Source: Verrucomicrobiota bacterium
GTDB taxonomy: Bacteria; Verrucomicrobiota; Verrucomicrobiia; Limisphaerales; Fontisphaeraceae
Direction of reading: 5' to 3'
Assembly (NCBI GenBank): GCA_037139415.1
Contig: JBAXGN010000042.1
Coordinates: 1 to 45,872 of the forward strand
Length of the DNA stretch: 45,872 nt
In this document: positions 1 through 45,872 of the stretch, one piece after another
Numbering within the stretch: position 1 is the first letter of the stretch
How the letters are laid out: each line of letters begins with the position of its first letter
Position numbers and translations under genes: made by a program
The notes under the pieces: generated by a model
What the model saw: the letters and a program-made list of their open reading frames with translations, nothing else
What the model was told of the DNA's origin: nothing
Database searches by the model: none

Positions 1-3000
1 CGGTTGCGTCACAATCGTCAACGTATCCGGTACCTGGATCACCAACCGCGCCACCGCACTGGTCACCGATCCCATGAAGTTGGCGGCGACAACAACATAA
101 GAACCAGAATCAGAAGCTAGGAGATTGAAGATAGAATAGGAGGAATTGGTCGCGGCCAGGATGGCCGCGCCACCTTTGTACCATTGATAGGTGGGGACCG
201 GCTGTCCCACGGCGGTCACTTGGAACGTCGCCGTGTCTCCTGGCGCGTTGGTCTGGCTTTGCGGTTGGGTCAGAATGACGGGCCGGTCAGCGATAGTCAG
301 CACCGCCACCGCGCTGGTAATGGAACCGCCCGAGTTCTGGAGTACGACGGCATAGCTGCCAGCGTCGCTTGATTGCAAATTGAAAATTGTAAATTGCAAA
401 TTGGTAGCCCCACTGATGACTGATAACTGATTACTGTTTACTGATTTATACCACTGGTACGTGGGCGTTGGCAACCCGGTCCCGCTGACGGTAAAGCTGG
501 CGGTGGTGCCCACGCCGTTCGTGCGGCTCTGTGGTTGGGTGGTGATGGCCGGGGGATTGATCACGGTCTGCACCACTAACACCGCCACGGCACTGGTTAC
601 CGAGCCAAAGCTGTTGGCAATCACCACTCGGTAATACCCCGCATCGCCCAATTTGAGATTTGAGATTTGAAATATGAAATTGGTTGCGCCACTGATGACT
701 GATAACTGATTACTGTTCACTAATCTAAACCACTGATATGCAAGCGGAGCCGTGCCGCCAGCCTGCACAGTGAAGCTTGCGTTGCCGCCCACCAGGTTGG
801 TCTGACTTTGCGGCTGGGTAAAGATCAGCGGGGCCGAGGTTTGAATCACCGTCAAAGTCGCCACCGCACTGGTCACGACTCCGTAGGCATTACTGATCAC
901 CACTTGGTAGTTGCCCGCGTCGCTTATTCCGCAATCCGCAATCTGCAATCCGAAATTAGTTGCTCCACTGATGACTGTTAACTGATTACTGTTCACTGTC
1001 TTATACCACTGGTAACCTAACGGCTGCGCTCCATTGGCCGTGACACTTAGGGATACCGTGTCCCCAGCCACGACGGTCTGGCTTTGCGGTTGGCTGGTGA
1101 TGTAAGGCGGATCGGTGGTAAGCACCGTCAAGGTCGCCACCAGGCTGGTCGTACTCCCCGAGGCATTCGTGACCACCACCGTATAATTACCTGCTTGGGC
1201 ACCTTGGACATTGGCCAGAGTCAACGGGGCATTGGTGGCACCCGATAACGGGCTGCCGTTAAACCGCCATTGGTAGAACAGCGGTTGTGCTCCGGTGACG
1301 CCCACCGCAAACGTGGCGCTGCCGCCGGTATTAACGGTCTGCGACTGCGGATGAGTGGTGATGAACGGTGGGGTGATCGTCTCAATGTCCAGGCTCCAGC
1401 CCTCGGCAATATAGCCGCTGTCACCGGCAGAGCTATCCAATACATACAGCAACCAGTCACCATTCGGGTCCTGTCCTTTCAGGGTTGCGAGTGTGGTCGC
1501 GTAGGGGGCGGCGGGTGCCGGGGTGGTTAACGAACCTGTGGTGGCCGCCGTGGGTTTATAGGTTCCGGAGACCGGAGAACCCGACACTGTACTGACGGCC
1601 AAGTCATCGAAGGTTAAATTGACCTGGTTCGCCCCGCCATTGCCGGCAGCCGACATCAAAAGCACCTTTTGCCCGATGGGCGATACCAGCAACACCCGCA
1701 CGTCCGACATGTACGTGTGCGTGAATTTGCGCAGCGTGACTTTTACCCGCTGAATTTGGTTAGCCATACCGCTAACGTTGATGGTGGCGGGATATGGACT
1801 GGCAGGCGCATTGTCGTTGATCGCAATCTGCGCACTATTGGTGAATTGCCCGTTGACCAACCCGGCGGAGACATAGAGTGTGGCCACCGCGCTGGTAGTG
1901 GAACCATAGGCGTTGGTCAGCACAATCCAATATTTGCCTTGATCCGTTTTCTGTACGTTGGGAACACTCAGGTTGGTGCTGGAAGCCCATGGCAGTATGG
2001 CACCATCCTTATACCATTGGCAGGTGATGGGGGCGGTACCGTCGGCGACCACGGAGAAACTGGCACCGGCACCCGCTGCATTCGACACACTCTGTGGCTG
2101 GCTGAGAAACACCGGCGGCGACAGCACCGCAACCGTGGCTACCGCACTGGTCACAGACGCATACGCATTGGTCACCACCACATAAAAGTTGCCAGCCTGG
2201 GAACTTTGCAGGTTGCCAAACGGCAAAGTGGCACTATTGGCACCCAACAGCGCCGCGCCATCTTTATACCATTGGAAGTACAGGGGAGTCGAACCACTGA
2301 CGCGCACCATCAGGCTGGTGACGGAACCGAACAACGCCGTAAAGCCTTGCGGGTCCTGCTTGATGCTGGCCGGGTCCACGATGGTCAACGTGGCCATCGC
2401 GCTGGTAGCGGAGCCTAGATAATTGCTGACGATCACATAATAACTGCCCTCATCCAGCCGTTGAACATTCGTGAGCTGCAATGAATTGCTGGTCGCGCCG
2501 GATATCATGTTAAAATCTTTGTACCATTGGAAAGACAGCGGGGCGGCCCCGGACACCGTCACACCAAAACTTGCCGTGGCGCCAAAAAGCTTGGTCTGGC
2601 TTTGCGGCTGGGTCGTAATCCCCGGGGGATACGCCAGCGTCAAGGTGGCCACCTGGCTGGTCGCCATCCCGTAGGCGTTGCTCACGATGCAATAATAGTT
2701 GCCCGCATCGGCCGCTTGAACACTGGCAAGTGTGAATTGACTGGCTGTGGCGGAAGGCATCGGGATGCCACCATGCAACCACTGATAATACAATGGCAAT
2801 GTGCCGGAAGCCATTACACTAAATCGTGCCGCACCACCTACCGTTGCCACCTGATTGGTGGGTTGAATGGATAGGGTAGGGGGCAATAAAACGGTCAACC
2901 CGGCCACCGCACTGGTAGTGCTGCCATACGCATTGCTAACCACCACACTGTAGTTGCCTGCGTTGGCACCTTGGATGCTGTTGAATGTCAGCGTGCTATT

Positions 3001-6000
3001 TGTCGCCAAACTGAGATTGGTGCCATTAAACCGCCACTGGTAATAAATGGGGGCAGTCCCTGTGACATTCACACTGAAACTGACGGATGTTCCCGCCAAG
3101 TTAGTCTGACTTTGTGGTGGCATGGTGACATTGGGTGGATAGAGCAATGTCAAGGTGGCCACTGTACTGGTGATTGATCCGTAAGCATTCGTCACCACCA
3201 CATCATAATTACCAGCATTCGCTCCCTGAATTGTGCTCAGCGTCAATGTGCCGCTGGTGGCTCCGTTCAAATTGGCTCCATTGAAGCGCCATTGATAGAA
3301 AAACGGCATGGTGCCCGAAGCGGTCACACCAAAATTTGCCGTGCTTCCTAAGGTATTCGTTAGACTTAGCGGTTGTACAGTAATGCTTGGTGGAATCACC
3401 ACCGTCAGTGTTCCCACCAGACTGGTGACCGACCCGTAATAATTGGTTGCCACAACGTAATAGTTACCCGATTGAGCCGGTTGCGCGTTGTTGAAGGCCA
3501 ACGTGCTATTAGTAGCATTAGGAACCGCCATGCCGTTTTGATACCACTGATACCAGAGTCCCGCCCCGGACACTACGACGTTCAGAATGGCGTTACCGCC
3601 AGCCATGATGTCCTGATTAGCCAGCGGTGTGATACTGGCGGGAGCGGGAGTCAGTACCAGCACCATGCCATCCAGGCCGCCTTGGTTATTCAGGGTGAAA
3701 GGTCCGGCCGTTCCAGTGCCTGCAAAGGACCCGCCAGCCGCAATATCGCCGCCCAAGCCAAGCGCCACGGTGCCAAACTGGCCGACAGGTGAACTGGTCA
3801 CGAGGCGGGACCACAACCCCTTGCCGTTACCATCGAATTTGATCAGGTAGGCATTACGACCGCTGGGAGAAAAATTAAACCCGCCGCCCGTGCCGCCCAC
3901 ATCCACGTCACCGCCCACCAGCACGTTGCCGAATTGATCCACCGCCAAGGCGCTGATATCATCCGTCCCAGGTCCACCTACTTGCTGTGCCCAAATCCCG
4001 TTGCCGTTCGTATCGCATTTCATTACAAAACCATCTGATGGCCCTGCGCCCGTCAAACCAAAGGTGCTGTTTACGAAGTAGCCCCCCACGAAGATATTCC
4101 CCTGGTGGTCCAGCGCCAAGTTGCGTCCACGGGCATCGCCGGAACTGGTCAAGCTCTTAGCCCATACTGCCGTGCCGGTACTATCGAGTTTGGTCAAAAA
4201 GGTATTCTCGTGGCCGCTGTTGCCAGAGGAGACCTGAATGCCGCCAATGTTTCCCCCATCGCCCATGACGCCCACGACGAAGACGGCATTATTGGTATCC
4301 ACTGCCACGCACTGCCCAAATAGCCCCTGGCTGCTGGGACTGGGCGTACCTCGCTGCTGCCAGCGGAAGTTGCCGTTTGCATCGTATTTTACTACGAACA
4401 GGTTGTTCCCGCCGGTGCTGCCGGACAGCAGGACAGCCGGTGCCCCATCAAATTGCGCGTCAGCACTATAATAGCCGCTGAAGATGACCGCATCCGTCGA
4501 ATCCACCGCGACGCTCACCCCTTCGTCTCCGCTGCTGGTGCTGAACTCACGCCGAGCCCAAAGCGCAATGCCGGCGGGGTTGTATTTCACCACGAAGCAG
4601 TTCCGGCCACCGGTATGGGGCAGTGAAACCGTTCCGAAGGAAATTGTGTCGGTCGTGGACCCGGGCAGGTAAACGTTGCCGGCGCTATCCACTGCAATCT
4701 GGATGCCCCAATCATCCGTGCCGACGCCACCGGCACTTCGAGCCCAGAGCAGGTTTCCCGCGCGATCGTACTTGGCTAGGAACAAATCCCGATCACCCAC
4801 GCTGGTCAAAACATAGCCGCCGAGAGTCAGCGTATTGTAATAGTAACCCGCCACGTAGAGATTCCCGGACGCATCGTAAACCATCGCGTTGACAGCTTCT
4901 GCTCCGGCAGTGCCATAGGTTTTGAACCAGCCGTAGTTGGGCGAGTACTCCACGCCCAACCCCGCCACAATGCTGGTGACCGCGCCGTAATAATTGGTTG
5001 CCACAACGTAATAGTTGCCTGATTGAGCCGGTTGCGCGTTGTTGAAGACCAACGTGCTATTGGTAGCATTAGGAACCGCCATGCCGTTTTGATACCACTG
5101 ATACCAAAGTCCTGCCCCAGACATCCCAGCATTCAGAGTGGCGTTGCCGCCCGCTAAGATGCCCTGATTGGCTAGGGGCACAGTGATGGTTGGTGCCGGT
5201 GTCAGCACCAGCACCATCCCGTCCTGACTGCCCACGTTATTCATGGTAAACGTCCCCGAAGTGGCGGTGCCCGCAAATGAACCGCCCGCCGCCAGATCGC
5301 CATTCCCGGAGTACGCCACGCTGTAAAATGTGCCCACCGGCGAACTGGTGACGAGACGAGACCACAACCCACGGCCACTGGCATCCAATTTAAGCAAAAA
5401 GGCATTACGCCCGTTGGGTGAGAAACTGAATCCGCCGCCCGTGCCGCCGTTATCAATGGTCCCGCCCACCAACACGTTTCCGAATTGATCCACCGCCAGA
5501 CTGTTAACGCCGTCATCTCCCGGCCCCCCCACGGTCTGTGCCCAGAGAACGTTGCCGCTGCTATCGCATTTCAATACATACCCATCTGCCACTCCGCCAC
5601 AGGTTAGCGAGAATCCTCCCAAAGTGGTATTGTCCAGGTAGGTGCCTCCAAGGAAGATATTGCCTTGCCGGTCCAACGCCAGGCTGCGACCGAGGGCATC
5701 ACCGGAACTGGCCAAACTCCGAGCCCACACCGCATTGCCGTCGCTGTCGAACTTGGCCAAGAACATATTCGCGTGGCCGTTGTTATCGGAAGCCACCTGA
5801 ATGCCCCCGAAGTTCCCTCCATTACCCATGCTACCCACCACGAAGGCGGCATTATTCGAATCCACCGCCACACTCTGCCCATACGGGCTGCCGGTACCGC
5901 TCTGCTGCCAGAGGAAGTTGCCATTGGAGTCATATTTCACCAGGAACATGTTGTCCGCGGTGCCGGCGGTCAGGACGGACGGAGCGCCGTCAAATTGCAC

Positions 6001-6360
6001 GTTGGCATCGTAGTAGCCCGTAAAGAGAACCGCGCCAGTGGAATCGACGGCCACGCCTCCGCCATAGTCGGTGGCGCTGCTGGCCCCGCGCCGGACCCAC
6101 TGGAAGTTGCCGTTGGCATCATATTTCACCAGGAAGCAGTCCTGGCCGCCGACAGCGGTTAGTGTAGCGGTTCCGAAGGAAATCGTGCCATTGTAATTGC
6201 CGGGTAAATAAATGTTTCCGGCGTTATCCGTGGCCACCTGAAGGCCCCAGTTATCCGTGCCGCCGCTGCCGGCGCTCCGGGCCCACAGGAGGTTGCCCGC
6301 GCGATCATATTTGGCCACGAACAAGTCTTGCCCGCCCGCACTAGAAAAAACATTGGTACC
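1..6360 (-). CDS. Giant Ig-like/SBBP repeat protein, continuation after frameshift (partial)
   Basis: This frame stays open from the frameshift at 6359-6361 to the left window edge, about 2,120 codons, and is one protein with the preceding entry. In coding order it holds the rest of propeller block 2, an Ig-like domain, propeller block 3 (from about 4953), then about six Ig-like domains. A P-domain-like segment follows (about 1850 down to 1395; proprotein-convertase/choice-of-anchor type with a GQDPNGDWLLYV motif), then at least five more Ig-like domains. Each Ig domain shows the usual Q-W-Y/R and D-A-G-x-Y pattern. Three consecutive domains (about 1000 down to 370) carry heptamer-derived insertions described separately. 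No catalytic domain is visible; an adhesive or matrix role is likely but inferred. The C-terminus and any anchor lie outside the window. Confidence 0.8.
370..447 (-). repeat. Composite heptamer repeat inside Ig domain, copy 1
   Basis: On the minus strand two short heptamer arrays follow each other. The first is of AGTNATC type (about 445 to 412); the second is of TTGCAAT/TTTCAAT type (about 403 to 371). They are separated by about 8 bases encoding G-A-T-N. The first array encodes an S-V-N-S-N-Q-L-S-V-I-S loop not found in the other Ig domains of this protein; the second encodes the following strand. Confidence 0.75.
650..722 (-). repeat. Composite heptamer repeat inside Ig domain, copy 2
   Basis: Same two-part arrangement as the copy at 370-447. 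An AGTNATC-type array (about 722 to 691) is followed by a TCTCAAA/TTTCAAA-type heptamer array (about 688 to 650). The frame remains open and the domain keeps its DAGYY motif. Confidence 0.75.
925..998 (-). repeat. Composite heptamer repeat inside Ig domain, copy 3
   Basis: An AGTNATC-type array (about 998 to 967) is followed by a TTGCGGA/TTGCAGA array (about 956 to 925), encoding a D-C-G-I-S stretch in place of the usual strand. The second array is the same heptamer family as the intergenic copy at 9269-9301. Confidence 0.75.
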
Positions 6361-8056
6361 CAAGACCAAGGGTATTGTTGTAAGTGCCGGCCACGATCAG
6401 GTTGCCAGCAGTATCATACGTCATGGAAACGACGCGCTCGTCGCCCGGAGTGCCGTAGGTCTTGAACCAGCCGTAGTTGGGCGAATATTCGACACTAAGC
6501 GTCGCCACTGCGCTGGTGACCGCGCCGTAATAATTGGTTGCCACAACGCAATAGTTGCCTGATTGAGCCGGTTGCGCGTTGTTGAAGACCAACGTGCTAT
6601 TGGTGGCGTTGGTAATGGCCGCACCGTTGCCGAACCACTGATATGAAAGGCCAGAGCCGCTGATCCCGGCGTTAAACGTCGCATTGCCCCCCGCCAGGAT
6701 GCCCTGGTTGGCGAGTTGGTTGGTGATGGCGGGAGCGGGCGTTAGGACCACAACCATACCATCCTGTCCCCCTTGGTTGTTCAGGGTGAACGGTCCAGCC
6801 GCTCCCGTGCCATTAAAGTAACCGCCCGCTGCCACATCACCGTCCAAACCCAGTGCCGCCGCGAGGAATACGCCCACGGGTGAACTGGTGACGAGGCGAG
6901 CCCAGAGACCGTTGCCGTTGCCATCAAACTTGAGCAGGAAGGCATTAGCCCCACTGGGAGAAAAGTTAAACCCACCACCGCCGGACGCGGCGTCCACGGC
7001 CCCACCCACCAGCACGTTGCCAAATTGATCCACGGCCAAGGCCGTGACACTGTCATTCCCCGGGCCAGCCACGCGCTGGGCCCAAATCCCGTTGCCGTTC
7101 GCATCGCATTTCAACACATAACCATCCGAGTTTCCGGCCGCTGGCAGAGCAAAACCGGCCAAGGTGGTGTTGTTTATGTAATAGCCCCCTACGAAGATAT
7201 TCCCCTGGCGATCCAGCGCGATGTTGCGCGCCAAGCCACCGCCGGAACTGCTTAAGCTCTTAGCCCAAACCGCATTGCCGGTGCTGTCCAGCTTGGCCAA
7301 GAAAGGGTTCATATTGCCGTTGTTGCCAGAGGCGAACTGGATACCGCCAATGTTGCCCCCGTCGCCCATAGCGCCCACGACGAAGACCGAGTTATTGGTA
7401 TCCACGGCCACGCACTGGCCGAACAAAGCCTGGCTGGTGGGACTAGGGGTTCCGCGCTGTTGCCAGACGAAGTTGCCGCTGGCATCATATTTCACCACGA
7501 ACAGATTATTCCCGCCCGTGCTGCCGGACCGCAGGACAGCCGGCGCCCCGTCAAATTGCGCGTCGGCATTATACATACCACTGAAAATGACCGCATCCGT
7601 CGAATCCACTGTGACACCCACCGCTGCGTCGTTACTGCTGGAACTGGACTCATGGCGCGCCCAGAGGGCAATGCCGGAAGAGTTGTACTTCACCACGAAG
7701 CAATTTGCCCCGCCACTATGGGGCAGCGAAACGGTGCCAAAGGAAATCGTGTCGGTCGCGAAGCCGGGCAGGTAAACGTTGCCCGCTCTGTCCACGGCAA
7801 TCTGGATGCCCCAGTCATCCGTGCCAGCGCCACCTGCGCTTCGGGCCCAGAGGAGGTTTCCGGCACGATCATACTTGGCCAGGAACAAATCCCGGTCCCC
7901 CACGCTGGTCAAAACGTACGAGCCCAGAGTCAGCGTGTTGTAATAGTGGCCCGCTACGTAGAGATTTCCGGCCGCATCGTAAACCATCGCGTTGACCGCT
8001 TCTGCTCCGGCGGTGCCATAAGTTTTGAACCAGCCGTAGTTGGGCGAATACTCCAC
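3400..8056 (-). repeat. Three tandem 1.55-kb modules (propeller plus Ig-like domain)
   Basis: The codons for the E-Y-S-P-N-Y-G-W-F motif occur at about 8056, 6493 and 4953, giving unit lengths of 1563 and 1540 bases (1539 without the extra frameshift base). Each unit runs through the same succession of SBBP-type repeats and ends with an Ig-like domain carrying a LANQ(G/D)I motif. DNA similarity is high along whole stretches, so the units look like fairly recent internal duplications. They can be used to locate the frameshift in the middle unit. Confidence 0.85.
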
Positions 8057-8419
8057 GCCGAGGGTGACCACCGCGCTGGTGACGCTGCCGGAGGCGTTGG
8101 CGACAATCACTTGATAATTGCCGGCATTGGGGGCCAGGGCATTGGAGATGATCAGGCTGGGGTTGGTGGCCGCAGGCAGGTTCAAACCGTTCAACAGCCA
8201 TTGGTAGGTGATGGGGTTGGAGCCGGAAGCCGTTACCTTGCTCGTCACGTTCCCACCCGCCAGAACGGTTTGACTGGGCGTGAGGCTGGTAATCGTCGGT
8301 GCGGCCTGGAGTTTGGGCGTGGCCAGAGAGGCGAGATAGAGCAGGACGCCAAAGGTTCTCAAAGCAGTGATCGGTGTAGCCGCAAAAAGGCTCAAAAGGC
8401 GCATAATAAAAGTTTTCAT
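6341..8419 (-). CDS. Giant Ig-like/SBBP repeat protein, N-terminal part
   Basis: Secreted or surface protein of unknown binding role. I start it at the ATG at 8417-8419 (MKTFIMRLL), because a hydrophobic signal peptide follows and ends at a QAA-type cleavage site; the open frame continues upstream to 8836 but that stretch is low-quality and overlaps another ORF. After the signal come one Ig-like domain, a beta-propeller block of SBBP-type repeats (recurring AKYD..GN..WA and GN..VAG motifs), a second Ig-like domain, and the beginning of a second propeller block that starts with the EYSPNYGWF motif. The frame hits a TAG at 6341-6343 within that block, just after a GGG run at 6359-6361. Removing one G restores a frame that aligns without gaps to the sister modules, so the stop looks like a frameshift, not a natural end. 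There is no clear Shine-Dalgarno sequence. Confidence 0.8.
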   Translation of the reverse strand: MKTFIMRLLSLFAATPITALRTFGVLLYLASLATPKLQAAPTITSLTPSQTVLAGGNVTSKVTASGSNPITYQWLLNGLNLPAATNPSLIISNALAPNAGNYQVIVANASGSVTSAVVTLGVEYSPNYGWFKTYGTAGAEAVNAMVYDAAGNLYVAGHYYNTLTLGSYVLTSVGDRDLFLAKYDRAGNLLWARSAGGAGTDDWGIQIAVDRAGNVYLPGFATDTISFGTVSLPHSGGANCFVVKYNSSGIALWARHESSSSSNDAAVGVTVDSTDAVIFSGMYNADAQFDGAPAVLRSGSTGGNNLFVVKYDASGNFVWQQRGTPSPTSQALFGQCVAVDTNNSVFVVGAMGDGGNIGGIQFASGNNGNMNPFLAKLDSTGNAVWAKSLSSSGGGLARNIALDRQGNIFVGGYYINNTTLAGFALPAAGNSDGYVLKCDANGNGIWAQRVAGPGNDSVTALAVDQFGNVLVGGAVDAASGGGGFNFSPSGANAFLLKFDGNGNGLWARLVTSSPVGVFLAAALGLDGDVAAGGYFNGTGAAGPFTLNNQGGQDGMVVVLTPAPAITNQLANQGILAGGNATFNAGISGSGLSYQWFGNGAAITNATNSTLVFNNAQPAQSGNYCVVATNYYGAVTSAVATLSVEYSPNYGWFKTYGTPGDERVVSMTYDTAGNLIVAGTYNNTLGLGYQCFF

Positions 8420-8435
8420 GTTTTGGCGTGGCTTT

Positions 8436-8873
8436 TTAGGGGGCGTCGTTGAGAGTGGGGACACTGGAAGCGAGTTGCAGGCGGAAGATGCCTTGTACCA
8501 ACAAGACATTCCGATGCAGCCCAGTGATGGTTTTCCGATAAATACCGCCGAAAATGTCATCCCCATACCCGGCCAGGGCCAGGCCGTCGGGATCGGTAGC
8601 GCTAAATTGAACCTGAATGGCCCAGTTAATGGTGGAATACTCGACGCCGGCCGGCAGCTTGGTTGCGTAGAGGGCATCCCAGTTGTCATGCTTGGGATGG
8701 TAACGGTGTTTGAAGGTACCCGCATTGGCGCGCCAAACGAGGAAAAACAAGAACCCGGCGGGGGACAAACCCGCTGAACCTGGCACTTGAGTATCGTGTG
8801 CCCCATTGGGCTTCTCTCGGTAACGCATAAACTCACGGGCTGGGGTGGACTCCGACCCCGGCACAGAATGCAA
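8436..8873 (-). pseudogene. Orphan C-terminal domain of a verrucomicrobial secreted protein
   Basis: An open frame of 145 codons from a TTG at 8873 (an ATG is available at 8828). Its last 90 or so residues match, from memory, the conserved C-terminal domain of large secreted proteins in this phylum: an HRYHPKHDN motif, then FSATDPDG, GYGDDIFGG and TITGLHRN. In those proteins the domain ends a far longer polypeptide. Here the preceding residues look unrelated, so this is either a truncated remnant of a deleted upstream gene or a stand-alone domain. It ends 16 bases before the ATG of the giant gene, in the same direction. I favour a remnant, but codons across the conserved part are intact. Confidence 0.5.
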
Positions 8874-9180
8874 CTATCTAATCAGTAATGATAATTGTCA
8901 ACATTAACTTTTAGAATTATTAAGCACGATCCGCAAAGTGGTCATTGCAAAAATCAGGTCGTTCATCGTTGGATGCTATTTCTGCCATTGGTGCCGATTG
9001 CGGTTGGCACCCAAGGAAATTCCCAAATGAATCCGGGAAGTTTTTTTTCAAGCAAATGGGAAACCGGACAAGCCATAAAAATTGGGAACAAATTCCTTTT
9101 GCAGAAATATAAACCGGCAGAAAGATGATGCGATGGAGATAGGATCTGGAAGTCAGAAACTTGAATTTGGAGTTACCAGC

Positions 9181-9207
9181 CATCCGTGTCCTCAGTGTCA
9201 TCCGTGG
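9181..9207. repeat. ATCCGTG direct repeat
   Basis: CATCCGTG occurs at 9181-9188 and again at 9199-9206, 18 bases apart. Read on the minus strand it is a CACGGAT-type repeat, a motif I recall as widely dispersed in bacterial genomes rich in small repeats. Nothing shows it to be functional. Confidence 0.4.
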
Positions 9208-9268
9208 TCAATTTCAGTTCCCATTTTTATGCCAGCTAATTTTTCTGCCATGTTGGGTATTTTGGATT

Positions 9269-9339
9269 CATTCCGCACTCCGCATTCCGCATTCCGAAAT
9301 CAAGGGTTCCCTGTGGCTGATTACTGTTCACTGATGACT
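9269..9339 (-). repeat. Intergenic composite heptamer repeat
   Basis: On the minus strand an AGTNATC/AGTGAAC array (9339 to about 9316) is followed, after about 15 bases, by a GCGGAAT-type array (about 9301 to 9270). Both heptamer families, and their order and orientation, match the copy inside the Ig domain at 925-998. Confidence 0.75.
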
Positions 9340-9550
9340 CTTCCCCCTCCGAATTTATTCCCTCCCGGAGGGAACCCCCTTTCCCGTTTCTCCCTTATCC
9401 TGTCGCCCGTGGGTCATCACGGACCGCGCGTTTGCAGTCCGCCAGACACCGTGTGTCGCGACCCGAACCATTCCTATTCCCCAGTCCCCACTTTGTGTTC
9501 TCGACCCTTTTAATGGGATAATAACCTGATGAAGATCCGGTAGCTCAAGG

Positions 9551-9853
9551 TTAGTCATCAACCGGCCCAAAAATTCTCGCGCTGTAAAAACCGTTCTCAA
9601 AAAATTCGACCAGGCAATATTCTTGTTCCGACTTTTTCGGTCCATCCCAGGTGTCCCATACGTATGTAATTTTTTCGCGTTTGGTCGGTTGGTATTTGAT
9701 CGTTCTGTATGACGTGACCTTCCCTTTGGACCAAGAACGAATGGTGTCGGGGGAAGCAATGGAGATGCTTACCCAATCTGCGGGGTGAACCCGCTGATGA
9801 TTTGATGATTCAGGGCTCACCGGTTGGATGAGATTAAGGGATAAGGGTCGCAT
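9551..9853 (-). CDS. Small protein resembling the N-terminus of RNA polymerase beta' (RpoC)
   Basis: About 100 codons from the ATG at 9853; the frame also allows a TTG start at 9931. The segment VSISIASPDTIRSWSKG, then T-I-x-Y, then after an insertion of some 25 residues the block ARIFGPV, follows the first 60 or so residues of bacterial RpoC in order. In Escherichia coli the matching blocks read ASPDMIRSWSFGEV and ARIFGPVKD. The protein stops right after GPVDD, where genuine RpoC continues into its zinc finger (CxCGK). No rpoB, rpoC or ribosomal protein gene lies nearby. It cannot be a working polymerase subunit. It may be a decayed rpoC paralogue fragment or a small protein that binds where the beta' N-terminus does. 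The motif match is strong; expression and function are unknown. Confidence 0.55.
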   Translation of the reverse strand: MRPLSLNLIQPVSPESSNHQRVHPADWVSISIASPDTIRSWSKGKVTSYRTIKYQPTKREKITYVWDTWDGPKKSEQEYCLVEFFENGFYSARIFGPVDD

Positions 9854-10038
9854 GGTCAACTTGAGAACGACTGCTAGGTTTTGCTCGGAAACTGGCTGGA
9901 AAAATTGGAAACCGGCAATTAAGAACGCCAACGAATATGCAAAAACACCGGCGAATGTGTTATACCTAAGCGTTATACCAGTGCAAAACTGGTTTTATGT
10001 TAAAACCTAAGTGCTTATGGATGAATGAGAAGCGAAAA

Positions 10039-10113
10039 TGGCGACCCTACCGGGAATCGAACCCGGGCTACCACCGTGAAAGGGTGGTGTCCTAACCGCT
10101 AGACCATAGGGTC
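10039..10113 (-). tRNA. trnE: tRNA-Glu (anticodon TTC)
   Basis: The minus strand folds as a cloverleaf: acceptor GACCCTA pairs with TAGGGTC, the anticodon loop CTTTCAC carries TTC, and the T-arm holds GGTTCGAATCC. A CCA end is encoded at 10041-10039. It lies 65 bases downstream of tRNA-Lys on the same strand and is probably co-transcribed with it. Confidence 0.95.
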
Positions 10114-10178
10114 GTCGCCGAACAACAAGCTAAGGCGTCGGTTACGGATTGTCACGCCTAATTTGTCGCGACTGGTTT

Positions 10179-10254
10179 TGGTGGGTCGGCCGGGACTCGA
10201 ACCCGGGACCAATAGCTTAAAAGGCTACTGCTCTACCGACTGAGCTACCGACCC
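10179..10254 (-). tRNA. trnK: tRNA-Lys (anticodon TTT)
   Basis: The minus strand folds as a cloverleaf: acceptor GGGTCGG pairs with CCGACCC, the D-arm has TAGCTCAGTCGGTAGAGC, the anticodon loop CTTTTAA carries TTT and the T-arm has GGTTCGAGTCC. A CCA end is encoded at 10181-10179. Confidence 0.95.
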
Positions 10255-10546
10255 ATTCAAAAACAGGCGCGTGAAAGTAAACGACCTGCCACCATCGCGC
10301 AAGTTCTTTTCTAACGTTATTTTTCCGGCCGTTTTAATTCACCGCCCCGAGACGTTTTCCCTGCGTCCCTAAAAACCACCGCCAACCTGGATTTTAGAAT
10401 GGCGAAATCGAATCGCAGGCCTTATTGATAACACGGTAGGTTTCATCACCAACTCTCCGCAATCGTTGAAATTGCCGGGGCGAAATAATAGCAAAATTTT
10501 AGCGGTAATTTTGATCGGAGCATGCCATACTTTGGCGAATGAGCCT

Positions 10547-11881
10547 ATGAATGAATTATCAAAGGTAACCGCTACAGTGTGTTCGCGCCGCGAATTTTTG
10601 CAACGAGGTGCGCTGGCAGCAGGCGCGATCACGCTGCCGTGTTATGTACCGTCCTCCGCATTGGGTCGTGATGGAGCGGTTGCGCCAAGCGAACGCATTG
10701 TGATGGGCGGGATCGGCCTTGGCGGACGCGGTTCCTATGATCTGGGCTGGATGCTAGGCCAGCAGGACGTCCAGTGGGTTGCCGTGTGTGACGTCCTCAA
10801 AAAGCGTCGCGACGCCGCCAAGAACACGGTTGATGGCAAATACGGGAACAAGGATTGTGCCGTGTATGCCGACTTGCGCCAGTTCCTGGCGGAGCGGAAG
10901 GATGTGGATGCCGTCTTGATTGCCACGGGCGACCGTTGGCATGCGCTGGCGGCGATTTGGGCCATGCGGGCGGGCAAGGATGTCTATTGCGAGAAACCGG
11001 CCTGTTTTTCGATCGCGCAGGGGCGGATGGTCGTGGAGACCGCCCGCCGGTATGGGCGGGTTTATCAAACTGGCGCCCAGCGTCTCAGCGAGCCCCCTCA
11101 CGTGTTTGCCATCGAATTGGCCCGGTCCGGACGATTGGGCCAGATCCACACCGTTTATGCCGATTGCCGTTGGCGTGACGCAGCGCGTTACGACTGGTTG
11201 CCAGAGGAACCGGAACCGCCCAAGGATGAATTGGACTGGGATCTGTTCCTGGGACCATGTTCCTGGCGGCCCTACAATCGCGGCTATCTCAATTCCGGGT
11301 GGTACCGCTTCCACGATCTTGCCACCGATGTGGCGATGTGGGGTGCTCACACCGTCGCCCAGGCTTTGGCTCCCTTCGACATGGACAAAATTACCACCAT
11401 CGAATTCGAGTATGCGGGGCCGGATGCCTCATTGGTGACCCGGCTGTCCAACGGGGTGAAACTGATTCTGTTCCGGGTGAGCGGCTCGGTGTGGCAGCCG
11501 TGCGAATACTGGCATGGGGCTTGTGGGGAACGGTTGGAGGGCTCCGAAGGCTGGGCGGCGGCGGCGGATGGTTATACGGTCACCGATGTTTCTTCGCCCG
11601 CGCTGTTGCTTGAATCCAGGAGAGTATTGACGGAGTACACGACCCGGACCCAACGCTCCCTGAACCACGTGCAGGATTTCTTCGACTGCATCCGCTCCCG
11701 TCGGCTCACGGTGGCGAATCCGGAGGTCATGTTCCGGTCCATGAGCATCTGCCTGGCCGCCGACATTTGCGGGCAATTGAAGCGCAACCTGAAGTTCGAT
11801 CTGGGCAAGGCGGAATTTGTCGGCGATGTCGAAGCCAACCGGCTCGCCAGTCGTGCCATGCGTGCCCCATTCATTGCTTAG
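10547..11881 (+). CDS. Tat-exported Gfo/Idh/MocA-family oxidoreductase
   Basis: NAD(P)-dependent oxidoreductase family acting on sugars or sugar acids; substrate unknown. I start at the ATG at 10547 (MNELSK) because a twin-arginine signal (SRREFLQRG, then a short hydrophobic stretch) follows at once; an in-frame start at 10466 would bury it. Next come a Rossmann motif (GGIGLGGRG), a CDV motif at the end of the second strand, and the family EKP motif (YCEKPA). About 444 residues, normal for the exported verrucomicrobial and planctomycetal branch. It is the first gene of the plus-strand cluster, followed after 13 bases by the next gene. The periplasmic location is inferred from the signal; members of this branch are often found beside glycoside hydrolases. 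Confidence 0.85.
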   Translation: MNELSKVTATVCSRREFLQRGALAAGAITLPCYVPSSALGRDGAVAPSERIVMGGIGLGGRGSYDLGWMLGQQDVQWVAVCDVLKKRRDAAKNTVDGKYGNKDCAVYADLRQFLAERKDVDAVLIATGDRWHALAAIWAMRAGKDVYCEKPACFSIAQGRMVVETARRYGRVYQTGAQRLSEPPHVFAIELARSGRLGQIHTVYADCRWRDAARYDWLPEEPEPPKDELDWDLFLGPCSWRPYNRGYLNSGWYRFHDLATDVAMWGAHTVAQALAPFDMDKITTIEFEYAGPDASLVTRLSNGVKLILFRVSGSVWQPCEYWHGACGERLEGSEGWAAAADGYTVTDVSSPALLLESRRVLTEYTTRTQRSLNHVQDFFDCIRSRRLTVANPEVMFRSMSICLAADICGQLKRNLKFDLGKAEFVGDVEANRLASRAMRAPFIA

Positions 11882-11894
11882 TTTGGAAACTGTC

Positions 11895-14459
11895 GTGAAT
11901 CCTGGCCGACCACTCCTCACCGTCCTCCTGCTAACGGCGCTGACCGTGCTCGGAGCGGCTGAAAACCCGCGTACGATCTCAATCGTCACTGATCCCGCGC
12001 CCGGACGCGCTGCGCAACATGGCATCGGCAAGCTTGCGACCGCCCTTCGCGCCCGCGGCTGGACGGTTGAAGTGGTCAACTCCACCAATGCGGTTACCGG
12101 CGTGCGCCGGATTCTCACGAGCACCTCATCTGCCAATGATCTCACCGTGCCCGACTCCTTCTCCATCTCGCGGCCTGCTCAAAACCAGGATCGGCCCGGC
12201 CTCCTGCTCCATGGCGCTGATGATCGCGGACTGATGTACGCCGCGCTCGACGCCGCTGACCGGGTCGGCTGGGCGCGCGATGAGGCGGAACCGTTTTCCG
12301 AAATCCGTAACACCACCGAGCAGCCCGCCGTGCGCGACCGTTCGCTCTCGGTTTACGTGATGAATCGCGCCCATTGGGAGAGCCGGTTCTACGATGAGGG
12401 CTACTGGGAGCATTACTTCGACCTGCTCGCCACGAGCAGATTCAACCGGTTCCTTATCGTGTTCGGCTATGAAAACGGTGGTTTCCTCGCACCAGCATAC
12501 CCGTATTTTTTCAACACTCCAGGCTTCGACACCGTGCGCATGAATGATCTCACGGCTGGGCAGCAAGACCGCAACCTGGCCGCGCTCAACCGCCTTATCG
12601 AAATCGCGCATGACCGTGGTCTGGCGGTGAGTCTTGGCATTTGGGACCACATTTACCGCGGTGGCGTGCAGAGCGGCGGCATCGAGTGGGAGAAGAATTT
12701 TGCCGGGCGCGTCGTACCCAATACCGTCACCGGTGTCACGCCAGAAAACCTCAACGCCTACACGCTTGCGTCGCTCAAGGAACTTCTCGCGCGGGTGCCG
12801 GCCATTGATGGGCTGCAATTCCGGGTTCACGAGGAATCCGGCCTCAAACGCTCTGAGATGGACGGGTTCTGGCGCGCCGTGTTTGAACATGTGCAAAAAC
12901 AGAAACCCGGCCTATTGGTGGAGGCGCGTGCCAAAGGCATGCCCGACCGCCTCGTTGACAACGCCCTCAGCCTCGGCGTCAAACTACGCGTCGAGACGAA
13001 GTATTGGATGGAGCAAATGGGCCTTCCCTATCACCCTACGCACGTCAACCCGCAAAATCAGCGCGACCGCCGCCATGGCTATGCCGACCTCCTTCGCTAT
13101 CCCCAACGCTACCAAATTGACTGGCGGCTGTGGAACGGAGGCACGACGCGGGTTCTGCTCTGGGGCGATCCCGACTACGTGCGCCGCTACTCGGCCAGCA
13201 CCGCGCTTTACGACAGTCCGAATTGGGATGTGCAGGAGCCGCTCGCAACCAAGATGGAGGCGCAGCGGCCCGAGCTGCCGGTGTTCGAGCTGATGCCGGA
13301 AAAGTTCCGCCATTACCGCTACGAGTTTGAGCGTTACTGGCACTTCTTCCAAGTCTGGGGCCGCGTTGGATACAATCCCGCCACACCGGATGAAGTCTGG
13401 CAGCACGAATTTCAACGCCGGTTCGGAGCCGCCGGTCCGCACCTGGAAGCCGGGCTGCATCGCGCCTCGCAAGTGCTTCCGATGATCGTCGCCGCCGTGT
13501 ACCCCTACCGCCTCTTTCCGACCACGCGCGGCTGGGCTGAACGCCAGAGCCTTGGAGCTTCGCTGACTGACTACGCCAAAAACGAGAGTACGGACATCCA
13601 GCAGTTTGAAAGTTTCGCGGACGCCGCGCGCCGCATCCTCGCCGGTGGCACAACGACGCGCCGCACGCCGGACACCACGAGCCGTTGGTTCGACGTGACC
13701 GCTGATGATATTCTCGCCTCCGTCCGGGCCGCTGAAGCCGCCGCCGGAGCCAAACGCGGAAACGAATTTAACGCCACTGTCGTTGACCTGAAAATCCTGG
13801 CCCAACTTGCCCGCTTTCATGCCCGCCGCGCGCTCGCCGCCGTTCACTACAACCTCTTTAAACAAAGCAAACGCAACGCCGAACTCCTCGCCGCCATCAA
13901 CGGCGAGCGCGAAGCCATTGCCGCCTGGCGCGAACTCGTCGCCGTCGCCGGAGATCACTACGCATCGGATCTGGCCATGGGCGCGCGCAACCACGATCTC
14001 GCCGGCCACTGGAGAGACGAGCTGATAAAACTCGCGGCCGGCTTCAAAGAACTCGAACGCCAGAGCGGACCAGTTGAGGCGAACCAGAGCCATGAAGAAA
14101 TCTGGGCACCCGCGCCGGTCAACGCGCAGGCCGCGCCCCGCGTCACGCACACCCCGCCCGTGACTATCCCCACCGGCGCACCGCTGCGCCTCACCGCTCG
14201 CGTCACCGCGCCGTCCGGCATCGCCACCGTTCGGTTGCGCTATCGCCACGTCACCCAGTTTGAAGACTACGAAACCCTCGACCTGCAGCGGACCGGCGAT
14301 TCGGACGATTTTACCGCCATCGTGCCCGGTGAATTTCTAGTGCCGGAGTGGGACTTCATGTACTTCATCGAGGCCACGAGTAGCGACGGCCATGGCATCC
14401 AATGGCCCGACCTCGCGCACGAAGCGCCCTATGTGATCGTCAAACTGCAACGCAACTGA
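11895..14459 (+). CDS. Secreted alpha-glucuronidase-superfamily protein
   Basis: About 854 residues. I choose the GTG at 11895, 13 bases after the upstream stop, because a clean signal peptide (LLTVLLLTALTVLGAAEN) follows; an earlier TTG overlaps the preceding gene. The N-terminal domain is of the alpha/beta type found in front of GH20, GH67 and GH115 catalytic barrels (ILHGADDRGLMYA-like stretch, read here as LLLHGADDRGLMYAALD). A TIM-barrel-like region follows (LATSRFNRFLIVFGYEN, then AHDRGLAVSLGIWDHIY), then a helical part, and a C-terminal beta-sandwich from about residue 760. I cannot assign a CAZy family by eye; hydrolysis of a uronic-acid-containing glycan is an inference from fold and neighbours. 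Confidence 0.65.
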   Translation: MNPGRPLLTVLLLTALTVLGAAENPRTISIVTDPAPGRAAQHGIGKLATALRARGWTVEVVNSTNAVTGVRRILTSTSSANDLTVPDSFSISRPAQNQDRPGLLLHGADDRGLMYAALDAADRVGWARDEAEPFSEIRNTTEQPAVRDRSLSVYVMNRAHWESRFYDEGYWEHYFDLLATSRFNRFLIVFGYENGGFLAPAYPYFFNTPGFDTVRMNDLTAGQQDRNLAALNRLIEIAHDRGLAVSLGIWDHIYRGGVQSGGIEWEKNFAGRVVPNTVTGVTPENLNAYTLASLKELLARVPAIDGLQFRVHEESGLKRSEMDGFWRAVFEHVQKQKPGLLVEARAKGMPDRLVDNALSLGVKLRVETKYWMEQMGLPYHPTHVNPQNQRDRRHGYADLLRYPQRYQIDWRLWNGGTTRVLLWGDPDYVRRYSASTALYDSPNWDVQEPLATKMEAQRPELPVFELMPEKFRHYRYEFERYWHFFQVWGRVGYNPATPDEVWQHEFQRRFGAAGPHLEAGLHRASQVLPMIVAAVYPYRLFPTTRGWAERQSLGASLTDYAKNESTDIQQFESFADAARRILAGGTTTRRTPDTTSRWFDVTADDILASVRAAEAAAGAKRGNEFNATVVDLKILAQLARFHARRALAAVHYNLFKQSKRNAELLAAINGEREAIAAWRELVAVAGDHYASDLAMGARNHDLAGHWRDELIKLAAGFKELERQSGPVEANQSHEEIWAPAPVNAQAAPRVTHTPPVTIPTGAPLRLTARVTAPSGIATVRLRYRHVTQFEDYETLDLQRTGDSDDFTAIVPGEFLVPEWDFMYFIEATSSDGHGIQWPDLAHEAPYVIVKLQRN

Positions 14460-14481
14460 CTGTGACCCGGTTCGCATTATT

Positions 14482-16725
14482 ATGAAACATTTCTTTACGT
14501 TTGTCGGTATGCTGGTCGGAGCCCTGACGGCTTCGGCCTTCGCCGCGCCCTCGCTCACGCTGGACCTCGACCCCGCCGCCGCCGGACCGGGAAAATTCGC
14601 GGTGGAGGAAATTCGTCGGGAAGCCGCCGCGCATGGCATGACCATCATGGGTGCTGATGCGAAAACGTCCGCCGATGCCATTCACATCTCACTCACAGTG
14701 GGTGTGCTCGCAGAGTCCAATGCCGTTGCCCAAAGCTATGCAATAATGGTTCAAAGTGCGAATGGTATTCGCACCATCACGGTGCGTGGCACCGACGCCA
14801 CCGGCGTCATGTATGGCGGGCTGGATATTGCGGAGGCGATTCGCACCGACACGCTCGATACCCTGAAGGACGCCATCCACACGCCGCATATTGCGCAACG
14901 CGGCATCAAGTTTAACATTCCGCTTGATTTGCGCACCCCCAGTTACTCTGATCCCTCTGATGCCGCGCAGGCGAATATTCCGGAAATGTGGAGCATGACT
15001 TTCTGGCGCGAGTTTCTCGATGACATGGCCCGCCACCGATTCAACGTCCTTTCGCTTTGGAACCTTCACCCGTTTCCCAGCATCGTGAAGGTGCCGGAGT
15101 TCCCCAACGTCGCCCTTGATGACGTCTGGCGCACCACCGAGAAATTGGACGAGAAGTTTGATGGCAGCGGCAGGAATTTCATCCGGCCGGAGATGCTCGC
15201 GCATCACGAGGTAGTCAAGAAACTGACCATGGCTGAGAAGATCCAATTCTGGCGCGAGGTCATGCAACTGGCGAAGGAACGCGGCGTGGAGGTGTATTGG
15301 TTTACCTGGAACGCCTTTCTTTTTGGGGCGGATGGCAAAGACGGCATTACTGGTGATGCCGGAGCGCCTCGCTCCATTGAATATTTCCGCGCCAGCGTCC
15401 GCGAGACCATCAAGACGTATCCGCTGCTGGCCGGTTTCGGCATCACCGCCGGTGAGAACATGCGCTCGGACATGGGTGGCGGGATGACCAAGGAGAAGTG
15501 GCTCTGGGCAACCTATGGCGAGGGCATCCGCGATGCGCTCAAGGCGGAGCCCCAGCGGAAATTCCGGCTCATCCACCGCTTTCACCAGACCGGCCTGAGC
15601 GATATCCAGAATGCGTTTTCCGAACTGCCCTGCACGCTTGACCTCAGCTTCAAATACGCGATCGCGCACATGTATTCCGTGCCGAGGCCGAAGATGATTG
15701 ATCCGGTGTTGCCGCTGCTCAACCCTCAACTCCGATCCTGGCTCACGGTTAGAAACGACGATATTTACAGCTTCCGTTGGGCCGACGCCGGTTACGCCCG
15801 TGCGTTCATCAAGGGGATTCCGGGTCCCGATAAAATCGCCGGTTTCTACATGGGCGCGGATGGTTATATCTGGGGCCGCGATTACCTGGCGAAAGACGCG
15901 GTTGCGCCGCGGCCGACCGTGATGCAAAAGCAGTGGCTTTCGTTCACATTATGGGGTCGTCTGGCTTATGAACCCGACTTGCCATCGGCCACGTTCCAAC
16001 GCCTTACCACGGCGCGATTCCCCGGAGCAGAGACGTCCGCGCTGACCGACGCCTGGGCGGATGCGTCAAAGGTATTTCCTTTCATCACCCGCTTTTTCTG
16101 GGGGGACATTGATGTGAAATGGTTCCCCGAGGCCTGCCGAAGAAAGGGCGGTTACTACACGGTGCGCCATTTTATCGAAGGCGGCGCCATGCCCGGCGCC
16201 GAAGTGCTCAACATTATCGAATGGCGCACTGCGCTTTTGGCGAACCGGAAGCCTGAGGGCACCACCCCGCTCGAAATTGCCGCCACCTTGGAGGCCAACG
16301 CTGCCAGCGCGCTTAAGGCGCTGCCGCAACTGCAGCGTGCCGTCATTACTCCCTCCGGCAACGCGAAAGAGTACGTTGCCACCCTCGGCGACATCGAGAC
16401 CATGGCGCACCTTGGCCTTTACTACGCAGCGAAGATTCGCGGTGCCTGCAGCCTCGCGCTCTTCGACAAAACCGGCGATACCCGGCAACAATCCAGTGCC
16501 GTGCAGCAGCTTGAGGCGGCCTTGGATCACTGGAAGAATTATTCCACCGCCTACACCCGCCAATATATCCAGCCCGTGCTATATAACCGCGCCGGCTCGG
16601 TGGACATCCCCGGGCAAACTGCGAATGTTGCCGCCGACGTGCAGATGGCACGGGCTTGGAAAAGCGGAACCATTGACGAAGCCGGGATCAAACGCTCCGG
16701 AACGGAAGCCGGTTTTAAGCAGTGA
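14482..16725 (+). CDS. Secreted alpha-glucuronidase-superfamily protein (second)
   Basis: 747 residues from the ATG at 14482, with a signal peptide ending ASAFAAP. The layout parallels the previous gene. A small N-terminal alpha/beta domain ends with TDATGVMYGGLDIAEAI, a motif typical of the domain preceding GH67 and GH20 barrels. It is followed by a barrel (FLDDMARHRFNVLSLWNLH; RGVEVYWFTWNAF; LAGFGITAGENM) and a helical C-terminal half. Acidic residues in the TAGEN and GADGYIWGRDY stretches are candidates for active-site roles, but I cannot prove this. It lies 22 bases after the preceding gene, probably in one transcript. Confidence 0.65.
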   Translation: MKHFFTFVGMLVGALTASAFAAPSLTLDLDPAAAGPGKFAVEEIRREAAAHGMTIMGADAKTSADAIHISLTVGVLAESNAVAQSYAIMVQSANGIRTITVRGTDATGVMYGGLDIAEAIRTDTLDTLKDAIHTPHIAQRGIKFNIPLDLRTPSYSDPSDAAQANIPEMWSMTFWREFLDDMARHRFNVLSLWNLHPFPSIVKVPEFPNVALDDVWRTTEKLDEKFDGSGRNFIRPEMLAHHEVVKKLTMAEKIQFWREVMQLAKERGVEVYWFTWNAFLFGADGKDGITGDAGAPRSIEYFRASVRETIKTYPLLAGFGITAGENMRSDMGGGMTKEKWLWATYGEGIRDALKAEPQRKFRLIHRFHQTGLSDIQNAFSELPCTLDLSFKYAIAHMYSVPRPKMIDPVLPLLNPQLRSWLTVRNDDIYSFRWADAGYARAFIKGIPGPDKIAGFYMGADGYIWGRDYLAKDAVAPRPTVMQKQWLSFTLWGRLAYEPDLPSATFQRLTTARFPGAETSALTDAWADASKVFPFITRFFWGDIDVKWFPEACRRKGGYYTVRHFIEGGAMPGAEVLNIIEWRTALLANRKPEGTTPLEIAATLEANAASALKALPQLQRAVITPSGNAKEYVATLGDIETMAHLGLYYAAKIRGACSLALFDKTGDTRQQSSAVQQLEAALDHWKNYSTAYTRQYIQPVLYNRAGSVDIPGQTANVAADVQMARAWKSGTIDEAGIKRSGTEAGFKQ

Positions 16726-16748
16726 AACAAGTCAAGAATTGACATATT

Positions 16749-17783
16749 ATGAATCGCAGTCTCGGCGTCCTTCTACTTGTATTTGGAATCGTCGGATCGT
16801 TTGCCGTCGATCCGTCTTTGGCGGGCAAAGACCGCCTGAACATCGAGCTTCTGAAAACACTCGATGCAAAAGGCAGTTATATCCGGCTTGAAGGACGTTC
16901 CCTTTTCATAACCAGTAACGTTGCCCCAAAAGCACAACGGGCGGGCTTCTGGTTCGATATCGAGCCAGACCCGGCCGCACCGGTCCTGCTGAACAAGTCG
17001 CTACCGGGTGCATGGGATGTGGCCGTTGTCGGGAACTATGCATTCTTGTGTGACTACACAAAATTTCTGACTGTTTTCGATTTGCGGGACCACCAATGGC
17101 AGCAGGTGGCCAAGCTGGAGATGCCTTCGATGACGGAGAACATCACCATCCGCGGCAAGCTGGCCTACGTCGCCAACCATATCGCGGGCCTCACCATTGT
17201 GGATATCGCCGACCCGGCCAAGCCCACCATGGTCAGCAATTTCAATCCCCACATTGACTGTGACGGCTTGGCACTCTGGAAGAATTATGCGGTTCTCTAT
17301 GCGCACTGGGAAAGCCGCCTTGTCTTGGTTGATATCACCGATCCAACCCAACCGCGGCAGGTGGGTGTGTACCAGCACGACAAGAAAACCTTTAACCAGG
17401 GTGAGGTGACCGTGGACGGTGGTTTTGCCTATTGTACGGCCAACAACGGGTTGGTGCTCGTGAACATCACCGATCCGGCCAACCCAACGTTGGCTAGGAC
17501 CGTTGAGATTAAAGGCGGCATCACTGACGTGGCGGTGAATGACGGCTTTGCGTTCCTCGCAGCCAAAACCAATGGCGTCCGTGTCCTCAATGTCTCCAAC
17601 CCCGTCAACCCCGTCGAAGTGGGCCGCTACACAGGGTGTCAGGCTTCTGAACTAGCCGTTCTGCGGATTCCCCAGCCCGATCAAAACACCTCTGCACGCG
17701 CGCGCTACTACGTTTACGTGGCCGGTGGTCCGGCCTCGCTGCTGCTTTTCCATGCTCCTGTCCAAGCAACGGTTGTAAAATAG
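16749..17783 (+). CDS. LVIVD-repeat beta-propeller protein
   Basis: 344 residues with an N-terminal signal peptide. Repeats of about 40-50 residues carry the pattern L-V-x-V-D/N-I-x-D-P-x-x-P, for example LVLVDITDPTQP, LVLVNITDPANP and VRVLNVSNPVNP. This is the LVIVD repeat (PF08309-type) that folds as a propeller. Such proteins are extracytoplasmic and mostly uncharacterised; a scaffold or binding role is inferred. It sits 23 bases behind a glycoside-hydrolase-like gene in the same direction. Confidence 0.8.
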   Translation: MNRSLGVLLLVFGIVGSFAVDPSLAGKDRLNIELLKTLDAKGSYIRLEGRSLFITSNVAPKAQRAGFWFDIEPDPAAPVLLNKSLPGAWDVAVVGNYAFLCDYTKFLTVFDLRDHQWQQVAKLEMPSMTENITIRGKLAYVANHIAGLTIVDIADPAKPTMVSNFNPHIDCDGLALWKNYAVLYAHWESRLVLVDITDPTQPRQVGVYQHDKKTFNQGEVTVDGGFAYCTANNGLVLVNITDPANPTLARTVEIKGGITDVAVNDGFAFLAAKTNGVRVLNVSNPVNPVEVGRYTGCQASELAVLRIPQPDQNTSARARYYVYVAGGPASLLLFHAPVQATVVK

Positions 17784-17882
17784 CTGGTACAAACTCGATA
17801 GAAAATTATGCCTCTGAAAACGATCCGAACTTTACGTAATTGCCCAGGCTGGGTCATCGGCTCAAGCCGTTGCCGGTCAGCG

Positions 17883-19073
17883 ATGAAACAGATTCAGTCC
17901 CTCCTATTCGTTATCGCGCTACTCGCACCGCTGGCGGCGCTGCCTGCCGCCGACTCAACCACGATCCCAATCAACTCGCCGGCGTTTGTGTTCTCTCCCG
18001 GAAACTGGACCGGTGATGCGGGACGCGCCGGGAACAATTTCCGCCAAACCTGGAACCCGTATGCCTATTGTCGGGTGGCCTGGGAAACCGGTAATCGCAA
18101 ACCGGTGGCGAAAATCCTCCTGGATACTTCGACCTATCCGCTCAAGTTCAAGCCGCCGCAAATCGCGTATAATATTGATGGAGTCTGGAGGTCCAAAATC
18201 GCCTGTACCAACGAAATCCTCATCGAGGAGATCACCGGTGCCGGAAAGCATGAGCTGAGCGTCTATCTGCATCAGTCGCAGCAGATCGAACGCTGGGGCA
18301 GCGAAGGAAAAAGCGGTTTGAACGTGCTCCGGATTACCGGTCTGCAAGTGGATACGGGCAGCAAGCCAATCCCCGCGCTACCGGAATCAAAATGGGCGAT
18401 GATCATTGGCGACAGCATCACCGAAGGAGTTGGTGCCACTGAGCTGGCGGCCTATTCCCACCTGGTAGGGCAGGCGCTCCAGACGCAGGGATACGAGTAT
18501 TGCATCAACGCCTGCGGGTGGAGCGGCTGGATCAATAAGGGCGACAATCCTCCGGGTGATGTTCCGGGTTATTATTTCATCACGAATTCCATCAATGGCG
18601 TGGGCGGCCGCTATGAGGACACTTTGAGCCGTTGGAACAAGATTGACGGGAATAACCACTCCCTGCTCGATTCCAAGGGACACATCAGCGCCTATGGCCA
18701 AATCGGCCAGGAACCGTCGGTGATCCTGATCAATTACGCAACCAACGATTCCCTGCACAAATCCAACCCGAGCGATACGTTCGCGAGCATCATCCAAGGT
18801 CTGGCCGCTTTGCGCAAAAGCGCGCCCGAAGCGCAAATCATCCTGCTGATTCCTTTTGGCCAGTATTATGCCAAGGAATTGAAGACGGCGGTGGCAATCC
18901 ATAAGCAGAACCATCCCGGTGACACCAAGCTCTCGATCATAGACCTTGGACCTTCCGTGGCGAAGACGCTGTCGGCGAAGAACGGCCTGATGGGCGGCCT
19001 GCATCCCAACGATCGCGGTCATGCGATTTTCGCAGCTAAAATCATCCCACAACTGATGATGATCCTGAAATGA
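17883..19073 (+). CDS. Secreted SGNH/GDSL-family esterase
   Basis: About 396 residues. I start at the ATG at 17883 (MKQIQSLLF), where the signal peptide ending LPAADS begins; the ATG at 17808 would add 25 residues of unlikely sequence. A beta-sandwich region (residues about 25-160) precedes the SGNH catalytic domain, as in acetyl-xylan esterases of the CE2/CE3 style. The four blocks are visible: GDSITEG (serine nucleophile), GWSGW, YATND and GGLHPND (Asp/His). Probable role: removing ester groups from a plant polysaccharide, inferred from neighbouring GH115. Confidence 0.85.
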   Translation: MKQIQSLLFVIALLAPLAALPAADSTTIPINSPAFVFSPGNWTGDAGRAGNNFRQTWNPYAYCRVAWETGNRKPVAKILLDTSTYPLKFKPPQIAYNIDGVWRSKIACTNEILIEEITGAGKHELSVYLHQSQQIERWGSEGKSGLNVLRITGLQVDTGSKPIPALPESKWAMIIGDSITEGVGATELAAYSHLVGQALQTQGYEYCINACGWSGWINKGDNPPGDVPGYYFITNSINGVGGRYEDTLSRWNKIDGNNHSLLDSKGHISAYGQIGQEPSVILINYATNDSLHKSNPSDTFASIIQGLAALRKSAPEAQIILLIPFGQYYAKELKTAVAIHKQNHPGDTKLSIIDLGPSVAKTLSAKNGLMGGLHPNDRGHAIFAAKIIPQLMMILK

Positions 19074-19172
19074 TACGCTCACATTACTCCTCTTGGTTGA
19101 GAAAACACCAAGCCTGTCTGTAAGGTTCTCGGAAAGTTTGAACCGCACCCGTTCCCATGCTCCAATCCTCGC

Positions 19173-21221
19173 ATGATTACATCGTCTAAAACCACCGGTT
19201 ACGCCGTCTGGGCATGGACCATCTGCTTGTCGAGCGGATGGATTATGGCGGCGGATACCCTGCGGCTGAAGCCTGGAGTTCCCGTGGTGGTTGCCCCGTC
19301 CGAACCCGGCCCTGTGCTGCGCGCGGCGGAGGATCTGCGCCGGGATTTGCAATGGGTTTTGAATGCTCCCTCCCCCCGCTTGGACCGTCCGCCTGCTGAT
19401 CCGAACCTCCCGGCGATTGTGATCACGTCCCAGTCGGCGGATTCGTCCGTGCGCGGTGCTGAGGCACATGCGGTCTCTGTGCAGGGGCAACGCGTGGTGC
19501 TGCAAGGCGCGGATATGCGCGGCGCGATTTACGCCATTTACAGCTTCAGCGACCTTTTCCTGGATATGCCGCCGTGGTGGTTTTGGGCAGGTTGGAAACC
19601 AAAACCGCGCCGCTTCGTAGAGGTGGCGGCGGACACCGATCTGCACTGGAAATCGCCGCAGGTGAAATGGCGCGCTTGGTTTCCCAACGATACCGATCTC
19701 CTTTCGCCTTGGATGAAGAATGATTATGAGACCCGATGGAACCTTATGGTTGAAACCATGCTTCGCTTGAAATTAAACATGATAGATATTGGCGAATTGT
19801 TTGATGATAGCATCCGCAAGGTCCGCATTCCGCGGGATCGTGGCCTGGCAATCACGACCACCCACCTCGCTCCCTTCGGCGCAACGTTGAAAAATTGGGG
19901 CAAATACTGGAGTGCCCAGGGTCAATCCGTGCCCCCTCCGCTAACGCTGGCCAACGTTAGCGGTCTGGAACAGTTTTGGGAGCATCATATTCGCATTGTG
20001 CAAAAGGAAAAACTGGAAATGTTATGGATGATTGGTTTTAGGGGAGATGGGGACAAAGGTTTTTACAAGACTTTTGCCGATGCGCCTGCCGATGATGCCG
20101 GTCGCGCCAAAAACATCCAGAATATGATGCAGCGGCAAGTGACGCTCTTAAAGAAGGTCACCGGTGAGGCACATCCGGCCATGCGCACGGTTTTATATGA
20201 TGAATGTTCGGATTATGTGGCGTCCGGCCTGCTTCATCCACCCGATGAACCCAGTTTGATCTGGAACTTCGTGGCTGCGCGGCGCGACCATTTTCCTGCC
20301 GCTGACTTGCGTCAGTACCGCGCTCCTGCGGAACGGTTGTTAGGGTACTATTTCAACATCCAGTTTACCAGCACGGGATCGCATTTGGCGGATGGCGAAG
20401 GACCTTGGAAGATGGAGAAAAACCATCGAATAGTGCTCGAATCCGGTTCCAACTTCGTTTTCTCGGTCGTCAACTCGGGTAACACCCGTGAGTTTTCCCT
20501 CACTTTACAGGCGCACGCCAGGATGATGTGGGATTTCAACCGCTATGATTCCAGCAAATTCGTGGAGGAATTTTGCCAGCGTTATTGGGAGCCGGAGCAC
20601 GGCGCGCGGGTAGCCAAGCTTTACCGGGATTATTTTGAGGCGTACTGGCAACAGCGCAAGGCGGACCTTCCCGACTTTCCCCGGCAATATATTTTCCAGG
20701 ATCTCCGCATCGCGCGTGCCACTCGCGAACTCATGACGGCCGCCCGCTTGGGCCAAGTGTCCGATGCCCTGCTCGATGACCGTGGTATGGGTTATTTCCG
20801 AATCGTGCCAACTGATAACGGAACGACCTCGAAGCTCGACGCGGTGATATCCGGCAACACACGCGCAGCGGAACAGTTTGCCGTTGTGGCGGACCAGTGC
20901 GCAGCCCTCTCACCGCAACTCGCCCCTCAAGGCCGGACCTTTTTCGACCAGAGTCTGCGCGTGCAAGCCTCGTTCATGGCGGCGGCATCCCGGTGTCTGG
21001 TAGCCGTCGCGCAGGGGTTCAAAGTGAAGTCGGACCAGGCGGCTTTTGAAAAATGGATGCGCCAGGCAGAGGCGGAGGCCAAGGCCATGCAGGCAGCCTT
21101 GCAAACTGCGGCCACCGGCCCCTTTACAGACTGGTATGTGGGAGAGAAAGTATTCGGGCTGAAAGAAACCCAGGACATGATCGCCCGACGGACGCAAGGG
21201 TCCATCAAGCCCGCGCGGTAG
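19173..21221 (+). CDS. GH115-type alpha-glucuronidase
   Basis: 682 residues with a signal peptide ending IMAADT. Order: an N-terminal alpha/beta domain ending DMRGAIYAIYSFSD, then the family signature region PPWWFWAG followed by VKWRAWFPND, then the barrel (MLRLKLNMIDIGELF; GLAITTTHLAPFG; MIGFRGDGD; YDECSDYV) and helical C-terminal parts. In GH115 enzymes the corresponding signatures are PWYWWADVP, a FINDED-type stretch and MRGDGD. The family removes alpha-1,2-linked (4-O-methyl)glucuronic acid from xylan or arabinogalactan side chains. It is shorter than most characterised members, so the last domain may be missing. It forms part of the same-strand cluster, 99 bases after the esterase. Confidence 0.8.
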   Translation: MITSSKTTGYAVWAWTICLSSGWIMAADTLRLKPGVPVVVAPSEPGPVLRAAEDLRRDLQWVLNAPSPRLDRPPADPNLPAIVITSQSADSSVRGAEAHAVSVQGQRVVLQGADMRGAIYAIYSFSDLFLDMPPWWFWAGWKPKPRRFVEVAADTDLHWKSPQVKWRAWFPNDTDLLSPWMKNDYETRWNLMVETMLRLKLNMIDIGELFDDSIRKVRIPRDRGLAITTTHLAPFGATLKNWGKYWSAQGQSVPPPLTLANVSGLEQFWEHHIRIVQKEKLEMLWMIGFRGDGDKGFYKTFADAPADDAGRAKNIQNMMQRQVTLLKKVTGEAHPAMRTVLYDECSDYVASGLLHPPDEPSLIWNFVAARRDHFPAADLRQYRAPAERLLGYYFNIQFTSTGSHLADGEGPWKMEKNHRIVLESGSNFVFSVVNSGNTREFSLTLQAHARMMWDFNRYDSSKFVEEFCQRYWEPEHGARVAKLYRDYFEAYWQQRKADLPDFPRQYIFQDLRIARATRELMTAARLGQVSDALLDDRGMGYFRIVPTDNGTTSKLDAVISGNTRAAEQFAVVADQCAALSPQLAPQGRTFFDQSLRVQASFMAAASRCLVAVAQGFKVKSDQAAFEKWMRQAEAEAKAMQAALQTAATGPFTDWYVGEKVFGLKETQDMIARRTQGSIKPAR

Positions 21222-21340
21222 TTTCAGCCGTTCCCTTGGTAAGGTGCACCAAAGTTATATCAGGGATAAGCGCAACATCAGCGAAAATGCACCAATATTT
21301 TGAACTTGTTGGCGGTTGACGGAAAGATACCATTGCCACA

Positions 21341-22612
21341 ATGAGACCTTCAAACCGGCTGGTGGTAATGATAACGACTGCGGCATTGGCAATCGTGGTT
21401 CAGGCGGCATCTCCAAACCAAGGGGATTGGCCGGAATTTCGTGGCCCCACGGGCCAGGGCATTTCGGCAGCGAAGAATCTTCCCGTAGAATGGTCCGCGT
21501 CGAAGAACGTCGCATGGAAGCAGGCGATTCCCGGGCTGGGCTGGTCGTCTCCCGTCGTCCAGCGGGGACAAGTCTTTCTCACCACCGCAATCGTTGGCAC
21601 CAACGGCGGACCATCGTTACACGCGCTGTGCCTGGATGCTGTCACGGGACGGTTGCTGTGGAATACCGAGATTTTCAAATCCACCGAGACTCAGGCAAAA
21701 CCCATGAATGGCAAGAACAGCCATGCCAGCCCGACGCCGGTGCTGGAAAGTGACCGCCTATATGTTCATTTTGGCCATAACGGCACCGCCTGCCTTGATG
21801 TTACCGGTAAAATCATTTGGCGCATGAATAGCCTGAGTTACCCCCCGACGCATGGTAACGGCGGTTCGCCTATCCTGGTGGACAATAAATTGGTCTATAA
21901 TGCCGACGCAACTTCCGCCCCCTTTATCGCGGCATTGGATAAAGCAACCGGGAAAGTCCTCTGGAAGGTGAACCGCGAGACCCTGGCTAATAACAAGTTT
22001 TCATTTTGCACGCCGCTCCTCATCACGGTGAATAGTCAACCGCAAATCATCAGTCCGGGCAGCGGTGCGGTCTCAGCCCTCGACCCAAAGGATGGCCACG
22101 AAATCTGGCGCGTTCGCTATGGCCAGGGGTATTCAGTGGTTCCACGCCCCGTGTTTGGTCAGGGACTGGTTTTCATCGGCACCGGCTTCAACCGCGCGGA
22201 CATCCTGGCCATCCGTCCCGATGGCCATGGCGATGTGACGGACACGCATTTGGCCTGGCGTACCACGAAGGGAGCGCCGCTGACCCCCTCAATGCTGCTG
22301 GTTGGTGAAGAACTCTACGCGGTCTCGGATGACGGACTGGCAAGTTGCTTCGAGGCCAAAACCGGCAAGGTTCATTGGCAGGAACGCCTGGGTGGAAAAT
22401 ACTCGGCATCGCTCCTGGCGGCGGATGGCCGTATCTACCTGCAAAATGAGAGCGGCACCGGCACGGTCCTCAAGCTGGGCAAAACGTTCACGACGCTGGC
22501 CACCAATTCCCTGGCGGAACGGTCGCTAGCCTCGTATGCGGTGGCGGACGGTACCTTGTTCATCCGCACGGCGGAAAACCTTTATCGAATCGCCAATCAG
22601 CCGTCAAAGTAG
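21341..22612 (+). CDS. PQQ-type beta-propeller protein
   Basis: 423 residues with a signal peptide (MITTAALAIVVQAAS). After WPEFRGPTGQG, a start motif common in verrucomicrobial and planctomycetal propeller proteins, come repeats with the pattern L-D-x-x-T-G-K-x-x-W, for example LDKATGKVLWK, LDPKDGHEIWR and EAKTGKVHWQ. These are PQQ-like or BamB-like blades. No dehydrogenase active-site motif is visible, so a cofactor-binding enzyme role is not supported; a structural or binding role is likelier. It lies 119 bases after GH115 and is followed closely by a broken gene. Confidence 0.8.
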   Translation: MRPSNRLVVMITTAALAIVVQAASPNQGDWPEFRGPTGQGISAAKNLPVEWSASKNVAWKQAIPGLGWSSPVVQRGQVFLTTAIVGTNGGPSLHALCLDAVTGRLLWNTEIFKSTETQAKPMNGKNSHASPTPVLESDRLYVHFGHNGTACLDVTGKIIWRMNSLSYPPTHGNGGSPILVDNKLVYNADATSAPFIAALDKATGKVLWKVNRETLANNKFSFCTPLLITVNSQPQIISPGSGAVSALDPKDGHEIWRVRYGQGYSVVPRPVFGQGLVFIGTGFNRADILAIRPDGHGDVTDTHLAWRTTKGAPLTPSMLLVGEELYAVSDDGLASCFEAKTGKVHWQERLGGKYSASLLAADGRIYLQNESGTGTVLKLGKTFTTLATNSLAERSLASYAVADGTLFIRTAENLYRIANQPSK

Positions 22613-22625
22613 GGGGAACCGTGCA

Positions 22626-23923
22626 ATGATGCTTGAAAAAACTCCTCGTTGTTGCCGTGTTGGCGCTTGGTTACTCGCTTCCCTAACACTTCTCCATGCC
22701 GCCGAGGTGCCACCGAATGACGCCGCACAGCGCATGAGCCGTTATAACGTCGTTTGGAACTGCCCGTCCAAAGACGCCAGCGGTGTGATGCCCATCGGCA
22801 ACGGCGATATTGCCGCCGGCGTCTATGCCATCGAGGATGGCGACCTGTATCTGCTACTGGCCAAGAATGATACCTTCAATTACATGGGCGACCTCTACAA
22901 GACCGGACGGATACGGGTCTTGCTCGGACCCAATCCCTTCAAGCAGGGAAAGACCTTTCGTCAGACCCTCGATTTACCGAGCGACTCAATCCAAATCGAA
23001 GCGGATGGAGTCACGCTGCGTATATGGGCGGATGCCAACCACCCGGTCTATCATGTCGAGATCAACTCTTCGCACAAGCTCGTCGTTACGGCCCAACCGG
23101 AATTCTGGAAACGGTTCGACTTTTGCAGTTACAATGTTGCCAACTTCTATAGTCCGACGAGCGCCCTGCCGCCGGGCACCGAGCCTCCCCAGGATGTGCG
23201 TTTGGAACGCGCTGGAAAATTGCTATAGTATTATCCCGTCGGCGACCACAGCGTTTATCCCGACGATCTGAAATTTTACGAAGTCGAGCACATGGCGGCA
23301 AAGTTTGCCGATCCCTTTCGCTTTAACACCTTCGGCAACCTGCTCGAAAGCCCGGCGCTGAGACGGAGCGCTTCGCGGCACGGGAAATACCTTTGATCTC
23401 CGTATTCATGCGCTGACGATGCAGACGCCGAAGGCCGGGACTTGGATCGAGACGATTGAGCGGCATACGGCTCGTCCGGTGGACACGGTCCACGAGTGGG
23501 AGAACCATTGTGCGTGGTGGACGAACTTTTGGGATCGAAGCTGGATTATTGCCTCAGATCGCACGCTGCCGTTGGACGCGCGCGAACGATTCAATGGCGT
23601 ACCATCACTCTCCGGCAGCCGCGAAGAGGAGGATGGTGCGGCGCTGGCCGCGCAGAGCCATAACGTCTTCCGCCTTCTAATGGCCTGCCAGAGTCGCGGG
23701 CGCGTTCAGACCAAGTTCAACGAGGGCCTCTTCACCCGGCAAGCACGACGGTTTTCTGCTGGACACCTTTCCCAGCCTGGCCTTGCGGCTGATTGCCGGC
23801 AACCTACAGCAACAGTTCCCCAATGCGCTCAAGCCCAATATCTGGCAGCACATCGTGGTGGTGTTGGATCACGGCACTTCGCGCCTATATCTGGATGGCC
23901 AGCCGGTGCGGAGCAGTAAGTGA
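22626..23923 (+). pseudogene. Broken DUF5703-type glycoside hydrolase with LamG-like tail
   Basis: The reading frame from the ATG at 22626 has a signal peptide and the start of a DUF5703/GH95-like N-terminal domain (GVMPIGNGDIAAGVY, FRQTLDLPSDS, WADANHPVYHVEI). It meets a TAG at 23226-23228, yet the same frame carries on with family-like sequence (YYPVGDHSVYPDDLKFYEVE). Near 23362 the homology shifts by one base into the frame reading GTGNTFDLRIHALTMQTP. Near 23738 it jumps to a third stretch, in another frame, that is the end of a concanavalin/LamG-type domain (IVVVLDHGTSRLYLDGQPV), closing with TGA at 23921-23923. The normal middle of the enzyme is absent. A stop, a frameshift and a deletion junction together make this a decayed gene. 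Confidence 0.75.
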
Positions 23924-23988
23924 AAATTGCCAGCCCCCTTTGCTTGACGCATCGGAACCCAACCGATACGTTTTTCGTCGTACTCATT

Positions 23989-24702
23989 ATGAAAAATACA
24001 ATGCGTTTAAATCCGAAGTCTCTGGTGAACTCATTCACTTCACTCCTGACTCTGGCTGGCCTCGCCATCGCCCTCACCGTCGCCTCTGGTGTCGCTGCCG
24101 ATCTGGAACCCACGCTGGGTAAAAAAGGAACACTGCTCCTCGAGGAGAAGTTTGACGGCACCGAAGTTCCCAAGACCTGGCGGGCCAACACCGGCAAACT
24201 GCGGGTGGCTGATGGCGCCTTGCATGCCAGCGAAAAGAAATCCGACAGTCATATCGGCGCGTTTCGTTATGCGTTACCCGTGCAGGATTGCGCGGTGCAG
24301 ATTGATTTTCGCTTTGATGGAGGCCGTACCTTCAATCTCGGCTTCGACCCAGCCCCCGGAGAACTGAAAAAGAAGGGTCACCTGTTCTCGCTGACGGTCA
24401 CCGCCAGCCAATGGGGCATCATGGAGCATAACGATAAGGCTGATCCGAATTCAAAAGGGAAAAAACACGCGTCGGGGAAGGTGAATTTTGAAAAGGGAAA
24501 ATGGTACACGTTGCTGCTGGAAACCAAAGGCGAAGAGGTCGTGGTGCAATCCGCCGGCCAGGAAACCATCCGTGCTTCGGCCAAGGATTTCCGCGTCAAG
24601 AAACCCGGCTTGGTATTTCGCGTCGGCGGCGATGACGATCAGGAAATCAGCTTCGACAACGTGAAGGTGTGGGAACTCAAGCGGGCTGCGGGCGATTCCT
24701 AA
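23989..24702 (+). CDS. Secreted concanavalin-like (DUF1080/LamG-type) protein
   Basis: About 237 residues from the ATG at 23989 (MKNTMRLN); an earlier in-frame start at 23920 overlaps the pseudogene tail. A signal peptide ends near VASGVAAD. One beta-sandwich domain follows (LLLEEKFDGTEVPKTW at the start; a central IDFRFDGG strand; EISFDNVKVWEL at the end), the pattern of 3-keto-disaccharide-hydrolase-like or glucanase-like lectin folds. No catalytic residues are assigned. Likely a carbohydrate-binding protein of the cluster. Confidence 0.7.
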   Translation: MKNTMRLNPKSLVNSFTSLLTLAGLAIALTVASGVAADLEPTLGKKGTLLLEEKFDGTEVPKTWRANTGKLRVADGALHASEKKSDSHIGAFRYALPVQDCAVQIDFRFDGGRTFNLGFDPAPGELKKKGHLFSLTVTASQWGIMEHNDKADPNSKGKKHASGKVNFEKGKWYTLLLETKGEEVVVQSAGQETIRASAKDFRVKKPGLVFRVGGDDDQEISFDNVKVWELKRAAGDS

Positions 24703-24764
24703 TCCGGTATTTTCCCTGCTTTGCAAGATAGCTAGGTCCACCCAACAGAGCAAATGTACGCTGT

Positions 24765-25613
24765 ATGAAATATTATCCAATGACTTCCAAAAGCACGTTC
24801 ACATTTGGACGGTTGGTTCCTTCCAAGATCAAATCCACCATCAAACGCTGGTTGTTTTTGATCGCAATTAAAGGGAATCTCTACAAATGCCCCGTATGCG
24901 GCGCTGGTATAAATGCCTTCAATCGTCTGCCAGACTATTTTATAAAAGAGCTGGATGCACACCAATACATGTATTCCATTCTGGCAGAGGAAACCCTGAA
25001 TGTTTTGTCATTTGAGTGTCCCCTCTGCGGCGCGTACGATCGGGATAGACTCTGTGCGATCTACTATGAGGAACTGTTCCGCACCTTGAATCCTGCAAGA
25101 ACCTACCAGTTCATAGAATTTGCCCCGTCACGTTACCTCAAGCAACAGGTGCTAAAATATCCCAACCTAAGGTATCGTTCTGCTGATTTGATCCGAAATG
25201 ATGTGGATAACCAGGTTAACATCGTCCACATGCCAAATTATGCTGATATGTCGATTGACTTCTTCATCTGTTCGCACGTTCTAGAGCACGTTCAGAATGA
25301 CCGGGCTGCCATGAGCGAACTATTTCGCATCCTCAAGCCAGATGGACTGGGGATCATCATGGTTCCCATATTATTGACGCTCAATGAAAACTATGAAAAC
25401 CCCGAACTGACAACGGAAGCGGATCGTTGGCGACATTTTGGACAGCACGATCATGTGCGGATTTACTCAAAAACAGAGTTTGTCAAACGATTATCCGAGG
25501 CAGGATTTAAGGTGTCACAACTGGACGTGAATCACTTTGGCATCTCAGTATTTCAACGGCACGGAATACACCCGCGATCCGTGTTGTATGTGGTGTCAAA
25601 AACCTCGACTTAA
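24765..25613 (+). CDS. Class I SAM-dependent methyltransferase with two CxxC pairs
   Basis: 282 residues, no signal peptide, so cytoplasmic. Two zinc-knuckle-like pairs (YKCPVCG near residue 43 and FECPLCG near 86) precede a methyltransferase type 11 fold: IDFFICSHVLEHVQND at the motif II/III region, then FRILKPDGLGIIMVP. The usual glycine-rich motif I is weak (QFIEFAPSRYL). Similar proteins are found in surface-polysaccharide and glycan clusters, but the acceptor is unknown. Base composition is more AT-rich than the surrounding enzyme genes, and it is the only cytoplasmic non-catabolic gene in the plus-strand cluster, so it may be a later arrival. Confidence 0.75.
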   Translation: MKYYPMTSKSTFTFGRLVPSKIKSTIKRWLFLIAIKGNLYKCPVCGAGINAFNRLPDYFIKELDAHQYMYSILAEETLNVLSFECPLCGAYDRDRLCAIYYEELFRTLNPARTYQFIEFAPSRYLKQQVLKYPNLRYRSADLIRNDVDNQVNIVHMPNYADMSIDFFICSHVLEHVQNDRAAMSELFRILKPDGLGIIMVPILLTLNENYENPELTTEADRWRHFGQHDHVRIYSKTEFVKRLSEAGFKVSQLDVNHFGISVFQRHGIHPRSVLYVVSKTST

Positions 25614-25672
25614 CCATAATGTCTATCACTGAACACTAGACCTTTCGTGTATTTATAAGAAACAATATATAC

Positions 25673-27121
25673 ATGTATAGTTTTTTTATAATTTTTCTAA
25701 GTCATTTCCATAAATTAAGTAACCGGATTGGATTAGTCTGGTGGACTTCTACCGTTATTTTTCTCACTGGAGACCTTCGAGCTGATGCTGCAACTTTACT
25801 TGGCGATGCGATTCTTGAGCCGGAAGCGCTGAATTTTGCGCGCGGCACCTACGGCACCTGCATCAACGGCCAGACCTTTCAGATTGATGCCGTGGCGTCG
25901 TTAAAGGGATGGCAGTATGGAACGTGGTTCGACGCCAAGGGCCGGCTCTGTGTCGGACGGCGGCAATTACCTGTGGGAGTGTGGCAACGCCTGGCATTTG
26001 ATGATTATCGAATCACCCATACGGATGTGCATAATGTTGCCGTGCTGGGCCTGTGTCCTGCTGATGGCACGATACACCTGGCGTTTGATCATCATGGCAG
26101 CCCGTTGCATTATCGCGTGTCGCGTCCCGGTACAATCACGGCACCGGCGCAGGCGGATTGGTCCCCCTCTTTGTTCAGTCCCGTTACCGCGGAACTGGTC
26201 AAGGGCCACGCCTTGAATGCGTTGACGTACCCTGAATTCTTCGCCACGCCCGATGGGCGGCTGCAACTCTACTATCGCATCGGCGGAAGCGGCAACGGCG
26301 ACAGTCATCTGGCGGAATACAACCCTGGCAAGGGCGGCTGGACGGTGAAGGGCGTGTTCGTCAGCAGTAATGGCACCTACGAAGGCAGTCGTGCGCGCAA
26401 TGCGTATCACAACGGCTTTGATTACGGTCCGAAGGGCCGTCTGCACACGACGTGGGTTTGGCGCGAAATGCTCGATAATGGGCAATGGGGGCTGTTGAAT
26501 TGTCATGGGCTGCAGTACGCCTTCAGTGATGACGATGGCCAGACGTGGTATAATAACGCGCTGGAAAAAATCGGGGTGGTTAAACAGGATCCCGTGCATC
26601 TCGAATCCACCAAAATCATGGTCAAACCGTTGGCCTACCGGTGGGGGATCATGAACCAGGTGACCCAAATTGTGGATGGGCGCGACCGTGTTCATGTGGT
26701 GATGTGGCAAAACCCACCCGGAGCGCCCGCTGGTTCCAAGGACATGAATACCTGGCGCTACACCCATTATTGGCGGGATGAAAAAGGCCAATGGCATGAG
26801 CAGCAACTGCCGTTTTTTGGGCGCAAGCCATTCCTGCTGGCCGATGCCGAAGACAACCTGGTGCTCGTCTATACCAAACCAGCCAACCTGGAGTATCATG
26901 GGGCGGATGTCGGCGGGCCATTGCATATTGCCACGGCCTCAGCGAAACGGGAATGGAACGATTGGAACGACGTGTATTCATCCGCAAACTCGTTTGTGGG
27001 GGAACCGCGGGTGGACAAGTATCGCTGGCAGAAGGAGCGGGTATTGTCGGTGTACACCCAGGAAGCACCGTTGAAACCCGGGCAGCCCAGCCGGCTCCAT
27101 GTGCTGGATTTCAAACCGTGA
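25673..27121 (+). CDS. BNR_4-type propeller protein (possible polysaccharide lyase)
   Basis: 482 residues with an N-terminal hydrophobic segment that can act as a signal peptide (WWTSTVIFLTGDLRADA). The body matches the BNR-4 repeat family: an N-terminal YGTWFDAKGRLCVGRR stretch, VHNVAVLGLCPADGTIHLAFDHHG, YRIGGSGNGDSHLAEYN, and Asp-box-like turns (FSDDDGQTWY). Family members include ulvan and rhamnogalacturonan-type lyases (PL24/PL25 style), in which H-N-x and D-H-H-G residues lie near the active site. I cannot tell a lyase from a binding protein by eye. Last gene of the plus-strand block; 39 bases separate its stop from the end of the convergent beta-helix gene. Confidence 0.75.
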   Translation: MYSFFIIFLSHFHKLSNRIGLVWWTSTVIFLTGDLRADAATLLGDAILEPEALNFARGTYGTCINGQTFQIDAVASLKGWQYGTWFDAKGRLCVGRRQLPVGVWQRLAFDDYRITHTDVHNVAVLGLCPADGTIHLAFDHHGSPLHYRVSRPGTITAPAQADWSPSLFSPVTAELVKGHALNALTYPEFFATPDGRLQLYYRIGGSGNGDSHLAEYNPGKGGWTVKGVFVSSNGTYEGSRARNAYHNGFDYGPKGRLHTTWVWREMLDNGQWGLLNCHGLQYAFSDDDGQTWYNNALEKIGVVKQDPVHLESTKIMVKPLAYRWGIMNQVTQIVDGRDRVHVVMWQNPPGAPAGSKDMNTWRYTHYWRDEKGQWHEQQLPFFGRKPFLLADAEDNLVLVYTKPANLEYHGADVGGPLHIATASAKREWNDWNDVYSSANSFVGEPRVDKYRWQKERVLSVYTQEAPLKPGQPSRLHVLDFKP

Positions 27122-27160
27122 ATTCAACCGGGGAAATAACCAGAGACTGCTGGTCTGGTC

Positions 27161-29488
27161 TCATGGGGCATGTTCTGCCGGCGCGCCGCGCTGGTACAAA
27201 ACCGGTCGCTCCAATGGTGGCAGTTTGAATTCCGTTCCGTTCGCGCCCCGCTCGATGAGCAGGTGCCACTCATTCGGGTCGGTGCTGCCTTCGGGATGAC
27301 TCAATGATTTCGAGCCGACTTTGGTGGGGCCATCCACACCGTTTGCAAAAAGAAAATTCGGCGTGCGCTCAAAGATGAACAGGGAAGCTGTCGCGCGTCC
27401 TTTGCCATTGCCACCATGGCCAAAGCAGCGAATCTGATCGCAATCGCTCACTGCCAGCATGGGTTTATTGCCTTCGTATTTGGTGCCGAAGATGGAGACC
27501 TGGCGCGCACTCCGCAGCTCGCTGGTCACCTGTTGCGGGCTGAATTGATAGAAGTGGAGTGGTCCTTGTGCGCCATCCACAACCAGGCGGGCACCCCGGT
27601 AATTATACCAGTTACCCCCGCCATGGCCGGTAATCAGCACCGGCGGTTGGGTTCGGGGTTCCTCGGATGCGCGGTCGTTGCGTGGCCGCGGTGCAAACCC
27701 GTAAATGGACTGTTCCTGAATCTCCACGCCGCGAAACACCGAGCGCCCTCCGGAACGCCAGTGGAGCGCTTGTGCGCCTGCGATATCCCGCGCCGCAAAG
27801 AGACCGAGAAACGCGAGGATGGTCTCCGCCTCCGCCGTGTCGGCGGTACGGACCAACGGAGCCGGCTTTTTGCTATCAGCAAACGCCCCTGTGGCGGTGG
27901 CCACTACGAAGGATAGATGTTGTCCGGCACCGATAAGCTTGGTGCGCGGCTTTAATTCCAAGGTCCGGCTGATGCGATAACAGCCCTTGGGAAGCATGAC
28001 AATTTCACTCTGATCAATTGCCCGTTGCAGCGCGTCGGTGTCATCCGCCACCCCATCGCCTTTGGCATGATACGGTGCGCTTTTCACGTTGGCGGCGTTC
28101 TTGGATTCAAAGTTGGGAAAGTCCGGTCTCCACAGGTGTCGTGCCTGCAAACCGTCGGGTGGCGTCTTGTCCGGTTCAACGCGGCGCCACTCCGGTATTC
28201 GTTGGCCATCGGCATAGACTGGATAGCGATATTCCACACCCTGGTTTGGGCGCGGGCTGGAAGTATGCGCATACGCCTCGACTCGTAGCCAGCCATTCGG
28301 ATTGCCGGCCAACTCCACCTTTTGTTTGGCGTCCCGGACCACCTTGGTGGCGTTACGCACATACACATTGTTCAGATACACGCCACAATCCGATGCTACC
28401 GCTACCCGATTTGGTTTTTGCAGTGTCTCACCCTCAAAGACGATTTCGCCATCCACCAGAGTGAGTTGCCCCTGATTGGCACTCAAATTTTCTCCCACTT
28501 GAATCAAGGGGCCGACACTGCGGTCGGCAATGATGCGCAGGCCTGCCGCCACCAGCGTCTGACGGCTGGTGCTGCGGATGGCGGCTTCGGTTTGTCCACG
28601 TAACGTAAAGCCAGTGATGACAGGCGTTGGCTGGGTTCCGGACATATACCCTGTGAAGTCGAGCCCAATGCGCCCGCCGATGATGGTGACGCCCGCGCTG
28701 CTGCCCCCTGATCCAATCCCTCCCTGAATGCCGATCAGGCCATGCGTTGCGTCAATCGTGCAATCTTCGATGGCGGAACCTTCCGCAGCCTGGTGCCGCA
28801 ATGCAATCGCCCCCGGATTCCCTTCGCCGATGACGATGTCTAGATTCACCAGCATCTGGTTCATGGAGATGTTGGGCTGTTCGGTTTCCGGCCCCAAGCC
28901 ATCGCCCACCCGTCCGGCGGTCGTTGGATTCAGATAGCCGCGAGCCCAGAAATAGACGGTGTATTTGGGCTTTTGCGGATCGCTGAATCCAACCGAGCGC
29001 GGGGCCAGAATGAGCCGGGGACGCTGCGCGCCAGCGCGGGAACCGACCAGCAGGTTGGGGAACAGGTGGCCGCCCAGAACGCGTCCATTTGAACGACGGT
29101 AAAGCTGCTGAATGCAACTCAGTGTATCCGAAATGCGGTAATCGCCCGACGGGAAGAAACACACCATTTGATGATCCCGGGCGAAGTTGGCCGCCGCTTG
29201 CAGTGCGCTGGTGGAATCCTTTTTACCGGTGGGATCGGCATTGAACGGGCTTTTGGTCACATCCACGTACCCCAAGGTTGCCAGGCGTTGATCTTCAAGC
29301 GCCCCTGGAATTTCCAGGTTCACCAGATCAGGAAACGGTCCTTTGACCGTGGGCGATACATAGCGCAGGTACGTGTCATCCAGCACGGGTTGCTTTGCTG
29401 GAGCAGCTGCCAAGGGCTGGAGACACGCGACGGCCAACCCATAACCAATGGAACCTGCCAGGAGGTATTTCATATTATTTATGTTCAT
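27161..29488 (-). CDS. Secreted beta-helix protein (pectate lyase 3/GH55-like)
   Basis: 775 residues with a signal peptide ending PLAAAP. Two copies of the Pectate_lyase_3-type start are visible: NADPTGKKDSTSALQAAANF near residue 82 and GDGVADDTDALQRAID near residue 475. Each is followed by an FFPSGDYRIS or MLPKGCYRIS strand. This is the two-helix architecture of GH55-like proteins. The substrate is unknown; a beta-1,3-glucan or pectic backbone is possible. The start at 29488 overlaps by 14 bases the regulator fragment that precedes it, which suggests coupled translation or an accident of the insertion. Last gene of the minus-strand block. Confidence 0.8.
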   Translation of the reverse strand: MNINNMKYLLAGSIGYGLAVACLQPLAAAPAKQPVLDDTYLRYVSPTVKGPFPDLVNLEIPGALEDQRLATLGYVDVTKSPFNADPTGKKDSTSALQAAANFARDHQMVCFFPSGDYRISDTLSCIQQLYRRSNGRVLGGHLFPNLLVGSRAGAQRPRLILAPRSVGFSDPQKPKYTVYFWARGYLNPTTAGRVGDGLGPETEQPNISMNQMLVNLDIVIGEGNPGAIALRHQAAEGSAIEDCTIDATHGLIGIQGGIGSGGSSAGVTIIGGRIGLDFTGYMSGTQPTPVITGFTLRGQTEAAIRSTSRQTLVAAGLRIIADRSVGPLIQVGENLSANQGQLTLVDGEIVFEGETLQKPNRVAVASDCGVYLNNVYVRNATKVVRDAKQKVELAGNPNGWLRVEAYAHTSSPRPNQGVEYRYPVYADGQRIPEWRRVEPDKTPPDGLQARHLWRPDFPNFESKNAANVKSAPYHAKGDGVADDTDALQRAIDQSEIVMLPKGCYRISRTLELKPRTKLIGAGQHLSFVVATATGAFADSKKPAPLVRTADTAEAETILAFLGLFAARDIAGAQALHWRSGGRSVFRGVEIQEQSIYGFAPRPRNDRASEEPRTQPPVLITGHGGGNWYNYRGARLVVDGAQGPLHFYQFSPQQVTSELRSARQVSIFGTKYEGNKPMLAVSDCDQIRCFGHGGNGKGRATASLFIFERTPNFLFANGVDGPTKVGSKSLSHPEGSTDPNEWHLLIERGANGTEFKLPPLERPVLYQRGAPAEHAP

Positions 29489-29663
29489 GACTCAATAAGG
29501 TCGACAGATGGTCCCCGCGCCCGTGTTCGGCTAGGTAGATGGACCAGGGGTGGTTCCCCCGCAGGTAAGCCACAATGCCGTTGAGCAAACCCCGCGCATA
29601 CGCATTGGAGGCCACGGCCAGCATCGCAGCCAATAGACCATGCAGCAGGTTGGGTGATTTCAT
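29475..29663 (-). pseudogene. Chimeric fragment of the XylR-like regulator
   Basis: A 62-codon ORF. Its first 18 or so residues (MKSPNLLHGLLAAMLAVA) look like a signal peptide. The next 33 residues (SNAYARGLLNGIVAYLRGNH onward to GRGDH) are a near-copy of residues 14-46 of the complete regulator encoded at 38566-39714. The rest of the regulator is missing, and the ORF ends within the start of the beta-helix gene. It lies 27 bases after the stop of the DUF1080 gene. It is either a recombination scar or, less likely, an expressed short leader peptide. Confidence 0.65.
29507..29611. repeat. 105-bp copy of part of the regulator gene
   Basis: Aligned without gaps to 39573-39677; I count four differences in 105 bases. 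The homology stops abruptly on both sides. The two copies are about 10 kb apart in direct orientation, so they could recombine and delete or amplify the intervening block. Confidence 0.85.
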
Positions 29664-29690
29664 TTTGTTATTCGGTTTGTTTTGTTCATT

Positions 29691-31805
29691 TCATTGTTTC
29701 CGTGGCAGGCCGGAATGACGTTTGCCGTTTACCACAAAATCCACGGTGTTTGCCAGCGCGGAGCCTTGCGATACGTTCCAAACCTGGTTGCCGATCCAGA
29801 CGCTGGAAACCCAAGTCGCGTGCGGATTCAAGTTTGCCCGCTTAAGTGCATTGTCGATCAAGGTCTTGATGTTCACTTTGGGCGGAGCGCCGCGCAGCCC
29901 TTGGAGGCGATAGACTATGCGCCCGTCGCTGGAAGCTCCCGCATCGAATGCGTAATCCCGCTGTCCATCACTGAACGCGAAGGCGGACCAGTCTTTGCCG
30001 TACCAATCAAACCAAATCAGAATCTCCTGCCGGGAAGGCGCCTTAGGCTCAGGACTGGAAGCCAAGCGGATGCCCATCGCTGCCGTGTGATCGCCCCGGT
30101 CAATATCCAAGCGCGAGACAATATCGAGTTCCGCCTTGAAGTCTTTGAGGTCGGCGGTGAACAACGGAAACTCGAGCGGACAAAACTCGATGCCCTGCAT
30201 GGTCACGGTTTTGCTGGCCGGATTACTACGGTTCCAGGTCCAACCGCAACTGCCGTCGGTGTGCCGATGAATGGTTTGGTCAAATTGGGGAACCGGACCG
30301 GGGGGCTGTTCCCCATCTGCTCCACTCACAAGCGTGAAGCCCTGCGCCAAAGCGATGCGCGTCTCGCGCCGGGACAACGCGCCGACTCCAGGCTGGAAGG
30401 TTTGTTCCTCGATTTTAGCTCGCGGCCAGTCGGCGGCGGCGGGCAGGCTGCGCACGGCGAAGTCGTTGGCCTTGATCCAATGCTCCGCGTTGGTCGGGCC
30501 GTTGTAGAATTGCAGGCTGGCCTTGGGTTCGGTTTCCTGGGGCAAACCTTTAACCGGCAGATCGCATTCTCCGACATCCCGCCATTGTGGCCAATACCGG
30601 GTGCGAAACTGGCCGCGCACCAGGTTGCTTACCACCTGCAAGCGCAAGGCCACGGTGTAATCATCCAGTGGCACGATGGCAATGGTGCGCGGGCGATCAT
30701 TTTCCTCGCGCCCCATCACCACGGTCAGCCGGTCGGCGACCAGCTCCTGGCCGAGCTTGATCATGTTGCCTTTGTCATAGAACCAGACCAGGTCGGCCTG
30801 CTCCCAGCGGGCGGTCGGGGCATTGCTGAAAACCACGGAAATCTCCAGGGGCGCCGCAGAAGCTTTCGGCAGGGGGCGCACCAGCACGTTTCGGGCGTCG
30901 TTCGCTTTGCCCCACATGTTGCCCGGCTGAACGCGCACTTCGAGACCGCGTTCCATGACCCGCCACGCTTGCTGATCTTCGCGCAGCCAGGACCAACCGT
31001 CGGCCAGTCTGTGCTTGAAGTCGTCGTGGAACAGGCCTTGCGACGTTTTGGTGAGCTTCGCAATGGGTGCCAACGTGACTTTCCGGAATTCGATTTCCGC
31101 CCCTTCAGCCTGCAAAGCAATCTGTCCCTTTACCGCCGTGCAGTCATACCCGTAATTGACCAGCTCATCGTTCAGCCAGACTTTGATTTCTTGGCCCAGG
31201 CATTCGATGATCATGGTGTTCCATTCTCCGGCCGGCTTTTCGGCATCCTTGAGCTTTTGCAATCGCCGGTCTTTGTTTTCAGAAATGCCCCAGTTTTCCT
31301 TCGGCCCGCGTCGGGCTTCCATGTCGGGGATGGTGAGGTTCTCATAGATGCAGTAGAAATCCCCCGCCTGCCCATGCCACAATTGAACTTCCATAGACTG
31401 CGGAAACATTTTGTTATAAGCGCGTAGCTTGGAAGCATGGACCAGCACACCGCTATTCCCCGGGGTTGAAGGAAACCGATATTCAACCTGAAGCCGGTAA
31501 TCCTGATATGCTTTGTCGGTGATGATATGGCCCCTTGGACTTGCCCGGCAGATAAGCATCCCGTTGCGAATGATGAAAGGGCTTTCTATGGAAGCGTCGG
31601 CATCCATTTTGGGCACATCAATATGCCAGCCGGCGAGGTTCTCTCCATTAAAGAGAGCGACGGCTTGAGCCAGTCCTTCATGTGGATGCGCGGTAACTTG
31701 TTTTGATGGAACGCCTGTGGGTTCGCTTCCCCAAGCCATCGTGTATCGCGCGGAAAATGGTGTCAGGCAGAATGATAGGGTGATGAATAGGACCAGGGTT
31801 TTCAT
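29691..31805 (-). CDS. Secreted DUF1080 (3-keto-disaccharide hydrolase-like) multi-domain protein
   Basis: About 704 residues from the ATG at 31805 (MKTLVLFITLSFCL), which begins a signal peptide; the frame extends to 31877 without better evidence. Domain 1 (about 45-245) is DUF1080: ALFNGENLAGWH, then YRFPSTPGNSGVLVHAS and VWLNDELVNYGYD. Domain 2 (about 260-450) looks like a DUF1349/GH43 C-terminal beta-sandwich (DGWSWLREDQQAWRV; DLVWFYDKGNMIKLGQE). Domain 3 is a further lectin-like sandwich ending with NFTLKT-like strands of the LamG class. DUF1080 proteins include enzymes acting on 3-keto-glycosides, which are produced by Gfo/Idh/MocA-type oxidoreductases; this would link it to the three oxidoreductases in the window. 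Confidence 0.75.
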   Translation of the reverse strand: MKTLVLFITLSFCLTPFSARYTMAWGSEPTGVPSKQVTAHPHEGLAQAVALFNGENLAGWHIDVPKMDADASIESPFIIRNGMLICRASPRGHIITDKAYQDYRLQVEYRFPSTPGNSGVLVHASKLRAYNKMFPQSMEVQLWHGQAGDFYCIYENLTIPDMEARRGPKENWGISENKDRRLQKLKDAEKPAGEWNTMIIECLGQEIKVWLNDELVNYGYDCTAVKGQIALQAEGAEIEFRKVTLAPIAKLTKTSQGLFHDDFKHRLADGWSWLREDQQAWRVMERGLEVRVQPGNMWGKANDARNVLVRPLPKASAAPLEISVVFSNAPTARWEQADLVWFYDKGNMIKLGQELVADRLTVVMGREENDRPRTIAIVPLDDYTVALRLQVVSNLVRGQFRTRYWPQWRDVGECDLPVKGLPQETEPKASLQFYNGPTNAEHWIKANDFAVRSLPAAADWPRAKIEEQTFQPGVGALSRRETRIALAQGFTLVSGADGEQPPGPVPQFDQTIHRHTDGSCGWTWNRSNPASKTVTMQGIEFCPLEFPLFTADLKDFKAELDIVSRLDIDRGDHTAAMGIRLASSPEPKAPSRQEILIWFDWYGKDWSAFAFSDGQRDYAFDAGASSDGRIVYRLQGLRGAPPKVNIKTLIDNALKRANLNPHATWVSSVWIGNQVWNVSQGSALANTVDFVVNGKRHSGLPRKQ

Positions 31806-31881
31806 AGGAAGTTGTGAGGGGTTAAATGTGGACGATCTGTTGTTTTCATTTTTGAGACAATGAACTGAAGAGTCCAAAAGA

Positions 31882-33033
31882 TTAGTTGAAGTTTTTTGGT
31901 GTGGTTTTGTTGATTCCGTTGCCGTTGGTCTGGAGCCATTTAATCAGCTTTTCATGGTTCCAACCGCTGGGGGTGTTCTTGCTCTTGCAATAATACCAGA
32001 TCATGAAGTTGAGCTTGGTAACATCCATCCCGTAGGTAGCTGAAACCCCGGGGTTGCATATGGTAAACTCCTCCCATTCAATGGCCCCAAAAGTCGGCAC
32101 CTTGTTGAGGAATTCCTTGTTGAGCCAGGTCCAACCGGGCTCCTGAGCCGGTTTATATTGTCTGATGTCGCGAACATTCGGACCACCAAAACCGCACCCC
32201 AATGTCTCGGCATGCCGGGCCACCATGCTGAGCCCATCCCTTTCAGAGGGCGAACCACCGGGCAGCCAATTCAATCCGTACATGAAGGGAGTGGTGGGAA
32301 AAGCAACCGCCGCTGCCGCGAGGGTTGCTTTGATCCCGGCGACGCATTTCTGCGCCGTATAACCCGATCCAGGATTACCGGCTGTTTCCGTTGTAACCAC
32401 TGCGGCAAGGGCAGGATGTTTATCGAGCCTTTTTCCGAGTTCAGCAATTAGCTTGTTGAAACGCTCATTGACTTTGGGCTTCCACAGCATGGCACGCCAG
32501 CGCCTGTCTTTTCCAGCAACGCCGCCCTCATACTCCGGATCGTCCAACAAATATCCGGGCATCCTCTTTCGAATCTCCTCTTTGGTCGGGGAGTGCCAGA
32601 TGATATCCATGAGCATAAGGATCACTTTCTTGTTGTTTCCATGCATGTAATCAAGGTCCTTCACCACGCGATCAATTCCTGAGTAATCATCCTTTTTCGG
32701 CTCAAGGATACCCCAATAGCACAGGATTTCGACTCCTTTAAAACAGGGTTCAGAAACCACAGCTTCCAACAATTCCTTTGGCGCAACCCCATTGGGAGGC
32801 GGCGGAGCGTCATAGCTCATTTGAAGATAATGCCCGGGGAACCATTTTTTCATGATGGAGGTTGGCTTGGATGCCGAGTCCGACGCAAAGGAATAACCCG
32901 TGGTAATCATAGCAAAGGTCAGGTAGAGTGCCATGGACCTCAGTGCATGTGGAAAAAAATAGTTCTTGTCAGTTGGAATCGTTCTGGAGTGTCTGGGCTT
33001 TTGCATGTTGTGGATTTCTTGCTGATTTTTCAT
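31882..33033 (-). CDS. Putative secreted clan GH-A-like glycoside hydrolase
   Basis: 383 residues from the ATG at 33033. Alternative starts at 33006 and 32934 would place the hydrophobic segment MALYLTFAMITTGYSFAS nearer the N-terminus. The pattern is that of a TIM barrel: an early strand with GVEILCYWGILEPKKDDYSG, a KKVILMLMDIIW strand, VVTTETAG (candidate acid/base Glu after strand 4) and FGAIEWEEF (candidate nucleophile Glu on strand 7). I cannot name the family. It sits 40 bases downstream of the GH127 gene and 76 bases upstream of the DUF1080 gene. Confidence 0.6.
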   Translation of the reverse strand: MKNQQEIHNMQKPRHSRTIPTDKNYFFPHALRSMALYLTFAMITTGYSFASDSASKPTSIMKKWFPGHYLQMSYDAPPPPNGVAPKELLEAVVSEPCFKGVEILCYWGILEPKKDDYSGIDRVVKDLDYMHGNNKKVILMLMDIIWHSPTKEEIRKRMPGYLLDDPEYEGGVAGKDRRWRAMLWKPKVNERFNKLIAELGKRLDKHPALAAVVTTETAGNPGSGYTAQKCVAGIKATLAAAAVAFPTTPFMYGLNWLPGGSPSERDGLSMVARHAETLGCGFGGPNVRDIRQYKPAQEPGWTWLNKEFLNKVPTFGAIEWEEFTICNPGVSATYGMDVTKLNFMIWYYCKSKNTPSGWNHEKLIKWLQTNGNGINKTTPKNFN

Positions 33034-33073
33034 TGTCTAATCCTTGATTAATCATCAAAAAGACGACGCGGTA

Positions 33074-35221
33074 TCATGGCGTTCTCAGTACCACAGGGAT
33101 CCAGACGCTCATGGCGGAGCGTCCGCGATTGGACCAAGCGAAATAGGGAATCAGACGCAGTTCGAACGGTTGCAATCCACTTTCCGCCAGGGGCCGATAC
33201 AGGTCTGTCCAAGCCGACTCTTCACGGCGTAGGCCGGAGCCTTGCAGTGTCACGAGTTTCGCGCCGAGCGGAAGTTCTGTTCCTCCGAGACCGGTCTTCG
33301 GCTTGAACTTGGCATTGCTGGCGAGATGGACATCCGGCACAGGGATGCCCGCCGGCAGGTCGGGCGACTCCACACAGTAGAGCACGGGGCCACGCATCAT
33401 GGCCACTTGGTTGCGCGTGGTCTCCACGCGAGGGTCGGCAGCGATAAGTTGCGCCTCGAACGGCAACGAGAGCGTGATGGTGTCCCCGGTTCGCCAAGGC
33501 TGGTTGAGCGACAGATAACCGTGTTCAGTCTGCGGCTTGGCCACATTCTTCCCGTTCACGGCGACCTTTGCGTTCCCGGCCCAACCGGGCACGCGCAAAC
33601 GCACGGCCACCGGTTTCGCCGGTGCCTGACGGATGACGAGCTTCACGTCGCCACTCCAGGGATAGTCGGTGATTTGTTCCAAGGCGAACGTCTCCGGGGT
33701 GGTGAGCTGGCAGGTGACCTTGCTTCCCCCGTAGTGATGCACCCAAAGACCGGCTTCATCGCGGCTGTAGAAGTAGGCGGCGAGCTGCGCCATCGTGCGC
33801 AGGAGGTTCGATGGACAGCAGATGTCCGTCCGTCCCGGCACGCCGCGTTGTGCCATGTCTGTCCAACCGGTCGGCTTGTAGTTCTCGTCGTAGCGGCGCA
33901 GCACTGCCCGGTAGAACCAGCTCCGGCCGTCCAGCCCGAGGCACGGAAGAATACCGTTGAACATCTCGCGTTCCATGATGTCGGCAAACCAAGCGTCGGG
34001 CTGGTTAACCAGCATCCGGTAACCCCACATGAACACGCCGATTTGACCGCAGGTCTCATTGTAGCAATCGCTGTTCGGCAATTCGTAGGACCGGCCCGCC
34101 GCCTCCACCGCGGGTGCATTGTGCGAAAGCGCGATGGGATGTGCACTGACGCCACCGTTAATGAACATCTTCCGCTGGCTCAAATCCGTCCAAAGCCGGG
34201 CCAGCGCGGCGGCCAGTTTCGGGTCGTCGCGCTCCGCACAGAGGTCAGCCGCGCCGGTGTAGAGGTAGGCGAAAAACACATTGTGGCCGACCACTTCCGT
34301 GGAAGCGCGCACCGGCACGCGGTCCTGGATGAAGTCCGTGCCGTCAATGCCAGGCTGAATCGCCCAAAGCGACTGCCGCTTCGGCTCGGTGCCACGCTTG
34401 TCCACGATGAGCTGGGCGCAGGCGAGATACTTTGATTCGCCGGTCAGGCGCGACAATTCGACCAGCCCCATGATGGCCGAGGGATTGTGCGCCATGTAGG
34501 GCTTCACCGTGGTGCCGACATTGGCGCAGAGGAAATCGCCGGCTCGTCGCGCGACGTTTAGCAGGCTGTCCTGCCCGGTCATGCGATGATGAATGACGCC
34601 TGCGGTGAGCAGGTGCCCCATGTTGTAAATCTCGTGGTCCTGCGCGCTCTGAAATCGCGGCTTCTGCGACGCCAACGGCATGGTGGACAGATAGCCGTCC
34701 GTCTGCTGCGCGGCGGCAACGAGCGCAATGGCTTCATCCATCCGCCGGGCCAGCGCTGGATCGCGATTGAGCCGCCAGACACACGCGGCGGCTTCGAGCC
34801 ATTTGTAGAGCCACTCGTCCTGCCAGGTGGTGCCGGCGTATTGGCCGGAACCTGGCTTGGCAGCGCAACGGAAATTATCAAGCACATGGCCCGCAGCCGG
34901 ATCCGCGAGAAGCTTCCACGATTCCTCCAACGTGACCTGACTGAGTTGGCGGAAGCGCTCCGCCCAGAAACCGTCCGTCCACTGGACCGCATCGAACGGC
35001 AGCGGCCTGAGCCGGGCGTGCGGACTGTGACTGTGGTCCACAATATACGATTTGACTTCTGGTGCAAGCGTGCGAGCTGTGGCCGCCGAGGGTTCGGCGG
35101 CAAACGCGGTGATGGCAAGCTCAACCCAGAGCAACAACAAAAAACCCCCAGGGAGCGTTCGATGCCAAGAGTTCTTTAGCAAAGCCAACCCAACTTCATG
35201 GTAATTGTTACGTTCACACAT
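33074..35221 (-). CDS. GH127-type beta-L-arabinofuranosidase (DUF1680)
   Basis: About 715 residues from the ATG at 35221; a GTG at 35296 and an ATG at 35263 are in the same frame, but they fall inside a conserved upstream element, so I prefer 35221. A hydrophobic segment (FLLLLWVELAITAFAA) serves as signal. The (alpha/alpha)6 barrel begins near WTDGFWAERF. Zinc ligands known from GH127 (Glu338, Cys340, Cys417, Cys418 of the Bifidobacterium enzyme HypBA1) are present as NETCG and CCPSN. They show the same 79-residue spacing, and the acid/base Glu lies 16 residues before the first ligand (VEAAG). A beta-sandwich C-terminal domain follows. The family releases beta-L-arabinofuranose, for example from arabinosylated glycoproteins or pectin. 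Confidence 0.85.
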   Translation of the reverse strand: MCERNNYHEVGLALLKNSWHRTLPGGFLLLLWVELAITAFAAEPSAATARTLAPEVKSYIVDHSHSPHARLRPLPFDAVQWTDGFWAERFRQLSQVTLEESWKLLADPAAGHVLDNFRCAAKPGSGQYAGTTWQDEWLYKWLEAAACVWRLNRDPALARRMDEAIALVAAAQQTDGYLSTMPLASQKPRFQSAQDHEIYNMGHLLTAGVIHHRMTGQDSLLNVARRAGDFLCANVGTTVKPYMAHNPSAIMGLVELSRLTGESKYLACAQLIVDKRGTEPKRQSLWAIQPGIDGTDFIQDRVPVRASTEVVGHNVFFAYLYTGAADLCAERDDPKLAAALARLWTDLSQRKMFINGGVSAHPIALSHNAPAVEAAGRSYELPNSDCYNETCGQIGVFMWGYRMLVNQPDAWFADIMEREMFNGILPCLGLDGRSWFYRAVLRRYDENYKPTGWTDMAQRGVPGRTDICCPSNLLRTMAQLAAYFYSRDEAGLWVHHYGGSKVTCQLTTPETFALEQITDYPWSGDVKLVIRQAPAKPVAVRLRVPGWAGNAKVAVNGKNVAKPQTEHGYLSLNQPWRTGDTITLSLPFEAQLIAADPRVETTRNQVAMMRGPVLYCVESPDLPAGIPVPDVHLASNAKFKPKTGLGGTELPLGAKLVTLQGSGLRREESAWTDLYRPLAESGLQPFELRLIPYFAWSNRGRSAMSVWIPVVLRTP

Positions 35222-35260
35222 AATGCATCCGAGACTATGCGGCACACAATGCAACCACAC

Positions 35261-35298
35261 CATGAGGTTTTGCGCATTAAATTTGAGATTTTTCACCG
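35261..35298 (-). promoter_or_regulatory. 38-bp conserved upstream element, copy 1 (GH127)
   Basis: Matches 38521-38558 at about 32 of 38 positions. On the minus strand the core reads AAAAATCTCAAAT, then GCGCAAAA and CTCATG. The last base of CTCATG lies exactly 39 bases before the chosen ATG. A GCATAGT heptamer lies at the same place in the gap at both loci (20 bases after CTCATG). Candidate promoter or operator. Confidence 0.6.
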
Positions 35299-35314
35299 GT
35301 GAGGCGCAGAAGCG

Positions 35315-36646
35315 TTAACCCACTTCCGGCAGTTTCCACTCGCCGCGGAAGGGGCGCGGCTGGAGCATGGCATTGGCCGCTTCGTCTTTTAGGAAGCGTT
35401 CGGCCTGAGGATCCCACTGGAGTTTGCGCCCCAGTTTCACGGCGATCAACGCAAGCTGGCACACGGTGTCCGAGCGCACGGCGGTTGCGACGTCGCAGAT
35501 GGGCCGAGTGCGGGTTTTGATGGCATCCAGGAAATTGCGGGTGTGATGGGAACTCACGGGCAGCTTGAGGGGCATGACGCCGCATTGGTTCTGCGGGTCG
35601 CTCAGCAGGGTTTCCGCCGAGGCCCTGATGTCACCGCGCCGCACGTGTACCCAGGCCGATTCACCAATGAACCGGATACCGTGCTCGAAGCCCGGCGTGC
35701 CTTCATTAACGAAAGTGACCGGCGCGGCCTTGGCATATTCCATCCGCACGTTCCACCTCAGGATGGCGTCACAACTGCCTTCCTTGGGAAATTCGCCCGT
35801 GCCTTGGATGGAGACAGGGCCCGTGTCATCGGTGCCATTGCCCCATTGCGCGATGTCCATGTGGTGAATGCCCCAGCAGGAGATCATGCCCCGGGAGAAA
35901 TTCGTCATGTTCTCGTGGTTGGGGCGCTTGAGTTTGGCTTCGTGGAATGTCGTTGGTGCTGCCGGACCCACCCAGCGGTTCCAATCCACATGGTCCGGCA
36001 CCGGCTGTTCCGGCCACTGCGGGCTTTCGATGCCTCCCGGCGCCGCCACCCGGATTTCTTTGATTTTTCCCAACCGCCCATTCAACGCCAGTTCGCAGGC
36101 CCAGCGGAACTTGGTTTCTGATCGTTGCTGGGTGCCAAACTGGAACACTACCCCGTGCTTGCGCACCGCCGCGCGCACTCGCCGCGACTCCTCGAACGAC
36201 AGTGCCATGGGCTTCTCATGGTAAATATGTTTGCCATGGCCAATGGCATCCAGCGCGGGAATGCTATGCCAATGGAAGGGCAGCGCCATGAGCACGGCAT
36301 CAATGGAGGGATCGGCGTTCAAGTCGCGAAAGTCCGGGTATTCCTTGACCTGATCCTGGCCATAGGCTTCGGCGATGAGTTTCCGCGCATTGGCCAGGTT
36401 GCGCTGGTTGACATCGCATATCGCCGTGACGCGGACGTCCTTTTGAGCGAGGAATCCGCGCATATCACTCGTGCCCTGCGCGCCCACGCCGATCACGCCC
36501 ACATTGATTTTGCCAGACGGGGATGTCTGGCCATCCGCCCCCAGCACGCGCGCCGGAACACACGTGGGTGCCACGCCTGCGACCAAGATGGATTTGAGGA
36601 AGCGGCGCCGGTTGGGCGGGCAAGCGTTGGTAAGATTTGAGTTCAT
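35315..36646 (-). CDS. Tat-exported Gfo/Idh/MocA-family oxidoreductase
   Basis: About 443 residues from the ATG at 36646 (MNSNLTNA), chosen because the twin-arginine signal PNRRRFLKS follows; an upstream in-frame start at 36784 would run through the toxin-antitoxin promoter. Rossmann motif VGVIGVGAQG, CDVNQ at strand 2, and the EKP motif as YHEKPMAL. The C-terminal half has the GIHHMDIAQW stretch typical of the exported branch. Probably acts on a sugar or glycoside in the periplasm. First gene of the minus-strand block with GH127, the GH-A-like barrel, DUF1080 and the beta-helix protein. Confidence 0.85.
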   Translation of the reverse strand: MNSNLTNACPPNRRRFLKSILVAGVAPTCVPARVLGADGQTSPSGKINVGVIGVGAQGTSDMRGFLAQKDVRVTAICDVNQRNLANARKLIAEAYGQDQVKEYPDFRDLNADPSIDAVLMALPFHWHSIPALDAIGHGKHIYHEKPMALSFEESRRVRAAVRKHGVVFQFGTQQRSETKFRWACELALNGRLGKIKEIRVAAPGGIESPQWPEQPVPDHVDWNRWVGPAAPTTFHEAKLKRPNHENMTNFSRGMISCWGIHHMDIAQWGNGTDDTGPVSIQGTGEFPKEGSCDAILRWNVRMEYAKAAPVTFVNEGTPGFEHGIRFIGESAWVHVRRGDIRASAETLLSDPQNQCGVMPLKLPVSSHHTRNFLDAIKTRTRPICDVATAVRSDTVCQLALIAVKLGRKLQWDPQAERFLKDEAANAMLQPRPFRGEWKLPEVG

Positions 36647-36667
36647 ATGTTCAGGGACTTGATTTGT

Positions 36668-36687
36668 AGTGAAAAGTAGTGAAAAGA
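36668..36687. promoter_or_regulatory. Tandem AGTGAAAAG repeat between divergent genes
   Basis: AGTGAAAAG occurs at 36668-36676 and 36678-36686, one helical turn apart. It lies in the 60-base gap between the minus-strand oxidoreductase start and the antitoxin start. Tandem repeats of this sort are typical operators of ribbon-helix-helix antitoxins; binding is not shown. Confidence 0.35.
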
Positions 36688-36706
36688 AGTTGTTAAAGGG
36701 TATTTG

Positions 36707-37009
36707 ATGCATTATGCTGTACTTATGAAATTGACTGTGCAAAGACCGGTGTCGGTGAAATTTGATGCGGATATTCTCGAACAAATTGGCCAGGCATCCA
36801 CCGCAACCCGTTTGTCCCAGGTTGAAACCATCCGCCAGGCCGTGCGCTTGGGTTTGCCCAAACTCATCACGGGGTTTCCGCGGCCTGAGGCGATAGGTTT
36901 TGTCATGACCCCCGAGCTGGCCAGGGATATCGAGGCTGCCGAGTCAGCCAATCCGGCTTCCGATATGACCACCCGGCAATTACGAAAACGCCTGCTGAAT
37001 AAAAGATGA
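36707..37009 (+). CDS. Ribbon-helix-helix-type antitoxin
   Basis: About 100 residues from the ATG at 36707 (an ATG at 36725 is also possible). The N-terminal part (VSVKFDADILEQIGQASTA, then RLSQVETIRQAVRLGL) has the strand-helix-helix spacing of ribbon-helix-helix DNA-binding proteins. The C-terminal part would bind the toxin. Its stop overlaps the toxin start as ATGA, a normal coupled toxin-antitoxin arrangement. It probably represses its own promoter through the repeat at 36668-36687. Confidence 0.75.
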   Translation: MHYAVLMKLTVQRPVSVKFDADILEQIGQASTATRLSQVETIRQAVRLGLPKLITGFPRPEAIGFVMTPELARDIEAAESANPASDMTTRQLRKRLLNKR

Positions 37010-37314
37010 AGGCCGTTTTTACGCAACGGGCGGCAGCGCAACTGTCCGAGATTCAAGCCTACATTGCCAAAGACGATCCGGCTGCCGCCGAGCGGGTGGT
37101 GACGGCCATTCTTGACACAGCGGATTTCTTGGCCGAGTCTCCGGATATTGGCCGGCATGTCCGCAAGCCAACCGATCCAACTTATCATTACCGGTTTCAT
37201 GTGGTATCTTCCTATCGGAATTACTTGGTATTCTATCGCCCATTCCCTTGGGGCATTCGCGTCGTGAAGGTGATGGCCGCCGCCCAGGATTGGACCCGAT
37301 TTTTCCAAGCTTGA
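37006..37314 (+). CDS. RelE/ParE-family toxin
   Basis: 102 residues. AAAQLSEIQAYIAKDDPAAA at the N-terminus, then HYRFHVVSSYRNYLVFYRP and the C-terminal RVVKVMAAAQDW give the ParE/RelE fold pattern. ParE members target gyrase, RelE members cut mRNA at the ribosome; the sequence alone does not decide which, though the long N-terminal helices favour ParE. It overlaps the antitoxin by 4 bases. The pair is the only plus-strand insertion in the minus-strand enzyme block. Confidence 0.85.
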   Translation: MKAVFTQRAAAQLSEIQAYIAKDDPAAAERVVTAILDTADFLAESPDIGRHVRKPTDPTYHYRFHVVSSYRNYLVFYRPFPWGIRVVKVMAAAQDWTRFFQA

Positions 37315-37347
37315 ATCCGAGGTCTTGCTGCCATAACTCCTCAGCCG

Positions 37348-38481
37348 CTACTTGCCGAGCGTAAACGCCGGCAGTTTGACAATCGCCCCGCCTTTGAGCG
37401 CGGATTGATGCGCGCACAGGCCCACGCAGGTCCAGTTGGCGGACTGCACCGCATTTGGAAATGGTTCACGGCCTTCCACCAGTGCCATGGCGAACTCGTT
37501 GGCCAAATGTGGATGGCTGCCGCCATGACCGCTGCCTTGCGTAAAGCTAAGGTGCGTTTTCTTACTGGCATCATAGACGCCCTGAGTTGTGTACTTGGCA
37601 ATGCTCTTCGGTAAACGCTTGGCGAAATCAGGACACTTAATCGGCTTGGGAATCTTCGGTTCCGGCAGCTTGGCGGTGTGGAGGATGAGCGGCTCATGTT
37701 CCACCAGCGGCCATTCGATGGCTTTCTTTGTGCCGTACACGTCAATGCTCTCGCGATATTGCCGCGCGGTGTCGAAGAGGCTGCGGATGATGCGCGCGCT
37801 GACGTCGCTGCCGCGGAACTTGATGTGCGCCGTCTCGACCGCGAACGGTGAGCCGTAGCATGGGATGAGTTCCTTGCGGATGGTGCCCGAGCCAAAGCAA
37901 CTCACGTACTCTGCCGGTTTGCCGATCAGGCCGGCGACCGGTCCCACGCAGTGGGTGGCATACCACATCGGCGGCAGGCCGGGCCAATAATTGGGCCAGC
38001 CGTCCATGTCCTGCTGGTGGCTCGCCTGCACGAATTGCAGCTTTCCAAGCTCGCCCTGATCGAGCATTTCTTTCATGAAGAGATATTCGCGGGCATACAC
38101 GACCGTCTCCATCATCATGTACTTCAGTCCGGTCTGCTTTACCAGGTCCACAATCTTTTTGCAGTCCGCGATGTTGGTGGCCATCGGCACGGTGCACGCC
38201 ACGTGTTTGCCAGCCTTGAGCGCGGCAATGGACATCCAGGCGTGATCCGGGATGGGCGTATTAATATGGACGACCTGGACTTCCGGGTCTTTCAGCAGCT
38301 CCTTGAAATCCGTGTTGCGTTTCGCCACCCCAAAGTATTCCCCCACCGCCTTCAGCTTTTCCGGGTTGCGCTGGCAGATGGCCAGGCACTGGGTGTGTGG
38401 ATGTTTTTGCCAGAGGGGAATAAACTCGGCGCCGAAGCCGAGGCCCACGATGGCGACATTGATTTTCCTGGTGTTGCTCAT
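37348..38481 (-). CDS. Cytoplasmic Gfo/Idh/MocA-like protein lacking the EKP lysine
   Basis: About 377 residues from the ATG at 38481 (MSNTRKINV). No signal peptide is seen, unlike the other two oxidoreductases here. The Rossmann motif is VGLGFGAEF. At the position of the family EKP motif it has CTVPMATN, so the lysine that normally contacts cofactor and substrate is replaced. The C-terminal domain is of normal length. It may be an oxidoreductase with altered chemistry or a binding protein. It follows the regulator gene by 84 bases and carries copy 2 of the conserved upstream element 40 bases before its start. Confidence 0.8.
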   Translation of the reverse strand: MSNTRKINVAIVGLGFGAEFIPLWQKHPHTQCLAICQRNPEKLKAVGEYFGVAKRNTDFKELLKDPEVQVVHINTPIPDHAWMSIAALKAGKHVACTVPMATNIADCKKIVDLVKQTGLKYMMMETVVYAREYLFMKEMLDQGELGKLQFVQASHQQDMDGWPNYWPGLPPMWYATHCVGPVAGLIGKPAEYVSCFGSGTIRKELIPCYGSPFAVETAHIKFRGSDVSARIIRSLFDTARQYRESIDVYGTKKAIEWPLVEHEPLILHTAKLPEPKIPKPIKCPDFAKRLPKSIAKYTTQGVYDASKKTHLSFTQGSGHGGSHPHLANEFAMALVEGREPFPNAVQSANWTCVGLCAHQSALKGGAIVKLPAFTLGK

Positions 38482-38520
38482 ATCTGAGATTGCACTATGC
38501 CAGAGTGCCGCCCGCCCGGC

Positions 38521-38558
38521 CATGAGCTTTTGCGCTTTTCATTTGAGATTTTTTACCG
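38521..38558 (-). promoter_or_regulatory. 38-bp conserved upstream element, copy 2
   Basis: Partner of 35261-35298, with the same core words (ATTTGAGATTTTT and TTTTGCGC on the plus strand) in the same order and at the same distance from the start codon. It lies between the end of the regulator gene and the start of the Gfo/Idh/MocA-like gene, which suggests that gene has its own promoter. Confidence 0.6.
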
Positions 38559-38565
38559 CCTCCGT

Positions 38566-39714
38566 TCAGCGGCGGTTGAGGGTGCGGTATTCGCTGGGCG
38601 GCAGGCCAAACTCGCGCTTGAACGCCACGCTCAGGTACTCCGTATGCTGGAAGCCGGCGCGTTCCGCGATGAGGGCCAGCGATAGGTCGGTTTCAGTGAG
38701 CAGTTGCTTGACGCGGTTGAACTGGATGCGAAGGATTTCCTCGTGCGGGGTGCGGCCGATCAGCTTTTTGAAACGGCTTTCCAACACCCGTCTCGATTGC
38801 GGCACCGCCCGGAGCACTTCCTTGAGCGTGATTCCATCGCACGCGTGCTCGCGAATGTACCGTACCGCCTGCACGATATTGCGGTCCTCCACGGCCAGCA
38901 CATCGGTGGATTGGCGGGTGGCCACCCCCAACGGTGGTATCAGGTGCGTCAGGGATTGGACTTTTTTTCCAGCCATCATCCGGTCCAGCAACGCCGCCGC
39001 CTCGTAACCTGTCCGGCGGGTGTTGGGGATGACGCTGGATAATGGTGGATCGGACAAGGAACAGAGCAGTTCATCGTTGTCCACGCCGATTACGGCCACC
39101 TCATCGGGCACCGCAATGTTGCGGCGGCGGCAGGCGTCCAACACCTGCTGTCCGCGCAAATCATAGCAGGCCATCACTCCCACTGGCTTGGGCAACCCGC
39201 TGACCCACGCCGCGATGTCCTCGACCTGGCTTTCCGCATTGCCTCGGCTGCGTTTCGCCGGTGCATACACGGCACACGTGTGTCCCTGTTCGCGGATCAA
39301 GCGGGCGAAATGTTCAGCGCGCCATTTCGACCAGTTGAAACGATCATCCCCGCAATAGCCGAAGCTTTTAAAGCCGCGCTCCAGCAGGTGTTCCGCCGCC
39401 AGGCGGGCGTATTCGGCATCATCCGTTTCAACCCACGGGAGGGCGGGCAGCAGCCGTGCGGCGCTCACATCCACCACCGGTAGCCGCAATGCTGCCACCG
39501 CGTGCGCAATATGCCGGTTCTCAATCCGGGCGATAATGCCGTCGCCCCGCCAGTTCAGCAACCAGGCCGGGGGATGGTCCCCGCGCCCGTGTTCGGCCAG
39601 GTAGATGGACCAGGGGTGGTTCTCCCGCAGGTAAGCCACAATGCCGTCGAGCAAACCCCGCGCATACGCGTTGGAGGTCTCGATCAGCAAAGCCACTTTC
39701 GGCCGGGTGCGCAT
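38566..39714 (-). CDS. XylR-like AraC-family regulator with LacI-type sensor
   Basis: 382 residues. Residues 5-270 form a periplasmic-binding-protein-like sensor (VALLIETSNAYARGLLDGI at the start; GVMACYDLRGQQVLDACRRR; VPDEVAVIGVDNDELLC). The C-terminal 100 residues are an AraC double helix-turn-helix (ITLKEVLRAVPQSRRVLESR; LIAERAGFQHTEYLSVAFKR; FGLPPSEYR). This is the architecture of the xylose regulator XylR, with no N-terminal LacI helix-turn-helix. It probably senses a sugar from the target polysaccharide and activates nearby operons. It is 18 bases downstream of the isomerase gene, and part of it is copied at 29507-29611. Confidence 0.9.
   Translation of the reverse strand: MRTRPKVALLIETSNAYARGLLDGIVAYLRENHPWSIYLAEHGRGDHPPAWLLNWRGDGIIARIENRHIAHAVAALRLPVVDVSAARLLPALPWVETDDAEYARLAAEHLLERGFKSFGYCGDDRFNWSKWRAEHFARLIREQGHTCAVYAPAKRSRGNAESQVEDIAAWVSGLPKPVGVMACYDLRGQQVLDACRRRNIAVPDEVAVIGVDNDELLCSLSDPPLSSVIPNTRRTGYEAAALLDRMMAGKKVQSLTHLIPPLGVATRQSTDVLAVEDRNIVQAVRYIREHACDGITLKEVLRAVPQSRRVLESRFKKLIGRTPHEEILRIQFNRVKQLLTETDLSLALIAERAGFQHTEYLSVAFKREFGLPPSEYRTLNRR
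39573..39677. repeat. 105-bp segment shared with 29507-29611
   Basis: This is the source-like copy, lying inside the intact regulator gene and encoding residues about 13-47 of its sensor domain. See the entry at 29507-29611 for the comparison. Confidence 0.85.
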
Positions 39715-39732
39715 GGCGTTTGAGCGATGCCG

Positions 39733-40197
39733 TTAACGCACGTTTTCTTCCAGAGCCGCAATATCTTTCAACGCTTGCTTCAGGAAGTCGGCGTGCTCTT
39801 CCAGGCCTTGCGTGTGGGTGGTGGTGAGCCAGGCGTCCACCGTTTGGATTGCTGTGAACGGGGTGAAAATCAGGCCGCCCAGCGTCAATACATTGGCGTT
39901 GTTAATGGCTTTGCAGAGCTTGGCGGTCAGCGGGGATTCCACTACACTGGCATAAACGCCTTTGAATTTGTTGGCCACGATGGCCATCCCCATGCCGGTG
40001 CCGCAAAACAGGATGGCGCGCTCCGCCTGGCCTGCCTGTAACGCTTTGGCGGCCAGCACGGCGGCATCATAATATTTGGCAGGTGTTTCCCGCGTGCCGC
40101 CCACGTCGCTCACTTCATGCCCCAACTTCTGCAGGTGCTCTTTCACCGCCTGCTTCAGTTCAAGGCCCCAGGGATCCGCTCCAACCACAATTTTCAT
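39733..40197 (-). CDS. RpiB/LacA/LacB-family sugar-phosphate isomerase-like protein
   Basis: 154 residues from the ATG at 40197, which has a good Shine-Dalgarno sequence (GAGGAG, six bases before the start); longer in-frame starts reach 40374 but lack support. CGTGMGMAIVANK keeps the catalytic Cys of RpiB-type enzymes, and a NNANVLTLGG stretch follows. The family motif GSDHAG is here GADPWG, so the usual histidine and alanine are replaced. Likely a sugar-phosphate isomerase with shifted specificity in the catabolism of the released sugars. It heads the operon with the regulator and is divergent from the sulfatase. Confidence 0.75.
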   Translation of the reverse strand: MKIVVGADPWGLELKQAVKEHLQKLGHEVSDVGGTRETPAKYYDAAVLAAKALQAGQAERAILFCGTGMGMAIVANKFKGVYASVVESPLTAKLCKAINNANVLTLGGLIFTPFTAIQTVDAWLTTTHTQGLEEHADFLKQALKDIAALEENVR

Positions 40198-40300
40198 CGT
40201 TCGCTCCTCGCTCGCTGTTTTCATCGTCATCGCCGGGACAAGGCAACGTGCCCATCCTCGTTCATGACTCTGCCCCGGATAATGCCGGAACGTAAATTTA

Positions 40301-40339
40301 TTCCAAGACAATTGGAACCGTCTTGTTGTAAGGTTCAAG
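40301..40339. promoter_or_regulatory. Inverted repeats in the isomerase/sulfatase divergent region
   Basis: A perfect inverted repeat TTCCAA-N5-TTGGAA lies at 40301-40317. It overlaps a second imperfect pair, TTGGAACC at 40312-40319 with GGTTCAAG at 40332-40339. It sits between the isomerase start (40197) and the sulfatase start, so it is a good candidate operator, perhaps for the XylR-like regulator. Confidence 0.4.
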
Positions 40340-40351
40340 AAACATGAACGC

Positions 40352-41908
40352 ATGAAGCGGAAACGTCTGAACATGAAAACTTCAACCTGTCTTAAAACGC
40401 TGTGCGGTAGCTTATGTGCAGTGGGCCTTTGGTTGGGCCTTGTGCTGGCGTGGTTGCCTCAGCCTTCCAGCGCCGCCCCCGTCGCCAAACCGAATATCCT
40501 TTTCATCATCACGGATCAGCAGTTCGCCGACGTCATGAGTTGCCGGATGGGCAAACAATATCTGAACACGCCGGTCATGGATGGCCTGGCCGCCCAGGGG
40601 ATGCTTTTTACCCGCGCTTACAGTTCCAACCCGCTTTGCATGCCGTATCGCAATTCGGTGTTTACCGGTCGCTATCCTCACCAGACCGGCGTCACCCAGA
40701 ACGCAGCGCCCAGGAATGGTTTCGATCCGGCGGAATTCGTCAGCATAGGCACCTACTTCCGCAACGCCGGCTACGATACCGCTTACAGCGGCAAATGGCA
40801 TCTGTGTTTCAACGCGCGCGATCCCAAGGCGCACGGCTTTGAGATCATGAAGGGCACCAGCACGGGTGGCCATGACGCCATAGCCACCGATGGCGTCCTG
40901 CAATTTCTCGCCCGGCCGCACGACCGTCCGTTCCTGCTGGTCGCCAGTTTCCTGAATCCGCACAACATTTGTGAATGGGCCCGGCGACTCTCAGGACGGA
41001 AACAGGATTTGAACTGCGGCGAAATCGGCGAGCCGCCGGCGCTGGATCAGCTCCCGCCCGTGCCCTTCAACCTCGCGCCGCCGAAAAACGAACCGGACGG
41101 CATGACGATGATGCGGCGCGCCTACCAGGTGGAAGACGGCCCATTCCCCGTAGGCAAGTTCACGCCCGAGGATTGGCGCAAGCATCGCTGGGGCTACTAC
41201 CGCATGGTCGAGCTGGTGGACCGGGAAATCGGCCGCGTGTTGGCGGCCTTGCGCAAAGCGGGGCTGGAGGAGAACACTCTGATTGTTTTCACCGCCGATC
41301 ACGGTGAATGCGCCGGGGCGCACGGGTTCAATCAAAAAACGGTGCTCTACGAGGAATCGGCGCGTGTGCCGTTGATCATCTCCTGGAAAGGTAAAACGCC
41401 ATCGGGGACCTCCGATAAGCTGGTCAATACCGGCATTGATATCCTGCCCACCCTGATGGACGCCACCGGGCTGGAAAAACCGCAAAAGCTGCCCGGCCTC
41501 AGCCTGTTGCCGCTGGCCTTGGGTAAATCGGTCGCCGACTGGCGCGAGTATGTGGTGATCGAGGATGACATGTCACAGGCCGGCGTGATTGACGGGATGA
41601 AGCCCACGATGGAAGGCCGGATGGTTCGCACCGACCGTTACAAGTATTGCGTTTACGGACATGGTCAGCAGCGCGAGTCCTTGGTGGATTTGCAGACCGA
41701 CCCGGGGGAACTGAACGATCTGGCCACCGATCCCAAGTATCGCAAGGTTTTGCTCGAGCACCGTGAACTGCTCACGCGGTTTGGCAAGGAGAACAACGAT
41801 CCGCTGGTGGTCGAACTCCTGGCGGACGACGTGAAGCCAATCCCCTTTACCGCGACCTCCCCGGCGGAACCCGCTCCCAAGAAAGGGAAGCGCAATAAAA
41901 ACAAATAG
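40352..41908 (+). CDS. Secreted sulfatase (formylglycine type)
   Basis: 518 residues from the ATG at 40352; a start at 40373 (MKTSTCLKTL) gives a more usual signal peptide, ending PSSAAP. The formylglycine site is LCMPYRNSVFTGRYPH (C-x-P-x-R), so it would need an anaerobic or FGE-type maturase encoded elsewhere. Other active-site motifs: NILFIITDQQ near the N-terminus (one Asp of the metal site), SGKWHL and FTADHGECAGAHG. Probably removes sulfate from a sulfated glycan in the periplasm or outside; a lysine-rich tail (KKGKRNKNK) ends it. Divergent from the isomerase-regulator operon. Confidence 0.9.
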   Translation: MKRKRLNMKTSTCLKTLCGSLCAVGLWLGLVLAWLPQPSSAAPVAKPNILFIITDQQFADVMSCRMGKQYLNTPVMDGLAAQGMLFTRAYSSNPLCMPYRNSVFTGRYPHQTGVTQNAAPRNGFDPAEFVSIGTYFRNAGYDTAYSGKWHLCFNARDPKAHGFEIMKGTSTGGHDAIATDGVLQFLARPHDRPFLLVASFLNPHNICEWARRLSGRKQDLNCGEIGEPPALDQLPPVPFNLAPPKNEPDGMTMMRRAYQVEDGPFPVGKFTPEDWRKHRWGYYRMVELVDREIGRVLAALRKAGLEENTLIVFTADHGECAGAHGFNQKTVLYEESARVPLIISWKGKTPSGTSDKLVNTGIDILPTLMDATGLEKPQKLPGLSLLPLALGKSVADWREYVVIEDDMSQAGVIDGMKPTMEGRMVRTDRYKYCVYGHGQQRESLVDLQTDPGELNDLATDPKYRKVLLEHRELLTRFGKENNDPLVVELLADDVKPIPFTATSPAEPAPKKGKRNKNK

Positions 41909-41926
41909 TCCGAAGCGGTTGGCGTA

Positions 41927-42104
41927 AGTAATACCATTTCCAGTTTGTAACTGCACCATTCAAACCGCTCAGGCGTACGCCTTGTCATCGTACCGCAGGT
42001 TTCCAAACCTGCTGTGTCGCCGACTTCCCAGTCGGCTTACCTTTAATTGCACAACCACTCGCTGATTGGTAATCGTGCAATTGCATGGTGAAAATAGTAT
42101 TACT
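41927..42104. mobile_element. MITE-like element with terminal inverted repeats and nested palindromes
   Basis: AGTAATAC at 41927 begins a 16-base end that matches, inverted, 42089-42104 with two differences; weaker similarity continues inward for about 40 bases on each side. Inside are two perfect hairpins in a row: 41995-42012 (GCAGGTTT/AAACCTGC) and 42019-42036 (GCCGACT, loop TCCC, AGTCGGC). A third inverted pair AATTGCAC/GTGCAATT lies at 42045-42052 and 42075-42082. There is no ORF. Size and design suggest a non-autonomous element or a REP-type unit. Confidence 0.55.
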
Positions 42105-42141
42105 CGCCCCTTCCAGCTCCTGACTCCAAGCTCCTATCTTC

Positions 42142-42249
42142 TTCAGATTTATTTTCGTGGGCGAACGTTGGAGCCAGTATGACCAGCCCGACTCGCGTTA
42201 TCTGTGGTTGCCCGTGCCCTTCACCAATATTGGTTTCAAAGTGCCATAG
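42142..42249 (+). pseudogene. Possible remnant of a GH43/BNR-type gene end
   Basis: The plus frame ending at TAG 42247-42249 reads FVGERWSQYDQPDSRYLWLP. This recalls the D-R-W...D-S-R-Y-V-W-L-P block near the end of many secreted GH43-like proteins. No start codon or further domain is present, and upstream lies the MITE-like element. It is short, so the call is tentative. Confidence 0.3.
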
Positions 42250-42303
42250 CGCGATGCCTGGAGCCTGGGCAATCACTGATCCTGGCGTCCGCAGCCAAAG
42301 CAA

Positions 42304-44076
42304 TCAGAACATTTTTTCCAATCTCTTTACCTGGTCGTGCAGCGCCGGAGCATTTAATTGAGCTGGCATCTTGCGTGCGGTCAAATCATTGGGATACTCA
42401 ATATTGTATTCGATGCGGAACTCGCGCGATTGCTTGGCCGCAAGATTCAGCTCCCAGTGCAGCAAACCTTTGGCGTCCGGTTTGCCGTCCGGTGAAATCC
42501 TGATGCCTGAGACTTTCACCTCATCGTTTTCAGAGACCGGCACCCGCTCGCTTAATTGCACCACAGCGGGTTGATCCGAAAAGTTTTCAACCGTGACCAG
42601 GAACGATGCCGTCACCTTGGTGCGGGTGCCGCTGCGCTTCAGTTCGCTGCGCTTCTTGTCCAGGGTGCGGGATAACTTGAGATGATCCGCCACGCCCAGG
42701 TAGAGCGAAAACGGCTCGCCCGGCGCCACAAAATCCACCTCCGTAAGGCCCAGGAATGCCCCTTCCAGAAACAGCGAGACTTTGCCGGGCAGGAAAGGTT
42801 GCCGCGTGCTATTGGTCAGATCCGCAATGCGGGCGGCATTCAGGGAAAGTTCCGGCGAGGCCAGGATGCGCTGCTGGGCGGGCAGATCGGTATGGCCAAT
42901 GGGGACACGCACCGGGCGTCCGTCCGTGCGGATGGTCTGGGTGCTCAGGGCCGGGAAGTGCGCCGTGGTGCCGCGCTGTTGCAGCGTTTCAAACACCTGC
43001 TCCATCTTCCCGGCATTGCCGATCAGCAGCACCTGGTTGTCCGCGTACTCCTGCTGCAGCGCGGCGTCGTTGTTGTTGGCGTTGAACCAGAGCCCGTTCT
43101 GTGCCGTAAAATTTTTTCGGGCCAGCGAGAACGAATCCACCGAACTTTTTGCCACCCGCGCCACATGGCGTCCACCGCCCACCCAGAGGGCATCCAGTTC
43201 CGGAATCTTCATCGTTTCGGTGGAGCCGCGCGAGGACAATCCCAGTTTCACATTATTCCAATCCTCACCGCTGGTCTGCCGGACCACCGCATAGGAAGCC
43301 ACGCTCACCGGCCGACCATCCAGGCTGGCGCGCAATTCATGCACCGGTTCCCAGGTAGCTCCCGGCAGCATATATGCCAGGGCCATGGCGGCTTTCCCGG
43401 CGCGGCCACTGGCGGTGACCACCACGGTGCGTTGTTCCAATTGGGAACGCTGCCGCAGTTCTTCCAGCCGGTGCTGGCGCGCGTTCAATTCCGGTTGCAG
43501 ATCGCGCTTCTTCTTTTCCAACTCCCGTTTGGCCAGCGCCACTTTGCGCAGTGAACCGGTCACAAACTCCACGGTGGCCTGATATTCGGTCGGTTTGACT
43601 TCCCGAACGGCGCTGTCCTTGGGCAGCTTCTCCAGCGAAAATAGTTTCATGGCATCCACCTGTTTGGTCTGGGCTTCCAGCACCGCGCGCTCATCGTCCA
43701 GCGCTGCAATTTGGTCGGTAATCTCCTGGACGGACTCTTCTGCTTTCCGAAACTCCTCGTCGCTGGCCCGGGCCAGGTAAGTACGGTGAATCTGCACGTC
43801 CAGCACCTGGCCCACATCCGGTGGGACCAAACTGACGCGGATGGACCCTTCGTCAATCCATCCCGGCAATTTGGCAAAGGCATATTGCGCAGCCTCCTGG
43901 CCCAGGGTAGCCGTGCCCTGCCGGGTCACTTGGGCGCGATCCGCGTACACGGTGACTTCGGTGATTTTGGAATCGACCGGTTTGGCGCTGTCCCCTTCCG
44001 CAGTAGCGGGATCGGCGGCTAACAGCCAACCGGCTTGCATGGCAAGTATGGCCCCGACGAAACGAATGGCGTTCAT
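42304..44076 (-). CDS. MuiA-like DUF4139/DUF4140 protein
   Basis: About 590 residues from the ATG at 44076 (MNAIRFVGAILAMQ), which starts a signal peptide. The N-terminal DUF4140 domain (ITEVTVYADRAQVTRQG, FAKLPGWIDEGSIRVS) is followed by a long charged coiled coil (about residues 115-225, VREVKP in its middle). DUF4139 comes next: ATWEPVHELRASLDGRPVS, TSGEDWNNVKLGLSS and a C-terminal sandwich (ELNLAAKQSREFRIEYNIEYP). This is the mucoidy inhibitor A family, of unknown biochemical function. No operon partner is visible. The family call is firm; the role is not. Confidence 0.85.
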   Translation of the reverse strand: MNAIRFVGAILAMQAGWLLAADPATAEGDSAKPVDSKITEVTVYADRAQVTRQGTATLGQEAAQYAFAKLPGWIDEGSIRVSLVPPDVGQVLDVQIHRTYLARASDEEFRKAEESVQEITDQIAALDDERAVLEAQTKQVDAMKLFSLEKLPKDSAVREVKPTEYQATVEFVTGSLRKVALAKRELEKKKRDLQPELNARQHRLEELRQRSQLEQRTVVVTASGRAGKAAMALAYMLPGATWEPVHELRASLDGRPVSVASYAVVRQTSGEDWNNVKLGLSSRGSTETMKIPELDALWVGGGRHVARVAKSSVDSFSLARKNFTAQNGLWFNANNNDAALQQEYADNQVLLIGNAGKMEQVFETLQQRGTTAHFPALSTQTIRTDGRPVRVPIGHTDLPAQQRILASPELSLNAARIADLTNSTRQPFLPGKVSLFLEGAFLGLTEVDFVAPGEPFSLYLGVADHLKLSRTLDKKRSELKRSGTRTKVTASFLVTVENFSDQPAVVQLSERVPVSENDEVKVSGIRISPDGKPDAKGLLHWELNLAAKQSREFRIEYNIEYPNDLTARKMPAQLNAPALHDQVKRLEKMF

Positions 44077-44396
44077 GCCAAATAGCCTGCTCAAAAAGCC
44101 CATAAATGCCAAGGCAAAACATTGTTATTCAATCTGGCACCCCAAACCTTAGCCAACGAATTTTCAGGACCCGAGCTGTTGCACGGATAAACTGGGAGTT
44201 GAATTTTCGGGGTGCCAGCGGCTCGGAATGATGGCGGATCGCTTGTGGTGGGGGAACCACAAGCGAAAAACGTGCAGCGCAGCTCAAAAGGGTTGTTTTA
44301 CGGGCGTTTTTGCCGACACTGCACCGGTTGCGACTTCAGCCGTTCTACAGGTTGTGGTTTGCTTGACCCGCCACCCCACAAGGGCCGCCAGGTCCG
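44077..44396. other. Spacer with two inverted repeats, no gene seen
   Basis: A 10-base perfect inverted pair, CTGGCACCCC at 44134-44143 and GGGGTGCCAG at 44209-44218, encloses 65 bases in which GAATTTTC occurs twice. A strong 11-bp hairpin lies at 44239-44266 (loop GGGGGA) and is followed by A residues on the plus strand. The left end of the IS1380 element should be in this stretch, but I cannot fix it. Confidence 0.5.
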
Positions 44397-45746
44397 TTAG
44401 GCCGAATCCACGGCCTCTCCGGTGGGCCGACCGGGTTTGCGCTTGGGAATCCACTGGTCCACAAACAACCGCCACCAGCGCAGCCAGCCAGCGGGGATGC
44501 AGATGCGCGCCACCTCATACCGGGCGTGCGCGCTCACGCTCACCGGCACGGTCAGCAGGTAACGGATGGTCGTGCGGATGCGCCAGGTCTGCGCGTCTTC
44601 GGGAAGGTCCAATAACTTGAGGGTCACCAGCAGGTTGTAGGCCAGCATGGCGATGGCGTAGAACGCCTGGTTGGCGATCAAGTTCTGGCACGGCGGATGG
44701 TGCAGGTCGAGCCCGCTGAGCACTTCGCTGAAGCCCTGTTCCTTGGCCCCCTTGAGCCGGTGCCGCTCAAAGACCGCCTGCGGACCGTGGTCCCCCGCTT
44801 GGCCCACCACGTACGCATAGTGCCACAGCAAGTCCCCGTCATTTTTCCAGCGGGCCACCGCAAAGCGCTGCGCCTGCTGGCATTCGCCGGGCTGGTGCTT
44901 GACCCATGCATATTGCTCCTGCCGCTGGTCGGCGGGCGGCAAGGGGCTCCACTGGCCCTCGGGCAGATCGGCCGCGAGCCGATCCAGTTTGTCGGTCCAC
45001 TTGTTATAGCTGACGCTCCAGCGAGTAAAGCGGCCCTGTTCAATGCCGTTGAGAAACTTGCCCGCGCTCGACCCACTGTCGGCATAGAAGTAACTGGGGC
45101 GCGCCTGCCAGCGCGGCTGATGCTCGGCGAGCAATACCGCCAGATGCGCGCTCACGTCCCCGGCCCCGTCGAGAATCCCGTCCAACAGCCAGGGCCCAAA
45201 CCAGAGGGTCTGCCAACTCAACGCCCGGTTGCCTTCATAGTTAACGCGCGCCCCTTCAAACTTATGCCCCTCGACTTCGATCTCGGTGTCGTCAAAAAAC
45301 ACCTCAGCTTCCCCGGCGTGCAGCCACCGCCCCGGCTTGGCCTGCTGGCTGGCCCAGTCCACGAACTGCGCGTTGATCTGGTGCAGTTCCCGCACGCTCG
45401 CGGGGGTTTGCGCCCGCAGCCATTCGCCCAGCGTGGTTTGGTCGGCGCCTTTCCTCAGGCCGAGCAAGTGCATCAGCACGCGGTCCTGCCCCAAGCGCTC
45501 GGCATCCGCGAGCGAAGCCCCGCCACTGGTCAGGGTGAAGAGCAACTGGGCCACGTTGGCCACCGGCGAGAAGCCCGCGCCCGTGCGTTTGCGAACCTCC
45601 AATGCGGGCGTTTGGTGGATGCGTTGCCACAAGCCCGCGCGGCGACAGAGCGCATCGATCAACACTTGGCCGCCGTGGGCGGTCGCCTGGTCAGAGTTGG
45701 TCAGCAGGAGGTGTAGTTTGGTTTTTTGTTTCGTAAAGAGCGGCAT
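44397..45746 (-). CDS. IS1380-family transposase
   Basis: 449 residues, full length for the family. DDE-type: a first acidic block EVFFDDTEIEVEGHKFEG, a second block SYFYADSGSSAGKFL, and the C-terminal region QGFSEVLSGLDLHHPPCQN followed by ANQAFYAIAMLAYNL, typical of IS1380 transposases with the catalytic Glu in it. The frame is intact, so it may be active. The start at 45746 is followed by MPLFTKQKTK. Upstream (45747-45800) an AT-rich stretch with TATATC could supply a promoter. Confidence 0.9.
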   Translation of the reverse strand: MPLFTKQKTKLHLLLTNSDQATAHGGQVLIDALCRRAGLWQRIHQTPALEVRKRTGAGFSPVANVAQLLFTLTSGGASLADAERLGQDRVLMHLLGLRKGADQTTLGEWLRAQTPASVRELHQINAQFVDWASQQAKPGRWLHAGEAEVFFDDTEIEVEGHKFEGARVNYEGNRALSWQTLWFGPWLLDGILDGAGDVSAHLAVLLAEHQPRWQARPSYFYADSGSSAGKFLNGIEQGRFTRWSVSYNKWTDKLDRLAADLPEGQWSPLPPADQRQEQYAWVKHQPGECQQAQRFAVARWKNDGDLLWHYAYVVGQAGDHGPQAVFERHRLKGAKEQGFSEVLSGLDLHHPPCQNLIANQAFYAIAMLAYNLLVTLKLLDLPEDAQTWRIRTTIRYLLTVPVSVSAHARYEVARICIPAGWLRWWRLFVDQWIPKRKPGRPTGEAVDSA

Positions 45747-45790
45747 GGGTGTACTTCACCCTAAAGGTGATATAATAGCAAGAACTATTT
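44397..45790 (-). mobile_element. IS1380-family insertion sequence (ends not determined)
   Basis: The core is the intact transposase gene. I looked for terminal inverted repeats between 44140-44396 and 45747-45872 and found only weak similarity (a GAATTTTCGG-like word at 44201 against CGAACTTTCG at 45824), which is not convincing. The coordinates therefore mark the gene and its promoter region, not proven ends. Confidence 0.5.
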
Positions 45791-45872
45791 CACCCAAAAT
45801 GACATTTTTGTGCACCAGGCTAACCGAACTTTCGACACTGGGACGGGTTTTTAATAAAAATCCCTGGCGCAA

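Follow-up and report, generated by a model that had tools for sequence, protein, structure and literature searches.

How does repeat DNA with a unit of seven nucleotides, which is not a multiple of three, come to stand as coding sequence within immunoglobulin (Ig) domains? The question is raised by the first gene of a 45,872-nt contig (JBAXGN010000042.1, assembly GCA_037139415.1) from a Verrucomicrobiota bacterium, hereafter called the window; its source is one draft genome of 378 contigs. The product of ORF 1..6369 matched the Pfam families Ig_3 (12 stretches), I-set (11 stretches), SBBP and P_proprotein, and the best I-set stretch (residues 1940-2022) coincides with the third array-bearing domain of the gene. 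The relevant features of the window are as follows.

1..6369, minus strand: giant Ig/beta-propeller-repeat protein gene, 2123 codons, cut at the contig edge (window base 1)
853..1128, minus strand: Ig domain 1, with arrays (Ig profile)
967..999, minus strand: array 1 of domain 1, AGTNANC-type heptamers, 33 nt, C-C' hairpin
956..966, minus strand: spacer of domain 1, GGAGCAACTAA, G-A-T-N codons
922..955, minus strand: array 2 of domain 1, TTGCGGA-type, strand E; close matches outside Ig cores
577..852, minus strand: Ig domain 2, with arrays (Ig profile)
691..723, minus strand: array 1 of domain 2, AGTNANC-type heptamers, 33 nt
680..690, minus strand: spacer of domain 2, GGCGCAACCAA
646..679, minus strand: array 2 of domain 2, TCTCAAA-type; one match within 5/25 bases outside Ig cores
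298..567, minus strand: Ig domain 3, with arrays (Ig profile); modelled, mean pLDDT 93.5
412..444, minus strand: array 1 of domain 3, AGTNANC-type heptamers, 33 nt
401..411, minus strand: spacer of domain 3, GGGGCTACCAA
367..400, minus strand: array 2 of domain 3, TTGCAAT-type heptamers
43..297, minus strand: next Ig domain, without array 1, strand E 13/18 at lag 7; array-less structural control

In coding order, the codons for W-Y-K or W-F-R are followed in each of the three domains by array 1 (33 nt), an 11-nt spacer encoding G-A-T-N, and a 34-nt array 2 that ends at the D of D-A-G. Tandem Repeats Finder reported period-7 arrays at 372-403, 412-446, 650-681, 691-715, 928-956 and 974-999, the last being overlapped by a period-14 array at 967-998. 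Periodicity was scored as identity at lag n in 18-nt windows of the Trp-Tyr core of each domain, with a threshold of 14/18. The lag-7 score was 16/18 in all three domains, against null means of 9.8-10.6 from 200 synonymous-codon shuffles per domain (p = 0.005, the smallest value possible with this number of shuffles). The array calls and the shuffle test together bear out the preliminary description of this locus, according to which three consecutive Ig domains carry two heptamer arrays each; its view that repeat DNA serves here as coding sequence with the frame kept likewise holds for the Ig domains of ORF 1..6369. Its statement that the other Ig domains lack arrays is correct at the 14/18 threshold, with the reservation that the neighbouring domain 43-297 scores 13 (p = 0.015), and strand E of this domain is possibly a decayed array 2. 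Beyond the three window domains, arrays were present in nine further Ig ORFs of the sampled DNA.

The arrays had also been described as replacing a loop and the strand that follows it. Alignment with array-less window domains showed that this is accurate for array 2, which substitutes strand E without change of length, whereas array 1 lengthens the hairpin between strands C and C' by five residues (net +15 nt). AlphaFold2 models of domain 3 and of its array-less neighbour reached mean pLDDT values of 93.5 and 93.8, respectively. In the model of the array domain, strand C spans residues 36-44 and strand C' residues 47-50; in that of the neighbour, strand C spans residues 36-41 and only a two-residue bridge is formed at 44-45. 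The best Foldseek matches of the array domain model were Ig domains of titin and Robo and, given the Pfam profile match and the predicted Ig sandwich fold, the domain can be assigned to the I-set/Ig_3 families.

The period-7 signal was then scored in 357 Ig domains in which both Trp and Tyr could be mapped, collected from 61 stretches with an Ig profile built from the window. Within the same genome, lag 7 reached the threshold in 24 of 219 sampled domains and lag 14 likewise in 24, while none of the 219 did so at lags 4, 5, 6, 8, 9, 10, 11, 12 or 13. These 24 array domains are spread over ten ORFs on nine contigs, and synonymous-codon shuffles gave p values of 0.005-0.01 for them. Among 138 Ig domains from ten related genomes (20 stretches), none reached the threshold at lag 7 and one did at lag 9. 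The sample is biased towards arrays, the first own-genome stretches having mostly been taken for arrays (with the window, 21 of 90 domains pass), and a fairer rate is given by 20 own-genome stretches taken for Ig hits alone, with 3 passing domains in 129, which is by itself not clearly above 0/138 in the relatives. The weight of the argument is carried by the lag controls and by the genome-wide pattern searches described below.

The position of the arrays was examined in the 32 ORFs of this genome with at least two mapped Ig domains each (59,662 codons). The midpoints of 24 of the 25 period-7 arrays fell within the Trp-Tyr core, which makes up 11% of the bases (nominal P = 2.8e-22, the domains being related by descent and not independent). 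The exceptional array begins at base 6 of a stop-to-stop ORF and probably precedes the true start. No arrays were found in the 32 ORFs at lags 5, 6 or 8-11.

Pattern and profile searches placed the array-bearing loop in this genome alone, within the DNA covered. Array 1 followed by SGATN codons (two mismatches allowed) was found 22 times in the genome, 21 of these in Ig domains, with no match for the reversed control and none in 115 relatives; the remaining match, on contig C178, has a spacer with two mismatches and no Ig domain. A composite mobile element consisting of array 1, the GATN spacer and array 2 was considered and rejected on these counts: with 21 of 22 matches in Ig domains and a mismatched spacer in the other, the spacer appears to be part of the domain. 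A profile of the loop matched at least 23 places of the genome over positions 1-33 or 1-34 (23 of 469 candidates scored). None of the candidates scored in 292 further genomes of the order (at most 23 per genome) spanned the full loop, and the 16 genomes that did match the profile matched only from position 10-13 on, which is the ordinary part. The preliminary description had reasoned that relatives encoding the same loops with unrelated codons would mark the repeats as selected protein motifs; the scored candidates of these 292 genomes contained no such full loop. In a collection of named genomes, 21 raw matches to the peptide pattern Q[LWS][ST]VISGAT were obtained, none of them confirmed as a relative, and an exact-pattern scan of that collection, from which our genome may itself be absent, returned no locus.

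The heptamers themselves are widely dispersed. A search with three heptamer units gave 200 matches, against 6 for the reversed control. In own-genome stretches chosen partly for arrays, 101 period-7 arrays were counted with ORFs taken from start to stop. Ig genes accounted for 25 of them and other ORFs of 100 or more amino acids, many of them short or with the array near the ORF start, for 40, while 36 lay in none. One array outside long ORFs, on contig C23 (L060:6174-6351), comprises 24 AGTNATC units that change blockwise from AGTAATC to AGTTATC and then mostly to AGTGATC, a picture of local homogenisation. Arrays of four AGTNANC units numbered 113 in this genome; 12 of 115 relatives had 1-13 matches each, and in several of these the reversed control equalled or exceeded the AGTNANC count. 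The reversed control gave 59 matches in genome G083 and 22 in G099, both of the same order, which suggests that they harbour other families of heptamers; Ig domains sampled in G083 and G099 held no arrays at threshold. A TTGCAAT-type array beside GCNACNAA was found, among 320 genomes of the order, in our genome and in four of the 319 others, and the five places in those four showed neither an Ig context, in three frames on the strand of the pattern, nor an Ig profile hit.

Arrays inside and outside Ig domains draw on shared units. The 21 Ig and 21 non-Ig AGTNANC arrays compared have their main units in common (AGTTATC, AGTGATC, AGTCATC, AGTAATC and AGTGAAC), and identity was 0.771 between Ig arrays, 0.771 between Ig and non-Ig arrays and 0.809 between non-Ig arrays. 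For strand E, the 23 sequences compared came from domains with a score of 13 or more, and three of them lack a clear array 2. Nine of the 23 matched non-Ig DNA of the genome within 5/25 bases, against 3/23 for the reversed control and 0/23 in relatives; the four TTGCGGA- and TTGCAAT-like sequences had 12-48 such matches each and the other five one each. Nine AATCCTT array sites were located, and eight of these lie outside Ig domains; the reversed control matched nowhere. TTTAGCC arrays occurred at 16 places, eight in an Ig gene on contig C38 and eight elsewhere, with 19 for the reversed control, CCGANTT, which is not neutral since it resembles the genome's own AATTCCG repeats. The stretches fetched around the non-Ig AATCCTT and TTTAGCC places gave no Ig profile hit.

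Comparable repeats are known from other bacteria. Cyanobacterial STRR heptanucleotide repeats are short tandem heptamers scattered through the genome, and the arrays described here resemble them in being short, tandem and dispersed. An open-access literature search returned no title or abstract on the use of STRR at Ig slots, nor any on heptamer arrays in Ig domains. TAACTGA direct repeats are reported from Beggiatoaceae, Cyanobacteria and Bacteroidetes (MacGregor 2015, PMC4679880), and a Thiomargarita paper also reports this heptamer (PMC4853749). In the former report, the heptamer is the same as ours, its reverse complement TCAGTTA being AGTTATC in another register, and it is both tandem and dispersed; in reverse orientation it forms an open frame for LSVISYQ, as in the Ig loops of this genome (PMC4679880). 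With tandem heptamer units of the TAACTGA family and many copies outside long genes, the present arrays belong to the TAACTGA/STRR type. That report places the Beggiatoaceae repeats mostly directly upstream of start codons and, within ORFs, mainly near protein ends or in hypothetical proteins (PMC4679880); unlike these, the present arrays sit inside a known domain fold, where they recur at two fixed slots in many domains, and are accompanied by second arrays of other heptamers. Rickettsia palindromic elements, described in the review PMC10969869 as in-frame elements of about 150 bp in many unrelated genes, apparently compatible with the fold, are alike in being repeat DNA in frame within genes. 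The arrays here differ from them as direct heptamer repeats of about 28-35 nt, set between conserved codons at the same slots of one domain family, with units that differ between paralogues, and cannot be counted among them. What we describe is a known kind of repeat in an apparently new use.

On balance we think it probable, with a good deal of room for doubt, that dispersed heptamer repeats were taken up as coding sequence at two slots of the Ig fold and spread by domain duplication. A genome-wide set of short tandem arrays of TAACTGA/STRR-type heptamers would be the likely donor, pieces of which would have entered the coding DNA of giant repeat proteins at slot 1, between strands C and C', and at slot 2, over strand E; entry may have been by short conversion, insertion or template switching. 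Array 1 would thereby have extended the C-C' hairpin by five residues and array 2 would have re-encoded strand E. After entry the arrays would turn over as DNA, by swap, gain and loss of units, besides being duplicated with their domains, and uptake would be limited by the frame and the fold, including the length of the hairpin. The effect on the Ig protein may have been mostly neutral. No donor event was seen. The passage of noncoding repeats into protein usually has to be reconstructed from traces that are old and eroded; this single genome would hold clean and decayed stages next to each other at one and the same pair of slots, with array-less paralogues for comparison, and would offer a direct test of the limits that frame, stop codons and fold set on the domestication of repeat DNA.

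The unit length is of consequence for such uptake. Since seven is not a multiple of three, a pure heptamer array encodes one seven-residue cycle whatever the frame, and any phase would thus be acceptable, provided that the length keeps the frame and no stop falls in a critical codon. Of 18 units translated, 13 are free of stops in the coding sense, and AGTAATC, AGTGATC, AGTGAAC, TTTAGCC and AATCCTT each give one stop per cycle. In the opposite orientation the four AGTNATC units give one or two stops per cycle and AGTGAAC none. The four variable bases of array 1 fall in the codons GTN, Nnn, TNA and GTN, and A or G followed by A was found there in 16, 16, 0 and 8 of 21 arrays, compared with 64 of 109 non-Ig units. 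The zero at the third position (TNA) was dropped as a proof of translation, being largely forced because the domains had been collected from open frames. Profile searches that read through stops are less circular, and these revealed no stop in 150 scored Ig hits (of 388 candidates) or in 23 loop hits, all from this genome. Six Ig domains on C38 (L053) were examined for the strand-E codon that would be TAG in pure TTTAGCC: it reads CAG, CAA or CCG in five of them, and the other, w522, lacks a TTTAGCC array.

Several observations run counter to uptake from the dispersed repeats. Only nine of the 23 strand-E sequences have a non-Ig match, and TTTAGCC outside Ig domains does not exceed its reversed control. 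Moreover, the length, phase and borders of array 1 are near-uniform, and random insertion would need strict selection on hairpin length. Array 1 was present in 25 domains whose lag-7 score was 13 or higher; two of these, with a misplaced spacer (L073 w1384 and L077 w2431), were left out, and array 1 measured 33 nt in 21 of the 23 remaining. The exceptions are one array of 39 nt, as with an added heptamer and a missing base, and one of 64 nt. Among the cores chosen for being 34 residues long, array 1 is weaker, and again 33 nt long, in L056 w2399 and L057 w2286, and it is absent from L074 and L077 w1993.

Such uniformity is what would be expected had one founder Ig domain gained both arrays once, all other cases arising by duplication, recombination, decay and turnover of array 2 units with no repeated uptake; we hold this to be possible, if rather unlikely. 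The constant borders and 33-nt length of array 1 fit such a history, as does the similar unit order in the three window domains and in domain w1168 of contig C79. When domains were compared by their flanks, the nearest neighbour was another array domain for 15 of 27 array domains, as a founder would predict, but an array-less one for the other 12. Third-position agreement is similarly divided. In two C38 genes the spacer (0.67 and 0.81) is about as alike as array 1 (0.74 and 0.79, respectively), and whole domains or tracts were probably copied there; among the window domains, however, agreement is 0.22 in the spacer and 0.94 in array 1, and the arrays are 91-94% identical where the flanks are 56-60%.

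The paralogues of the window gene weigh against a single founder. The window gene and genes on contigs C135 and C79 are collinear paralogues, with amino-acid identities of 64% (window-C135), 69% (C79-C135) and 56% (window-C79), and both the presence of arrays and the heptamer type vary between corresponding slots. At the first slot after the P_proprotein domain, the window gene has array 1 and TTGCGGA units, C135 has TTGCAAT units without array 1, and C79, also without array 1, has a short AATCCTT-like start just before the contig end. In that terminal domain (C79:1-80, L055), Ig similarity is lost after the AATCCTT-like start of strand E while the same frame stays open, and this loss may be a contig-end effect. 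At the second slot, both arrays are present in the window gene and absent from C135 (flanks 79% and 76% identical), and the third slot is alike in the two (flanks 90% and 97%). Before the P domain, C79 carries both arrays and C135 none at that slot (flanks 71% and 80%). Domains with array 2 and no array 1 exist, as does the reverse, which a single founder would not readily explain. Taken together, the paralogue differences, the C38 spacers and the neighbour counts indicate that copying and separate acquisition both seem to have occurred.

In-frame arrays in an unrelated gene pair also argue against a single founder domain. Two adjacent PMT_2-TPR membrane protein paralogues on C38 (L053:3035-5071 and L053:10101-12203) are 98% identical over the 133 residues preceding the array site, which lies mid-gene, shortly past the PMT_2 match. 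One has CAATCCG units there and the other AATTCCG units, with equal borders, and the second paralogue has additional arrays that make it 75 nt longer in total. Array uptake thus extends beyond Ig genes. A TTCTGAC-type heptamer array was also noted on contig C25 in a prepilin-like ORF with N_methyl and DUF1559 matches (L064:9613-10620, minus strand); its predicted peptide, KLEVRSQKLEAL, directly precedes the N_methyl motif.

The 64-nt array 1, in C38 domain w612, is the largest length change seen, and it is not a plain gain of three heptamers, the frame-preserving change put forward in the preliminary description. The array is 31 nt longer than in sister domains (four heptamers plus 3 nt), and array 2 of the same domain is one heptamer shorter, at 27 instead of 34 nt. 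The spacer between them, GGAGCCACGAA, is nearly unchanged as DNA and is read in another frame, giving W-S-H-E instead of G-A-T-N, and the frame is regained after array 2. In this one case, length changes in two adjacent repeats cancel within a single domain; the order in which they took place would be a matter of reconstruction. We regard it as improbable, though worth considering, that the two arrays form a self-compensating cassette in which a one-heptamer change in array 1 is cancelled in array 2, altering mainly the frame of the spacer. If this were so, Ig surface hairpins could vary in length and sequence with the protein retained, and the two slots would be resupplied from the genome-wide heptamer repeats.

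A stronger version, in which the two slots are contingency sites where arrays are exchanged or slip so as to vary the Ig hairpins in a programmed manner, is very unlikely in our judgement. Simple-sequence contingency loci, which underlie phase variation, have units that are not a multiple of three, so that unit changes shift the frame. The arrays here share this feature, with a unit of seven, but differ in their near-constant length and in having no OFF form among the scored hits. Programmed variation would accord with the restriction of arrays to two slots, with different heptamers at the same slot of three paralogues (that of C79 being partial, at a contig end) and with domain w612, where, relative to its sisters, array 1 differs by +28 and +3 nt and array 2 by -7 nt, and the spacer is read in another frame. 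It was given its low probability because the arrays, of 4-5 imperfect units, are short and nearly constant in length among the domains of one draft genome, and because no frame-off copy was met among the 150 scored Ig hits.

Convergence at the protein level, with loop and strand peptides selected and the DNA periodicity a by-product, was rejected: the encoded strand does keep an alternating hydrophobic pattern in a confidently modelled domain, but synonymous shuffles of the 24 domains do not reproduce the periodicity, the lag controls are specific to seven and its multiple, period 7 is out of step with the codons, and the units also occur outside Ig genes. An assembly or binning artefact, conceivable in a draft of 378 contigs with the window gene cut by a contig edge, is made very improbable by the recurrence of the arrays in ten ORFs on nine contigs, in open frames and at a consistent position.

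Elsewhere in the window, CATTCCG- and AGTNANC-type arrays lie near each other at 9268-9339, outside large ORFs, close to a GGCAGAAAAATTAGCTGGCA-like stretch that recurs beside some other arrays. At the far end of the window, positions 44397-45746 hold an ORF for a DDE transposase (PF13701).
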